Assembly: GCF_000331305.1 (NCBI RefSeq) | Contig: NZ_KB217478.1 | Coordinates: 1,657,679-1,721,678 of the forward strand | From: Calothrix sp. PCC 7103 | Lineage (GTDB): Bacteria; Cyanobacteriota; Cyanobacteriia; Cyanobacteriales; Nostocaceae | Direction of reading: 5' to 3' | DNA: 64,000 nucleotides | Part shown: positions 1 to 64,000 of the stretch, in pieces | How positions within the stretch are numbered: the stretch's first letter is position 1 | Layout of the letters: each line of letters opens with the position of its first letter | Position numbers and translations under genes: made by a program | Notes under the pieces: model-generated | Database searches by the model: none | What the model was told of the DNA's origin: nothing | What the model saw: the letters and a program-made list of their open reading frames with translations, nothing else

Positions 1-242
1 CTGACCTTGGAGATGAAGCAGTAATTTTAAATTTGAAATCAGGAGTTTACCACGGGTTGAATGAAGTTGGCGCCAGAGTTTGGAATTTTATCCAACAAGC
101 AAAAACAGTAAAAGAAATTTTAGAAATGCTGTTGCAAGAGTATGACGTTGATGTTGAACAATGTAACAAGGATTTAATAGCATTATTATCCGACCTTTTA
201 GCAGCAGAATTAATTAGTATTAGCAATGAGACGACTGCGTAA
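1..242 (+). CDS. PqqD-family RiPP recognition protein (lasso B1), 5' partial
   Basis: The reading frame is open to the window edge; the visible part begins DLGDEAVILNLKSGVYHGLN and ends ELISISNETTA. This is the PqqD/RRE fold that grips leader peptides and presents them to the processing enzymes. The 'LGDEAVILN...GVYHGLNEVG' opening is typical of free-standing lasso B1 proteins, not of PQQ synthesis. A TTG at 33 could be read as a start, but the conserved upstream residues show the true start lies before the window. The end overlaps the next gene by 17 bp, implying translational coupling with the B2 protease. Family is clear; the role in this cluster is inferred from context. Confidence 0.85.
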   Translation, partial: DLGDEAVILNLKSGVYHGLNEVGARVWNFIQQAKTVKEILEMLLQEYDVDVEQCNKDLIALLSDLLAAELISISNETTA

Positions 243-660
243 TTTTTTAAAGTTGAGAACTCGCGCACGTGTGCTTTTGCTCGTCACTTTTATTTTACTG
301 GCAAGTGTTAAATGTGGGCTAAAGTTGGCGCCTTTCCATAGCTTATTTAAATTTCTGGCTAGTGTTAGTGCGTTCAAAGTTGTGCATCGAGTAAATATAG
401 CTGAGATTATTTGGGCAACAAACGTTGTAACTCGCTATATGCCAGGTGGCGCCAAATGTTTAGCGCGTGCGTTGACAACTCAAGTATTGATGAACTGGCA
501 TGGTTACAAACCTGAATTTAGGATTGGTGTTGCAAAAGCTGACACTGGAAATTTGGAAGCACATGCTTGGATTGAATATCAAGGATTTGTAATTATTGGT
601 AATCTCGATGATTTGGGGCGTTTTATTCCCCTACCATCGCTCGAAGGAGTCAGAATATGA
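226..660 (+). CDS. Lasso peptide biosynthesis B2 protein (transglutaminase-like leader protease)
   Basis: A 144-residue protein with the expected B2 catalytic set: Cys78 in GGAKCLARAL, His113 in EAHAWIEY and an Asp at 128/129 in GNLDD. B2 proteins are papain/transglutaminase-like cysteine proteases that remove the leader after B1 delivers the precursor. The N-terminus (about residues 15-28) is hydrophobic, as is common in stand-alone B2 proteins. The start overlaps B1, and the stop overlaps the cyclase start in an ATGA arrangement, so B1-B2-C form one translational unit. Contains two GGCGCC sites. Confidence 0.9.
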   Translation: MRRLRNFLKLRTRARVLLLVTFILLASVKCGLKLAPFHSLFKFLASVSAFKVVHRVNIAEIIWATNVVTRYMPGGAKCLARALTTQVLMNWHGYKPEFRIGVAKADTGNLEAHAWIEYQGFVIIGNLDDLGRFIPLPSLEGVRI

Positions 661-2702
661 GTGGTATTGTGGGAATTTACAACCTTAATGGCGCCGATGT
701 AGATCGAAAAGATTTGGGAAAAATGGTGGATATATTAGCACATCGCGGATATGATGGCGCTGATATATGGGCTGAAAGCTCAATTGGGCTTGGACATCGG
801 ATGCTGTGGACAACACCAGAATCATTGTTAGAGAAATTACCTTTTAGTGATGAAAAATGTGAATTTGTTATTACATCCGATGCTCGCATAGATAACCGCG
901 AAGAGCTGATTGATGCGTTACAGTTTAATAACTGTCCACCAGAGAAAATTACTGATAGCGAACTTATACTGGCAGCTTATAAAAAGTGGGGTAATTCTTG
1001 CCCTGAGCAGATGTTGGGAGATTTTGCTTTTGCAATTTGGGATAAGCGCAACCAATCACTGTTTTGTGCTAGAGACCATTTTGGTGTCAAACCTTTTTAT
1101 TATCACCACAAACCAGATAGTATTTTTGCATTTAGTTCAGAAATAAAAGCCTTATTTGAATTAAAGCAGGTTCCCAGGTGCCTAAACGAAGTGAGAATGG
1201 GTGACTACTTGGCGCTAATGATGGAAGACCGAGTGATTACTTCATATCAAGATATTCTGCGTTTACCACCTGCCCACAGTATGGTAGTAAATCAACAGGG
1301 AATACAATTATGGTCTTACTGGTCGCTCGACCCCAACCGAGAAATTAAATTGGCTTCCAATGAAGCTTACGCTTTGGAATTCAAGAGAATTTTTACTGAA
1401 GCTGTACGCTGTCGTTTACGTAGTGCTTTTCCTATCATTAGTCATCTAAGTGGTGGATTAGATTCCTCTGCTGTGACTTGTATTGCTCGTTCAATACTTA
1501 GGGAAAAAAAGAAAACTCCGCTACACACAATTTCAACTATTTATGATAAGATTAAAGAGTGTGATGAGCGTGAATATATGAACGCCGTCATTGAGCAAGG
1601 TGGACTGGCACCTCATTTTGTCCACGGTGATGAAATTGGTCCGCTGTCAAATTTGGACATGATTTTTCAATACGAAGATGAAGCTTTGCTTGGTCCAAGT
1701 CATTTCTATCCTTGGCTAGTTAATCGCGAAACTAAGAAATTAGGAATGCGAATAGCGCTCGATGGGTTTGATGGTGATAGCACAGTTAGTCATGGTATTA
1801 CTAGACTCACTGAACTCGCACTTCAGGGTAAATGGAAGATTTTTTTCAAAGAGGCTAAGGCTGTTTCGTCTAACTATAGTGTTTCCTTGATAGATTTATT
1901 TCGGGGTTACGGTTTACTATATTTCCGACAACAGGCAATAAAATTTCAGTGGTTAAAGTTTCTTATAGCGGTACAGCAAATTCATAATCACTTAGGTGGT
2001 TCGCGTAAACAATTAATCATTTATCACGGACTTAAGCCCCTGTGGGCAGAGTTTAAAAAATTATTTACGAATTTTTTAAGTACAAAAAGACCTAGTAAAC
2101 AAACTCAAATTAGCCAAAGCAATGTATCTCAAATACCTATAATTAACTGTGACTTTTCAAAGAAAATTTGTTTAGACGAGCGTATCCAAATGATGGATAC
2201 TTCTAAACAAAAGCCATTAACCCTTAGAGAAGAACATCGGCAGAATCTTACACAAGGAGTTATGGCTTATACCTTGGAACAGATGGATCAATATGCAGCA
2301 ATGTTCTCATTAGAAGCGCGTCATCCATTTATGGATAAAAGATTGATCGAATTTTGCGTTGCTTTACCTGCCGAGCAAAAACTATTCAACGGATATGGAC
2401 GAATGGTAATGCGTCGTGCTTTAGAAGGAATATTACCAGAAAAAGTGCAGTGGCGCGGAGGGAAAGCGGATATGAGTGCAAATTTTGATGATGGGTTTAT
2501 TAACCGTAATCATCAAATTTTAGATGATGTGATGTCAAATAAAATTCAAAATATGTATAAATACGTAAATATAGATTTCTTGCAAAATGCTTACCAAAGA
2601 TTAATTTCATCAGAAAATCAAGCACAAGATGAGGAGTGTACAGCAGTTTGGCAAGCAGTGATTTTAGCTTTGTGGATGGAGTATAAACAGATTAATCAAT
2701 AA
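657..2702 (+). CDS. Lasso peptide macrolactam synthetase (asparagine synthetase-like cyclase)
   Basis: 681 residues with an AsnB layout: an N-terminal class II amidotransferase-like domain (about 1-200) and an ATP-PPi synthetase domain with SGGLDSSAV at about 265-273. The N-terminus reads MSGIVGIY. True glutamine-dependent AsnB has Cys at position 2, so the glutaminase nucleophile is replaced by Ser. That fits lasso cyclases, which adenylate an Asp/Glu side chain and close the ring with the core N-terminus without needing ammonia. An RBS-like GAAGGAG lies just upstream. An ordinary asparagine synthetase is less likely given the missing Cys and the neighbours. Confidence 0.9.
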   Translation: MSGIVGIYNLNGADVDRKDLGKMVDILAHRGYDGADIWAESSIGLGHRMLWTTPESLLEKLPFSDEKCEFVITSDARIDNREELIDALQFNNCPPEKITDSELILAAYKKWGNSCPEQMLGDFAFAIWDKRNQSLFCARDHFGVKPFYYHHKPDSIFAFSSEIKALFELKQVPRCLNEVRMGDYLALMMEDRVITSYQDILRLPPAHSMVVNQQGIQLWSYWSLDPNREIKLASNEAYALEFKRIFTEAVRCRLRSAFPIISHLSGGLDSSAVTCIARSILREKKKTPLHTISTIYDKIKECDEREYMNAVIEQGGLAPHFVHGDEIGPLSNLDMIFQYEDEALLGPSHFYPWLVNRETKKLGMRIALDGFDGDSTVSHGITRLTELALQGKWKIFFKEAKAVSSNYSVSLIDLFRGYGLLYFRQQAIKFQWLKFLIAVQQIHNHLGGSRKQLIIYHGLKPLWAEFKKLFTNFLSTKRPSKQTQISQSNVSQIPIINCDFSKKICLDERIQMMDTSKQKPLTLREEHRQNLTQGVMAYTLEQMDQYAAMFSLEARHPFMDKRLIEFCVALPAEQKLFNGYGRMVMRRALEGILPEKVQWRGGKADMSANFDDGFINRNHQILDDVMSNKIQNMYKYVNIDFLQNAYQRLISSENQAQDEECTAVWQAVILALWMEYKQINQ

Positions 2703-2779
2703 AGTTTTAAATTTTTATTTCGTATTTATAAATATAAAAACTACAACATAATTGGCTGGTTAATAACATATATTACACT

Positions 2780-3207
2780 GTAAGTCCAATTTCATCAGGA
2801 ACGGCAAATACTAATACAAACTAAATTTACCAAAAGGAGTTGCAATCATGAAAAAAACATATGGTGTTCCAGTACTAACAAATCACGGTGATCTTAAAAC
2901 CATCACTCAAGCTTTTGGCAAAAAAACTAGGAAAGACTTTGCGTTTTTCAACGGCGCCAGTATAGATCCAGGTATTGGTGTTGATACTAACGGAGATGGA
3001 GTAAACGATGCCATAACTGGTCAAGGTTCGAGAGATGGAATTATTAATTTGCTCTAAAATTCTATACCAATGTGCGAGTTTACAACTCAGCGAGAACTAT
3101 TTTGGCAGAGTGTAGCTTTGAAAACTAAATCGTAAGTCCAAGTACTTGGCAGGTTGTGGCTTGATGTGGTTGGTAATCTCCAAACATAAAACCTCACCGT
3201 AAGTCCA
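2780..3207 (+). repeat. GTAAGTCCA motif, three copies around the first precursor gene
   Basis: The 9-mer GTAAGTCCA occurs at 2780-2788, 3132-3140 and 3199-3207, always on the plus strand and only between genes: once before the first precursor and twice between the two precursors. The last two copies continue as AAGTACTTGG and AAGGTGGGG. It could be a protein- or RNA-level regulatory site, or a short dispersed repeat; the sequence alone does not decide. Confidence 0.4.
2848..3057 (+). CDS. Lasso-type RiPP precursor peptide A1, with EF-hand-like tail
   Basis: 69 residues with a strong RBS (AAAGGAG). The leader carries the Y-x-x-P-x-L-x-x-x-G recognition pattern (YGVPVLTNHG, residues 5-14) and ends in ITQ, with Thr20 at the usual penultimate leader position. 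Cleavage after Gln21 would give a core starting Ala22, with Asp30 at core position 9, a legitimate macrolactam acceptor. The 39 residues after Asp30 are far longer than a normal lasso tail. They contain DTNGDGVND (46-54), which matches a calcium-binding EF-hand/dockerin loop, and end GSRDGIINLL. The neighbouring precursor shares the leader, Asp30-Phe-x-Phe-Phe and the GS-x-D-x-II end. Precursor role is well supported; the cleavage site is inferred. Confidence 0.8.
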   Translation: MKKTYGVPVLTNHGDLKTITQAFGKKTRKDFAFFNGASIDPGIGVDTNGDGVNDAITGQGSRDGIINLL

Positions 3208-3270
3208 AGGTGGGGCACTACCTAAATCCTTAACCCTATTTAACTGTAAACTCACAAAAATCATTCAATC

Positions 3271-3492
3271 ATGAAGAAACAATACAACACGCCCACACTT
3301 ATTAATCACGGTTCAGTACAAAGTATTACTCAATTAGGAGGTGGGAGTAAAAGAAATGATTTTCTTTTCTTTAGTGCTGCTGCTGCCGCTGCCGTTGGCG
3401 TTAATCCAAATACCCCAGTTCTGACAGCTACAGGTTCTACAGATGCTATCATTAAATTATGTAATGAACCTGGTGCTAATTGCCCAAAATAA
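3271..3492 (+). CDS. Lasso-type RiPP precursor peptide A2, poly-alanine core
   Basis: 73 residues, a paralogue of the precursor just upstream. The leader has the same length and pattern (YNTPTLINHG at 5-14, ITQ at 19-21) and Asp30 is again followed by Phe-x-Phe-Phe. Cleavage after Gln21 would give a core beginning Leu-Gly-Gly-Gly with Asp at position 9. The tail differs: an alanine run (36-41), GVNPNTPVL, then GSTDAIIKL matching the A1 ending, and an extra C-terminal stretch with two cysteines (64 and 71). No clear RBS is visible, so its expression may depend on the operon transcript. Confidence 0.75.
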   Translation: MKKQYNTPTLINHGSVQSITQLGGGSKRNDFLFFSAAAAAAVGVNPNTPVLTATGSTDAIIKLCNEPGANCPK

Positions 3493-3636
3493 CCATAAGC
3501 TTTTATCACTAATCTCAATCTAAGTTTACAAGCTTTATAAGGCTTGATATTGGTTTTGACAAAGCTTTACAAAGCTAAAATTTCGTTGAGCCTGTCAGCA
3601 CTAAATAGATTGAATTTAGGTAAAGCTTAAATTGTG

Positions 3637-3671
3637 TTAAGGACAAACCAATAGTTCTGGTTTGTCCTTAA
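3637..3671 (+). terminator. Perfect 14-bp hairpin after the precursor genes
   Basis: Arms TTAAGGACAAACCA and TGGTTTGTCCTTAA pair without mismatch around a 7-nt loop, followed by an AT-rich stretch without a clean T-run. It could terminate or attenuate transcription, leaving precursor RNA more abundant than the downstream kinase and transporter message, or protect the precursor mRNA 3' end. Confidence 0.6.
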
Positions 3672-3771
3672 TATCTAATTATTTATAATATTTGCAAATT
3701 AATTTTTCAGGAATTCATATAATATTGAATATTAATATAAATTACTCAATTAACTTATTAGTAAATACCAT

Positions 3772-4680
3772 ATGAAAACTTACCAAGCTTATAATTTATA
3801 TATTTCTTCTGAATTAGAGTTACCAGAACTTGAAGAAGTTCAAGGTGAGCCAGATGTTATTATCAGGTTTGGTCTGATTGACAATTTAGCTATCATTAAA
3901 AATAATGATGGTAATTATTTTACTGGGGAAATTCCAGAAGTTGCTAAATTTCATGTTCAAAAAGGATGTTTAGTTATTGTTGAACCTTTACCTAACGTAG
4001 ACAAAGGTCTTCTTAGTACTATAGTTTTAGGTCCAGTGCTGTGTTTATTGCTAAGGCAACGCGGATTATTAGTTCTTCATGCGAGTGCTGTGAACATTAA
4101 TGGTAAAGCGGTTGCTTTTATGGGTGGTCCTGGTTGGGGTAAATCTACTTTAGCAACGGCATTTCATACACAGGGTTACAATGTGTTAAGCGATGATGTT
4201 ATGCCAATTCAAATTGGTCTAGATCAACCTTTAGTTTTTCCTGCGTATCCTCAATTTAAAGTTTGGCGTGAAGCTGCTACTTCGTTAGGCCATGATACAG
4301 ATACCATGTCGCCAATCTACGAAAATGCACCAAAATTATCTTATAAATTCTCTGGCGGATTTCAGAACACACCTCTACCTCTGTACCGAATTTATATTTT
4401 AGATAAAGGTGATGAACATCAGATTAGTTTAATTCATCCTCAAGAAGCTTTTGTAAATTTGATTCGACACTCCCGCGTGATTAATTCATTACTGCATCAA
4501 GATTTCGTATCTCAGCACCTGTATTTATCTACACACCTTATTAAACAGGTAAGTTTCCGTAGTTTTACTCGCAAACCCGCTTTAGAAGATTTACCGGAAC
4601 TTGTGCAGATGATTGTGAATGATGTAGCAGGGATTACCAAGGGTAAGGTCGCCATTGGCAACTCTACTACGGGAGTTTAG
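3772..4680 (+). CDS. HPr-kinase-like serine kinase of a lasso cluster
   Basis: 302 residues with a P-loop GGPGWGKST at about 118-126, LHASAV just before it and SDDV at 140-143, the layout of HPr kinase/phosphatase-like proteins. Relatives in paeninodin-type lasso clusters phosphorylate the C-terminal serine of the precursor. Neither precursor here ends in serine (A1 ends Leu, A2 ends Lys). The target may therefore be an internal Ser/Thr, such as the conserved GS-x-D motif, or a different precursor outside the window. The gene sits between the precursors and the exporter on the same strand. Confidence 0.8.
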   Translation: MKTYQAYNLYISSELELPELEEVQGEPDVIIRFGLIDNLAIIKNNDGNYFTGEIPEVAKFHVQKGCLVIVEPLPNVDKGLLSTIVLGPVLCLLLRQRGLLVLHASAVNINGKAVAFMGGPGWGKSTLATAFHTQGYNVLSDDVMPIQIGLDQPLVFPAYPQFKVWREAATSLGHDTDTMSPIYENAPKLSYKFSGGFQNTPLPLYRIYILDKGDEHQISLIHPQEAFVNLIRHSRVINSLLHQDFVSQHLYLSTHLIKQVSFRSFTRKPALEDLPELVQMIVNDVAGITKGKVAIGNSTTGV

Positions 4681-4750
4681 TATAAATATTTACCTAAAAT
4701 ATTGTTAACTACAAGCAATCAAGTGTTTTGAATTAATAAGGTCTTATATT

Positions 4751-6577
4751 TTGAACAGTAAATTAGAAAATACTAATATTATATTTTCGCATTTAATAAA
4801 AACTCTACAACTCGTATGGTCTGCATCTGGTTGCTGGACTGCTGCTTGGGCAGTGATGTTACTTGTTCAGGGTGTCTTACCTGCTATTTCCATTATTTTA
4901 ATTCGGCAGGTTGTAGATAATTTAGTTGCGGTCAGTGGTGCAGGTATGAACGGCACCACTATTGGCAAAATTCTTACACCTGTAGCTTTAATGGCAACTG
5001 TTATGCTTGTTGGCGAGTTTTTTAGTACATCGGGTGAGTGGATTCGCACGGCACAATCGGAGCTGATTAGTGATAAAATAACAAAGTTGATTCATGAGCA
5101 GTCTGTAGCTGTGGATTATAGTTTTTATGAATCTTCTGAATATAATGACAAATTAAATCGAGCTAGGGAAGGCGCCACTGGACGCTCGTTGGGGTTATTA
5201 GAAAGTATTGGCAGTCTTATGCAAAATACAGTAACGCTATTTGCAATAGCTACTGTTTTAATTCCTTATGGTTTAGGTCTGCCTGCTGTTCTACTTATTA
5301 GTGCTTTTCCAGCTTTTTATGTATTGTTATATATAAGTAAAATTCAGTACAAATGGTCGCAGAGAACAACCACTGACCGCCGTTGGTTGATGTATTACGA
5401 TTACCTGTTGACAAATAATGCAACAGCAGCAGAGTTACGATTGTTCGATTTTAGCAATTATTATCAAAATTTATATTTAAATCTAAGGATACGGCTGCGT
5501 AAAGAACAATTTAATTTATTAAAGCTACAAACCCTAGGTCGTATTATTGCCGCTATAGTTGTCTTAGCGATGACTGGTGTCGTATTGGCTTGGATAGGCA
5601 GACAAGTTTTACTTGGAATTCTTACTCTAGGGGACTTAGCGCTGTTTTTTCAAGCTTTTAGCCAAGGACAAGGAATAGTTAAAGACCTGATGAGCAATTT
5701 AGGGCAAATATATCGCAATAGTTTGTTTATTGGTAATTTATTTGAATTCTTGGAAATTAAGCCGAAAATTGTAGACCCTCCTAAACCTGTTGCGGTACCG
5801 CTCAAACCTGAGCAAGGAATTAGGTTTCGCCAAGTTACTTTCCGTTACCCAGGAAGTAACGAACCTGTTATAGAAAACTTTAACTTGACGTTACCTGCGG
5901 GTAAGGTCGTAGCTATTGTTGGTGATAACGGCGCCGGCAAGAGTACTTTGATTAAGTTACTTTGTCGTTTCTATGACCCAGATTCCGGAAGTATCGAACT
6001 AGATGGTATAGATATACGCCAATTTTCTGTTAAAGCTTTTCGTCGGTTAATCACTGTTTTATTTCAGTCGCATATTCCCTACTACACCACTGCTGGTGAA
6101 AATATAGCTCTAGGTGATATTTCGGCGCCATCAAGTCAAGCAGAAATAGAAGCAGCAGCTTTATCTTCAGGTATTCACGATAAAATCACTCGTTTACCTC
6201 TGGGTTACAACTCAATGCTAGGTAAGTTATTTCCTGATGGACAAGATTTAAGCGGTGGGCAATGGCAACGTTTGGCACTAGCGCGCGCATTTTTCAGACG
6301 TGCAGAAATTATTATTCTAGATGAACCAACCAGTGCAATGGATCCTTGGGGAGAACACGACTGGTTAGAGAGGTTTAGAGATTTAGCACGAGGACGCACC
6401 TCCATTGTGATTACTCACCGTTTTACTTTAGCAATGCGTGCGGATATTATTCATGTGATGCGCGCGGGTGAGATTGTGGAATCAGGAAACCATGATCAAT
6501 TGTTGGCTTTGGGTGGTTTGTATGCTGAGTCGTGGAAAGCGCAAATGGAATCGCATCTTCCTGAACTCAGTGTGTAA
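4751..6577 (+). CDS. ABC transporter, fused permease and ATPase (RiPP exporter)
   Basis: 608 residues: about six membrane helices in the first ~330 residues, then an ATPase domain with Walker A GDNGAGKST, signature LSGGQWQR and Walker B IIILDEPTSAMDP. This is the half-transporter form of lasso D exporters, which act as homodimers to pump the mature product out and give self-immunity. The start is TTG. No C39 peptidase domain is present, in keeping with leader removal by the separate B2 protease. Confidence 0.88.
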   Translation: MNSKLENTNIIFSHLIKTLQLVWSASGCWTAAWAVMLLVQGVLPAISIILIRQVVDNLVAVSGAGMNGTTIGKILTPVALMATVMLVGEFFSTSGEWIRTAQSELISDKITKLIHEQSVAVDYSFYESSEYNDKLNRAREGATGRSLGLLESIGSLMQNTVTLFAIATVLIPYGLGLPAVLLISAFPAFYVLLYISKIQYKWSQRTTTDRRWLMYYDYLLTNNATAAELRLFDFSNYYQNLYLNLRIRLRKEQFNLLKLQTLGRIIAAIVVLAMTGVVLAWIGRQVLLGILTLGDLALFFQAFSQGQGIVKDLMSNLGQIYRNSLFIGNLFEFLEIKPKIVDPPKPVAVPLKPEQGIRFRQVTFRYPGSNEPVIENFNLTLPAGKVVAIVGDNGAGKSTLIKLLCRFYDPDSGSIELDGIDIRQFSVKAFRRLITVLFQSHIPYYTTAGENIALGDISAPSSQAEIEAAALSSGIHDKITRLPLGYNSMLGKLFPDGQDLSGGQWQRLALARAFFRRAEIIILDEPTSAMDPWGEHDWLERFRDLARGRTSIVITHRFTLAMRADIIHVMRAGEIVESGNHDQLLALGGLYAESWKAQMESHLPELSV

Positions 6578-6766
6578 AGCAAAATTATGTAACAAGTTAA
6601 TTTTTTCTGACTTCAAATTCCTGATAGAACAAATTTTTACAGTAATAGTATTTACGTATAAGTAGTTCATCAGTAAGCCTTAAATAAAGCAAAATAGCTC
6701 TTATTTTAGTACGCATATTCCGAATTATCGAATAGATATAAAATAAGTTATCGAGTCTTAATTAAA

Positions 6767-7948
6767 ATGAATAGTCTATTTGAAACGAGCGAACATAAAA
6801 CCAAAATGCGTCTGGAAGATGAGTTGCTTTTATGTTGCGCGCGAACTTCTTTAAATTCTGTAACTACGGAACGTATAAAAGCTTTAGTTCATCAAGGTAT
6901 CGACTGGGGATACTTAATTCGTATTGCGATCTGGCATGGAGTAATGCCACTGTTGTATTGGAACTTGAAAAATACCAGCCTAGAAAGTATACCCAAAGAT
7001 CAACAAGAACAACTTCATAAATACTTTCAAACAATCAGTTGCCGTAATCTGTTTCTAACCAAGGAGCTAATAAAACTTCTACACTTATGTGAAGCTCATA
7101 ATATTCCTATGCTTCCTTTTAAAGGACCCATACTAGCGATTCAGGCTTATAAAAACCTTTCACTTCGTCAAATCAGCGACTTAGATATCCTAGTTAATAA
7201 GGAAGATTTTGAGAAAGTGGTTGATTTGCTAGTATCTCAAAAATATAAAATTGGTGTAGATGTTCCTTGGGAATGTCATTTGGTAGGAGATGATGGCATT
7301 TCTAATATAGACCTTCATCGCGATATTGTGCCAAAGCATCTTTCTTGCCCTATTAACGATGATTACTGGTGGGAAAATCTAGAGCCTTTCCATTTTGCAG
7401 GGACACTAGTACCTAATCTTTCGCCACAAGCTTGGCTTATACTTCTTTGTCTTAATGGAACTAAAGAATGCTGGCAAAGTCTAAATCGCATCTGTGATGT
7501 TGCTGAAGTTATCCGTACAAACCCAGAAATAAATTGGCCTTTGTTTATAGAACAAGCTAAAAAGCAAGGTTTAGAGCGACTTGTTTCTTTAGGGATAGTT
7601 TTAGCAGTAGATCTGCTTGCGGCGCCTGTTCCGGAAAAAATTTACAACAAACTTAAGTCTAATAAAGCAGTAAATTTTCTTGCAAAAAAGGTTGTTGAAC
7701 AACTTTTCTCAGAATCGAAGCAATCTGTAGACGAAGTAGAAAGAACTTTATACCACATCAGCACAAGAGAGCGCTGGATAGATAAAGCTCAGAGCTTTTG
7801 GGGTTTGATGGTACATTCTGGCTGGTTTACTCCAACAGAAAAAGATATGACTCTTATTTCATTGCCCCAAAAGTTTTATTGGTTATATTATTTTATCCGA
7901 CCAATCCGAGTAATTAGTAAATATAGATTGGTTAAAAACGGTAGCTAA
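6767..7948 (+). CDS. Nucleotidyltransferase family protein (NTP_transf_5 type)
   Basis: 393 residues containing LRQISDLDILV at about 138-148, the DxD metal-binding site of the nucleotidyltransferase fold, preceded by PFKGPILA and followed by NIDLH. Such proteins recur next to HPr-kinase-like genes in lasso clusters, where they may add a nucleotide or act on a phosphorylated product. The reaction in this family is not established. The same-strand position directly behind the exporter argues for membership in the RiPP cluster. Confidence 0.8.
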   Translation: MNSLFETSEHKTKMRLEDELLLCCARTSLNSVTTERIKALVHQGIDWGYLIRIAIWHGVMPLLYWNLKNTSLESIPKDQQEQLHKYFQTISCRNLFLTKELIKLLHLCEAHNIPMLPFKGPILAIQAYKNLSLRQISDLDILVNKEDFEKVVDLLVSQKYKIGVDVPWECHLVGDDGISNIDLHRDIVPKHLSCPINDDYWWENLEPFHFAGTLVPNLSPQAWLILLCLNGTKECWQSLNRICDVAEVIRTNPEINWPLFIEQAKKQGLERLVSLGIVLAVDLLAAPVPEKIYNKLKSNKAVNFLAKKVVEQLFSESKQSVDEVERTLYHISTRERWIDKAQSFWGLMVHSGWFTPTEKDMTLISLPQKFYWLYYFIRPIRVISKYRLVKNGS

Positions 7949-8007
7949 AAATATATTATGCTAGTATAAACTATCATCTTATCAAAATTGATATTTTTAA
8001 TAAAAAT

Positions 8008-9459
8008 ATGAATTATAAACAAATAAAAGTTATTGGCGTGGCTCTTATTGTGACAATTTTGACGTGTAGTAAGCCAGTTTTTGCTAAAACTTACTATGTA
8101 GATGTAAAAGGCTCTGATAGCAATAAAGGTACAAAAGAGCTTCCTTGGCAAACACTCAATAAAGCATTGACTTCTGTCGCATCAGAACAAGGAAACACTA
8201 TTAAATTAGGAAACGGTAATTTTGATTTAACTGGAGTAGTTTTGATACCGTCAGGAATAAATATTATTGGTTCAGGAACTAATAATACAATTATTCAGGG
8301 AGAAATGAAACTAGTTAGAGTCAAAAATACGTCTATAAAAAATCTTAGTTTAAATGGCAAAAGCTATGCTTATAAAGTTGGTAGTTACATTAGAGATTCA
8401 GAAAATTTAAATATTTCTAATTTAGCTGTCAATGGATATGCTATACAAGCTTTTGATATTCAAAGAGTTAAGAATTCTAAATTTTATAATATGAGAATTG
8501 CAGATAGCTCTTTCAATAAAAGAATTGCTGGGGGAGGTGGTCAACAATCATATACTATTACTATTGGAAATTTAACAAATGTTGACTTATATAATATTAT
8601 TATTGATACTACTGCGCGTGGAGGTGCAGGAATAGGAAGTGCTAACGATGCTTGGCCAAAAAAAACACCTTGGTCAGGACAACCTGGGGTATTTAGAAAC
8701 TTAAAGTTATACAACTTAGATATAAAAGTAGATAAGTGGAATGCTTGGGGAAATGGCTGGACACCACAAATGGCTTTAGAATTTTGGCATCATAACTGCT
8801 TTAATTGCCAAATATTCAATTCTACATTTAATAGTACCGTGTCTTTATTTTCTTTTCCGACTGATAAACCTACGCAAATTCAGGTCTATAACAATTTATG
8901 GTACGGACCAAATAATCCTTTCTATGCTTGTGAAGTAGCTAGTGATAATATTGAATTATATCAAAATTATATTCGTGGTGGCAGCTACCCTATTGCTCAA
9001 TTTGGGTATAACTATAAGAATCTTAATGTCCATCATAATATTTTTGAACGAACTGGTACTCCCACATTAGTTGCTCATTTTTTAGGAAAAATTAGTAATT
9101 TTAGATTTACTCAAAATACTGTTTATTTCAACAATTTAAACAATAATCTCTTTTACTTCCAAAAAGGCGAAGAAGCGAACCAAAAAATTAGCAATAATAT
9201 TTTTTATAATACTTCTTCCAGTGGAAAAAATTCATTAGGAGCAGCTGTTGGTGTGAGTAATAATCTTTTTGTAAATCTTAAACCCTCTGGAAAACAAGCA
9301 ATGAATTTTGACCCGAAACTGGCACTTTCAGGAGAAAAGCCATTTCCTTATTACAAGCCTCAATCTGGTAGCCGTGCTGTAAACTTAGGAGCAATTTTGG
9401 CTAACCAAAAAATGTGGAATGTAGGTTATGATGATCAAAGAACTGAGAAGAAGCCTTAA
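8008..9459 (+). CDS. Secreted right-handed beta-helix protein (DUF1565-like)
   Basis: 483 residues with a signal peptide ending near VFAKTYYV. The next stretch, YYVDVKGSDSNKGTKELPWQTLNKAL, is the DUF1565-type start of parallel beta-helix proteins. The rest is Asn-rich coils (ISNLAV, LYNIII, LYNLDI, LNVHHNIF) typical of pectate-lyase-like solenoids acting on or binding polysaccharide. It lies between the RiPP genes and the exopolysaccharide operon and could belong to either. A role in modifying the glycan made next door is plausible but unproven. The gene is very AT-rich and has no GGCGCC site, suggesting a separate origin. Confidence 0.75.
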   Translation: MNYKQIKVIGVALIVTILTCSKPVFAKTYYVDVKGSDSNKGTKELPWQTLNKALTSVASEQGNTIKLGNGNFDLTGVVLIPSGINIIGSGTNNTIIQGEMKLVRVKNTSIKNLSLNGKSYAYKVGSYIRDSENLNISNLAVNGYAIQAFDIQRVKNSKFYNMRIADSSFNKRIAGGGGQQSYTITIGNLTNVDLYNIIIDTTARGGAGIGSANDAWPKKTPWSGQPGVFRNLKLYNLDIKVDKWNAWGNGWTPQMALEFWHHNCFNCQIFNSTFNSTVSLFSFPTDKPTQIQVYNNLWYGPNNPFYACEVASDNIELYQNYIRGGSYPIAQFGYNYKNLNVHHNIFERTGTPTLVAHFLGKISNFRFTQNTVYFNNLNNNLFYFQKGEEANQKISNNIFYNTSSSGKNSLGAAVGVSNNLFVNLKPSGKQAMNFDPKLALSGEKPFPYYKPQSGSRAVNLGAILANQKMWNVGYDDQRTEKKP

Positions 9460-9491
9460 AATACAGTAGATTGCGTGTTTATATCATACGT

Positions 9492-9524
9492 GTAGAGAGA
9501 CTGTATTAATTCAGTCTCTACGTG
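9492..9524. terminator. Bidirectional hairpin between convergent genes
   Basis: AGAGACTG pairs with CAGTCTCT around an 8-nt loop, with further outer pairing across a 2-nt bulge. It lies between the beta-helix gene (plus) and the first glycosyltransferase (minus), so it can terminate both. The GTAGAGAC/GTCTCTAC core recurs in other palindromes of this window. Confidence 0.6.
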
Positions 9525-9553
9525 TGATTTTTATGTCGGTTGGGCGGATTTTA

Positions 9554-10792
9554 CTACCTGATTAAGGATTTCACAGGATACTGAGCTTGATAGGGATGCA
9601 AAATTTCTGTGTAGTTAGTAAAAGCAAGCTGACCAGATTGATGCCAATCAAATTTTGATTTGACTGCGTGGTAAGCGCACGTACCCATTTCTCGAAGTTG
9701 TTGTAAGTTTTCAGTCATCATTTCAAATGCTTCTGTAACCGCATTAGCATTTCCAGCTTCTACTAAAACACCGCTATTAGCATCAACTTGATAGGGAATA
9801 CCACCTACTTGAGTAGATAGAATTGGTAAACCAGATGCCATTGCTTCTAAAATGACTAAAGGTAAAGTATCCGAGAGCGTTGGATATACAAATAAGTCAG
9901 AGTATTGGAATAACGATATTATTTCCTCATTTGACACTCTATCTGTAAATACTATGTGTTGATGTGTATGACATTTTTGCAAATAAGAATCGTAATCAAT
10001 AATGTCACGTTTTTTACCGCAAACAATTAAAGTGAAAGCTTTTTTAGATTGAGTGAATGCATCTAGTAAAATTTCTAGACCTTTGTTTTTAGTATGGTTT
10101 CCAAGATAAATACAAACTGGATTTTTTTTGTCTGCTAGTTTTGGTAAACCGAAACGTTCTGCCACTAAATTAATATCGGTCGCTGTCTTTCGAGAATAGA
10201 ATATATGGTTAACTCCATTAGTTACTACAGATAATTTCTGGTTATCTACACCCAGTTGTTCTAACATTGGGTATTCTAAAGGAGAAAGAGCAAAAATTTT
10301 AGTTGCATTCTTAATTACATAATTTAGAGGGTTTTCTAAGAAAAACTTCCAAGCTAGTTTTTCATGTAAGTGTTTAAGAGAATAGGCACTTCCACCTGAT
10401 GTCACTTCCACAAAACCATGTGTTGACACTACGTATGGAATATTCTTTGTAATACATGCTTGGGCGACACGTTTCATTTCCAAAGCTGGTATGGGATTAT
10501 GTATGTGTACCAAATCATAATCCCCTTGAGAAATTAAAGATGGAATATCTGACCGATAAAATAAAGTGCGAAATTTATTTGGAAGTAACTCTTTAGTAAA
10601 CGAAAGAAAATTAGATGATTTCCTTTCTAACAGTCTTGCCTTATCTAACAAACTAACTTTTTCATCAAATGCCATGATGGCAATATCAACTTGGCAATAT
10701 TCAGCGGTGGCAGCACTAAGACATTTACCTGCATTAATAGCACCGCTTTCGTGCATATGAGGAGCAATAATGATTGCGGATAAAATTTTCAT
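9554..10792 (-). CDS. Glycosyltransferase family 4 protein
   Basis: 412 residues of GT-B fold. The C-terminal half carries YPTLSDTLPLVILEAMASGLPI, the E-x7-E donor-binding region of GT4 enzymes, and the N-terminal half has DLVHIHNP and VVSTHG. Such enzymes transfer a sugar from a nucleotide donor onto a lipid-linked glycan at the cytoplasmic membrane face. It is the last gene of the minus-strand exopolysaccharide operon and overlaps the upstream epimerase by 4 bp. Sugar specificity cannot be read from sequence. Confidence 0.85.
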   Translation of the reverse strand: MKILSAIIIAPHMHESGAINAGKCLSAATAEYCQVDIAIMAFDEKVSLLDKARLLERKSSNFLSFTKELLPNKFRTLFYRSDIPSLISQGDYDLVHIHNPIPALEMKRVAQACITKNIPYVVSTHGFVEVTSGGSAYSLKHLHEKLAWKFFLENPLNYVIKNATKIFALSPLEYPMLEQLGVDNQKLSVVTNGVNHIFYSRKTATDINLVAERFGLPKLADKKNPVCIYLGNHTKNKGLEILLDAFTQSKKAFTLIVCGKKRDIIDYDSYLQKCHTHQHIVFTDRVSNEEIISLFQYSDLFVYPTLSDTLPLVILEAMASGLPILSTQVGGIPYQVDANSGVLVEAGNANAVTEAFEMMTENLQQLREMGTCAYHAVKSKFDWHQSGQLAFTNYTEILHPYQAQYPVKSLIR

Positions 10793-11751
10793 TTGAGTTG
10801 ATATTTATTTACTAAAGATTGTGGGAGATCTGGTGCTTGAATTAAATCTTGAATAGAGTCATTAATATTAAATATTGGCGCCCATCCAAATAATTCCTTA
10901 ATACGATGATTATTTGCTAAGAGGAAAGGACGGTCAACTTCTCTAATTCTTTGCGGGTCTTGCTGTATTTCAAAATCTAGATTACCAATTTCTCGAATCT
11001 TATCAAGAATCTCGCTAACTGAATATTGATTCATTGTACCCAAATTGACTGTAGTTACCGTTCCCAAAGGAATATCTCCGCAGGAAGATACAGCCCAAAA
11101 ACCTCTTGCTGCGTCTCGTACATCAATATAATCTCTTTTAGGAGTAATATTACCAAGCTTTAAAACTTTATATCCAGCTTGAAATTGAGCAAATATCTCT
11201 GGTAACAAATGCGGATTTGTTTCTCCTGAACCAACTACATTGAAAAGTCTAACAATTACTGATGAAAATCCTCTAATCTGCGAAAAATATCGAATATAAT
11301 CTTCACAATGAAGTTTTGTAAAACCATAAACATCCATAGGTTGAGTTGGAGATTCAACTTCATCATGTGCTGTTTCTTGTGGAGCATAAACTGCGCCACT
11401 ACTAGCAAATACAAATCGGCAAGACTTAGGACAAAGTGATAAAATATTAATAGTACCTTCAATATTCGTGGATACAGCAAATTCGGGACTAGACTCACAC
11501 TCTGGAATATAATGAACTGCTGCTAAATGTATAATGACATCTGGACTGAAATTTTCAATAACTTCTGTCATTTTGTCTCGGTTACGAATATCAGCATTTA
11601 TAAATTTAAAATGTGACAAATCATCTTGAGTAAATCTCAATTCGCCATATCTTTCATTATCTACAACACAAACATTATGCTCGTTCATGATTTGTCGTGT
11701 CAATACACGACCTACATAGCCATTTCCACCAGTTATTAAAACATTTAACAT
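10789..11751 (-). CDS. NAD-dependent nucleotide-sugar epimerase/dehydratase (GalE-like)
   Basis: 320 residues of the extended short-chain dehydrogenase family: the NAD-binding GGNGYVG motif at the N-terminus, the catalytic Tyr-x3-Lys as YGFTK, and the upstream serine in FASSGAVY. It probably interconverts UDP-hexoses for the adjoining glycosyltransferases. The stop/start overlap with the downstream GT4 gene indicates co-translation. UDP-glucose 4-epimerase is the nearest named activity; a 4,6-dehydratase or other epimerase cannot be excluded. Confidence 0.8.
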   Translation of the reverse strand: MLNVLITGGNGYVGRVLTRQIMNEHNVCVVDNERYGELRFTQDDLSHFKFINADIRNRDKMTEVIENFSPDVIIHLAAVHYIPECESSPEFAVSTNIEGTINILSLCPKSCRFVFASSGAVYAPQETAHDEVESPTQPMDVYGFTKLHCEDYIRYFSQIRGFSSVIVRLFNVVGSGETNPHLLPEIFAQFQAGYKVLKLGNITPKRDYIDVRDAARGFWAVSSCGDIPLGTVTTVNLGTMNQYSVSEILDKIREIGNLDFEIQQDPQRIREVDRPFLLANNHRIKELFGWAPIFNINDSIQDLIQAPDLPQSLVNKYQLK

Positions 11752-11831
11752 AATCTCTCCTTAATTGCTAAGTATTAGCTTGATAAATAAGATGTACAAA
11801 CTTTTTTCTGTTATTTTCTAGTACTAAAAGA

Positions 11832-13091
11832 TTAACACGCATTTTGATTAATCAAATTGAGTCGTCTTTGTACTTTTAATAATCTTTGAGAACGACTACC
11901 TAATCCGATGGAAGTTCCTACAAGTAGGGCTACAGGAAGCATTACGAACAAATATACTACGACATTATCTGTTAACATTGCTAAACCTATAATTAGTGAA
12001 CTAAGAAATGCAGCTAGATGAATATGAGCATTGTTCCGATCATACCGATTTGCCCAATTCCAATTCCGGCAAGTTTTACACATCAGCCCGTAGTAGCCTA
12101 CTAGCCATAGAAATAGACCTATGTAGCCGTAGTCGTGGAGAATACGCAGGTAATCATTATGGGGGTGACCTGCTACTTTGTTAACTTTGAGAATAGCTGT
12201 TGATACTGAGCCTGGTCCTTTACCAATCCAAGGTGATTCTTGTGCGGAATTTAAGACAGTAGGCCAAAGGTCATTTCTTCCTGACGTATTAATTTTTACC
12301 CCTCCGACCGTAGCATTATCTCCTTGTTCAGTAAAGCGAGCTCTGATTGGCTCTACGTAATTGAAAGCTAAGTAAGCTATTAGTGCTATACCCAAGATCC
12401 ACAAGGCTAAACGCATTAATCCTTGTGATAAATCTTTTAGCGATATTTGAGATATTGGATAAAGGATAATCGCTAAAATCGTTGCAGTCCGAGAATAGCT
12501 CAAGGCAATAATTATGGTATTGAATATTGCAAACCACATTGCTCTGGATGAACCGTAACGCCATTTCGCTAAAAACCAAGTTTGCCCTATCAAGGAAAAT
12601 AAGGCGAATGAGCGGGCACCCATTAATATACTTGTTCCAAAACCACCAATGAGGAGACTAAAAGTATAAATTACAACTGCAAACAAAGCAGCATACAATA
12701 TACCTTTGTTAACGTACCATAATAAATGCGGATTTCGGTAACTTTCTATGCTACTGAGCAGTAAAAATCCAACAAATGCTACAAATACTAACAGGTTTTG
12801 TAATGCTAATTGTATTGGAATGCTTGATGTTTGTGAAAACCAAATTAAATTAGCACATCCTAATATTACAAATAAGACAAGCCATATCATTAAGAATGTA
12901 GCCTTGGGTATCTTGGCTCGTGCAAACACCAATAAAATACTGACGACAGCAGCAATGATAGTTAAAAATCCTTGGAAAGTTATAGGACCAACGTTGAATC
13001 GACGAAACATATCTGTCAGTCCAGAAGCAAAGGCTGCTACAGCTAATGTGGCAGTGAATGTGTTGAAGTTTTTTAGTTTGATGACAAACAC
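11832..13091 (-). CDS. O-antigen ligase/polymerase family membrane protein
   Basis: 419 residues with about ten membrane helices and the large periplasmic loop GKGPGSVST...GHPHNDYLRI, whose HPHND motif marks the WaaL/Wzy_C family. These proteins join or polymerise glycan repeat units on the periplasmic face. GTG start, overlapping the upstream glycosyltransferase by 19 bp. The same family covers ligases and polymerases; with Wzx and a Wzc-like kinase nearby, a Wzy-type polymerase role is the likelier reading. Confidence 0.85.
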   Translation of the reverse strand: MFVIKLKNFNTFTATLAVAAFASGLTDMFRRFNVGPITFQGFLTIIAAVVSILLVFARAKIPKATFLMIWLVLFVILGCANLIWFSQTSSIPIQLALQNLLVFVAFVGFLLLSSIESYRNPHLLWYVNKGILYAALFAVVIYTFSLLIGGFGTSILMGARSFALFSLIGQTWFLAKWRYGSSRAMWFAIFNTIIIALSYSRTATILAIILYPISQISLKDLSQGLMRLALWILGIALIAYLAFNYVEPIRARFTEQGDNATVGGVKINTSGRNDLWPTVLNSAQESPWIGKGPGSVSTAILKVNKVAGHPHNDYLRILHDYGYIGLFLWLVGYYGLMCKTCRNWNWANRYDRNNAHIHLAAFLSSLIIGLAMLTDNVVVYLFVMLPVALLVGTSIGLGSRSQRLLKVQRRLNLINQNAC

Positions 13092-14317
13092 GTGCTATCC
13101 AAAGTAGTAATTTCTCGGTAAAGTTTATCTAAATTATGTCCTTGGCTTTCCCAACTAAAGTTTTCCACAATTCGCTTTTGTCCAGCTTTACCCATGCGTA
13201 ATCTAAGTTCTGGGTCGCTAGCAAGGCATGTTATTGCTTTGGCAAGTTCTTCCACTGTTTGTTTTGGATTATGTGCAGGAATTTTAAAACCTGTTTCTTT
13301 TGTAACTTGGATAGATGGACCGCCTAGGTCTAAGCAAATCACCGGGCGCCCTGCTGCCATCGCTTCTAAACATACCCAGCCTCCAGAGTCATGTAGACTA
13401 GGATGAATTAAAACATGGCATTCTTCTAATTTGCTTAAAGAATTCACGCGCGGCAATCTACCCCAAAATTTTACCTTTTGACTAATACCTAATTCTTCAG
13501 ATAAAGCATGTAGTCGATTTGACTCATGTCCATCTCCTAAAATCCAGTATTCTGCATCAGGTAAATTTGCTTCGGCAAAGGCTTGCAGTCCTAAATGAAA
13601 ACCTTTCCAGTGTAAAAGTCTGCCCATACTGATAAACCTAACCGTTAAACCATTAGGTATTTTGTACTGAGCAAGATTAACTATTTCCTCTGTAGATAAA
13701 CCTGATTCAGAAGCAATCTGCACATGATGCACACCCATTTTATACAAACGTTTGGCTGTATCATCAGTTGTCGCGCGGATAATAGTACTTTTTTTTGCAG
13801 TCAAATGCACGAATGGGTCTAGCTCTCCGGCATAGCGAGCAGCGAGCCTTGCAATTTCATAGATTTTGGCACGTAAACTAAAGTCTTGCCAAAACTCTTT
13901 TGGTGTAGATTCTCCACCACCTACAGGACCCCAAATAAATGGTACTGGCAACAAAGAAATAAAACTAGGACTGGAGTACTTCACGTAAGTAACGTGGTGT
14001 ACGACATCAAAGTTCACCTTTTGATGAAATAAACGACTAATAAAATATGCCCGAATTTGCCAAAGATAATAGTGCAATTGCACTCCCTTGCCGCCACGAC
14101 TCCAGTTTAAAACCCAACCAAGGGGGTCAAAGTAAATGAAATGGATATTAGGCTGCGGATTACGGGCTAGTTCTTTTTCAATTCCTTGACGGTGGCAATT
14201 TGACGTTAATACCCAAACTTGATGATACTTGCCTACCTCCTGAATTAAATTCCATCCTACCCCCGGTTCTGAACCTAGTCCTGGTTCACAGGCATATGCA
14301 GAAATTAGAACTTTCAT
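13073..14317 (-). CDS. Glycosyltransferase family 4 protein
   Basis: 414 residues. The start MKVLISAYACEPGLGSEPGVGWN is a common cyanobacterial GT4 opening (ACEPG...GSEPGVGW), with donor-site segment GGWVCLEAMAAGRPVICLD near the C-terminus. Same strand and overlapping the O-antigen ligase-like gene. Donor and acceptor sugars are unknown. Confidence 0.85.
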   Translation of the reverse strand: MKVLISAYACEPGLGSEPGVGWNLIQEVGKYHQVWVLTSNCHRQGIEKELARNPQPNIHFIYFDPLGWVLNWSRGGKGVQLHYYLWQIRAYFISRLFHQKVNFDVVHHVTYVKYSSPSFISLLPVPFIWGPVGGGESTPKEFWQDFSLRAKIYEIARLAARYAGELDPFVHLTAKKSTIIRATTDDTAKRLYKMGVHHVQIASESGLSTEEIVNLAQYKIPNGLTVRFISMGRLLHWKGFHLGLQAFAEANLPDAEYWILGDGHESNRLHALSEELGISQKVKFWGRLPRVNSLSKLEECHVLIHPSLHDSGGWVCLEAMAAGRPVICLDLGGPSIQVTKETGFKIPAHNPKQTVEELAKAITCLASDPELRLRMGKAGQKRIVENFSWESQGHNLDKLYREITTLDSTCLSSN

Positions 14318-14360
14318 TTCCTTAAGACCTTAAGACTTATACCTTTTAAATCGTTTACTG

Positions 14361-15542
14361 TTAGTTCATAATTAAGTTAATTACGTCTGCAATATACTTT
14401 GCAGCTGCTTCTGGATTGTGTTCTGCTATGATTTGCTGTGATTTTTTTCCCATTGCAGCAGTTAAATCTGGATTACTGAGTAATTTATACATAGCATCGG
14501 CGACTTCTTCCGGAAAATGTGGGTCAAAAATATAACCATTCGTACCTTCTTCTACTAATTCTGAGGCGCCAGCCCACTTAGAGCATAAAACAGGCTTACC
14601 AAAAGACATGCTTTCAAGCACAACCATGCCCCAAGTATCTTCTAGAGTTGGCAAAATAAATACATCTGCTTGTTGAAAATATTCTCCAATGCGATTATAA
14701 TCGACCCATCCAATCCACTCAATATTTTCTTCTAATTTGTACTCTTGGCTTAGAGTTTGAAGTTCTTTTTGAGATGAGCCTTGACCGATAACCATTAGTT
14801 TATATTCTCTACACCCCTTCTGCTGGAGAATATTACAAGCTTTTAGCAATAGATGTAGACCTTTCCTAGGGATTAATTGGCCAACAAATAAAAAGGTAAA
14901 TTTTTTAGCTTGTTGCGAGTGCGATTCTATATTTTCCGAATAATTTGACATTGCTTTAGAAGTCGGTACTTCATAAGGCCTTGCAAAAATTTTGTTTTTA
15001 GGAACATTCAAAATATTAGTTAGATATGTTTTACCTGCATTATTGTTAGTAATCAAACCATCAGCAAGCTTAGTCATGTATCGACGCATAAGGAGACGAA
15101 TCTTTGAGTTGCGATAGTCTACATTAGGTGAGCTACCTTCAACTGCAATAATTACACGCCAATTAGTGAAAGGTTTTAATAATATAGCAAGTATTGTCCA
15201 TACCGAAAATCCATTGGCAAAAATTATATTTGGTCTGTTACGAAGTAGGTGATTAATAATTGCTGGAGAAGCACGAATAAAACCACGGGAATAACCAACC
15301 TCTAATTTAGTTGTGCTAACAAAAGTGGTTGTGCCCACTATTTTTACATTAAACGAACCTTCATAACCTGGGGCAAAGCCTGACCAAAATCCAGTATATA
15401 TAATTGTATCTGGAAGAATTTGTGTAAATTCCTTAAATAAAGGATGCCAATAACTACCTCCTTCCATAGAAGGTAAAAGCCATGCGATACGAGGAGTTTG
15501 AGAAATTTTGCTTTGCTGGGTCTTTAGCAGTTGATTTTTCAT
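14361..15542 (-). CDS. Glycosyltransferase family 4 protein
   Basis: 393 residues, GT-B fold, with LFVGQLIPRKGLHLLLKA marking the start of the C-terminal domain and TLEDTWGMVVLESMSFGKPVL as the donor-binding E-x7-E region. Predicted soluble or peripheral enzyme of the exopolysaccharide operon. Sugar specificity cannot be assigned. Confidence 0.85.
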   Translation of the reverse strand: MKNQLLKTQQSKISQTPRIAWLLPSMEGGSYWHPLFKEFTQILPDTIIYTGFWSGFAPGYEGSFNVKIVGTTTFVSTTKLEVGYSRGFIRASPAIINHLLRNRPNIIFANGFSVWTILAILLKPFTNWRVIIAVEGSSPNVDYRNSKIRLLMRRYMTKLADGLITNNNAGKTYLTNILNVPKNKIFARPYEVPTSKAMSNYSENIESHSQQAKKFTFLFVGQLIPRKGLHLLLKACNILQQKGCREYKLMVIGQGSSQKELQTLSQEYKLEENIEWIGWVDYNRIGEYFQQADVFILPTLEDTWGMVVLESMSFGKPVLCSKWAGASELVEEGTNGYIFDPHFPEEVADAMYKLLSNPDLTAAMGKKSQQIIAEHNPEAAAKYIADVINLIMN

Positions 15543-15619
15543 AATTAATATTGAGATAACAACTTAGTAGTTTGATTTATTTAAAGAAAATCAAGAATTA
15601 TTTTGGCAAATTTTCACGT

Positions 15620-16813
15620 CTAATTTTGTTGATAAATAGCTACATCATCTTTATCTAATTGCAACAATTTGTTATATTTCTTTAAAGCTTCAGATGCAAT
15701 CTCGTTCCAATTTAAATGCTTAAGTGCGTAATTCCTTCCCCTTAACCCCATTTCTTTCCACTCTGAACGACGTTTGAGTAGCTCTATCAACCCTGATTTG
15801 ATTTCTGATATTTCCGGCGCCACTACAACACCACAACCGCTAGCTCGAACGTGAGGTGCTATGCCAGCGATTTCTGATACTAGCAGTACACGCCCTGCCA
15901 ACATCGCTTCTAAAGCTGCTAAACTAAAGCCTTCAAAACGTGAGGGAATGCAGAAAATGTCATGATCTTGTATGAGTGACGAAGGAGATTTATCGTAATC
16001 AGGCTCAAAAAAGGAAACTTGTTTGTTAATAGAGAGTTTTTTTACTTGTGCTTGTAACCTCTTTTTATTTCCCCAATCTGGTCCTTGAATTGTTAAGTGA
16101 GCCTTCTCGTCGATATCAGTAATTTGAGCGAAGGCATTTATTAGTAAATCTAATCCTTTGTTATAGCTATCTATTCGCCCTAAAAAAAACAATTTAGCGA
16201 TTCCATTTTGCTGCCATTGTAAACATCTATCTAAATTTAGGTCTTCTGGAGCAAAACCATTAGGTACAGCGATAACGGGATTATGAACTCCTAGTTGATA
16301 TAACCACTTGCTATGCCGAGTATCTAAAACCTGAATAGCTGTTGCTTGCCTTAACATCCTGCGCTCTAAAAGATACCAGTATGGCACTTTTAGGTGTGCA
16401 TTTCTACTAAAAAAAGCTGGATTATAAGGGTCATGTGGAGCAACTACATAAGGTACTCCGTGCTTTTTCATCAGACGGGACATACAGTAGACATTAGGAT
16501 GCATTATACCATTAAGAATAACAAAACTATTTTTATCTAGATGTTTGCAAATATATTGCTTCAAGTTGGCTGAAGTTTTAAAGGATGGTCGGTTCTTAAT
16601 AGGGTTAGGGAAGCATCTAATTATGTAGCCAGCTTCAGTTTCGTAAATACTGTCATGGGAACCAGATAATTCTGATAAAACTGTTACTTGGGCGCCACAG
16701 GCTACAAATCCAGAAGCCAGTCCATGTACTGCTTTTGTTAAGCCCTCGTTTAATTTGTCGCCCTTGGGTGGAAAGTGACCTAAATAAATGTGTATATTCA
16801 TGTGTATATTCAT
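15620..16813 (-). CDS. Glycosyltransferase family 4 protein with duplicated start
   Basis: 397 residues, GT-B fold, with FFLGRIDSYNKGLDLLI and PSRFEGFSLAALEAMLAGRVLL (E-x7-E). The first 24 bases are a tandem duplication of ATGAATATACAC, so the protein could begin at 16813 (MNIHMNIHIYLG) or at the second ATG at 16801. The second start gives the more usual spacing to the first beta strand (HIYLGHFPPKG). Part of the minus-strand glycan operon. Confidence 0.83.
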   Translation of the reverse strand: MNIHMNIHIYLGHFPPKGDKLNEGLTKAVHGLASGFVACGAQVTVLSELSGSHDSIYETEAGYIIRCFPNPIKNRPSFKTSANLKQYICKHLDKNSFVILNGIMHPNVYCMSRLMKKHGVPYVVAPHDPYNPAFFSRNAHLKVPYWYLLERRMLRQATAIQVLDTRHSKWLYQLGVHNPVIAVPNGFAPEDLNLDRCLQWQQNGIAKLFFLGRIDSYNKGLDLLINAFAQITDIDEKAHLTIQGPDWGNKKRLQAQVKKLSINKQVSFFEPDYDKSPSSLIQDHDIFCIPSRFEGFSLAALEAMLAGRVLLVSEIAGIAPHVRASGCGVVVAPEISEIKSGLIELLKRRSEWKEMGLRGRNYALKHLNWNEIASEALKKYNKLLQLDKDDVAIYQQN

Positions 16814-16873
16814 GTTTATCTTATGAGGTAGTGAAATCTGGCTCTAAAGCGAATACTCAAATACTGTACACAG

Positions 16874-18145
16874 TTACATATAGTTGAAAATTGTTTCGGC
16901 ATACTTTTCAGCAGAGTTTTGTTGGGCAAAATCTCTAGCTTTACTAGTATTGAAAAATTTTTCCGGTGACTCCTGCAAAAACTGAATTAAGCCATTGGCA
17001 ATTTCACTTGTTGATGCTGAATTTACAGTTAGACCTAATTTGTAGTGGCGTGTCCACTCGCCCATGAGTCCGTAATCACAACATAAAACAGGCTTTTGGG
17101 CAGTAGCAGCCCGAATGAGAATGCTACTTGTCCCTACATGGCGTTGATATGTAGCCACTACCACATCTGCTATATGGAAGTAAGGTTGAATTTCGCTGTC
17201 AATTACAAACTGATCGTGAGTGACTATTTGCACTAATTGAAACTGAGAAAGTTTCGTGATTTGAACTTCTACCCATGTTTTATCTACGCTACTGATGGGA
17301 CCAACTAGCAGCAAACAAAGTTTCTGGCACAGATGGGGTGGTAGCATTGCCACTGCTTCCAAAATTTGATGAATGCCTTTGCGACTGTCTATAACACCAA
17401 ACACAAGACATACCAGCCGATCTGGTTCAATCCCTAAATTTTCTTTGAGAGACTTCGCTTTAGATTCGCTATCGGAATAAGTTTGTACTGGATCGGGTAA
17501 GTAGACTAATTGGGCGTTGCTGCTAAATTGGTTGAGGTGCTTGACAGCAAACTCATCCAGGCAAAATAAAGTTTTAAATTGGGGATGGCGCAAAGCTAAA
17601 GAAATGTGAAGACGTTCCTGCCAGTGGCGTAAATGATCTTTCCAGGAAAGAGTACCAGGTTCAAAATCTCCATAGTGGAATCTAGGTCGGAAATAAAGAC
17701 CAGAAAAAGGGCAAGGAAGCTTGCGGCGCAACACAGCTGAAAACTGAAAGGTGTCAAAGTACATTAACAAGCATTCTGTAGTGCCCAGAGTTTTAGCATA
17801 CCGACTCATCAAGCTCCACTCACGCAAAGCACGCACTTTACGCCGCATGAAGGTAGACCAAGGACCAAGTTCAGCTTCTTCTTTGGCAGTAATTGGGACA
17901 AAGCGCAGCTGATCGCTTCCATAAATTGTAGCTAGCTCTACTACATCTTGATGTTGCTCCAAAAACTTGGGAGTAACAACAATATCTATGTATTCTGGTA
18001 AGTTATACTCACCCCAGTAGGAAATTAAATGCTGGATGTAAGCAGCATGATGACCGCCACAAGACATATCAAATAACATAATTCGGCGGCAATTAGGTGC
18101 TTTCTGCTCTGGTTGCATTTCTGTTAAGTTATAAGATGTTGTCAT
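16874..18145 (-). CDS. Glycosyltransferase, GT4-like (divergent)
   Basis: 423 residues. The N-terminus has FDMSCGGHHAAYIQHL, a GGHH loop seen in some GT-B enzymes. The C-terminal half has CLVFGVIDSRKGIHQILEAV and VVVATYQRHVGTSSILIRAA, a degenerate form of the donor-binding segment without a clear E-x7-E pair. It is probably a glycosyltransferase acting with its neighbours; the missing glutamate pair makes activity less certain than for the others. Confidence 0.7.
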   Translation of the reverse strand: MTTSYNLTEMQPEQKAPNCRRIMLFDMSCGGHHAAYIQHLISYWGEYNLPEYIDIVVTPKFLEQHQDVVELATIYGSDQLRFVPITAKEEAELGPWSTFMRRKVRALREWSLMSRYAKTLGTTECLLMYFDTFQFSAVLRRKLPCPFSGLYFRPRFHYGDFEPGTLSWKDHLRHWQERLHISLALRHPQFKTLFCLDEFAVKHLNQFSSNAQLVYLPDPVQTYSDSESKAKSLKENLGIEPDRLVCLVFGVIDSRKGIHQILEAVAMLPPHLCQKLCLLLVGPISSVDKTWVEVQITKLSQFQLVQIVTHDQFVIDSEIQPYFHIADVVVATYQRHVGTSSILIRAATAQKPVLCCDYGLMGEWTRHYKLGLTVNSASTSEIANGLIQFLQESPEKFFNTSKARDFAQQNSAEKYAETIFNYM

Positions 18146-18442
18146 TTATTATCCTCTTTAAAGAAACTATGCTTGGCAAATTTGTGAATGTGGATTTTAC
18201 GGAATTAGAAGTAAATATAACAGGGCTTGTAGCATATGCTGTCCTGAATTAAATTGATGCTATTGAAACCCGGCAACTAACATCAAATCTCAGCACTATG
18301 GATAGAATTTTGGCATTTGTCGTTTCAGCAAGCAGTGGAAATGCATTTTACTAAGTAACTTTTAGTTATTGTAATTTCCGCCAAATACTTATTTAGGAAA
18401 ATCTTTTAATTGAGCTAATCGAAATCTTTATAAAAGTCATAC

Positions 18443-19303
18443 TTAACTCCAACCGAACCATCCTTGCACCCGACCTTGAAATGTTTCCCAGTAAGACCGA
18501 ACTCCGTCTAGGCGCCCTTGAAGTAATGACAACGCAACTCCTACCAATGGAAGAAACCAGTTGTAAATAACGAACCAGAGTGGAGTATTATGCTTACGGA
18601 GTACGCGACCTCTGCCCATTGCATAAGAGTAGGTTTTAGAAAAACTTTTATTTTTGTTGACTAGAGGTTGAATAGGCTGTGGTTGTAACACTTGTATTGG
18701 ATGAACAACGGTTATGGCTGGGTTGTAATACAAGCCAGTATTGATAGCCCGCAACAAATAATCAGTTTCTTCTCCAGAACCCCAAGGCGTGTTTGCTCCA
18801 ACTCCCAGGCTTTCATCAAAAAAACCTACTTGCATTACAACTGCTCGTCGGAGAAATATGGTGTAAGATATTCCTCTTCGCCAAACATTAAAACTATTAA
18901 TTAGTCCGGCTTGACTCCCGCGATGTTTGCCTGTGTCTATGCCTTGCTCATTGATAGAGCGTCCTGTGAGACCGTTCCACTCAGGATGGTTTGTAAAGAA
19001 GTGGGCGACGTTATCAAGGATGGATGGCGGGTAAGCACAGTCATCATCTGGAAAAGCTACGACATCTCCAGAAATATGCCCTAATGCGACGTTCCGAGCC
19101 AGTGAAAGTCCTTTAGCAGAACGCAGGTGCAGAATGGGAAAGCGGTTTTGATAGGGTTGGATAAATTCCAAAAGGCGATCATCGGGATTTTGATCTACGA
19201 TAATTAACTCAAAGTTGCGGTAGGTTTGAGCATCAAGGGCCTTTAAAAAATGCCCAACTTCCACAGTGCGATTTAGAGTAGCAAGAATCAGAGAAAATTT
19301 CAT
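18443..19303 (-). CDS. Glycosyltransferase family 2 protein
   Basis: 286 residues beginning MKFSLILATLNRTVEV, with DQNPDD and the metal/nucleotide-binding AFPDDDCAYP, the hallmarks of inverting GT2 (GT-A fold) enzymes. The acceptor-domain motif WGSGEETDYLLRA contains the expected acidic pair. A C-terminal hydrophobic stretch (PLWFVIYNWFLPLVGVAL) suggests membrane association. Separated by about 300 bp of AT-rich sequence from the next gene in the run. Confidence 0.87.
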   Translation of the reverse strand: MKFSLILATLNRTVEVGHFLKALDAQTYRNFELIIVDQNPDDRLLEFIQPYQNRFPILHLRSAKGLSLARNVALGHISGDVVAFPDDDCAYPPSILDNVAHFFTNHPEWNGLTGRSINEQGIDTGKHRGSQAGLINSFNVWRRGISYTIFLRRAVVMQVGFFDESLGVGANTPWGSGEETDYLLRAINTGLYYNPAITVVHPIQVLQPQPIQPLVNKNKSFSKTYSYAMGRGRVLRKHNTPLWFVIYNWFLPLVGVALSLLQGRLDGVRSYWETFQGRVQGWFGWS

Positions 19304-19422
19304 TACACTTTCTTCATAAAACCTAGTAATTTTTTCAAGAATCAGCTTTTTTAAATAATTTTTTGAAAAAAATGAAAGTATTAAGTAGATAAAAAGTTGT
19401 AAAAAATCTACTTAAACAGAGG

Positions 19423-20433
19423 TTATACTGATATTTTTTTTCGGTTGATTGCTGCATTAATGGTAGATTTTGCTTGCAGAAAAGTTCTATACGCATTATG
19501 ACCAAATAGTGATACTATCAATCCTGTTATTAAATAATTTTTTGACCAAGGAAGAAATTTACATAAAGTAAGACTATAGAGCAATGCAGTAATTCTTTGT
19601 CCATCATCAACAGCTTTTCCTATGCGTTTTAGCTGTATAATAGATGTTTTGATACCCATAACTTGATAGTATATTTCAAATCCCAAACGTTGTTGTATAG
19701 TCTTTGACCACTTATCCTTAAAAATTTCAAATCCTGCTAAATTGGCTGATACATCACCTCCAATCTGTTCTCGATGAAAGTATCTAATAACTAATGGTTT
19801 ATTAACAGCAATAAAATGATTATTCGCTTCAGCTAATCTTAACCATAGATCATAGTCCTGAAAACTAGGTAAACTCTCATCAAAGCCTCCAACACCGATC
19901 AAAGCAGAGCGTTTGACCATAAATAGTGATGCAGTAGGAGGCAACCACCCTCTCAACAAATAATCAAATACATCTCCTTCATAAGTATCTAGTTTTGGTA
20001 ACTTCTGGCGTTTTATTGACTCGTAATATTCATAACCAATGCAATAAACGACAGTCATAAAGGGATTATCATTTGCACGCAAACGAGCTATTTGCAATTC
20101 TAATTTTTCAGGCATCCACTCATCGTCACTATCTAAAAATGCTATAAGCTCTCCATGCGCTGCTTTTATTCCTTGATTACGTGCATATCCCCCACCATAA
20201 TTTTTATCTAAAGGTATGTATCTAATTCGTGGGTCTGTAAATTTTTGAATAACCTCGCCTGTATTATCTGTAGAGCCATCATCTACAATAATAAGTTCCA
20301 GATCAGAAAATGTTTGTGCAAGAACACTGGAAATGGTTCGCTGTATTAAATGCTCTCGATTAAAGGTAGGTATTATGACGCTAACAGTCGGTTGATTGTA
20401 GATGGTTGTTTGTATCTTTGTTGAAATGTTCAT
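19423..20433 (-). CDS. Glycosyltransferase family 2 protein
   Basis: Core GT2 motifs are clear: VSVIIPTFNREHLI, IIVDDGSTDNT, and AFLDSDDEWMPEKLE as the DxD-type site, then FQDYDLWLRLAE. I chose the ATG giving MNISTKIQTTIYNQPTVSVI; a GTG 36 bases upstream (20469) adds MSLLKQAYRYEN and cannot be excluded. Same strand as the rest of the glycan operon and next to the flippase. Confidence 0.85.
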   Translation of the reverse strand: MNISTKIQTTIYNQPTVSVIIPTFNREHLIQRTISSVLAQTFSDLELIIVDDGSTDNTGEVIQKFTDPRIRYIPLDKNYGGGYARNQGIKAAHGELIAFLDSDDEWMPEKLELQIARLRANDNPFMTVVYCIGYEYYESIKRQKLPKLDTYEGDVFDYLLRGWLPPTASLFMVKRSALIGVGGFDESLPSFQDYDLWLRLAEANNHFIAVNKPLVIRYFHREQIGGDVSANLAGFEIFKDKWSKTIQQRLGFEIYYQVMGIKTSIIQLKRIGKAVDDGQRITALLYSLTLCKFLPWSKNYLITGLIVSLFGHNAYRTFLQAKSTINAAINRKKISV

Positions 20434-20658
20434 ATTTTCATACCTATAAGCTTGCTTTAGTAAAGACACACTGTATTTGATAATTCCAAATAATTATTAT
20501 ATAGCTAATAATAACTAGGTTTGCAAACATTGGCAATTTATAACCTCTGATAATTACAAATTTTGTTTTTGATTAAAGTTCTGGCTTGTTTCTCGGAAAT
20601 TTGAATCTCTTGAGTTTGAAGACATTAGTATGGTATATAAATCAATTGAATACTTGTA

Positions 20659-22158
20659 CTATCCTTTTAAATTTCGCAAAATACCTAAGTAAAAGCTTTT
20701 CATTCTAAATAAGTATAACATGATTATTAAATATATTGAACTCATTACAATAAAGCAAGCTATAACATTAATCAATATTGGAAAACTGGAGCTTATTGCA
20801 ATTTTTACTGCAAACATTGCTATACCTGCCATCAAGGATGCTATAAATGGTTGTTTTAGTGTATTGAGTAAATCAAGCAAAGTTATAGGCAATCCACGTG
20901 TTGCATAGTACATACAAGGAATAGCTAGCAGAAGCATTGTTGTGCTATAGGATAAAGCAACTCCAGATGCACCATAGGGTAAACCGATGAAAAATGATAC
21001 TACTATCAACAACGAAGAGAACACACCCCATTTAAACATGCGATCAGTTTTACCTGTGGAAACGTACAGCAAGCCGACTATATCCCACAAAGGTTGAACC
21101 AATGCTGATAAGCTTAAAAATCGAAAGATTTCGCTAGCTTCACGCCACTGGGAACCGAGAAGTAATACAATAATTTCTTCTGATGCTAGCATCATAAAAA
21201 TGATTATTGGCATGGTCAGAAATGCAACTATTGATAAAGCTTGGATGAAATAATGGCGGAACTTTTGCGGTTCATTTTGTAATCGACTTAAGCTGGGAAT
21301 GGCAACATGAGAAATAGGTGTGTTAATCTGATGAATAGGTAGAACTAGCAATTGATAAGCTTTAGCATATAAACCTAACTGTTGAGAACCCCAATATCTT
21401 CCAATCAGAATATTGTCAAGATTTCGCGCAAAATAACTAATGATTCTGAAGCCAGTGAGATGTCCACCGAAAATCAGCATAGAGCGCACTCCCACTTGCC
21501 TTTTCGGTAACCCTGGGCGCCAACCACAAGCAATCCACACTCCCGTCGTACTAACAAATGCTATGACCAATGGCAAAATCACCAGTGCCCAGTAGCCAAA
21601 TCCTAATGAGGCGGCAATGATTGCAGCTACGACCCCAAGGAGCATAGAGAGAAGATCATTGAACATCAACACTTTGTATTGCATCTGACGATTAAGCAAG
21701 GCAGTATGTTGAACGCCTAATCCACCCATGATGAATCCAACTGTTAGAGAAAGGGTAATCCAGATCAGACGTGGTTCATTATAAAACCAGGCAATTGCAG
21801 GCGCGATAGCTGCACATATTAGTGCAGTTGTGATGCTAAGTGCCATGTTCATCCAAAATAATGTACTCACTTGCTCATGATTAATTTCATCCTTCTGAAC
21901 AGTCGCCATCGACAGCCCTAAGTCTTTGAATGAAGTAACAAACCCAGTAACTGCAGTAACCATACCAATCAAACCATAGTCTTCGGGTGTTAACAATCGA
22001 GCTAGTAATACGTTAGAACCCATGTTTAAGCAAAACTTAAAAATTTGGGTAATCATTGTAACTGCACCACCCCGAACAGAGCGTTTCTTCAGGTCATTCT
22101 TTAGATGGTCGATGCGGAAGTATTTATCATTTTTTGCTCCAGATGAAAGGTTTTTCAC
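20659..22158 (-). CDS. Wzx/WzxC-like polysaccharide flippase (MOP superfamily)
   Basis: 499 residues with about 12-14 membrane helices. The N-terminal segment GSNVLLARLLTPEDYGLIGMVTAVTGF is diagnostic for Polysacc_synt_3/WzxC-type exporters. Its role is to flip lipid-linked glycan units across the cytoplasmic membrane. GTG start. It is the first gene of the minus-strand operon, so the promoter should lie in the 1-kb non-coding stretch upstream. Confidence 0.9.
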   Translation of the reverse strand: MKNLSSGAKNDKYFRIDHLKNDLKKRSVRGGAVTMITQIFKFCLNMGSNVLLARLLTPEDYGLIGMVTAVTGFVTSFKDLGLSMATVQKDEINHEQVSTLFWMNMALSITTALICAAIAPAIAWFYNEPRLIWITLSLTVGFIMGGLGVQHTALLNRQMQYKVLMFNDLLSMLLGVVAAIIAASLGFGYWALVILPLVIAFVSTTGVWIACGWRPGLPKRQVGVRSMLIFGGHLTGFRIISYFARNLDNILIGRYWGSQQLGLYAKAYQLLVLPIHQINTPISHVAIPSLSRLQNEPQKFRHYFIQALSIVAFLTMPIIIFMMLASEEIIVLLLGSQWREASEIFRFLSLSALVQPLWDIVGLLYVSTGKTDRMFKWGVFSSLLIVVSFFIGLPYGASGVALSYSTTMLLLAIPCMYYATRGLPITLLDLLNTLKQPFIASLMAGIAMFAVKIAISSSFPILINVIACFIVMSSIYLIIMLYLFRMKSFYLGILRNLKG

Positions 22159-23185
22159 AAATTTTAATTTATAAAGGGTACTGATTCGTTGCTATTTTAT
22201 TCCTGTATTTCCACAGGTAATACTATACTGCTTACAAGACTCATATAGTTTAAGAATAAGTTTTTTGCAGCTCCATTACTTATCTGTTATTTGCATAAAT
22301 TCAATCAATAGATAGTGTTTTTATTTTTATTTTTTCTATCTATCATTTAATTCATGTCAGTAAATGCACGGTCAGGACATATACGAAAAACTTTTTAATG
22401 ATTTTTTATTTTAATTTTATAAATCTTGCAAATTTTACTATAAAATATTTAAATCGTGCCAGTAAAATAATAAATAACATAATAATCATAACAACAAAAT
22501 TCTTATAAGTTGTCTATTAAATAAATCTATCAATGCTTGTTTATACAGTCAGCTATGCTTTTATAACTTACGTAATGATAAGTAAATTAGCCTTGATTCT
22601 ATCTTACTCTTTTCTTCTCGCCAATTATAGAGAAAAAACTAAAGATAGCTTCGCATGAGTAATTACACTTATACATTACGATACTAACAGACTAATTTTT
22701 AGCGTTAAACTCTCGTAACGATTTTGTCACAATTTTTTGGCAATTTGGCAACCATTACAAATATCTTTAAATTAGAGCAGTTGTTTATTATTCAAAATAT
22801 TAGCACTAAAAATTCGCTGAAATACTTATTTCAGCTAGCCCCGATTCACGCAACTAGCTTCAAAATCCTCTATTTGGCCAATGAAGATTGCATAAAATTT
22901 GCAATTTTATCCGGATATACACAGAAGTGGCTGTATTTTTAACGCTTATATTTTTAGTTTACACGCTGGTTGAATATGCGCGTTGCTGAATTTGGGTACG
23001 AAACTAGTTTGCTGTATGTTCAAAACCTTTATGGAGCCGCTCCGGTCTGAAGCGTCTCTACACCCTAAATCGTAGCCAAAAACTTAATTTATAATTACGA
23101 AAAGGTTAACTTCGCTGCATGTCGTATTTTTCTCACTAACAACCAACAATAAAAGGCTCTCAGAACCTTATAAAACTGCCCTTTG
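22159..23185. other. About 1 kb without a convincing gene
   Basis: Very AT-rich. Holds a perfect 9-bp hairpin with a 2-nt loop at 22816-22835 (GCTGAAATA/TATTTCAGC) and presumably the promoter of the Wzx-led operon, which I cannot place precisely. A 72-codon TTG-start reading frame at 22724-22942 looks like chance. No repeat family of the window is evident except a GCGTCTCTAC fragment near 23050. Confidence 0.4.
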
Positions 23186-23506
23186 TTAAGACGCTAATAC
23201 TGCGCGCTTTAATAGAGCAGTCCACATGTCAGAAGGGTTAGAGTAATAATCGATTTGCTCAACTTGATAATGATAAATCTCGGCGCCGTCCTGTAGAGTA
23301 ATAAAATCACCTACTACAATTCCTTTACCTTGACCCGTCATGTAGCCTTTGGTATCATTTTCTACTTGCTCAAAAACGTAGTCTTGACCTTGAACCTGAC
23401 GAGTATAGTCGTATGTTTTTTGCTTCTTTGCTTTCGGCTTGGTGATGAAAAAGTTGAATAGCGTCGAAGTATTAATAAAATTTATACCAAATTTGGCAGA
23501 TGACAT
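23186..23506 (-). CDS. Conserved small protein of unknown function
   Basis: 106 residues, basic N-terminus with KPKAKKQKTYDYTRQVQGQDYVF, then a beta-rich stretch GKGIVVGDFITLQDGAEIYHYQVEQIDYYSNPSDMWTALLKR. The pattern of short charged strands suggests a small SH3- or OB-like fold, but no named family is recognised. No signal peptide or membrane segment. It stands alone upstream of tRNA-Gln and carries one GGCGCC site, consistent with a resident gene. Confidence 0.65.
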   Translation of the reverse strand: MSSAKFGINFINTSTLFNFFITKPKAKKQKTYDYTRQVQGQDYVFEQVENDTKGYMTGQGKGIVVGDFITLQDGAEIYHYQVEQIDYYSNPSDMWTALLKRAVLAS

Positions 23507-23804
23507 GGTTGGATAAAATAAGTATTCTACAAAATGATTGTCAGTATAAAGTGCTACTATCTTTGAGACGTATCCTCACTATGCTATCCAGCATAGCCTC
23601 TTATGTCTATTTTGGCGTGCTATTGTGACGACATTATGCCAAACTGCCAACTTCTCTATGTCATTTGCCTTAAAGTAGTTTGTCATCGGTTATGGATTTA
23701 GAAAATGCCCAGCGCGCTCCTCAATAAAAGAATTCACAAAATCGGGCGAAAAAATACTTGACACTATATGGGAGTCACTGTTATGTTATTTAGTGTCAAT
23801 GCAA

Positions 23805-23876
23805 TGAGGCGTCGCCAAGTGGTAAGGCATCGGGTTTTGGTCCCGACATCCCTAGGTTCGAATCCTAGCGCCTCAG
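23805..23876 (+). tRNA. tRNA-Gln (anticodon UUG)
   Basis: Acceptor stem TGAGGCG pairs with CGCCTCA, followed by discriminator G. The D-arm region is GCCAAGTGGTAAGGC, the anticodon stem TCGGG/CCCGA encloses loop TTTTGGT with anticodon TTG, and the T-arm has GGTTCGAATCC. Layout matches bacterial tRNA-Gln. No CCA is encoded. Confidence 0.97.
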
Positions 23877-23881
23877 TAAAT

Positions 23882-23907
23882 AAAGGGTAGTAAACTTACT
23901 ACCCTTT
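23882..23907 (+). terminator. Intrinsic terminator of tRNA-Gln
   Basis: A perfect 12-bp stem (AAAGGGTAGTAA with TTACTACCCTTT) with a 2-nt loop starts 6 bases after the tRNA and is followed by TTATTATTTG, a T-rich tail. Confidence 0.8.
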
Positions 23908-24250
23908 TATTATTTGTTATTTTTTGGAGACCTTACATGTGAAGTCTCTGTTTGCAAAATATTAAATCCTCCATCTTGTGCGATGGGCATCCTTGCCTAT
24001 CTTATATAAAATGGCGCCACTGCCAGTTCGTGACGCTGCAAGTCTTATCGCTACCTCACATCTTGCACCAACGTATTGATACTTAAATTTGTTGTTTATA
24101 ATAAACATAAATTTTTATCAATAAAACGAAAAATTAGTATTATGAGCCTGCGTAGGCAGGCTTTGTTCGTATAGTCCCACCCTTTTAGGGTGTAGGCGCA
24201 AGAGATAAGCTACGTTGAGATTTGTTTTTAGCGTCACACACCCTACAGTT

Positions 24251-24385
24251 GAATGGCGCTTACTTAAGAACTGTAGGTTGGGTGGAGGCTTTGCGGAACC
24301 CAACAAAAGCGCGAATATTTATGTTGGGTTCCGTTCCTCCACCCAACCTACAATCAAGTTTTACGTGCTTAAGTAAGTGACATTC
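24251..24385. mobile_element. MITE-like element with 18-bp terminal inverted repeats
   Basis: Ends GAATGGCGCTTACTTAAG and CTTAAGTAAGTGACATTC are inverted repeats matching at 16 of 18 positions. They are flanked by identical 12-bp direct repeats CACCCTACAGTT (24239-24250 and 24386-24397). Inside lies a second long inverted repeat: TGTAGGTTGGGTGGAGG near the left, its complement near the right. No protein is encoded, so it would need a transposase in trans. The 12-mer resembles the reverse complement of part of the internal repeat, so calling it a target duplication is tentative. Confidence 0.6.
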
Positions 24386-24399
24386 CACCCTACAGTTTT

Positions 24400-25035
24400 T
24401 ATGTGTCAATTTCGTAAGTCATGTATATTTTTATTCAAAAGTTTATACTGAAAGAACGCAAGTATCAAATAAAACTTACAGTACTAAAAAGATTTGTAAA
24501 ATTTATATCACTGTTTTTATCCGGAAAATTGCAAATGAAATTGGTAATAATGGTGAGGTAAGTATATTTTAGTAAATATAAATACTTAAATTTATATTGC
24601 TTTTAACTAACCTAAAGCTTGTGTCAAGAGGCAAAAACCCTGAAATACCATACCTTATCCCTAAGTTGAGGCAGTAACACTATGTATAAAATATCTATAT
24701 ATTTTTCTTAGACTACCAAAAAGGATAACCAATTTGTATTGCGTAATGCTACTGTATATATAGTGCATCGCTCCAATAAAGCTCAGATTTTTAAATACTC
24801 AAACCAGGGTAGTAGACCAGCCATAGTGCTTACCAATTGAACACACCATGCTTTCGAGGGCAAAATTCCCCGACACTCGTATAGGCTTCAAGCTATCAGG
24901 AGCGTAATCCAAAAAATTCATCCAGCAATCTGCGTGTGTCGCAAAGCTTGGCATATCGAACTTAATAAAAATGCGCTCGAAATTATCGAAGCGTCACATA
25001 GAAAAGCACAAATTAATCAATATCACACATAATTG
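24400..25035. other. Non-coding stretch upstream of the tyrosine autokinase
   Basis: About 630 AT-rich bases with no convincing gene. It must contain the promoter of the Wzc-like gene. No clear SD sequence precedes that gene, and no repeat family is recognised here. Confidence 0.4.
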
Positions 25036-27255
25036 ATGAACGCTATGCTGAAGTCAGAGAAATATCCCCAATCTTGGATGCCAACGAATGCTGCCCAGTT
25101 AAATGAGGCTGAAGAAGGTGAATTTAATCTGGGCAAGGTCGGAGCGGCATTACGTCGTCGGGCATTTTTAATAGCAGGTATAACAGGTGTAGTCGCAGGA
25201 GGCGCCGTATTAAGAGCAAAAAGTGACCCTCCAGTTTACTTAGGTCAATTTGAGATTCTAGCTAAACCTGAAACTGGAGAGTCTAAGGCTGTTGCAAACG
25301 TACCGCAAACGCTTACAGCTCAAAATCCTATTGCCCCACCTGAGACGGCTAGTGAAACTACAACAACCATTACAGTTTTAAAAAGTCCTCGCTTGCTCGA
25401 CCCAGTAGTTAAAAAGTTGCAAGTCAAATATCCAGACTTAACCTACAATGATTTAATTAGCGGCTTAGAAATTGAATCAAAACAGCCAAACGTACTAGAG
25501 GTAAAATACGTCAACGGTTCGGAGGAGCTAGTTAAAGATGTTTCTGAAGCACTGTCGAAGGCATACCTCGATTACAAATTAGAAGAACAACAAGAAGATG
25601 TAAAAGAAGCGATTAAATTTGTTGATAAACAAATTCAACAAGGTGGATTAGAGCAGCGGGTTGATGATTGGCAAAACAAGCTACGCAACTTACGTCAGAC
25701 GAACAATTTAGTTGAACCTGCTCTAAAAGCTCAACAAATATCAGCGCTAATTGCATCTCTAACTCAACAGCGTATGGACGCGCGGGTTGAGTACGAGCAA
25801 ATGACAACTAGATATAAAGACTTGCAACGCGAATTAGCACAACAGCCCAGCGAACGCACAGGAAACTCACTACTTAGCGACAACCCACGCTACCAAAAAG
25901 TTTTAGACCAAATTCAACAAGCTGAAATTGATATTAAAAGAGAAGCGCGTTTTACTGAAGAACATCCAAGTATGATCAGTTTGCGCGACAAAGAGGCACG
26001 TCTACTACCAATGCTTAAAGCTGAAGAAGAGCGTGTTCAACGAGACTATCTAAGCCGTATTAATGCTATTGTTGCCCGTGACCTATCTTTGGCAGAAAAA
26101 ATCGAAAAATTTAATGCGGAACTACGAACTTTAGCAAGGGTAAGTCGAGATTACGATAATATTCAACTTCAACTCAAGATTGCGACTGAAAATCTTGGCC
26201 AGTTCCTCACGAAAAAACAAGCTTTAAATATTGAGTTATCGCAGAAGGTACAACCTTGGAAATTACTCGACCCACAACTTACTCAAGTAAAAGACCCAAC
26301 ACCAGTATCAGAAAACGCGAAAGCTAGCTTAATGCTCGGAGGGCTACTTGGGTTACTGTTAGGTACAGGCGCCGCTTTAGTTGTTGATAAACTCAGCAAC
26401 ATCTTTTACTCTTCCAAAGACATCAAAGATGCTACCCTTCTACCATTGTTAGGCACTATTCCGTTACGAAAAGAACTTACAGTTTCCGCCTTGCAAGATA
26501 ATAACGCTAATGGTCAAATCAAAAAGCCCGACCGCGCGTCATTCTTTGAAGTTTTTCGTTCACTATATACCAACGTCCTTCTACTTGGTTCCGACACACC
26601 AATTCGTTCGCTGGTTATTAGTTCTGCTGGACAAGGTGATGGTAAGTCAACAGTCGCTATATATCTAGCACTAGCAGCAGCAGCAATGGGACATCGAGTT
26701 TTGGTAGTTGACGCCAACTTACGCTGTCCAACACTACACAAACGAGTTGGAGTTATGAATATTCAAGGACTAACCGATATTATCTCCTCTGACCTAGATT
26801 GGAGTAATGTTATTGAGCGCTCACCAATTGAAGATAATCTTTATGTCCTCAGTGCTGGTCTAATTCCACCAGACCCTATTCGCTTACTTGCTTCACAAAA
26901 AATGCAAGACTTGATGAGCGACCTACAATCAAGCTTTGACTTTGTAATCTACGATACACCACCAATAGTTGGATTCGCAGATGCAAATTTACTAGCAGCC
27001 AACACAAACGGTATGGTGTTAGTAGCAGGCTTAGGAAAAGTGAAACGTACAGTCTTCCAACAAGCTTTAGAAGAACTCCAAGTCTCTGGCACCCCAGTAT
27101 TAGGAGTTGTAGCGAATAAATCTAAAGAACCGGCGCCAGCTTCTTATAGCTACTATGAAGAGTATTACAAAAAGACAATGAGTGCCGAACGTGTTGATAC
27201 CGAAGAAACCCATGCAAGCTCGTCATCAACTGTTCGCAAAATTCGAGGGAAGTAG
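25036..27255 (+). CDS. Polysaccharide co-polymerase / tyrosine autokinase (Wzc-like)
   Basis: 739 residues. Domains in order: Wzz-type chain-length region with a hydrophobic segment near 40-60, long coiled coil (about 180-400), second membrane segment (LMLGGLLGLLLGTGAAL), then a BY-kinase domain with Walker A SAGQGDGKST, Walker A' VLVVDAN and Walker B FVIYDTPP. The C-terminus has a tyrosine cluster YSYYEEYY, the autophosphorylation tail. It should control chain length and export of the glycan made by the 9.5-22 kb operon. An adjacent TTG at 25033 is also possible. The kinase and its tail are in one polypeptide, as in proteobacterial Wzc. Confidence 0.9.
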   Translation: MNAMLKSEKYPQSWMPTNAAQLNEAEEGEFNLGKVGAALRRRAFLIAGITGVVAGGAVLRAKSDPPVYLGQFEILAKPETGESKAVANVPQTLTAQNPIAPPETASETTTTITVLKSPRLLDPVVKKLQVKYPDLTYNDLISGLEIESKQPNVLEVKYVNGSEELVKDVSEALSKAYLDYKLEEQQEDVKEAIKFVDKQIQQGGLEQRVDDWQNKLRNLRQTNNLVEPALKAQQISALIASLTQQRMDARVEYEQMTTRYKDLQRELAQQPSERTGNSLLSDNPRYQKVLDQIQQAEIDIKREARFTEEHPSMISLRDKEARLLPMLKAEEERVQRDYLSRINAIVARDLSLAEKIEKFNAELRTLARVSRDYDNIQLQLKIATENLGQFLTKKQALNIELSQKVQPWKLLDPQLTQVKDPTPVSENAKASLMLGGLLGLLLGTGAALVVDKLSNIFYSSKDIKDATLLPLLGTIPLRKELTVSALQDNNANGQIKKPDRASFFEVFRSLYTNVLLLGSDTPIRSLVISSAGQGDGKSTVAIYLALAAAAMGHRVLVVDANLRCPTLHKRVGVMNIQGLTDIISSDLDWSNVIERSPIEDNLYVLSAGLIPPDPIRLLASQKMQDLMSDLQSSFDFVIYDTPPIVGFADANLLAANTNGMVLVAGLGKVKRTVFQQALEELQVSGTPVLGVVANKSKEPAPASYSYYEEYYKKTMSAERVDTEETHASSSSTVRKIRGK

Positions 27256-27276
27256 AACTAAAAGTTATGAGTTTCT

Positions 27277-27401
27277 TGTCATGCTGAACGTAGTGTAAAG
27301 CGAAGCTTTTCCCGTAGGGTAGCATCTCTATGGCTTATCGAAGCTTTAAGAGATTCTAGCCTGCGGCAAATGCTCCGCATTACGCTATGCTCAGAATGAC
27401 A
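27277..27401. repeat. Dispersed inverted repeat (CATGCTGAACG... type)
   Basis: Starts TGTCATGCTGAACGTAGTG and ends TATGCTCAGAATGACA, imperfect complements. Inner parts AGCATCTCTATGGC and AGAGATTCTAGCCTG continue the pairing loosely. This resembles a widespread cyanobacterial intergenic repeat. It lies between convergent genes and may also terminate transcription. Confidence 0.5.
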
Positions 27402-27434
27402 ATTTATACCTTCCCTAATTTCTAACCCCTAAGT

Positions 27435-27911
27435 TTATTTATCTGGAGATTTTAGCGCTTTATCAAGAACTTGACGGGCGCCTTCAGCTTTAGCCCGCGC
27501 TTCTTGATAGCGAAGATTTGCTTGGGCAAAGGTCTTTAAAACTTTGAACCCTTCCTTCAAACGAGTAATTTCTTCCTCACTTACAGATTCGTCTGTAAAA
27601 AGAACATCAACTGCTTTACGAATATCTAAAGCTTCCGAGCGGGACTCTTGAACTTTTAACTTCAGCGTCGCTAGGTTGCTAAGAACCTGAACTGCTTGTG
27701 TAACAGCATCGTCACCAGCATTATCAATGCTCGTTTCCTTTACTTCGATTAATTGTTGAGGTCCAAATCCTTCTTCTAAGTCGGTAGGCAATTTACCTGA
27801 GTCCATGAGTTCCATCAACTGGTCCATTGCTTTATCACGGGCTTTGGCAGAATCTTTACCAGAAACTGTAAGAATAATATCTGGGCTTTGAGCAAGAGTA
27901 TACTGAACCAT
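27435..27911 (-). CDS. Conserved hypothetical protein, helical C-terminus
   Basis: 158 residues beginning MVQYTLAQSPDIILTVSGKDSAKARDKAMDQLMELMDSG, followed by a long acidic/alanine-rich helical half (EEEITRLKEGFKVLKTFAQANLRYQEARAKAEGARQVLDKAL) that probably forms a coiled coil. No signal peptide or membrane helix. No family is recognised. Convergent with the tyrosine autokinase gene. Confidence 0.7.
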   Translation of the reverse strand: MVQYTLAQSPDIILTVSGKDSAKARDKAMDQLMELMDSGKLPTDLEEGFGPQQLIEVKETSIDNAGDDAVTQAVQVLSNLATLKLKVQESRSEALDIRKAVDVLFTDESVSEEEITRLKEGFKVLKTFAQANLRYQEARAKAEGARQVLDKALKSPDK

Positions 27912-28224
27912 AAATCAGGCAAAACTAATAACAGCTATTTTTAGCTGAGGTATCTCATTTTAACTCAAAACGGTGCAATAAAAGCATATTTTTAGATTCG
28001 GAGTTACGTCAAGGGACGCATAATTGCCTCTCTCGACCGAACCGAGCGCGTCTAAAGCGTTATTAATTAGTAGATATTGAATAATTTTGAATAGGTGGTA
28101 TCGAGCAGAACTAGCACAAACTGATGCCAATAGTTATCAAATTAGCCTAGATACTAGTAGTATCACCTGCTCGCATTGCTGATACTTACGAATTGGCGCC
28201 GTGTTTAATGGTCATTTTTAATAA

Positions 28225-28560
28225 TTAATAAACAATTGTACTAGCTATTTCTTGCTTCTGAACTTTTTCAAGTTTTGGCTCCCCTACTTTAATTTCAATA
28301 TCGCTACCTAATCTATTAAGATAATCCAATAATCTATCAGTTGAAAAACCGCTTAATCTACCTCTAACTAATAGAGATATTTTTGGTTGGTCAATACCTA
28401 TAACTTCGGCAGCTTGGGCTTGTGTTAAATTCAATTTACTGATAGCTTCACTAATTTTACGTGCTAGTTGAGCTTTTAATAACCTTTCTTCAGGATTGAG
28501 TAAACCTAAGTCTTTAAATACATTTCCACTGCTAGTCGTTACTTTATCTTCTTGGTTCAT
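28225..28560 (-). CDS. HigA-like helix-turn-helix antitoxin
   Basis: 111 residues with an XRE-type HTH (LARKISEAISKLNLTQAQAAEVIGIDQPKISLLVRGRLSGFSTDRLLDYLNRLG), typical of HigA/HTH_37 antitoxins that bind their toxin and repress their own operon. It lies 16 bp downstream of a Gp49-like toxin gene, the HigB-HigA order. The partner appears truncated, so this may now be an orphan regulator. Confidence 0.8.
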   Translation of the reverse strand: MNQEDKVTTSSGNVFKDLGLLNPEERLLKAQLARKISEAISKLNLTQAQAAEVIGIDQPKISLLVRGRLSGFSTDRLLDYLNRLGSDIEIKVGEPKLEKVQKQEIASTIVY

Positions 28561-28576
28561 TTTTTGCTCTACTTTT

Positions 28577-28849
28577 TTAATGCATTTCTTGTAAGTAATC
28601 TTCTTGAGCTTTCTGCAACCTTTTTTTTACTAAATTTATATCTTGTTTAGATGTTGCAATACCATGTTTAGATTTTTTCTGAAAAGCATGTAGCAAGTAA
28701 ACAACACCTTCAAATTTTACCGTATATATAGCTCTATAGGTATCATCATCAAAATCATCTACAATTTCCAAAACGCCTCCCCCTGAAAAACCTTTCAAAG
28801 GTTTTGCATTGGGATGCTTTTCTCCATATTGTGCGCTCATCAAGAGCAT
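28577..28849 (-). pseudogene. Gp49/HigB-like toxin, N-terminally truncated
   Basis: 90 residues matching the C-terminal two thirds of RelE/Gp49 toxins: AKPLKGFSGGGVLEIVDDF, TYRAIYTVKFEGVVYLLHAFQKKSKHGI, then a C-terminal helix. The frame continues upstream as VDSRFMLLMSAQYG, still toxin-like, but hits a TAG before the first helix and strand of a full-length family member can be encoded. About 20-25 N-terminal residues are therefore missing. It could be a shortened but active form; loss of function is the simpler reading. Upstream lies the duplicated, transposon-riddled prmA region. Confidence 0.65.
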
Positions 28850-28905
28850 AAATCTACTATCAACCGATATGAGCCTTAATTGATGCTACACAGCTTTCAC
28901 CAAAC

Positions 28906-29004
28906 GGGAGCATCCAGTTTTGGCAGATCGACTTTTTTAGACTAAGCGTATAGTAAGGTTTCTGGCGCCAAGTACTTATGTTTCTTCCAAAAGTGGATGC
29001 TCCC
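28906..29004. mobile_element. MITE-like insertion with 9-bp target duplication
   Basis: Inverted ends GGGAGCATCCAGTTTTGG and CCAAAAGTGGATGCTCCC match at 17 of 18 positions. They are flanked by identical TCACCAAAC direct repeats (28897-28905 and 29005-29013). The homologous region upstream of the intact prmA (near 30850) lacks the element and reads ATCAAACCG, an empty-site analogue. No reading frame inside; a transposase would have to act in trans. Confidence 0.75.
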
Positions 29005-29013
29005 TCACCAAAC

Positions 29014-29559
29014 CGCGCCATAATCATAAAAGCTTGGTTTAAAAGGGTAACATAACATGTAATGTATCGAATTAACTTTAGACACCACGAGTGATATCAT
29101 GTCCGGGAGCGTAACCATAATAAAATCATTGTAGAGACGCGATTAATCGCGTCTCTACGTGACGTGGTAATTATGGGTAATCAACCGGACATGATATTAC
29201 CCAACATCTTAGAAAGAATAATTATTAAACTCAAAACAAGTTTAGCATTTGGTAGCGGTTTACATCCAGCAACAATACTGGCAATTAAACTTCTAGAACT
29301 TCATATAACCAATAACATGAATGTCCTTGACCTTGGTTCAGGTTCAGGTATTCTTAGCGTTGCTGCTGCAAAACTAGGAGCAAACGTTTTAGCATTAGAT
29401 AACGATGCAGTTGCAGTTGCAGCAACTCAAGACGCTATCACCCGTAATAATGTTACAGATAAAGTACGGGTAATACAAGGAAGTTTAGGACGTGGTAGCG
29501 AAATAGGGAATTGGATGGGCGGCGCCAACCCAAGAAATATTAGACACCTTCAAGAATAG
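29014..29559 (+). pseudogene. Broken copy of prmA (ribosomal protein L11 methyltransferase)
   Basis: The leader sequence (AAGCTTGGTTTAAAAGGG and onward) and first codons match those of the intact gene at 30901, but codon 2 is TAA (29060-29062) where the intact gene has TCA. After about 10 codons homology stops and a hairpin insertion replaces roughly 320 bp. Homology resumes near 29200 and runs through FGSGLHPAT and LDLGSGSGILSVAAAKLGANVLALDNDA to GNWMGGAN, then is lost before the C-terminal NIL region. A stop codon, an internal replacement and a missing C-terminus make it a clear pseudogene. Confidence 0.88.
29091..29200. repeat. Hairpin element inside the prmA pseudogene
   Basis: Outer arms GTGATATCATGTCCGG and CCGGACATGATATTAC are inverted repeats with one mismatch. 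They enclose an imperfect second pairing and a perfect 28-nt palindrome at 29131-29158 built on GTAGAGACGCG. It is MITE-like, but no target duplication is evident. The GTAGAGACG core is shared with palindromes near 9495 and 50450. Confidence 0.6.
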
Positions 29560-29600
29560 TTCCGGATTTTGTTCCCCCATCCGAATAATTTGATAAAAAG
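29560..29600 (-). pseudogene. Remnant of a second Rpn/DUF4351 family gene
   Basis: On the minus strand this stretch reads IIRMGEQNPELFLK, matching VIRMWEQNPERFLK inside the intact Rpn-family gene that follows. Nothing else of that copy survives. It abuts the broken prmA, so the two remnants probably mark one deletion junction. Confidence 0.65.
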
Positions 29601-29623
29601 GTCAAAGTTATTAACTTTGACCT
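29599..29623. terminator. Hairpin downstream of the Rpn-family gene
   Basis: Perfect 12-bp stem AGGTCAAAGTTA/TAACTTTGACCT with a 1-nt centre, 19 bases beyond the stop codon of the minus-strand gene. On that strand it is followed by CTTTTTATC, a short T-run. Confidence 0.65.
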
Positions 29624-29642
29624 AAGAATGTATGATTTCAAA

Positions 29643-30515
29643 TTAAACTTTTGATTGTCGCTTTAACCAAGCCTCTAAATCAGAAATATTCGAGAAATTT
29701 AAAAAGTCTTCTCCTAGTGCTTCAAGTTGCTCTGTTGTTAAAGCTTGAAGTCGTTGGAGAATTGATGAGTCAATGGCACCAAATTTTCGGTTCAATTGAC
29801 GAGTCAAAAAGCGAAAAGCCTCATTTTTTTCTCCTATTTGTTCTCCTCTTTTTTCTCCTCTTTTTTCTCCTATTTCTTCCCCTTTCTGCAATATATCTTG
29901 ATAAATTACTGATTCTTTCATGATGTCCTCACTTAATAAATTACGAATCATGTTTTTGTCAAACTTTAAACCAGCTAATATTTGTGTGTATGCAGCAGTA
30001 TTTTGTCTATCACCTCTATCTGGAATTGTAGCAATCTTTTGAGCAACTTGGGATAGTAATTCTTCGGGTGAAGTTGTTGCTGCCAAAGGTGCCAATGGTA
30101 ACAATGCTTCACTCTTTAGGAAACGCTCCGGGTTTTGTTCCCACATCCGAATGACTTTGTATTTATGGAGTGTGGTTTCATCCCTATACTCGTCTGTATA
30201 AGCAATTGGGTCGTTTGTAAACTGCAAGAAAATTACCACTTGTGTTACAGGAAGTTTGTACTGTCGCTTCAGTCTAACGGAGTAATCCAATTCCCGGAAT
30301 GGTATTGGAGGTTCAGATTCAGGTCGAGTTTGAAATTCGATGTGAAGAATGCGTTTTCCTGCTTGCAAGAATGATACGGAGTCGGCGCGCACTGGTTCGA
30401 TGCTTAATTCCGTTTTTAGCACTTTAACTTTTTTTGCTCTTGTTGATATTAGCCATTTGGCAAAGTCAAGTGGATACTTTTCTGCGAGAATTTTACAAAC
30501 GTTGTCGTAACTCAC
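29643..30515 (-). CDS. Rpn/DUF4351 family putative PD-(D/E)XK nuclease
   Basis: 290 residues (GTG start). The N-terminal part has the PD-(D/E)XK-like signatures RADSVSFL...ILHIEFQT of recombination-promoting nuclease/putative transposase proteins. The C-terminus FLTRQLNRKFGAIDSSILQRLQALTTEQLEALGEDFLNFSNISDLEAWL is the DUF4351 helical domain. Between them lies a charged repeat GEEIGEKRGEKRGEQIGEK encoded by short near-identical units, a likely slippage hotspot. Such genes are highly copied in filamentous cyanobacteria; their job in the cell is uncertain. Confidence 0.85.
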   Translation of the reverse strand: MSYDNVCKILAEKYPLDFAKWLISTRAKKVKVLKTELSIEPVRADSVSFLQAGKRILHIEFQTRPESEPPIPFRELDYSVRLKRQYKLPVTQVVIFLQFTNDPIAYTDEYRDETTLHKYKVIRMWEQNPERFLKSEALLPLAPLAATTSPEELLSQVAQKIATIPDRGDRQNTAAYTQILAGLKFDKNMIRNLLSEDIMKESVIYQDILQKGEEIGEKRGEKRGEQIGEKNEAFRFLTRQLNRKFGAIDSSILQRLQALTTEQLEALGEDFLNFSNISDLEAWLKRQSKV

Positions 30516-30900
30516 TTTTTAAACCCTGTGTCGTTGATGTTTTTAGAATATATTAAATAGTTGAATAAATGAAGAGTATTTGTATAATTCATTGCCATTA
30601 TTTTTTAAAACTATTTATATATTTTAATGATTTTGATAGTTAAAATATTTTTTATAACAAAAAATATATAGCAATTTATATATATTGTAAGAAATACCCA
30701 AACGTCTCTATACCGTGTGGATTTTACGAATGATTTAAGACTGTTGTAAGACTGCTGTATGTAAAAATAGGTAATTATAAAGCATAAATTTACTATCGAC
30801 CGATATAAACGCTTATAAATCTCCAAATAAACGGATGACAGACAGCAAAATCAAACCGTGCGATAATTATAAGAAGCTTGGTTTAAAAGGGTAACATAAC
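30516..30900. other. AT-rich spacer carrying the duplicated prmA leader
   Basis: From about 30780 it matches 28848 onward (AGCATAAATTTACTATC versus AGCATAAATCTACTATC) and then the prmA leader (AAGCTTGGTTTAAAAGGG), so it holds the promoter/leader part of the duplicated unit. The rest is low-complexity AT-rich sequence; a 71-codon minus-strand frame here looks spurious. Confidence 0.5.
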
Positions 30901-31857
30901 ATGTCATGCATCGAAGTAACTGTATTATCAACAAGTGAAGCAGTTGACTGGGTTTGCACGCTACTAGCATCAACTAACTACACAAGTGATATTAGTGTTA
31001 ATAAATACATCAGTACTGACTCAAGTCGGCGCCAAAACAATTGGACATCTACAATTAACTTCTACTTACCCAACAACACCCAAGCAAGTGTACGCATTCA
31101 AGAAATAGAAAATTTACTTTCACCCTTACATCGCACTGCATTAACAAGCACACTAGAAGCATACGTAATCGCAGAAAAACCTAATAAATCAGATATAAAA
31201 AACGAACCTATTCAAATTGGCGAAAGATTTATTATACAAAACCCTGATACCGTTTACTTACCTAACATCCCAGAGAAAATAATTATTAAACTCAAAACAA
31301 GTTTAGCATTTGGTAGCGGTTTACACCCAGCAACAATATTGGCAATTAAACTTCTAGAACGTCATATAACCAATAACATGAATGTCCTTGACCTTGGTTC
31401 AGGTTCAGGTATTCTTAGCGTTGCTGCTGCAAAACTAGGAGCAAACGTTTTAGCGTTAGATAATGATGCTCTCGCAGTTGAAGCAACTCAAGATGCCATT
31501 ACTCGTAATGATGTTACAGATAAAGTACGGGTAATACAAGGAAGTTTAGGACGTGGTAGCGAAATGGGAAATTGGATGGGCGGCGCCAATACTGGTGATG
31601 TATCTAGTATTTCCCCTAATGGTAATTTTGATTTGATTGTTGCTAATATCCTTGGAAGAATACATACAACACTGGCGCCAGACTACCGACAAGCATTATA
31701 TAAAGAAAATCAAAGCAGCGGAATATTAATAACATCTGGCTATGACCAAGATTATGAAGAGTCAGTAACAAAAGCGCTTTTAACACAAGGATTTGAAGCA
31801 ATAGACAGCGAACGATTAAACGAATGGGTGTCATTAACACATAAATTAACATCTTGA
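30901..31857 (+). CDS. prmA: Ribosomal protein L11 methyltransferase
   Basis: 318 residues. The N-terminal substrate-binding domain covers about 1-110, followed by the class I SAM-dependent domain: FGSGLHPATILAI, SAM-binding LDLGSGSGILSVAAAKLGA, acidic LALDND, and catalytic-site DLIVANIL. It methylates ribosomal protein L11. This is the intact parent or sister of the broken copy 1.8 kb upstream. The last 12 bases overlap convergently with the end of rfbD. Confidence 0.92.
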   Translation: MSCIEVTVLSTSEAVDWVCTLLASTNYTSDISVNKYISTDSSRRQNNWTSTINFYLPNNTQASVRIQEIENLLSPLHRTALTSTLEAYVIAEKPNKSDIKNEPIQIGERFIIQNPDTVYLPNIPEKIIIKLKTSLAFGSGLHPATILAIKLLERHITNNMNVLDLGSGSGILSVAAAKLGANVLALDNDALAVEATQDAITRNDVTDKVRVIQGSLGRGSEMGNWMGGANTGDVSSISPNGNFDLIVANILGRIHTTLAPDYRQALYKENQSSGILITSGYDQDYEESVTKALLTQGFEAIDSERLNEWVSLTHKLTS

Positions 31858-32736
31858 ATCAAGGACTAATGCTAAACTCTCTCTCCAACTTGGTAAAGTT
31901 AGTTGAAATGTACTTGATATCTTACTAGTATCCAACGATGAATAAGCAGGTCTTTTTGCAGGAGTTAGATACTCAGTTGAAGGAATTGCTAGCAATTGTT
32001 TAAGTTTTTGTTGACTTGAGTTGGGGTCTAATTCAAAAATTGTTTTAGCAAAGCCATGCCAACTAGTTTGACTAGTAGCTGTGAGATGGTAAACCCCACT
32101 ATAATCTCTTACTAACTCACGTGTTCCCGAAATGATATGTGTTGTAGCTTCAGCAATCATTCTACTCCAAGTTGGGGCGCCTATTTGGTCATCAACTACT
32201 TTTAGTTCTTCACGCTCTCGTGAGAGTTTCAACATAGTAAGTAAAAAGTTTTTACCCCGTAGCCCATATACCCAACTAGTTCTTAAAATTAAATAAGGTA
32301 CTCCAACTGCTTGAATCGCTTTCTCACCAGCTAACTTGGTTTTGCCATATACATTTTGTGGGTCAGGTATATCTTGCTCGGTATACGGTGTTGCTTGAGT
32401 TCCATTAAAAACATAATCTGTTGAGTAATGAATTACGGGTGCATCTAAAAGCTTCGCTTCTTCTGCAATTATACCCGGCGCCACTCCATTAACAGCCATT
32501 GCTAATTCCGGCTCGGCTTCTGCTTTATCAACAGCAGTATAAGCAGCAGGATTTATAATTAAGTTAGGCTTGACTTCACGAATTACCGCGCGAATTGTTT
32601 CAGGTACAGATAAATCCATCCGCAAATTAACAGAATTTGCTTCACGTACCGCACAAATTACTTCACCCAAAGTCATCAAACTACGTTGCAATTCCCAACC
32701 TACTTGACCAGTACTACCAGTTAAAAGTATTCTCAT
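31846..32736 (-). CDS. rfbD: dTDP-4-dehydrorhamnose reductase
   Basis: 296 residues. NADPH-binding GSTGQVGWEL at the N-terminus, HYSTDYVFNG and the catalytic YGKTKLAGE, followed by RTSWVYG. It performs the final step of dTDP-L-rhamnose synthesis. Last gene of the rfbBACD order, overlapping rfbC by 4 bp. Confidence 0.95.
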   Translation of the reverse strand: MRILLTGSTGQVGWELQRSLMTLGEVICAVREANSVNLRMDLSVPETIRAVIREVKPNLIINPAAYTAVDKAEAEPELAMAVNGVAPGIIAEEAKLLDAPVIHYSTDYVFNGTQATPYTEQDIPDPQNVYGKTKLAGEKAIQAVGVPYLILRTSWVYGLRGKNFLLTMLKLSREREELKVVDDQIGAPTWSRMIAEATTHIISGTRELVRDYSGVYHLTATSQTSWHGFAKTIFELDPNSSQQKLKQLLAIPSTEYLTPAKRPAYSSLDTSKISSTFQLTLPSWRESLALVLDSRC

Positions 32737-33278
32737 AAGTATACCTCAGCATCTTTAATTAACTTACCCGCTTGGTCTTTGCCAGAAAGGATAGGCTGCA
32801 AATCAATTTTCCATCCAATCCCAATATCTGGGTCATTCCATAAAATAGTGCGTTCATGCTGAGGTGCATAATAATCAGTAGTCTTATAAAGTACTTCAGC
32901 GTATTCAGAAACTACTAAAAAACCATGTGCGAAACCAGGGGGAACCCATATTTGATGCCTATTTTGCGCGTCTAATTTTACTCCTACCCATTGCCCAAAG
33001 TATTTAGAACTACGCCGTATATCCACAGCAACATCAAATATTTCACCAGCTATAACTCGCACTAATTTACCTTGAGGTTGTTTAATTTGGTAGTGCAAAC
33101 CGCGCAATACATTCTGAGACGAACTAGAATGATTATCTTGTACAAAATGTGCAGAAATATTTGCTTTTTCTTGAAACGCGCGTTCGTTAAAACTTTCTAA
33201 GAAAAATCCACGCTTATCTTCAAACACTTGCGGTTCAATTATTAGTACATCAGGAATTTCAGTTTCAATTATTTTCAT
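32733..33278 (-). CDS. rfbC: dTDP-4-dehydrorhamnose 3,5-epimerase
   Basis: 181 residues, a standard cupin-type RmlC: FVQDNHSSSSQNVLRGLHYQ with the catalytic His, VDIRRSSKYFGQWVGV, WVPPGFAHGFLV. It converts the 4-keto-6-deoxy sugar by double epimerisation. Middle of the rhamnose operon. Confidence 0.95.
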   Translation of the reverse strand: MKIIETEIPDVLIIEPQVFEDKRGFFLESFNERAFQEKANISAHFVQDNHSSSSQNVLRGLHYQIKQPQGKLVRVIAGEIFDVAVDIRRSSKYFGQWVGVKLDAQNRHQIWVPPGFAHGFLVVSEYAEVLYKTTDYYAPQHERTILWNDPDIGIGWKIDLQPILSGKDQAGKLIKDAEVYL

Positions 33279-33316
33279 ACTTAAGTATGCTCTTTAAAAT
33301 AACACTTAGTAATTAT

Positions 33317-34237
33317 TTAAACAATTGGCAATACTGCCTGATGATAATGTTGTATTTGACTAGAATGACTCTCAGAGTTGAGAACATCCATCAAATAACA
33401 ACCATAACTACTTTTCGCTAAAGGTTTTGCTAGTTGATAAAGTTGCTCGGCGCCAATATATCCTTGACGAAATGCAATTTCTTCAATGCAAGCTATTTTA
33501 AAGCCTTGGCGTTGTTCCAAGGTTTGAATAAAACTAGCAGCTTGGTGTAACGACTCATGAGTACCAGTATCTAACCAAGCATAACCTCGACCTAAAAGTT
33601 CTACTTTTAACTGTTTTTGGTTAAGGTAAATTCGACTTAAGTCAGTTATTTCTAGTTCACCGCGTGCTGAGGGTTTAAGCTGTGACGCAATTTCTACTAC
33701 CTGAGAATCATAAAAATAAATTCCTGGTACTGCATAGTTCGATTTAGGAGTTACTGGTTTTTCCTCAAGACTTACTACCCGTCCAGCTTTATCAAATTCT
33801 ACTACCCCGTAATGCTGAGGTTCCGCAACTCGATAGCCAAAAATAAGGGCGCCATCACGTAACTTAGAGGCGCGATTTAGCACATCAACTAAACCATGTC
33901 CATAAAATAAGTTATCACCAAGTATAAGGCAAACAGGTTCATTACCAATAAAATCTTTCCCTAAAATAAAAGCTTGTGCCAAACCATCAGGACTTGGTTG
34001 CTCAACATAGCTAAATTCCAAACCCCATTGACTACCATCTCCCAACAGTTGCTTAAATAAAGGCAAATGAGCAGGTGTAGAAATCATCAGAATTTCGCGA
34101 ATCCCAGCCAACATCAGAGTTGACAAAGGATAATAAATCATTGGTTTATCATACACAGGCATTAGCTGTTTACTAATCACCTGTGTCAATGGATACAGCC
34201 TTGTACCGGAACCACCTGCTAAAATAATACCTTTCAT
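33317..34237 (-). CDS. rfbA: Glucose-1-phosphate thymidylyltransferase
   Basis: 306 residues. Signature [32 protein letters not shown] and [10 protein letters not shown]. It makes dTDP-glucose, the first committed step to dTDP-rhamnose. Starts 3 bases after the rfbB stop, so almost certainly co-translated. Confidence 0.95.
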
Positions 34238-34240
34238 ATT

Positions 34241-35320
34241 TCACTCCTCAATTATCTTTCTATCACCATAATTTTTTGCAATCCAGTTTTGGTAATTACC
34301 TGATTGAACTTGTTCAACCCAATTAGAATTATTTAAATACCACTGAATCGTCTTTAACAAACCACTCTCAAAACTCTCCTTTGGTTCCCAACCTAAATCG
34401 CGCTTAATTTTACTGCTATCAATTGCGTATCTACGGTCATGACCAGGACGGTCTTTAACGAAAGTTACTAATTCCGAGCGACACAAACCAGGTTGAGGAA
34501 CTAATTCGTCAAGAATTTCACAAATCTTCTTTACAACAGTAAGATTATTTTGCTCGTTATTTCCACCAACGTTATAAGTTTCACCAATAGAACTTTCTTG
34601 TAAAACTAAATAAATTGCATCGCAATGGTCTTCGACATACAACCAGTCGCGAACATTTTGCCCATCCCCGTATATTGGCAACGGTTTTCCATTTAGCGCA
34701 TTCAAAATCATCAGGGGAATTAGTTTTTCTGGAAACTGACATGGACCGTAGTTATTCGAGCAATTAGTCGTTACAGTTGGTAAAGCGTAAGTATGATAGT
34801 ATGCACGCACTAAATGGTCAGAACTAGCTTTCGATGCTGCATATGGACTATTGGGTGCATAAGGTGTATCTTCGCGAAAAGCTGGGTCAGTTGGACTTAG
34901 CGAACCGTAAACTTCATCGGTTGAAATATGTAAAAAGCGGAAAGATGCACGTTTAAGAGACGATAAATTTTGCCAGTAAGCAATGCTAGCTTCAAGAAGT
35001 TGAAAAGTTCCAACTACATTGGTTTGAATAAAATCTATCGGACTAAGAATTGAGCGGTCAACATGACTTTCAGCAGCAAAGTTAATAATTGCGTCGGGTT
35101 GGTACTGTTCTAAAATTTTGCTGACTAACTCAATATCCCCAATATCTCCACGCACAAAATTATATCCAATATCATCTTGCAATTCTGCTAGAGTCAGAGG
35201 ATTAGCTGCATAAGTCAGTTTATCTAAATTTATAATATTAGCTAACTTTTGTTTTCTAGCTTTGAGAATGAAGTTGGCGCCGATGAAACCCAAACCACCT
35301 GTAACTAAAAAAGTTTGCAT
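34241..35320 (-). CDS. rfbB: dTDP-glucose 4,6-dehydratase
   Basis: 359 residues of the extended SDR family: [11 protein letters not shown] for [14 protein letters not shown] with the catalytic Thr/Asp/Glu, [19 protein letters not shown], and [20 protein letters not shown]. First gene of the rhamnose operon. The 288-bp upstream gap to the divergent GNAT gene should contain the promoter. Confidence 0.95.
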
Positions 35321-35608
35321 TTATTAATTCCTCAATTTGTCTTTAACATAATTTATTATTTTGCTAAACCTTTATATATCAAGTAACAATTTACTAAATT
35401 TTTACACTTATCTTATAGTAAGGAGTTGTAATTGACAATATAATTTTGTATCTTTCATTAATATTTTTGTGCCAAATTGGCATTTAAATTAAATTTAATA
35501 TTTCATATTTCTAGCGTTTAGTACTAATGCACAGGCGAAGAAGTCCTATGCTACAAAGGTCACGCGCGACTTTATAATTAAGGTTGTAAATATGTCCAGA
35601 TTGTTGTT

Positions 35609-36178
35609 ATGCCTTTGGAACTGCCGCTAATTACATGCACACGCATCATTATTCGCATGGCAACAAACGAGGATATTCCTAAAATCCTAAATTACTTTAG
35701 CGAGAATAAAGCGCATCTCACTCCTTACTACCCATCTTGGCAAGGTGGCTTTTTCACTAGAGAATACTGGGAATTACAAATTCAAGTTAATTATCAGGAG
35801 TTTGCTAACGACCGTTCTTTGAGACTTTTTATTTTTCCCAAAGCTAACCCGAATAAAATTATCGGTACCCTCAATTTTAGCAATATCGTTCGAGGCGCCG
35901 CGCAGTACTGTAACGTTGGATACAGTTTGGCAGAGAACGAACAAGGCAAAGGTTACATGACAGAAGCAATGCAAAGCAGCATTGAGTACATGTTTCAAGA
36001 ATTTAACATGCACCGCATTATGGCAAACTATATTCCCCACAACCAACGCAGTGGTAATTTGCTTAGGCGCCTGGGATTTGTCGTAGAAGGATATGCTAGA
36101 GATTATCTAATGATAAATGGTAAATGGGAAGACCATATATTAACCAGCATTACAAACCCCAACTGGAAACAGACGTGA
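35609..36178 (+). CDS. GNAT family N-acetyltransferase (RimJ/RimL type)
   Basis: 189 residues. Acetyl-CoA site VGYSLAENEQGKGYMTEAM (Q/R-x-x-G-x-G/A form QGKGYM) and the C-terminal HRIMANYIPHNQRSGNLLRRLGFVVEGYARDYL are characteristic of the RimJ/RimL branch. It acetylates a protein N-terminus or a small molecule; the target is not readable. Confidence 0.88.
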   Translation: MPLELPLITCTRIIIRMATNEDIPKILNYFSENKAHLTPYYPSWQGGFFTREYWELQIQVNYQEFANDRSLRLFIFPKANPNKIIGTLNFSNIVRGAAQYCNVGYSLAENEQGKGYMTEAMQSSIEYMFQEFNMHRIMANYIPHNQRSGNLLRRLGFVVEGYARDYLMINGKWEDHILTSITNPNWKQT

Positions 36179-36190
36179 CATGTCACGTCT
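36171..36190. terminator. Perfect palindrome between convergent genes
   Basis: AGACGTGACATGTCACGTCT is a perfect 20-nt palindrome containing the stop codon of the acetyltransferase and ending at the base before the stop codon of the minus-strand SMI1 gene. It probably acts as a compact bidirectional terminator. Confidence 0.5.
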
Positions 36191-36850
36191 CTACATTAAC
36201 TGTACGACTTGGCTGATACTGCGATTTAACCAATTATCATACCACTCGTAAAAAGTTAAGGCATCTTTGACCTCTTCTACTGACTCATACAAATTATCTT
36301 CAATATCTGGGTCGTCATGGAAAAAAGCAGCACAATGACAAGTTAAAGGATATATACCACCTTCCCCTACTCGGTCATCAATCCAAATTCTACCCGCTTG
36401 TTCTCCTGTAATCACTAATCGAGCTTCAATTCCACATCCATACTCGGCAACAAGAAGACTTCCCTGCACTAGCATCGGGTCATAATAAGCGTTTGGAGCA
36501 TCTCCGTTACTAGTTTGTAATAAATCTAAATCATTCCACTCTTCATTTAAACAAAACGGCAAAGATAAAAAATCTAACCCCAATATTTCCATTTTAGATA
36601 GTTCCACACTATCTATACCTATCAATCCATAACCGGGCCCAACACCACCATTTCCTATGTTTAACAAAAAATCACAAAACTCTTTTGGTAGTGTTACTTT
36701 ATACTTTGCCTCTAATTCACTAATTTCAGCTTCACTCAAGCAAGGATTTAATCTATACTGGTGCGATTCCGAACCAAATACTTCAAAGCTTTTATCTAAA
36801 CTTGTTAATCGAATAAGCTTATTTTTTAAATATTGTATTTTATCACTCAT
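36191..36850 (-). CDS. SMI1/KNR4 family protein
   Basis: 219 residues from the chosen ATG (MSDKIQYLKNKL), which has TAAGG about seven bases upstream; a TTG 42 bases earlier is an alternative. The SMI1/KNR4 core is clear: LSEAEISELEAKYKVTLPKEFCDFLLNIGNGGVGPGYGLIGI. In bacteria this family often provides immunity to polymorphic or contact-dependent toxins. No toxin gene is adjacent here, so it may be an orphan immunity-like or housekeeping protein. Confidence 0.8.
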   Translation of the reverse strand: MSDKIQYLKNKLIRLTSLDKSFEVFGSESHQYRLNPCLSEAEISELEAKYKVTLPKEFCDFLLNIGNGGVGPGYGLIGIDSVELSKMEILGLDFLSLPFCLNEEWNDLDLLQTSNGDAPNAYYDPMLVQGSLLVAEYGCGIEARLVITGEQAGRIWIDDRVGEGGIYPLTCHCAAFFHDDPDIEDNLYESVEEVKDALTFYEWYDNWLNRSISQVVQLM

Positions 36851-37030
36851 AGCCTTACTTGTTACGCTCTCTAAAATATTTAATCTTTCCAACAGTCTAT
36901 ATGACTGTAATTCTTAGATTTTAGATGCACTGACCTAAAATTCCTTATCTGTACCACTAAAAACTAACTTGGTCAACCATTCGCTTTCTTAGGTACGATG
37001 AAAGCATAACCAATAATTGCCGTACTCGTA

Positions 37031-38491
37031 ATGACTTTGCCTGAAACTAACCTTAACACCTCTTCGCAAAACCCATTTCTCTCTCTAAACTACGAAAGAG
37101 CCATACTCGAACTGGGTGATGATTACTATGACGAAGTAGAAGCAGCAGAATTTCCTCAACTTATTTTACGATGGCGTAACGATGCACTACTGTCGCGTTT
37201 AGGTTTAGATGCAGCAAATGTCAGTGACGAACATTTTATCGAAGCTTTCGGAAAATTTGAGGTGCATAAACCCTTACTTGCATTGCGGTACCACGGTTAT
37301 CAGTTTGGTGAGTACAATCCGCAACTAGGTGATGGTAGAGGTTTTCTGTACGCTCAAGTTCGTGGAACTGATGGGGAACTCTACGATTTTGGCACAAAAG
37401 GTTCAGGAAAAACACCTTATTCGCGTGGTGGTGATGGAATGTTGACTCTTAAGGGAGGGGTACGCGAAGTATTAGCTGCTGAAATGTTACACCGAATGGG
37501 TGTTAACACATCACGCTGTTTGAGTATGATTGAAACAGGTTTAGATTTATGGCGTGGTGATGAACCGTCACCGACTCGTTCTTCGGTAATGGTGCGCTTT
37601 AGTAAATCACACATTCGCTTCGGAACTTTTGAAAGATTGAATTATATCCGGCGCCCAGATTTAATCGGTAAGTTATTAAATCATGTTATCTATATATATT
37701 ATTCGCATCTTGGCGCCGAGCCAGATAAATACGCCCTTTTCTATAGTGAGCTAGTACAAAGAGTCGCTTCCCTTGTTGCACAATGGATGGCAGCAGGTTT
37801 CTGTCATGCGGTTTTAAATACAGATAACATGTCAATAACTGGTGAAAGTTTTGACTACGGACCCTACGCATTTATCCCTAAATTTGACCCCAATTTTACA
37901 GCAGCTTATTTTGACTACTACGGACGTTACAGTTATTCTAACCAACCAGGAATTTGTAAGCTAAATTTGGAATTGTTACAAAAACCACTATCAGCAGTAA
38001 TTCCCACAGCTGACATGGAAAAAGGATTATCACAATTTGAAGACTGTTATCACGCTCAATACCGCGTGTTGATGCTCAAAAAATTAGGATTTACTAATTT
38101 AGAAGAGTTAGAATCTGGTGAATACGAAGAGCTATTAAAAGCAACGCTGCGATTTCTAAATAATTATCCCATTAGCTACCATCACTTCTTTAGTGACCTC
38201 GCTACAACTTTCTCACACAAATGGCGTGATGATGCTAGCTTGATATTAAGCGGTTCAGAAATTGCTGTAGAACTAGGAGCATCAGAATTATTCTTGGACT
38301 GGTCTGGGTTGTACCATAAAATTTTAACGAACATGGCGCCGGAAGATATCGAAAAAGTTGGTCAAACTTTAATTCAAACCAACCCCAAAACAGTAATCCT
38401 GCGTCCCATCATAGAATCAGTATGGGAACCCATCGCACAAGAAAACAACTGGGAACCCTTCTACAACTTAATCAAAGAAATACAAAATTAA
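37031..38491 (+). CDS. selO: Protein adenylyltransferase SelO (YdiU/UPF0061)
   Basis: 486 residues. Pseudokinase SelO motifs: [65 protein letters not shown] for the metal-binding Asn, and FDYGPYAF in place of DFG. The family transfers AMP from ATP to protein hydroxyls and is linked to redox stress. No C-terminal Cys/Sec motif is present. The 3' end overlaps a convergent small gene by 4 bp. Confidence 0.93.
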
Positions 38492-38886
38492 TACCAATCA
38501 CATTCATTTGTCGTAAATGGTTGATAAGCATTTGCGACAATATGCTTTTGTCCTTGAAACTCTCTACCATAGAAACCATCCTCAAAACCGCGCGCAAATT
38601 CTCCACCAGCGGTACGCTCTTTATATGAGTTACCATTTTTGGCGCTTTCTCGTCCTTGACGATAACCGTCAGAATAAGCGCGCGGATGATACGCTGCGTC
38701 TTGATTTACATACCACCGTGTCACAGGGTAACAATATCTTCTGGGATATGCTCGACGATAAAAATCACCGTAATAATAGTTACGCGAGTAAGGGTGTCGA
38801 TAACGATGTGCTTGCGCTGGTTCGTTATTGAGTAAAAAGACTGATGCGCTTGTTAAAGATAATAAAATATAAATAATCTTTTTCAT
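38488..38886 (-). CDS. Small secreted Tyr/Arg-rich protein
   Basis: 132 residues with a signal peptide ([26 protein letters not shown]). The mature part is rich in Tyr and Arg ([26 protein letters not shown]), then has [18 protein letters not shown] and [16 protein letters not shown], two related G-x-x-x-G-R/E segments. No known family is recognised. Convergent overlap with selO. Confidence 0.7.
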
Positions 38887-38889
38887 TCT

Positions 38890-39222
38890 CGACCCCCTTC
38901 AAGCCAGGGAACTCTAGATATTTCTAAGATATTACTCTTGCGTTATATACGCATCACCTGATGGGATGATTAGTGGTTCATATCAAAAGTGTTAGTGTGT
39001 TCTTTCTTCTTCTTTCTTCTTTCTTCCTTTGCGTCCTTTGCGTTCTTTGCGGTTCGTTTATCCAACACTGCAAAATTAATAATGTAGTGCAATTATACCA
39101 CAGACATAAGTTTTGGAGAGTAGGAGGAGAATAATACTTAATTTATAAAAATAAAAGTAATAATTATTGCCTGGTTTGATTAAATTTTGTTGGTGTTGGG
39201 TTGCGCTGACGCTACAGCCAAC
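38890..39222. repeat. Intergenic stretch with two dispersed repeats
   Basis: At 39005-39060 lies a pyrimidine-rich run with TTTGCGTCCTTTGCG, the reverse complement of the GCAAAGGACGCAAAGG run at 45060-45080. At 39190-39222 lies GGTGTTGGGTTGCGCTGAC...CCAACCTACGG, a member of the TGTAGGTTGGGT family. Nothing else is evident. Confidence 0.5.
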
Positions 39223-40032
39223 CTACGGGGTTGATGGGTGGTAGAGTTTGACGAAGTTATGGTTTGCATCAATTTCTATAACTGAGTCTACATATTGTGG
39301 TGATGTTATTAGCGGTTTAATAAACAGTTCGGGATGTAATGCGCGCCAAAAATAATTAACAAATTCTTCGATTTGGATATCGGTCATTCCTGGTCTACCG
39401 GAAGCTATCATTTTATGTTCAGCTTCTTTACGCCATTGAACCGAGTAACGGTAGTCTTGAGGATACAACACTATTAAACTATCCAACCGTTCCCATAAAG
39501 GTAAATAAGTTGCTAGTTCTTGGTTCATGTCGCGTGCAAATGCTTTGTCTGCTGCATTAATAATAGGGGGTACAGGCGCCTCAAATTTCACGCTGTCAAT
39601 TGGACGGGCGCCTACAAACCAGCCTTCAAATAGTAATATATCTATATTTGTATAAGTATCTGGAGCTGTTCTATCACCTGCACCACTATGAATTGACTTG
39701 TCAAAGCGTGGAATGCTAATTGGACTAATTGCATTACGTACTGCCTCAAGAACGTTCAAACCCAAGTCAACATCGTGGGTTCCAGGTGGACCACGCCAAA
39801 TTAAACGGGGGTCTTGCTGCTGTAGTGCCAAACGCTGATTATAAGTTTTGTACAAATCATCGAGCGATAAGGTAACAGTAGAATGCCCCATTTGCTCAAG
39901 AATTGAAATTAAACTAAGTGCTAACGTCGTTTTACCTGTTCCTTGTCCACCTAAAATGCCTTGGATAATAGGACGACCTGTGTGGGAGCGCAGTTGGGCT
40001 ATTTGTACTGCTAATTGTTGGTGGATACTCAT
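39223..40032 (-). CDS. D-glycerate 3-kinase (plant GLYK type)
   Basis: 269 residues from the ATG (an adjacent TTG is also possible). P-loop ILGGQGTGKTTLAL near residue 30, SLDDLYKTYNQR, WRGPPGTHDVDLG and LLFEGWFVGARP match the P-loop GLYK family that closes the photorespiratory cycle by phosphorylating glycerate. Its operon partner upstream is a Ycf20-like protein, with a 5-bp gap. Confidence 0.88.
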   Translation of the reverse strand: MSIHQQLAVQIAQLRSHTGRPIIQGILGGQGTGKTTLALSLISILEQMGHSTVTLSLDDLYKTYNQRLALQQQDPRLIWRGPPGTHDVDLGLNVLEAVRNAISPISIPRFDKSIHSGAGDRTAPDTYTNIDILLFEGWFVGARPIDSVKFEAPVPPIINAADKAFARDMNQELATYLPLWERLDSLIVLYPQDYRYSVQWRKEAEHKMIASGRPGMTDIQIEEFVNYFWRALHPELFIKPLITSPQYVDSVIEIDANHNFVKLYHPSTP

Positions 40033-40037
40033 CAACT

Positions 40038-40367
40038 CTAAGAACCTAACTTAAATGCTTCAATAAACAAACTATAAGTCAAACCTACCTTAAAAATATT
40101 TAATGCTTCTATCCAAAATGATTCCACACCAACACGACGTCGATAAAATAATCTACTGACTAACTCAACTGCCAAAACAATAAGCGCTGCTACGTAAATG
40201 TCCAGTTCTGCTCTTTGTCCTGCACTCGTCGAAATAGCCGTTCCTATAAAAATACCTAGTAAAAAACTGATAATCATTACTGACCAACGGCGCCAGGGGT
40301 TAGATAACCACTGCCCAAACCGTAGTATAATGGCGCCAACCAAATTATTTAACCGTGTATTTTGCAT
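40038..40367 (-). CDS. DUF565 / Ycf20-like membrane protein
   Basis: 109 residues with two or three hydrophobic segments (WSVMIISFLLGIFIGTAIST, LDIYVAALIVLAVELVSRL) and the family signature NPWRRWS...FYRR. Ycf20-like proteins are conserved in cyanobacteria and plastids and have been linked to energy dissipation in algae. Transcribed just before the glycerate kinase. Confidence 0.85.
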   Translation of the reverse strand: MQNTRLNNLVGAIILRFGQWLSNPWRRWSVMIISFLLGIFIGTAISTSAGQRAELDIYVAALIVLAVELVSRLFYRRRVGVESFWIEALNIFKVGLTYSLFIEAFKLGS

Positions 40368-40420
40368 ACAGAATGCATACTATAGATATTTTAGAAAAAA
40401 CAACTTATCATTAAGTATAA

Positions 40421-40457
40421 AGAAACCCGGTTTCTTTGTCTAAGAAACCGGGTTTCT
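40421..40457. repeat. AGAAACC palindrome pair (family copy 1)
   Basis: AGAAACCCGGTTTCTT and its complement pair over about 16 bp with a ~5-nt loop, forming a very stable hairpin. This is the first of five relatives in the window (others near 46372, 53053, 53353 and 53892). It lies between divergent genes, so termination is not its obvious job. Confidence 0.75.
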
Positions 40458-40623
40458 GTCTTAATATCTTCTTAACTTAGTCATATTGTGTAGGGGGTAA
40501 TTACCCCTATTAATTTCTGCTTATAGTAGGATAATATACTTGCTCGATTCAAGAACTCGGCGTAATTCAGTTTAAAATATAGCCTTTCAAGGTTTCCACT
40601 TCTTATATTTTTATATTATTGAT

Positions 40624-41139
40624 ATGGTGTCAAAATATCATCCAACCCTTTTAGCGGCCTGCTGCTTGGGTATATTCGCACTGTTTGCCGGATGCTACCA
40701 AGTTAGTGTTTCGTTTGAACCATCAGGTACCGAAGTAGCATCAACATCATCTGTAGACATTCCATCAAAAACAGTATCAACGTCCCAAACATCTGAACTA
40801 CTAAGTTATAACTCAGTTAAAACCAACAAAAATACAGGTGTTGGAACCTTACGTCTTAGCAACCAAACAAACCAACCCGTGCGTCTAGCTTTACTATCAA
40901 GAAGTAAACAAGCTTCCCCAGCAGCACATTGGGACTTTGCACCGCAAGAAGGAAGCGAAAAGGGTTTACCTCTATCACTTCCTGATGGCAAACTCCAATT
41001 ATCCAAAGGAGATGTCGTCGTCGCATTTGCCCAAGATGGTTCACGTCGTTATTGGGGACCATATATTGTAGGTGAAACATCTTTCCCAATGTGGAACCCC
41101 CAGCAAAAAGAATGGTGGTTAATCTTGGGCAACAGATAA
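40624..41139 (+). CDS. Putative lipoprotein
   Basis: 171 residues with a lipoprotein signal: hydrophobic helix then lipobox LFAGC (Cys24). The mature region has TLRLSNQTNQPVRLALLSRSKQASPAAHWDFAPQEGSEKGLPLSL and VVAFAQDGSRRYWGPYIVGE, which looks like an all-beta domain. No named family recognised. Probably anchored in a membrane facing the periplasm. Confidence 0.75.
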   Translation: MVSKYHPTLLAACCLGIFALFAGCYQVSVSFEPSGTEVASTSSVDIPSKTVSTSQTSELLSYNSVKTNKNTGVGTLRLSNQTNQPVRLALLSRSKQASPAAHWDFAPQEGSEKGLPLSLPDGKLQLSKGDVVVAFAQDGSRRYWGPYIVGETSFPMWNPQQKEWWLILGNR

Positions 41140-41140
41140 A

Positions 41141-41212
41141 ACGGATGTAACGGATAAGCTATCCACACAAATAAAGCTTTGTTAGATAAAATAACCCATC
41201 CGTTACATCCGT
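41141..41212. terminator. 15-bp inverted repeat between convergent genes
   Basis: ACGGATGTAACGGAT at the left pairs perfectly with ATCCGTTACATCCGT on the right, enclosing about 42 bases. It lies between the lipoprotein gene and the convergent DUF3598 gene. A related run (GGATAGAACGGATGTAACGG) follows dnaJ near 51680, so this is also a small repeat family. Confidence 0.55.
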
Positions 41213-41215
41213 TCA

Positions 41216-42031
41216 TCATCCGTTGCCAACTTTTCTTTCTGATGCCAAAGTCAAGCTCGTCCATTCTCCTTTATCATCATACGAACGAATCATACGCTGG
41301 CGCCAGTTTGGTTCAATAAGCCATCCGGTTTCTATAAATAAAGGTTGTCGTGGTTGTAATTTGGCAGGGAAAGTTGCCGAGGCGCCATCAGGTAACATTA
41401 ATATATGTATAGGGTTATTTGGGTTGCCATCAAACTCAAGAATGGAACCGTTGATTTTAGCTGTTGAAGTGATGGTATGATTTCCGAAACTAAGATTTTG
41501 GACTAAGCGACCGTCTTCGAGATGCAGTTTCATCTTGCTTGTGGAAGTCACAGGGTTACGTAAATCTGTAAATATAGTAGTAGTTTCGCCTTCCCATTCT
41601 CCTAGTAAAGCTTCCACACTCAACGGTGGACGTTCGACTTTATCGCTTCCTTCGCTATGCTCCCTGATTAGGGTAAGTGATTTCAAATTACCTTCGTTAT
41701 TAAATAATTGTACTAAACGCAGGCGGCGATTTTCGTGAATCAATCCAAATTCGGCGCCAAATTCTGCAAACGGTGCGAACTGTATTGTACCTTGACTAAA
41801 GGCGCCGTTTTCAAAGAATAATGTACTTCGTGCTATCGTACTAAATTCTAAAACTAAATCTTGTAATCCTTCGCGTTGTAATGTTAAGCGTGCGGATTGA
41901 TTATCATTAAGTCCTTCGATCGTTAAACGACTCACACGGTCGTTAACTTGTTCTCCTTGGGGTGAGAACTGTGTAAACGAACCCACCCAAACATTCAGAT
42001 TTTTTAGAAAATATTCCCATTGATTAAGCAC
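41216..42031 (-). CDS. DUF3598 family protein
   Basis: 271 residues from a GTG start (MLNQWEYFLKNLNVWVGSFTQFSPQGEQ), chosen because AAGGAT precedes it and it gives the usual family N-terminus; a TTG 33 bases upstream would overlap ftsX. WVGSFTQFSPQGE and LTIEGLNDNQ are typical of this cyanobacterial/plastid lipocalin-like family. Function is not established. Encoded directly behind ftsX. Confidence 0.83.
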   Translation of the reverse strand: MLNQWEYFLKNLNVWVGSFTQFSPQGEQVNDRVSRLTIEGLNDNQSARLTLQREGLQDLVLEFSTIARSTLFFENGAFSQGTIQFAPFAEFGAEFGLIHENRRLRLVQLFNNEGNLKSLTLIREHSEGSDKVERPPLSVEALLGEWEGETTTIFTDLRNPVTSTSKMKLHLEDGRLVQNLSFGNHTITSTAKINGSILEFDGNPNNPIHILMLPDGASATFPAKLQPRQPLFIETGWLIEPNWRQRMIRSYDDKGEWTSLTLASERKVGNG

Positions 42032-42035
42032 AACC

Positions 42036-42938
42036 CTATCCTTTTGCGAACCGACGGACAGCAAATAAGCTCCCCATTAATCCTACCGTTGCACCGAACC
42101 CCAAAAGAACCAATGGTAAAAGTAATGTTTGTGCGAAGGATAATTTTAACCCTGTAGTCAGAAATTTAATAAATTCGGGTTGGTTACGAAGTAGCTGGTT
42201 CACAAACCGAGAAGTCAAACTGATAAAACTCCAAGCTATTCCACCACCAAATACTCCAAAAGCAACACCTTGGAAAATAAAAGGTAAGTATATCCACGTA
42301 GAAGTGGCGCCAACAAGCTGCATAATTTCAATTTCGCGGCGCCGTGCCATCACAATCAAGCGAATCGTAATACTCGTTACAGCAATAGCAGTCAAAGTTA
42401 AAATAACCGTAATAGTCAACGTCATCCAATTTAAACCGCGATTCAACTGAGCAATGCGTACAACCGCTTCATCAACATATTGAACAGTTTCCACACCTTT
42501 CAATTTCGCCAACTGCGTTGCTAATTTAGGTACTGCATCAGCCGAGCGTGCTTTAACTTTTAATTCATCTACCAATGGGTTAGTTCCTAACTGCTGAGTG
42601 GCGCCTTCAATATCAGACATTCCCAACTCTTGTACCAACTTTGTCCAAGCTTGGTCTTTTGTAATATTTTCTACATTCACTACTCCTGGCATTTGGGCTA
42701 CCATTGGCGCCAGAACAGCAGCATTAGCATTACTCTCTAAATATACCGACACCTCCAACTGACTACCAAACTGGTTAAGCAACTTTTCTAATTGCCAAGA
42801 AGTTTGGAGACTCATACCGAATAAAAACAGCAGTACTGTAATAGTACTCACCGCTGCCCAGTTCATCCAGGCGCCCCGCTTTAAACCCAAAAACGTCTCT
42901 TTAAGAAGATAATCTAACTTTGTAAATATTTTTAACAC
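42036..42938 (-). CDS. ftsX: Cell division ABC permease FtsX
   Basis: About 300 residues from a GTG start (MLKIFTKLDYLLKETFLGLKRGAWMNW); a TTG 30 bases upstream is also open. One N-terminal helix, a periplasmic domain (SVYLESNANAAVLAPMVAQMPGVVNVENITKDQAW) and three C-terminal helices match FtsX. It normally pairs with the ATPase FtsE and controls peptidoglycan hydrolases during division. No ftsE lies in the window. Confidence 0.92.
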   Translation of the reverse strand: MLKIFTKLDYLLKETFLGLKRGAWMNWAAVSTITVLLFLFGMSLQTSWQLEKLLNQFGSQLEVSVYLESNANAAVLAPMVAQMPGVVNVENITKDQAWTKLVQELGMSDIEGATQQLGTNPLVDELKVKARSADAVPKLATQLAKLKGVETVQYVDEAVVRIAQLNRGLNWMTLTITVILTLTAIAVTSITIRLIVMARRREIEIMQLVGATSTWIYLPFIFQGVAFGVFGGGIAWSFISLTSRFVNQLLRNQPEFIKFLTTGLKLSFAQTLLLPLVLLGFGATVGLMGSLFAVRRFAKG

Positions 42939-43101
42939 GGTTTTCCCTGTGTGCCTAATTGCACTCAATACCAGGCTACTGTTATAACATGAAGCAAAGG
43001 TAAAGGGTAAAGGGAGTTAAAGATAGGACAATAAATCGTCAGACATATTAGACATGTTGAACATTTTAGACTATACTTAAGAAGTAGTCTAGAAACACGA
43101 G

Positions 43102-43704
43102 ATGTCAATAAATTATGTACCACCAAGGGTCGCTGCCTCTAAACTTGGAGTCAGTACCAAAACGCTCGAAAGGTGGCTCGAAGCGGGGAAAATCGAAGGA
43201 ATCTTTACCCAAGGAGGTCAAAGAAGATACAACCTCGATTCAGTTATCCCTATTCGACCTGGTAATCCCGCAGACGAACGAATTACCGTCCTTTATGCCA
43301 GAGTTACAAGCCGCAGTCAAAAAACTGACCTTGAACAACAAGTTAACTTTCTTAAGTCTCGTTATCCCGATGCAGAAATCATCACCGACATCGGAAGCGG
43401 ACTCAATTTCAAGCGAAAAGGTCTTCAAACCTTACTGGACAGAGTTCTCTCAAACACTATCAAACTTATTGTCGTTGCCCACAAAGATAGGCTTTGCCGT
43501 TTTGGGTTCGATATTATCTCATGGCTTTGTACTAGGCAGCAGACTAAAATATTGGTTCTCGACCAAAAAAACCTCAGCCCGGAACGAGAAATGGTCGAAG
43601 ATATCCTTGCCATCGTCCACGTCTTCAGTTGTAGATTGTACGGACTTAGAAAGTACAAAAAGCAAATTGCTGAAGACAGTGAGCTACCGAGTGTACCCAA
43701 GTAA
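43102..43704 (+). CDS. tnpA: IS607 family serine recombinase TnpA, catalytic Ser replaced
   Basis: 200 residues. An N-terminal MerR-like HTH (VPPRVAASKLGVSTKTLERWLEAGKI...GGQRRY) is followed by the resolvase domain (ITVLYARV...QKTDLEQQ, DIGSGLNFKRKGL, VVAHKDRLCRFGFD). The active-site segment reads YARVTSRSQ, whereas serine recombinases normally have Ser directly after YARV; here it is Thr, with Ser next. The copy may be inactive, or the neighbouring Ser may substitute. The 3' end overlaps tnpB by 38 bp. Confidence 0.88.
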   Translation: MSINYVPPRVAASKLGVSTKTLERWLEAGKIEGIFTQGGQRRYNLDSVIPIRPGNPADERITVLYARVTSRSQKTDLEQQVNFLKSRYPDAEIITDIGSGLNFKRKGLQTLLDRVLSNTIKLIVVAHKDRLCRFGFDIISWLCTRQQTKILVLDQKNLSPEREMVEDILAIVHVFSCRLYGLRKYKKQIAEDSELPSVPK

Positions 43705-44908
43705 AGAACTTGCTTTTATTTGGAAGAAATGGGTTGCTGCCGTCCGTAAGGTTTACAATATTTCTATTGCTTATCTTAACCAAAACCAAAGTTTTGAAAA
43801 AATAGGTAATAAAGGCGGAAAGATGGGTTTTAGGACTATGGTTAAAGCTTCCGGTCTAATCCCGCAATGGTGCTTAGATTTGAACGTATCTAAAATATTA
43901 GATAATGCATCAATGGAGGCTTATAAAGCATGGTCTGAAACTGCAAGAAACCCTAACTTCATTGGTAAGGGTAAGAACAAAAAACCGCATCCTCAAGCAG
44001 GATTAAAAATAGCTAAGTTCCGCAGTGTTCGTGACCAAAAGTTAACAATTCAATTTGACCCGACTGCTTATAAAAATGGTAGATGGATGGTATCAACTAC
44101 TAAGCATTTACCCAAGCCAGAATTTAAGGGGCAAGAATTTTGTGTTCTAACAGATGGCTCTACGGAATTGACCTATAACAAAGGTCGTTGGTTTGCTCAT
44201 TTCCCTGTTGAGTGCGAGGTTACAAGCAAAGTAACTAATAAAGTAATTGCTTTAGACCCTGGTGTTAGAACTTTCATTACGGGTTTTGATGGTAGTGATT
44301 TCTTAGAGTTTGGGAATGGAGATTTTAACAAGATTGCTAAACTTTGTTCTCATCTTGACAAACTAAAATCAAGGCACGATAAGTCTAAAGGGCATAGTTT
44401 TAAACGTTTACGTTATAAGCTACGTCAATCTATGGAACGAATTAGAACAAGGATTAAAAATTTACGTTCTGAGTGCCATAAGCAAGTCGGTTCTTATCTT
44501 GCAAAAAACTACGACATAATTGTACTTCCAACTTTTGAAACGTCAGAAATGGTAGTGAGAAAGAAGCGGAAGTTAAAAAACAAAACAGCACGAGCAATGA
44601 TGACTTGGGCGTTCTATCAGTTTTCTCAAACCCTAGAACATTTGTGTTTCCGTTACGGTTCCAAATTGGTAAGAATAACTGAAGAATATACTTCAAAGAC
44701 TTGCAGCAAATGCGGTCACGTTCATAGAAAACTTGGCGGTTCTAAGAACTTTAAATGCCCAAATTGTGGTTATGAAATACCGCGAGATTTCAATGGAGCC
44801 GTCGGGATTTTCCTGAAGGCGATGTGGGATACCACCTTCACTGACTCTGTTGGTGATGTTGTACTAGATATTGAGAATGTCTTAGATGTTCAAAAATGTC
44901 CAGGTTAA
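43667..44908 (+). CDS. tnpB: TnpB RNA-guided nuclease (IS607-associated)
   Basis: 413 residues from the TTG giving MLKTVSYRVYPSKE (a GTG 12 bases later is possible). The frame is open much further upstream but that part is the shadow of tnpA. RuvC residues are present: Asp in ALDPGVRTF, Glu in VLPTFETSEM and Asp in IPRDFNGAVG. A CxxC...CxxC zinc ribbon (CSKCG, CPNCG) is also present. TnpB cuts DNA guided by an omega RNA overlapping its own 3' end and the element's right end. All visible catalytic residues are intact, so activity is plausible even if TnpA is dead. Confidence 0.9.
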   Translation: MLKTVSYRVYPSKELAFIWKKWVAAVRKVYNISIAYLNQNQSFEKIGNKGGKMGFRTMVKASGLIPQWCLDLNVSKILDNASMEAYKAWSETARNPNFIGKGKNKKPHPQAGLKIAKFRSVRDQKLTIQFDPTAYKNGRWMVSTTKHLPKPEFKGQEFCVLTDGSTELTYNKGRWFAHFPVECEVTSKVTNKVIALDPGVRTFITGFDGSDFLEFGNGDFNKIAKLCSHLDKLKSRHDKSKGHSFKRLRYKLRQSMERIRTRIKNLRSECHKQVGSYLAKNYDIIVLPTFETSEMVVRKKRKLKNKTARAMMTWAFYQFSQTLEHLCFRYGSKLVRITEEYTSKTCSKCGHVHRKLGGSKNFKCPNCGYEIPRDFNGAVGIFLKAMWDTTFTDSVGDVVLDIENVLDVQKCPG

Positions 44909-44949
44909 AAGTATCAGTATAAACTTTCTTGTTAAACTCTTGTGAAACT

Positions 44950-45098
44950 CTTGTGGAACGGGCATCCTTGCCCGTAACCTGTAGGTTGGGTGGAGGAACG
45001 GAACCCAACATATAGCATTCCTAATTGATTTGTAAAAAATGATGCTTATGTAACGAACCGCAAAGGACGCAAAGGACGCAAAGGAAGGAAAGAAAGAA
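44950..45098. repeat. Cluster of three dispersed repeat types
   Basis: In order: a GGAACGGGCATCCTTGCCCG hairpin family member, a TGTAGGTTGGGTGGAGG/AACCCAACAT family member, and a GCAAAGGACGCAAAGGACGC run. Each recurs elsewhere in the window (48424 and 58798; 24270, 48911 and 58444; 39010). They lie just downstream of the IS607 element and could mark a repeat-rich insertion site. Confidence 0.6.
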
Positions 45099-45168
45099 GA
45101 TAAATATTTTACAAACGATTTTGGATTGCTATATATTACTTAATTACCAAAAAGACACAAAGGAGGAG

Positions 45169-45375
45169 TTAAAATTGGCGCCTGCTTAATAGCCTAACTA
45201 CGCCTTCATTTAAATTTATAAGCCTAGATATAGCTTCGTCCATCTGAGCTATTTTTGCGTCAAATTGCCGATTTCTTTCTTCACGCTCTAGTCTGTCCTC
45301 TGCCATCTTATCAAGCATACCCTGAATTGTTCTGGCATTGCTTTGTATGAGTTGTCTAAGTTCTTCATCACTCAT
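45169..45375 (-). CDS. Small coiled-coil protein of unknown function
   Basis: 68 residues from ATG (MSDEELRQLIQSNARTIQGM); a TTG 12 bases upstream is an alternative. Almost entirely helical and charged (DRLEREERNRQFDAKIAQMDEAISRLINLNEGVVRLL), a likely dimeric coiled coil. Similar small proteins are common in filamentous cyanobacteria; no role is known. Confidence 0.65.
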   Translation of the reverse strand: MSDEELRQLIQSNARTIQGMLDKMAEDRLEREERNRQFDAKIAQMDEAISRLINLNEGVVRLLSRRQF

Positions 45376-45563
45376 CGTTTTTATCAAATTTACAATTTTA
45401 TTGGTATGTTTATACTACCACGAGAGAAAATAGTTTGTTTTAGCACTTAATATTATTTACATTTTGCCATTCTTTTCCTTTGTCTGACCAATGCTGCGAG
45501 AATTGTTAAGATTGAAGTAACATACCGTATAAAACTAGCCAGTTAGAGCGAGTGACTTTTCCC

Positions 45564-46127
45564 ATGCCATCTGATATCGCCGTTGAGAAGAAAAAGTTAA
45601 AAAATCCCCCTTTGAAGTTGCACTATCTGGGAGACCGTGCGCTGCGTCAACCAGCCAAGCGAGTTACAAAAATTGACGATGAGCTTCGTCAACTCGTGCG
45701 TCAAATGCTGCAAACTATGTATAGTAGCGATGGTATTGGGTTAGCGGCGCCTCAAGTTGCCATTAATAAGCAACTTATTGTTATCGATTTAGAACTCGAC
45801 AAACCCAACAGTCCACCATTGGTTTTAATTAACCCTACCATTAAACAAACCAGCGAAAAATGTGATGTTGCTCAAGAAGGATGTCTAAGTATCCCCAACG
45901 TTTATATGGATGTTAAACGTCCAGAAAGCGTGGAAATTGCTTACAAAGATGAATATGGGCGCCCAAAAACGCTGAAAGCTGATGGTTTACTCGCGCGTTG
46001 TATTCTACATGAAATGGACCACCTCAACGGTGTGGTTTTTGTAGACCGTGTAGAGAATTCGCTTGCATTGGGACAGGAACTATCTAAAAATGGTTTCTCA
46101 CAGCAGGCTGTAAAACCAATAGTATAA
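45564..46127 (+). CDS. def: Peptide deformylase
   Basis: 187 residues from the ATG giving MPSDIAVEKKKLK; a GTG 12 bases upstream is open too. All three family motifs are present: GIGLAAPQV, EGCLSIP (metal Cys) and HEMDHLNG (two metal His and the catalytic Glu). Removes the formyl group from new proteins. A small membrane protein follows 15 bp downstream. Confidence 0.95.
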   Translation: MPSDIAVEKKKLKNPPLKLHYLGDRALRQPAKRVTKIDDELRQLVRQMLQTMYSSDGIGLAAPQVAINKQLIVIDLELDKPNSPPLVLINPTIKQTSEKCDVAQEGCLSIPNVYMDVKRPESVEIAYKDEYGRPKTLKADGLLARCILHEMDHLNGVVFVDRVENSLALGQELSKNGFSQQAVKPIV

Positions 46128-46142
46128 AGGCGGATAGTAAAA

Positions 46143-46346
46143 GTGTATTTAACCCCAAAAAGCGGTTTCTTCCTAGCAGTTTCGTGCGTCACTGCAATTG
46201 CAGCAGTTGGTTCTGTTTTTGAATTAAGTTATGGTCAACCTAACCTCGGTACGCAAACCACTGCCATCATCTTAGCTTTGAGCATTCCTGCAACTGTACT
46301 TAGCTTTTTAGCAGCAGTCAAGGATGCAAAAACGAATATGAAATAA
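46143..46346 (+). CDS. Small membrane protein of unknown function
   Basis: 67 residues, GTG start, with two hydrophobic segments (FFLAVSCVTAIAAVGSVFEL and TAIILALSIPATVLSFLAAV) joined by a short polar loop, ending KDAKTNMK. Directly behind def and before a terminator, so probably co-transcribed. Not recognised as a named family. Confidence 0.65.
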   Translation: MYLTPKSGFFLAVSCVTAIAAVGSVFELSYGQPNLGTQTTAIILALSIPATVLSFLAAVKDAKTNMK

Positions 46347-46371
46347 GTATCACCTTTATTTTTTGCCTCTC

Positions 46372-46404
46372 AAAAACCCGGTTTCTTGAAGAAACCGGGT
46401 TTTT
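46372..46404 (+). terminator. Intrinsic terminator made from an AGAAACC palindrome (copy 2)
   Basis: AAAAACCCGGTTTCTT pairs perfectly with AAGAAACCGGGTTTTT with essentially no spacer, ending in a T-run. Good rho-independent form, 26 bp after the def-linked small gene. It shows that members of the palindrome family can serve as terminators. Confidence 0.8.
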
Positions 46405-46668
46405 ATAATTTTCCGAAATCTTCAAATCTGACCGTGTATAGCTTTAATTATCTAACAGTATAGTAATTCATCTGACACAAAGAGGGGTCATGCCCCCTTT
46501 TCGATCTGAAATTGAGAGGGCTATAAAGGTCTGCATTGTCTAAACCGATACAGTCACATGCACGATATCTAAATTTGTTTAATATCTCAAGTCAATTGGG
46601 TGATTAATCTACTACACACATATAACTAAATAACTAACTAGTAAAAATTAAAAATATAGAGGGTAAAA

Positions 46669-48396
46669 ATGAGACACGAAAAGCTTTCCGCTGGACTTTT
46701 ACTTGCATACGAAGATTATCAAAGTGAAGGTGAGCAAGCGTTAATACCACATAAACGTTCTCTTGGTATAGTTTCGGCAAAAAGTAATGTTAAGCCAACT
46801 AAAAGTGTAGTTTTTGTTTACTGCGATGAAAATGCTGACTTGAGTCATCTTGAACCCTATGGAGTTCGAGTCAACCAAAATACAGGCGCCGTCAGAACAG
46901 CATATTTACCTATTGATGGTTTAGATGCATTATCAGAACAAGAGACAGTTCAACGTATAAAGCCATCACGAAAAATGAAACTATTGATGGATGTGGCGCC
47001 TGGTAAAGTTAAGCTTCCTGAGTTTAAGAATAAAACAGGACTAACAGGTAAAGGTGTAGTAATTGGTATTGTAGACAGTGGTATTGATGCTAAACACCCA
47101 GCTTTTGCAGGTCGCATTTTGCGTATTTGGGACCAAACAATGTCTGGGCCTGGTGTTGCTGAAGGTAGCTATGGTGCCGAGTTTACAGACACACTACTCA
47201 CTGTTTCTCAAGATACCGAAGGACATGGTACCCACGTTGCTGGTATTGCAGCAGGTGCAGATGAAAATTATGGTGGAGTGGCGCCTGAAGCCGAATTAGT
47301 AATAGTTAGAAGTGATTTACAAGATGCTCACATTGCAGATGGTATTCGCTACGTTTTTCGAGTTGCACGCGAGTTAGGTAAACCAGCAGTAGTAAATTTA
47401 AGCTTAGGTGGACATGCCGACGCACACGATGGTAGTGACTCACTATCTAAAATTATTGACGCAGAAACAGGTCCTGGACGTATAGTTTGTTGTGCAGCAG
47501 GAAACGAAGGCAACGATAATATTCATGGTCAAGCTGTAATGGCGCCTTGTTCAATGCATACAATGCGCTTCAACGTACCGCTTAACCAAGCTGGTATCGT
47601 TTGGTTAAACGGATGGTATACAAAAGACGCACAATTGCAAGTGCAATTACGTAGTCCTAATGATTTTGTTACACCTTGGCAAAAAGTTGTTACTGAAGGC
47701 AATCCTGCACAGGAATATACTTTACCCGATGCGCGCGTTAAAATTGTCACACCTGGCCCAGATGCAGCTAACGGAGACTATAATTTCTTCGTCCAAATTC
47801 GTGGTATTGACTCTTCACCAGTATCAGGTGGAATTTGGCAATTGCGTTTACAAAATGAAACATCAAATCAAACTTGTGTTGATGTGTGGACAATTGACAA
47901 CTCAGGCTCAGTATTTTTTACAGGTCAAAGCGTCCAAGATGCAATGAAAATTGGCTCTCCAGGTTGTGCAGCTTCTTCAATAACAGTAGCTGCTTATACA
48001 ACAGTAAATAAGTACAACGACATCGACGGTAAAGAGCGTGAAGTTGGATTAAAGCTAGATAATATTTCTGATTTCAGCAGCGAAGGGCCATTACGTAACC
48101 AAGCTCAAAAACCTGATGTTGCGGCGCCGGGAGCAATGATAGCATCAACAATGTCATCATCAGCAGGTTTCGACCGTTCCATGATGATTAACTCCAAATT
48201 TGTGATGATGGCAGGTACAAGCATGGCATGTCCATTTGTCACTGGTTTAGTAGCTTTAATGTTACAACGTGACCCAAGCTTGGCGCCTGAAACAGCCAAA
48301 GAAATGTTACGCAGCAATAGCTATATTCCCGAACAACCTCAAAACACCTTCGATCCAAAATGGGGATTCGGATTAATCAATACTGAAAACTTGTAA
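46669..48396 (+). CDS. Subtilisin-like (S8) serine protease
   Basis: 575 residues. The catalytic triad is visible: Asp in GIVDSGIDAKHP, His in GHGTHVAGIAAG and Ser in GTSMACPFVTGLVALM. Residues about 40-110 form a prodomain-like region (SVVFVYCDENADLSHLEPYGVRV...IKPSRKMKLLMDVAPG). No clear signal peptide, so it is probably cytoplasmic or exported by another route. The next gene encodes a protein resembling this prodomain. The gene ends in TTGTAATCTC repeats. Confidence 0.93.
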   Translation: MRHEKLSAGLLLAYEDYQSEGEQALIPHKRSLGIVSAKSNVKPTKSVVFVYCDENADLSHLEPYGVRVNQNTGAVRTAYLPIDGLDALSEQETVQRIKPSRKMKLLMDVAPGKVKLPEFKNKTGLTGKGVVIGIVDSGIDAKHPAFAGRILRIWDQTMSGPGVAEGSYGAEFTDTLLTVSQDTEGHGTHVAGIAAGADENYGGVAPEAELVIVRSDLQDAHIADGIRYVFRVARELGKPAVVNLSLGGHADAHDGSDSLSKIIDAETGPGRIVCCAAGNEGNDNIHGQAVMAPCSMHTMRFNVPLNQAGIVWLNGWYTKDAQLQVQLRSPNDFVTPWQKVVTEGNPAQEYTLPDARVKIVTPGPDAANGDYNFFVQIRGIDSSPVSGGIWQLRLQNETSNQTCVDVWTIDNSGSVFFTGQSVQDAMKIGSPGCAASSITVAAYTTVNKYNDIDGKEREVGLKLDNISDFSSEGPLRNQAQKPDVAAPGAMIASTMSSSAGFDRSMMINSKFVMMAGTSMACPFVTGLVALMLQRDPSLAPETAKEMLRSNSYIPEQPQNTFDPKWGFGLINTENL

Positions 48397-48448
48397 TCTC
48401 TTGTAATCTCTTGTAACCTCTTGTGGAACAGGCATCCCTGCCTGTCCC
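48391..48448 (+). repeat. TTGTAATCTC tandem repeat and hairpin after the protease gene
   Basis: TTGTAATCTC twice, then TTGTAACCTC and TTGTGGAACA, in exact 10-base register; the first copy contains the stop codon. It runs into an AACAGGCATCCCTGCCTGTC hairpin that belongs to the dispersed GGGCATCC family and probably terminates the protease transcript. Confidence 0.65.
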
Positions 48449-48532
48449 AACTAAACATTATCTCTTAAGATAGTTACGCATACTAAATAAATCTTGTTAG
48501 TTTAATAGTGTATCGGTTTTAAATACAAACAT

Positions 48533-48811
48533 ATGAACTACAAGAAAATTGATGCTGCTTTAGCAATGGCTATTGACGAAGTTGAGAGCTACGAACAACC
48601 CAGCCTAATAGTATTTATTCATACCAATCAGCCACTTGAGGCGCCTGCTATTACATTTCTAGAAAGCTTAGGAATTAAAGATGTAACTAGCGACAAAGAT
48701 ATTTATACTGCCAATGTTTCATCTGGTACAGTTTCTGAACTGTCACACCAACCTTGGGTGAAGTCTATTAAACTATCGCAGAAACTGCGCTTGATGAAAG
48801 TTGGGAAGTAG
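48533..48811 (+). CDS. Stand-alone S8-prodomain-like protein
   Basis: 92 residues. The stretch SLIVFIHTNQPLEAPAITFLESLGIKDV...IYTANVSSGTVSELSHQPWVKSIKLSQKLRLM lines up by eye with residues 45-108 of the protease just upstream (SVVFVYCDENADLSHLEPYGVRV...LDALSEQETVQRIKPSRKMKLLM). Free prodomain-like (inhibitor I9-type) proteins can act as foldases or inhibitors of subtilases. A regulator of the neighbouring protease is the natural inference. No signal peptide. Confidence 0.7.
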   Translation: MNYKKIDAALAMAIDEVESYEQPSLIVFIHTNQPLEAPAITFLESLGIKDVTSDKDIYTANVSSGTVSELSHQPWVKSIKLSQKLRLMKVGK

Positions 48812-49146
48812 TCTTTCAGATTTTGTAGTGTTATTACTTATTAATACTGGGATTAATTTGTTTTGATTGATTTCAGTAGTTATTTTTCTCTGAAAATATA
48901 ATATTGTGATGGTTGGGTTCCCGTTCTCCACCCAACATACGTATAAGGGTGGCACCTGGGAATGTGACGATAAATAGTAGTAAGTAAATTTTTATACATT
49001 AGATAATAATAATCAAAGTGAAATTTTGATAAAAAATCAAATATCGTTCATAAATAAGCTCAATAGAATTTTGTAACCCCCTTATCAGTAGTAACAGAGA
49101 AGAATAAACTGAAGGTGGAGATGAACGGCAGTCGGGAGAAACCAGA
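48812..49146. other. Spacer upstream of glgC
   Basis: Contains a GGTTGGGTTCCCGTTCTCCACCCAACA hairpin-type repeat at 48911-48938. Otherwise AT-rich sequence with no gene. The glgC promoter should lie in its right half. Confidence 0.4.
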
Positions 49147-50436
49147 GTGAAAAAAGTATTATCAATAATTCTCGGCGGCGGTGCAGGAACCCGCCTCTAC
49201 CCATTAACGAAGTTACGTGCGAAACCGGCAGTGCCTGTGGCAGGTAAATACCGTTTAATAGATATTCCTGTAAGTAACTGTATAAATTCGGAAATATATA
49301 AGATATACGTCCTGACGCAGTTTAACTCAGCTTCTTTAAACCGCCATATTGGTCGTGCGTATAGTTTTGCGGGTTTTAGCGAGGGTTTTGTGGAGGTGTT
49401 AGCGGCACAGCAAACACCCGAAAACCCTAGTTGGTTCCAAGGAACAGCAGATGCAGTACGTCAATACCTTTGGTTATTAGAGGAATGGAATGTTTCGGAA
49501 TTCCTAATTTTATCGGGTGACCACCTTTACCGGATGGACTACCGATTATTTATAGAACGTCATCGTCAAACAAATGCTGACATTACACTGTCGGTAATAC
49601 CAATGGATGAGCGACGCGCGTCAGACTTTGGGTTAATGAAAATAAATGACTCAGGTAGGGTAATTGACTTTAGTGAAAAACCAAAAGGTGATGCCCTTAA
49701 ACAAATGCAAGTTGATACTAGCATACTGGGATTGAGTGAGCAGCAAGCCAAGCTTCAACCGTATATTGCCTCAATGGGGATTTACGTATTCAAGAAAGAG
49801 GTTTTGATCAAGTTACTCAAGGAATCTTTAGAACGAACAGATTTTGGTAAAGAGATTATTCCAGATGCTGCAAAAGACCATAACGTACAGGCATATTTGT
49901 TTAACGGTTACTGGGAAGACATTGGAACAATAGATTCTTTCTATCACGCGAACTTAGCGCTGACACAACAGCCACTGCCTCCATTTAGTTTCTACGACGA
50001 ACAAGCTCCTATATACACCCGCGCTCGTTACTTACCTCCAAGTAAATTATTAGATTGTCAAATAACCCAATCTATAGTTGGGGAAGGATGTATCCTCAAA
50101 AATTGTCGAATCGAACATTCGGTACTTGGTGTACGTGCCCGCGTAGATTCTGGATGCATAATCGAAGACTCGCTATTAATGGGCGCCGACTTCTACCAAA
50201 CCTCCGTAGATAGAAAGGGTATTCGAGAAGAAGGAAATATTCCCGTAGGAATTGGAGCAGAAACAATAATTCGCCGTGCCATCATCGACAAAAACGCACA
50301 TATTGGTCATGATGTCCGAATTATCAACAAAGATAACGTTCAAGAAGCCAATCGTGAAGCCCAAGGGTTTTACATTAGAAGCGGTATTGTAGTAGTACTC
50401 AAAGGCGCCATCATTCCAGACGGAACAGTTATTTAG
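49147..50436 (+). CDS. glgC: Glucose-1-phosphate adenylyltransferase
   Basis: 429 residues from a GTG start ([30 protein letters not shown]). ADP-glucose pyrophosphorylase motifs: [50 protein letters not shown], and the C-terminal left-handed beta-helix with [11 protein letters not shown]. Commits glucose-1-phosphate to glycogen; the cyanobacterial enzyme is activated by 3-phosphoglycerate. Confidence 0.97.
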
Positions 50437-50445
50437 AGACGCGAT

Positions 50446-50479
50446 GTAGTAGAGACGCGATTAATTACGTCTCTACTAC
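50446..50479 (+). terminator. Hairpin after glgC
   Basis: GTAGTAGAGACG pairs perfectly with CGTCTCTACTAC around a 10-nt loop, starting about 10 bases after the stop. Shares the GTAGAGACG core with the hairpins at 9492 and 29131, a small repeat family reused as terminators. Confidence 0.65.
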
Positions 50480-50673
50480 CTGTTCGGAAATTGCCCTTTG
50501 ACATTGAGCAAGAACCGCACTTAGTCGTGTTGAATTATTTGTTAAGTTATAAATCAGGTATTTTTCTCTCGCCATATATCTCTAAACAATATCTAACACC
50601 TTGCATCCTAATACTTAGGAACAAGGTATAAACTAAAAACCTATTAACAGTAATTTCTACAGGAGGCTGCTGA

Positions 50674-51675
50674 ATGGCTGCAACCGATTTTAAAGATTAT
50701 TATTCACTCTTGGGAGTTAACAAAACTGCTAGCCAAGAAGAAATTAAACAAGCTTTCCGTAAACTCGCACGTAAATATCACCCTGACGTAAACCAGGGAA
50801 ATAAACAAGCCGAGGCAAAATTCAAAGAAGTCAACGAAGCATACGAAGTATTATCCGACCCAGACAAACGTAAAAAATACGACCAATTCGGTCAGTACTG
50901 GAAGCAAGCAGGCCAAGGTTTCCCAGGAGGCGCTGGAGCTGGTGGTGTTGATATGAACGGCTTCGACTTCGGGCAGTATGGAAGCTTTGAAGACTTTATA
51001 AATGAATTATTAGGTCGCTTTGGAGGTCCTGGAGCAGGCGCCCGCAGTCAAAGTTATTCGTATCGAACTTCAACAGGTGCCCCAAGTGGCTTTGACGGTT
51101 TTGGTTTCCAGCAAGATTATCCTGGGGGTAGTGGAACTCAAGATAGCGAAGCAATGATTTCGTTATCTTTGGGCGAAGCATATAACGGAGTTGAAAAGAG
51201 ACTTCAAGTTGCTAACGATATTATTAACGTTCGCATTCCCGCAGGCGCCAAAACAGGTAGTAGATTACGTGTACGCGGAAAAGGGCCAACCAACCTGCAA
51301 ACTAAACAACGTGGTGATTTATACTTAAAAGTCCAAGTTCAACCACACTCATTTTTCCAGCTAGACGGCGATAACCTAGTATGCGAAGTCCCAATAGCAC
51401 CAGATGAAGCAGTACTAGGAGCATCTATCGACGTTCCAACACCTGACGGAACAACAGCAAAAGTAAATGTACCAGCAGGAATACGTTCTGGGCAGTCGTT
51501 GCGTTTGCGTGGTAAAGGTTGGGTATCAGGAAAAGGTGGACGCGGTGATTTACTCGTAAAAATTATGATTGTTGCCCCAAAAGATTTGAGTCAGCAAGAA
51601 CGCGAATTATACGAAAAGCTACGCACAATTCGTTCATATAACCCACGTAGTAACTTGAATAATATAAGGTTGTAG
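50674..51675 (+). CDS. DnaJ/CbpA-like co-chaperone (type II, no zinc finger)
   Basis: 333 residues with a strong RBS (AGGAGG). J domain at 1-70 with the HPD motif (KYHPDVNQ), a Gly/Phe-rich linker (about 85-160), then the DnaJ C-terminal substrate-binding domains with no CxxCxGxG repeats. It stimulates DnaK ATPase and delivers clients. More like CbpA than full DnaJ. Confidence 0.93.
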
Positions 51676-51746
51676 GCAACGGATAGAACGGATGTAACGG
51701 ATGGTTTGTTCGTTATATTCGTTATTCTATTGTCAGCCTCCCTGTC

Positions 51747-51765
51747 CACAGGCAAGATGCCTGTG
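51747..51765. terminator. Bidirectional hairpin between dnaJ-like and vanY-like genes
   Basis: CACAGGCA and TGCCTGTG pair around AGA, between convergent genes. Member of the dispersed GGCATCC/GGATGCC-type family in relaxed form. Confidence 0.55.
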
Positions 51766-51781
51766 CCACGGGTATCAGGAG

Positions 51782-52582
51782 TTACTTTTGGGGCTTTAAA
51801 TTTTTAGCCTTATAAAAGGTTTCCAAACTTTGAGTATCACCAACAAAACGCCAATGCCAAGGTTCATAGCTCACACCTTGAATATTATCTTTAGGAAAAG
51901 ACAACTCAAAGCGAAACTTAGCGGCATTTTGTGATAACCATTCATAAGCCTTAGTTTTCTCAAAATTAGCACTTAAATTTGTAGCCGGTACATTCCCATC
52001 ACCAATATCAATCGCGTAACCAGTATGATGCTCACTATAATTAGGAGGCGCCGACAGTGCCGCACGTTGTGCTGGAGTTTGGTTACGTTGGGCGCCAACA
52101 GCGAAAAATAACTGCTCTTGTTCTTTAACTGAACGAAACGCGGAAATAACAGTTAAATTTACACCAGCGCTACGAGCAGCTTGTTGCATCGCTAAAAATT
52201 GCTGTGCAGCAGCTTTTCGCATTCGGAAGCGTCCATCGTTAGTTAGAGGAGCAAGTTCAGACTCAGGAGCTTCAGCATACGGCAAATGTCCCAATAATGA
52301 ACCATTCGCTTGAGCTTCAACATCAGCAGGATTAACAGATGGACTTGCAGTAGTCAATGGTGCAGAAGCTTCTTGTGTGGATTTTTTTGGTGCAGTGATA
52401 AAAAATAAAAATCCACTAATAACAGCAAGCACAACAAACCCAGCGGCTCCACCCAATATCAATACTGGTAGTTTACCCTTACCAGGCGCCACATCAGAAG
52501 CGTCACGTAACGCTGCGGGAATATCTTCACCAGAATCAGGTGAGGGTTTTTGTGGCTTTCCAGAAAACCCAGCATTACTCAA
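51782..52582 (-). CDS. D-alanyl-D-alanine carboxypeptidase, VanY/M15 family
   Basis: 266 residues (TTG start). A cytoplasmic N-terminus of about 32 residues precedes one membrane helix (LPVLILGGAAGFVVLAVISGFLFFI), then a periplasmic M15 domain. The zinc site is SEHHTGYAIDIGDG (His, Asp) and EPWHWRF (His). It trims terminal D-Ala from peptidoglycan stem peptides. Confidence 0.88.
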   Translation of the reverse strand: MSNAGFSGKPQKPSPDSGEDIPAALRDASDVAPGKGKLPVLILGGAAGFVVLAVISGFLFFITAPKKSTQEASAPLTTASPSVNPADVEAQANGSLLGHLPYAEAPESELAPLTNDGRFRMRKAAAQQFLAMQQAARSAGVNLTVISAFRSVKEQEQLFFAVGAQRNQTPAQRAALSAPPNYSEHHTGYAIDIGDGNVPATNLSANFEKTKAYEWLSQNAAKFRFELSFPKDNIQGVSYEPWHWRFVGDTQSLETFYKAKNLKPQK

Positions 52583-52804
52583 GGGTCAACTCCTGCATTT
52601 TCTTCAATAATTATTACCGATTGTAATCTGGAAAAAATATAACGCAATAGATTGAATTTGACATCTATATTTAAAGTTCACTCTGATAAGTATTTACACA
52701 CTCAAAACCCCCCCAAACTTTGGAGGGTTAAAAAATAATATTTTAATATAGTATTTATTTACTACTAGACTGACTCAGCACTTTGCACTCAGCACTGATT
52801 AAAA

Positions 52805-53014
52805 TTAACCAAGAAAGCTTAATACATCGCGCATCACACTGTAACCTGCCAAGTCCCAAAGCAAATAAGCAAGAAATCCAATCATTGCCAAGCGACCGTT
52901 CCATAGTTCGGCTTGAGGATTGGCGCCAAAGATAAAAGCATTGCGGTCTACACCGTTATATGCTTTAGCGACTGCTGGTAAATCGCTTGAAGGACGAGTT
53001 TCACGAGTTTCCAT
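52805..53014 (-). CDS. High-light-inducible chlorophyll-binding protein (Hli) 1
   Basis: 69 residues with one membrane helix and the Hli/LHC motif AELWNGRLAMIGFLAYLLWDL; the Glu and Asn of ExxNGRxAMIGF ligate chlorophyll. The N-terminus METRETRPSSDLPAVAK is shared by all three copies. Hli proteins quench and bind pigments during stress. This copy is the most diverged (FIFGANPQ, VMRDVLSFLG) and alone keeps the canonical AMIGF. Confidence 0.93.
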   Translation of the reverse strand: METRETRPSSDLPAVAKAYNGVDRNAFIFGANPQAELWNGRLAMIGFLAYLLWDLAGYSVMRDVLSFLG

Positions 53015-53052
53015 TTTCTTTCTCCGATGTTAGGTAATAGGTAATTAGTTAG

Positions 53053-53085
53053 AAACCTGGTTTTTACGTAAAAAGAAACCAGGTT
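53053..53085. repeat. AGAAACC palindrome (copy 3) between hli genes
   Basis: AAACCTGGTTTTTACG and GTAAAAAGAAACCAGGTTT form an imperfect hairpin with a small insertion. Lies just after the second hli gene in transcription order and may terminate it. Confidence 0.6.
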
Positions 53086-53094
53086 TATGATTAT

Positions 53095-53307
53095 TTAGTA
53101 ACCAATTAAGTGCAATACATCACGTAATACACTGTAACCAGCTAAGTCCCAAAGTAAGTAAGCGAGGAATCCAATTGCCGCCAAGCGACCATTCCATAAT
53201 TCAGCTTGAGGAGTAAAACCGAAAAGAAAAGCGTTGCGGTCAACACCGTTATATTCTTTAGCTACTGCTGGTAAATCACTTGAAGGACGAGTTTCACGAG
53301 TTTCCAT
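53095..53307 (-). CDS. High-light-inducible chlorophyll-binding protein (Hli) 2
   Basis: 70 residues, nearly identical to the third copy (differences limited to the end, LHLIGY versus LHFIGY). Motif AELWNGRLAAIGFLAYLLWDL has Ala in place of Met in AMIGF. Its 5' leader (TCTTTCTCCGAT..TTAGGTAATAGG on the plus strand) matches that of copy 1, so leader and gene were duplicated together. Confidence 0.93.
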   Translation of the reverse strand: METRETRPSSDLPAVAKEYNGVDRNAFLFGFTPQAELWNGRLAAIGFLAYLLWDLAGYSVLRDVLHLIGY

Positions 53308-53352
53308 TTTCTTTCTCCGATATTAGGTAATAGGTAATGAGTAATATCCATT

Positions 53353-53417
53353 AGAAACCGGGTTTTTTATTGATATCTTGTAATGAAAACAATATTTTGC
53401 GTAAAAACCCGGTTTCT
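53353..53417. repeat. AGAAACC palindrome (copy 4) between hli genes
   Basis: AGAAACCGGGTTTTT at the left pairs perfectly with AAAAACCCGGTTTCT at the right across about 35 bases. Downstream of the third hli gene in transcription order. Confidence 0.65.
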
Positions 53418-53423
53418 TATTAG

Positions 53424-53636
53424 TTAGTAACCAATGAAGTGTAATACGTCACGTAGAACGCTATATCCTGCTAAGTCCCAAAGTAAATAAGCAAGGAATC
53501 CAATTGCTGCCAAGCGACCATTCCATAACTCAGCTTGAGGAGTAAAACCGAAAAGAAATGCGTTGCGGTCTACACCGTTATATTCTTTAGCTACCGCTGG
53601 TAAATCACTTGAAGGACGAGTTTCACGAGTTTCCAT
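53424..53636 (-). CDS. High-light-inducible chlorophyll-binding protein (Hli) 3
   Basis: 70 residues, first of the triplet in transcription order. Same ELWNGRLAAIGF helix as copy 2 and the shared METRETRPSSDLPAVAKEYNGVDRNAFLFG N-terminus. Its 5' leader (TTTTTGTTTCCCC on the plus strand) differs from the other two, so this copy may carry the main promoter in the 500-bp gap upstream. Confidence 0.93.
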   Translation of the reverse strand: METRETRPSSDLPAVAKEYNGVDRNAFLFGFTPQAELWNGRLAAIGFLAYLLWDLAGYSVLRDVLHFIGY

Positions 53637-54148
53637 TTTTGTTTCCCCTAAATTTCATTTCGAGCGTAATGTTTTAGCCTAATTTCTTAATCTAATTAGT
53701 TTTTTATCTAATTAGTCGGCTGTTGTTTTTCTCTTGTCTTTAATTTAACTGTTAAAAAGCTGTTTGGTTTCTGTCTACAGGCACAACATGAACGCACTTG
53801 TGAACGATTATTTTTAATAATATTTACGTGTAAATATCCACCCATAGGATGTTAAAAAAAACAAAATGTAACGAAATGTAACGAATGTAACAGAAACCGC
53901 GTTTCTACCCCAAATCGTTATTTTTATTACAGCTTATAACTAAGAAACGCGGTTTCTTGGCGCCTTTGGACTAAAGATGACGACATTTCTATCTAACGCT
54001 GGAGGTAGGGTTCAAACTAGCGAGAGATGCCCAAAAGGTGTTGTATAGCCGATTCTATTACTTAAGAGTTGGGTAAATCCATACAATAACTTTCCCTTAT
54101 GTAATTTTATTCCCCAATGTTTTAATAGGATTAGAGGAAGCATATACA
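53637..54148. other. Divergent promoter region with AGAAACC palindrome (copy 5)
   Basis: Separates the hli cluster from the large repeat protein. Holds AGAAACCGCGTTTCT (53892-53906) and AGAAACGCGGTTTCT (53943-53957), complementary across 36 bases. Promoters for both directions must be here; I could not place a high-light regulatory motif with confidence. Confidence 0.5.
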
Positions 54149-57100
54149 ATGTTTGATAAATCAGATATAGGGCTGTTTAGCGTTAAACCAATGCAGTGGT
54201 TTATGCAAGCGGCGCCAATAGACACCTCACAAATCTCACCAGCGCAAGCTTCAGTGGTTACAGGAGGACCTCGGTTCTTTGTAGCTCTAATCGCTGGTGT
54301 GATTCTGGCTTTTGCAATTCAACTGGTTTTAACAAATTTATCGGTTGCCGCTGGTATTACCTATTTAGGACGTTCCTCTGACTCCGACTCACATTCCACC
54401 CATAATGAAGCAGGCAGTTTTGGCGGGACAATCCGTAAAATTGGAACTGCGGTGGGTATGTGGACTTTAGTTACTGTCACCATCGCACTAGCTATTGCAT
54501 CTTTTCTTGCAGTTAAACTCAGCTTACTACTTCTCAGTCCTGGGTTGGGTGCAATATTAGGGCTAGTAATTTGGGGCGCCTACTTTTTACTATTAGTATG
54601 GGTAAGTTCTACAACGGTAGGTTCTTTAATTGGTAACGTCGTCAATACTGCAACATCCGGACTGCAAGCGATTATGGGTACTGCTACTGCCGCATTAGGC
54701 GCCAAAGCAGTAAATAATCAAGTAGTCTCAACAGCAGAAGCTGCAGCTGCTGCTGTACGCAGAGAATTCGGTGGCGCCATTGACCCAGGTCATATCCGAG
54801 ATAATATTGAAGATTATCTGGAAATGCTTCGTCCACCTGAGTTAGATTTGGGTAAAATTAAAAGCGAATTTGAAAAATTACTCAATGACCCTCAGTTAAA
54901 AGATATTGCAGGTAGTGACCTTCGCCATATTGATAAAGACAAATTTATTAGTTTAGTTAGCGAACGTACTGACATTTCCAAACGTGATGCAAATCGTATC
55001 GCGGATACATTATATGGAGTATGGCAGCAAGTAGTTGGTCAACAACCTCAAAAAGACCGCTTGGGTGAGTTAGTTGATTATCTCAAGTCTTTACCACCAG
55101 GACAAACTAAAACAGATGAACTGAACGCGAAGTTAGAAGCTTTAATTGCAGAAACACGTTCGGCAAAACAAGCAGATGATAAAGCTGCCAAAGAAGCAAC
55201 TCCTGGACCACTGCAAAGAACATTACAACAAGGATTTTCAACATTATCGGGTATTGTCCTAGGACGTACAGATTTATCTGATTTTGATGTTGAGAAAATT
55301 ATAGGCGCCTTAAGTCAAGCCAAAGAGAAAGTAGGCAACCAAGCAGATAAACTAGGTATACCAGCACCAACGAAACCTTTTAGCGCAATTCGTGCGGACG
55401 TTGAAAACTATTTACTTAACACCTACGCATGGCAGTTAAGCAACGAAAAAATTGCTCAGGAATTCCGCGACGTTATATATGACCCTGCTGCTGACCCAGC
55501 AAGAGTCCGTCAAGAAGTAGAAAGTCTCGGACGTAACGACTTTATAAATATTCTTCAGCAACGTGGGTTATTGACACAAACAGAAATTCAACGTATTGCC
55601 GACAAACTCGAAGCAGTTCGTCAAGAAGTTTTATTAAGCGTCACAGCAGCAGAAGAGCGAGAAATAGTGGTTGACTTGCAGCGTCGAGTCGAAAGTTATT
55701 TGCTCGTCACTCCCAAAGACAATTTTACACCCGAAGCTATTGAAAGAGACTTTAAACCCATACTCGAAGACAAAAACGCCGACTACGAAACGTTGTCACG
55801 ACGGTTATTAGTACTTGACCGTCAGCAAATGCTTGATATTTTACTCGAACGGAATGATATTCAACCTCGCGAAGCGACCTATGTTATCGAACTATTAGAA
55901 AAACAGCGTGACCAAGCTTTAATTGAGTCGAAAGGACTAGCAGAGCAAGCTAAGTATCAAGCTGAAACTTTATGGTTGAACTTAGAATCGTATCTGCGAA
56001 ACACAGGTAAATCAGAACTAAACCCTGATGCTATTCGCGCAGACCTGAAAAGATTACTTGATGACCCGCAAGCTGGACTTTCTGCAATTCAAGCACGTTT
56101 ATCTAGATTTGACCGCGATACTCTCGTGCAATTGCTCGCGCAACGTCAAGATATAACAGAAAGTGAAGCGAATCAAATTCTCAATACAGTTTCAGAGTCG
56201 TGGCATAATGTTCAAAGGGCGCCATCAGCAATAGCTGACAAAGCCAAAGAACAATACGACAACGTAACAGCTACGCTAACAGATTACTTACGCAAAACAG
56301 GCAAAGAAGAATTAAACCCCGAAGGTATTCAGCGCGACTTAAACAAACTGTTTCAAAACCCCCAAGAAGGTGTAATCGCTTTACGTAATCGGTTGTCTAA
56401 AGTTGACAGAGATACCCTCGTACAATTACTATCACAGCGACGCGATTTAAGCGAAGAGCAAGTTAACCAAGTTATCGATTCGGTACAAACTTCGATTCGT
56501 GACCTTATAGGTGCCCCACGTCGAATTGCCACTCGTACACAGCAACGAGTCGAAACCTTCCAAGCCTACCTGCAAGAGTATTTGCGTCAAACAGGTAAAG
56601 AAGAACTCAATCCAGAAGGTATCAAACGTGACTTGAATTTACTACTACACGACCCACGAGTTGGAGTAGACAGTATATCCGAGCGTCTTTCACACTTTGA
56701 CCGCGACACAATAGTAGCGCTGCTTAAAATTCGTGAAGATATTACAGATACTGAAGCTGAACAAATCGCAGATAACATCGTCTCGGTACGCGACCAATTT
56801 GTCGAACAAGTACGAGGAATACAACGACGCATCCAAGACGCAATTGATGGAGTATTCGGAAAAATTCGTAACTACCTAAATTCGCTTGACCGTCCAGAAT
56901 TAAACTACGATGGCATCAAACGCGACGTTCGTAAGTTGATCGATGACCCACAAGCAGGATTCGATGCATTAAAAGACCGTTTGCAATCGTTTAACCGTGA
57001 AACCTTGGTTGCAATAATGAGTTCTCGTGATGACATCTCTCAAGATGATGCCAACCGAGTTATTGACCAAGTAGAACGCGCGCGCAACAACGTATTACAA

Positions 57101-64000: not shown

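Follow-up and report, generated by a model that had tools for sequence, protein, structure and literature searches.

What does a lasso peptide cluster make when both of its precursors run on far beyond the predicted ring, and is the tail discarded or kept? The question arises at the start of the window (the whole 64,000-nucleotide stretch analysed here, G000:C7:1657679-1721678, from an 11.6-Mb genome of 12 contigs), where positions 1-7948 hold a single row of genes for B1, B2, cyclase, A1, A2, kinase, ABC exporter and nucleotidyltransferase, all on the + strand. Its features are:

1-242, + strand: 3' part of the gene for B1, a PqqD-type leader-binding protein (PF05402, 1.4e-20)
226-660, + strand: B2 leader peptidase, 144 aa (NF033537, 1e-28, over cut-off; PF13471, 3.6e-20)
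657-2702, + strand: lasso macrolactam cyclase, 681 aa, Ser at position 2 (NF033535, 1092.5 bits, cut-off 525)
2848-3057, + strand: precursor A1, 69 aa, with leader 1-21, predicted ring 22-30, loop and tail 31-69 (NF033528, 4.3e-19)
3025-3036, + strand: A1 tail motif G60-S61-R62-D63, Ser61 being the candidate phosphate acceptor (motif conserved in relatives)
3271-3492, + strand: precursor A2, 73 aa, with leader 1-21, predicted ring 22-30, loop and tail 31-73 (NF033528, 1.7e-22)
3433-3444, + strand: A2 tail motif G55-S56-T57-D58, Ser56 being the candidate phosphate acceptor (motif conserved in relatives)
3460-3483, + strand: A2 Cys64 to Cys71, putative tail disulphide (Cys counts in 121 relatives)
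3634-3674, + strand: 17-pair, attenuator-like hairpin between A2 and the kinase gene (comparable stems enriched in this gap in relatives)
3772-4680, + strand: HprK-type kinase, 302 aa (weak HprK profile matches plus motif)
4078-4197, + strand: kinase motif H103-G118-G121-G123-K124-S125-D141-D142 (eight columns invariant in 11 aligned kinases)
4751-6577, + strand: MsbA-type ABC exporter, 608 aa (PF00005, ABC_tran, 3e-32)
6767-7948, + strand: nucleotidyltransferase, 393 aa, with D138-x-D140 (PF14907, 2.8e-58)

Positions 1-7948 are almost certainly a lasso peptide cluster, with genes for an RRE protein, a B2 peptidase and a cyclase adjoining the precursor genes. Profile matches for B1, B2, the cyclase and the precursors bear out the cluster with two paralogous precursors that the preliminary description had read here, and the genes do share one strand, although B1 is cut by the window edge: the full gene encodes 104 aa and starts 73 bases 5' of the window (ORF L002:13607-13921). 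A1 and A2 score 68.2 and 79.1 bits with NF033528 (lasso_cyano; curated cut-off 33). Since both precursors exceed this cut-off and the cyclase that of NF033535 (lass_lactam_cya), the cluster belongs to a recognised cyanobacterial lasso type and its kind is already known. The NF033528 model has 35 positions, spanning residues 1-35, and the tail motif and Cys pairing considered below fall outside it. Singling out the cyclase as a Ser2 variant proved mistaken: across 124 cyclase ORFs, nearly all readable N-termini have Ser directly behind the start Met (one reads otherwise, and about nine ORFs are mis-started), and an unusual Ser2 cyclase was rejected. For the nucleotidyltransferase, a sequence search against solved structures gave no match, but in addition to its PF14907 match the protein matched a nucleotidyltransferase fold. 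Polysaccharide-type genes flank the cluster (window 8008-13091 and L002:11985-12782): upstream lies a WecG/TagA glycosyltransferase gene, downstream lie genes of the glycosyltransferase, epimerase and O-antigen ligase families.

Both precursors have a 21-residue leader that contains YxxPxL and ends in ITQ, with Thr at -2, followed by Asp30 (core Asp9) in a D-F-x-F-F segment and, further on, by GS-x-D-x-I-I. Asp30 is followed by 39 residues in A1 and 43 in A2, giving cores of 48 and 52 residues. Apart from YxxPxL and the core lengths, these features had been described beforehand and match the sequence; a connection between the GS-x-D Ser and the kinase, and the Cys pair of A2, had not been part of that description. 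The candidate Ser is followed by 8 residues in A1 and 17 in A2, and the C-termini, NLL and CPK, lack the C-terminal Ser of paeninodin-type precursors. A2 carries two tail cysteines (Cys64 and Cys71), as class IV lasso peptides do; A1 has no Cys, and the two products would therefore differ. In the A1 loop (window 2983-3009), the stretch DTNGDGVND resembles an EF-hand or dockerin calcium loop. Such stretches are rare in relatives: 10 of 121 match D-x-[DN]-x-[DN]-G (null mean 1.7, maximum 5, 300 shuffles), and eight of the 10 are DCDNNG from four related loci (L033, L034, L035 and L037), so we draw no conclusion about a calcium site.

We favour, with moderate confidence, the hypothesis that the cyanobacterium uses a paeninodin-type set of enzymes to produce two lasso peptides with long tails, which are modified and retained. 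B1 would bind the YxxPxL leader and hand the precursor to the kinase, which would phosphorylate the Ser of GS-x-D (Ser61 in A1, Ser56 in A2). B2 would then cleave after ITQ and the cyclase would close a nine-residue ring onto Asp30, presumably around a threaded tail, with the bulky FxFF segment lying near the ring. Next, the phosphate may be capped by the nucleotidyltransferase, conceivably with a sugar, as happens in pseudomycoidin, and the exporter would release the product with most of its tail on, that of A2 being closed by a Cys64-Cys71 disulphide.

Comparison with relatives drew on 113 loci (52 plus 60 regions plus the window) holding the 124 cyclase ORFs; a further 16 places from a family-wide NF033535 search lie outside this set. 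Precursors were extracted by a leader pattern that required YxxPxL and Thr(-2), so the relatives are no test of these features, and all counts of relatives are of non-independent samples. Precursors were called long-type if they had a leader of 20-21 residues, a core of at least 30 and Asp at core 9 or 10. A first pass gave 137 cores of at least 30 residues, 117 of them long-type and 20 not (including five Asp8 precursors in L057). With a wider pattern, under which six cyclase loci yielded no precursor, the number of distinct precursors was 180. Of these, 123 are long-type; among the 57 others, Ser is the final residue in 29 and stands elsewhere within the last four in 19, leaving 9 with neither (a few are alternative starts). 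Dropping L082 (misassigned) and L092 (masked bases) left 121 complete long-type precursors, among them L069, which was retained despite a short-type look.

The family is widely spread. NF033528 exceeds its cut-off in 10 of 386 genomes across the phylum (19 at E 0.001), and NF033535 does so in 47 of 388 genomes of the order and in 83 of 217 of the window's family, which makes the fate of the tail testable in many strains. By cyclase, the nearest named relative is Calothrix sp. HK-06 NIES-2101 (72% identity; records of the window's own genome were possibly left out), followed at 63-66% by Fischerella, Spirirestis, Dendronalium, Tolypothrix, Atlanticothrix and a Nostocales record; the last of the 11 cyclase-matched loci is a distant Flavobacteria MAG (31%). 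Most mapped loci share the order B1-B2-C-A(n)-K-D, with N present in part. Long-type clusters (79) contain one long-type precursor in 49 cases, two in 15, three in 12, four in 2 and five in 1. In L037, L034, L035, L057, L049 and others, three to five precursor genes stand in tandem, alike in their leaders but diverse in their tails. Two lasso cyclases per locus were seen in L042, L045, L116, L119, L124, L126, L129 and L132, and a long-type precursor is paired with a short-type one in L119, L124 and L132.

Because only precursors with Thr(-2) and Asp at core 9 or 10 were selected, the informative figure is the split between the two positions: Asp9 in 115 of the 121 long-type precursors, and Asp10 without Asp9 in 6. 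Even within this selected set, the split supports the nine-residue rings (22 to 30) proposed in the preliminary description, and we consider such rings very probable in the A1 and A2 products. Homologues lacking an acid at core 7-9 had been named as the observation that would speak against this; five of 121 (Asp10 only) are of that sort and 116 carry such an acid. In the full first-pass set of 170 precursors, regardless of type, acids within core 7-10 stood at 9 only in 119, 8 only in 18, 8 and 9 in 8, 7 and 9 in 6, 10 only in 5, other combinations in 6 and none in 8. The precursors with Asp10 but not Asp9 come from L038, L045, L047, L049, L069 and L134. The x-F-G core start is kept in L038, L045 and L049, which makes an extra ring residue, as opposed to a shifted leader cut, likely. 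These three are predicted to form 10-residue rings, outside the known 7-9 range, and no report of such rings was found in the open-access literature searched.

Long-type cores have a median length of 43 residues (more than 33 in 113 of 121, at least 52 in 12), with a median of 34 after the ring acid for loop and tail. The tails of A1 and A2 had been called unusually long. This holds against characterised lasso peptides, among which pandonodin has the longest natural tail given in the passages covered of a 2026 review, at 18 of 33 residues in total (PMC13352647); within the cyanobacterial family, however, such lengths are ordinary. The far end of the tail is conserved beyond chance. GS-x-[DN] occurs in 80 of 121 tails (mean 9.9 and maximum 23 in 1000 tail shuffles) and a looser form, [GD][ST] then one or two residues then [DNS], in 116 of 121 (mean 54.6, maximum 69). 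In a set thinned to less than 75% identity, G[ST]-x-[DN] is present in 58 of 74 (mean 9.2, maximum 19, 500 shuffles), and when the precursors are anchored on the motif, position +2 is Asp in 53 of 71, in a profile that is partly circular. Thr replaces the motif Ser in L107 and L125. The looser form is absent from five of the 121: one of three precursors in L122, where Cys occupies the Ser place, L047, L069 and two from L138, of which L069 and the L138 pair have a C-terminal Ser, a tendency of short-type precursors. L134 matches it in a chance-like way alone, and the clear motif is missing there. Where a nucleotidyltransferase was detected in the locus, 61 of 65 precursors carry the motif; where none was detected, 55 of 56 do.

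Cysteines in the long-type cores come in pairs. No Cys lies within a ring; 58 of the 121 cores have none, 62 have two and one has a single Cys, where random placement at an equal mean would give about 45 single-Cys cores. The sole exception is the L122 precursor with Cys in place of the motif Ser. The thinned set repeats the pattern (two Cys in 34 of 74, none in 39, one in 1), and in its 34 two-Cys precursors the distance from the motif Ser to the first Cys is 4 or 5 residues in 26 and 8 in 4, while in the other 4 this Cys precedes the Ser; in A2 the distance is 8. A tail disulphide, as in class IV lasso peptides, best explains these paired counts. A Cys64-Cys71 bond in the A2 tail is accordingly predicted as likely, and we infer comparable bonds in about half of long-type tails.

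A kinase gene lies near 78 of 79 long-type-labelled cyclase genes (the 79 include the mislabelled L082, and contig ends truncate a few of the kinase genes). The one cyclase gene without a kinase gene nearby is the upstream member of a tandem pair in L116, where the kinase of the locus lies further on. The conserved end motif, this near-universal kinase gene and the paired cysteines together favour a tail that is modified and kept, and we regard retention in the product as probable. The preliminary description had taken the tail length to imply either another cleavage or a tailed product; these observations lean towards the latter. An alternative, which we consider unlikely though the strongest of the rivals, is that the tail serves as a follower: its end motif would be recognised by the kinase, cyclase or exporter, and a host protease would then remove it and leave a short class II lasso peptide. 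The motif Ser is followed by anything from 0 to 28 residues, the tails exceed any in the passages covered of the 2026 review, and tail trimming by host carboxypeptidases is described there (PMC13352647). However, 30 of the 34 first cysteines in the thinned set lie after the motif Ser, where pairing is sensible only if the tail is kept, and in the gene row of the window B2 is the sole protease seen by ORF and Pfam inspection, with no peptidase family in the exporter among Pfam hits down to E 0.1. The relatives' loci were mapped for B1, B2, C, K, D, N and precursors only, and a protease may be present there.

If the tail is kept and modified, its Ser is a candidate acceptor for the kinase. The kinase matches NCBIfam and Pfam profiles weakly, its best match having an E-value of 2.1e-11 and 43.5 bits where the cut-off is 200. 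Its profile gave marginal P-loop matches to solved structures (dephospho-CoA kinase and HPr kinase, E 0.012-0.031), a single-sequence search of solved structures gave nothing better, and a predicted structure, at pLDDT 36.4, was left unused. Its motif, however, has the same spacing as H148-G163-G166-G168-K169-S170-D186-D187 of BsfK, in which six motif residues mattered on mutation (PMC10368454). Of 117 kinase ORFs in the clusters, 102 have the exact motif, 12 a looser one and three, all truncated, none. On a kinase tree of 112 rows, made by a quick method and with several long branches, long and short types are separated by 2 changes; separating the long type from all other labels, including precursor-less clusters, takes 8 (shuffled mean 34.6). 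Short cores (fewer than 30 residues, n = 33) end in Ser in 21 cases and have Ser within the last three residues in 28.

Kinases of paeninodin and pseudomycoidin modify a C-terminal Ser, and in pseudomycoidin PsmN adds a hexose to the phosphorylated Ser (PMC9266682). BsfK is an example of such a kinase using another site. The simplest reading for the long type is that the internal motif Ser is the acceptor, and we are moderately confident that Ser61 in A1 and Ser56 in A2 fill this role. Against it stands the fact that characterised lasso kinases use a C-terminal Ser or core Ser3 of BsfA, and the literature passages covered give no internal, distal tail Ser as an acceptor. The kinase could instead target a hydroxyl in the ring or loop, with GS-x-D a structural turn. 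BsfK phosphorylates core Ser3 and not the C-terminus (PMC10368454), LppK targets S3 in a core that is linear (PMC13381572), and possible acceptors exist here in Thr at core 6 of A1 and Ser at core 5 of A2. Across 123 long-type precursors, though, Ser or Thr occurs in at most 41 at any of ring positions 1-8, while the tail hydroxyl is nearly universal; we think a ring or loop acceptor rather improbable, although the motif itself could be structural. A linear or unthreaded product, like those of a Bacillota linear polyphosphorylated RiPP family that uses the same RRE, kinase, nucleotidyltransferase and exporter set (PMC13381572), is very hard to reconcile with the presence of B2, a high-scoring cyclase, and Thr(-2) and Asp9 in both precursors.

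Several known systems come close. Like the paeninodin and pseudomycoidin clusters, the window has a lasso kinase gene with a His-Lys-Asp-Asp motif and, like the latter, a nucleotidyltransferase gene (PMC9266682); it differs in that the candidate Ser is internal and not C-terminal. BsfA of Bradymonas sediminis shares the K and N genes and a kinase acting off the C-terminus, and BsfK accepts Thr for Ser; its acceptor, however, lies in the ring and its leader has Ile at -2 (PMC10368454). Pandonodin, of class IV, resembles the proposed A2 product in its long tail and tail-tail disulphide, but is shorter, proteobacterial and from a cluster said to hold A-D genes only (PMC13352647, PMC9266682). A 36-residue lasso peptide was predicted from a Nostocales precursor of Cyanocohniella sp. 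LLY (PMC9332814), and the prediction of long cores is therefore not new; that peptide is a prediction only, and the passages covered do not discuss a lasso kinase, tail motif or cysteines. A lasso cluster called by antiSMASH is reported from Chlorogloeopsis (PMC11392904). Nor is tolerance of long tails by cyclases new, since some lasso peptides mature with a protein fused at the C-terminus (PMC13352647). What would be new is a long tail that is natural, conserved and equipped with a modification site, and a tail Ser acceptor would be a third kind of lasso-kinase site. The main text of the 2026 review has no word beginning "cyanobacter" (PMC13352647), and no discussion of the tail motif, the Cys pairing or the kinase in cyanobacteria was found in the parts covered of the open-access literature searched. 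We tentatively speculate that the long type is a widespread, chemically unseen lasso branch, in which a threaded ring bears a conserved tail domain roughly double the length of any known tail, with an internal distal Ser that is phosphorylated and in some members also capped, a disulphide in about half and 10-residue rings in a few.

The hairpin between A2 and the kinase gene may bear on expression. Rfam gave no match at the gathering threshold in window 1-12000, and a genome-wide repeat was rejected, as a search of both strands of the genome found the hairpin only at its own position. Of 73 long-type clusters, 27 have a stem of at least 10 perfect pairs in the precursor-kinase gap, whereas shuffled gaps have one in 0.4% of cases; the stems of the relatives occupy the same place with differing sequences. 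This arrangement fits partial termination, which would keep transcripts of the precursors above those of the kinase, exporter and nucleotidyltransferase.
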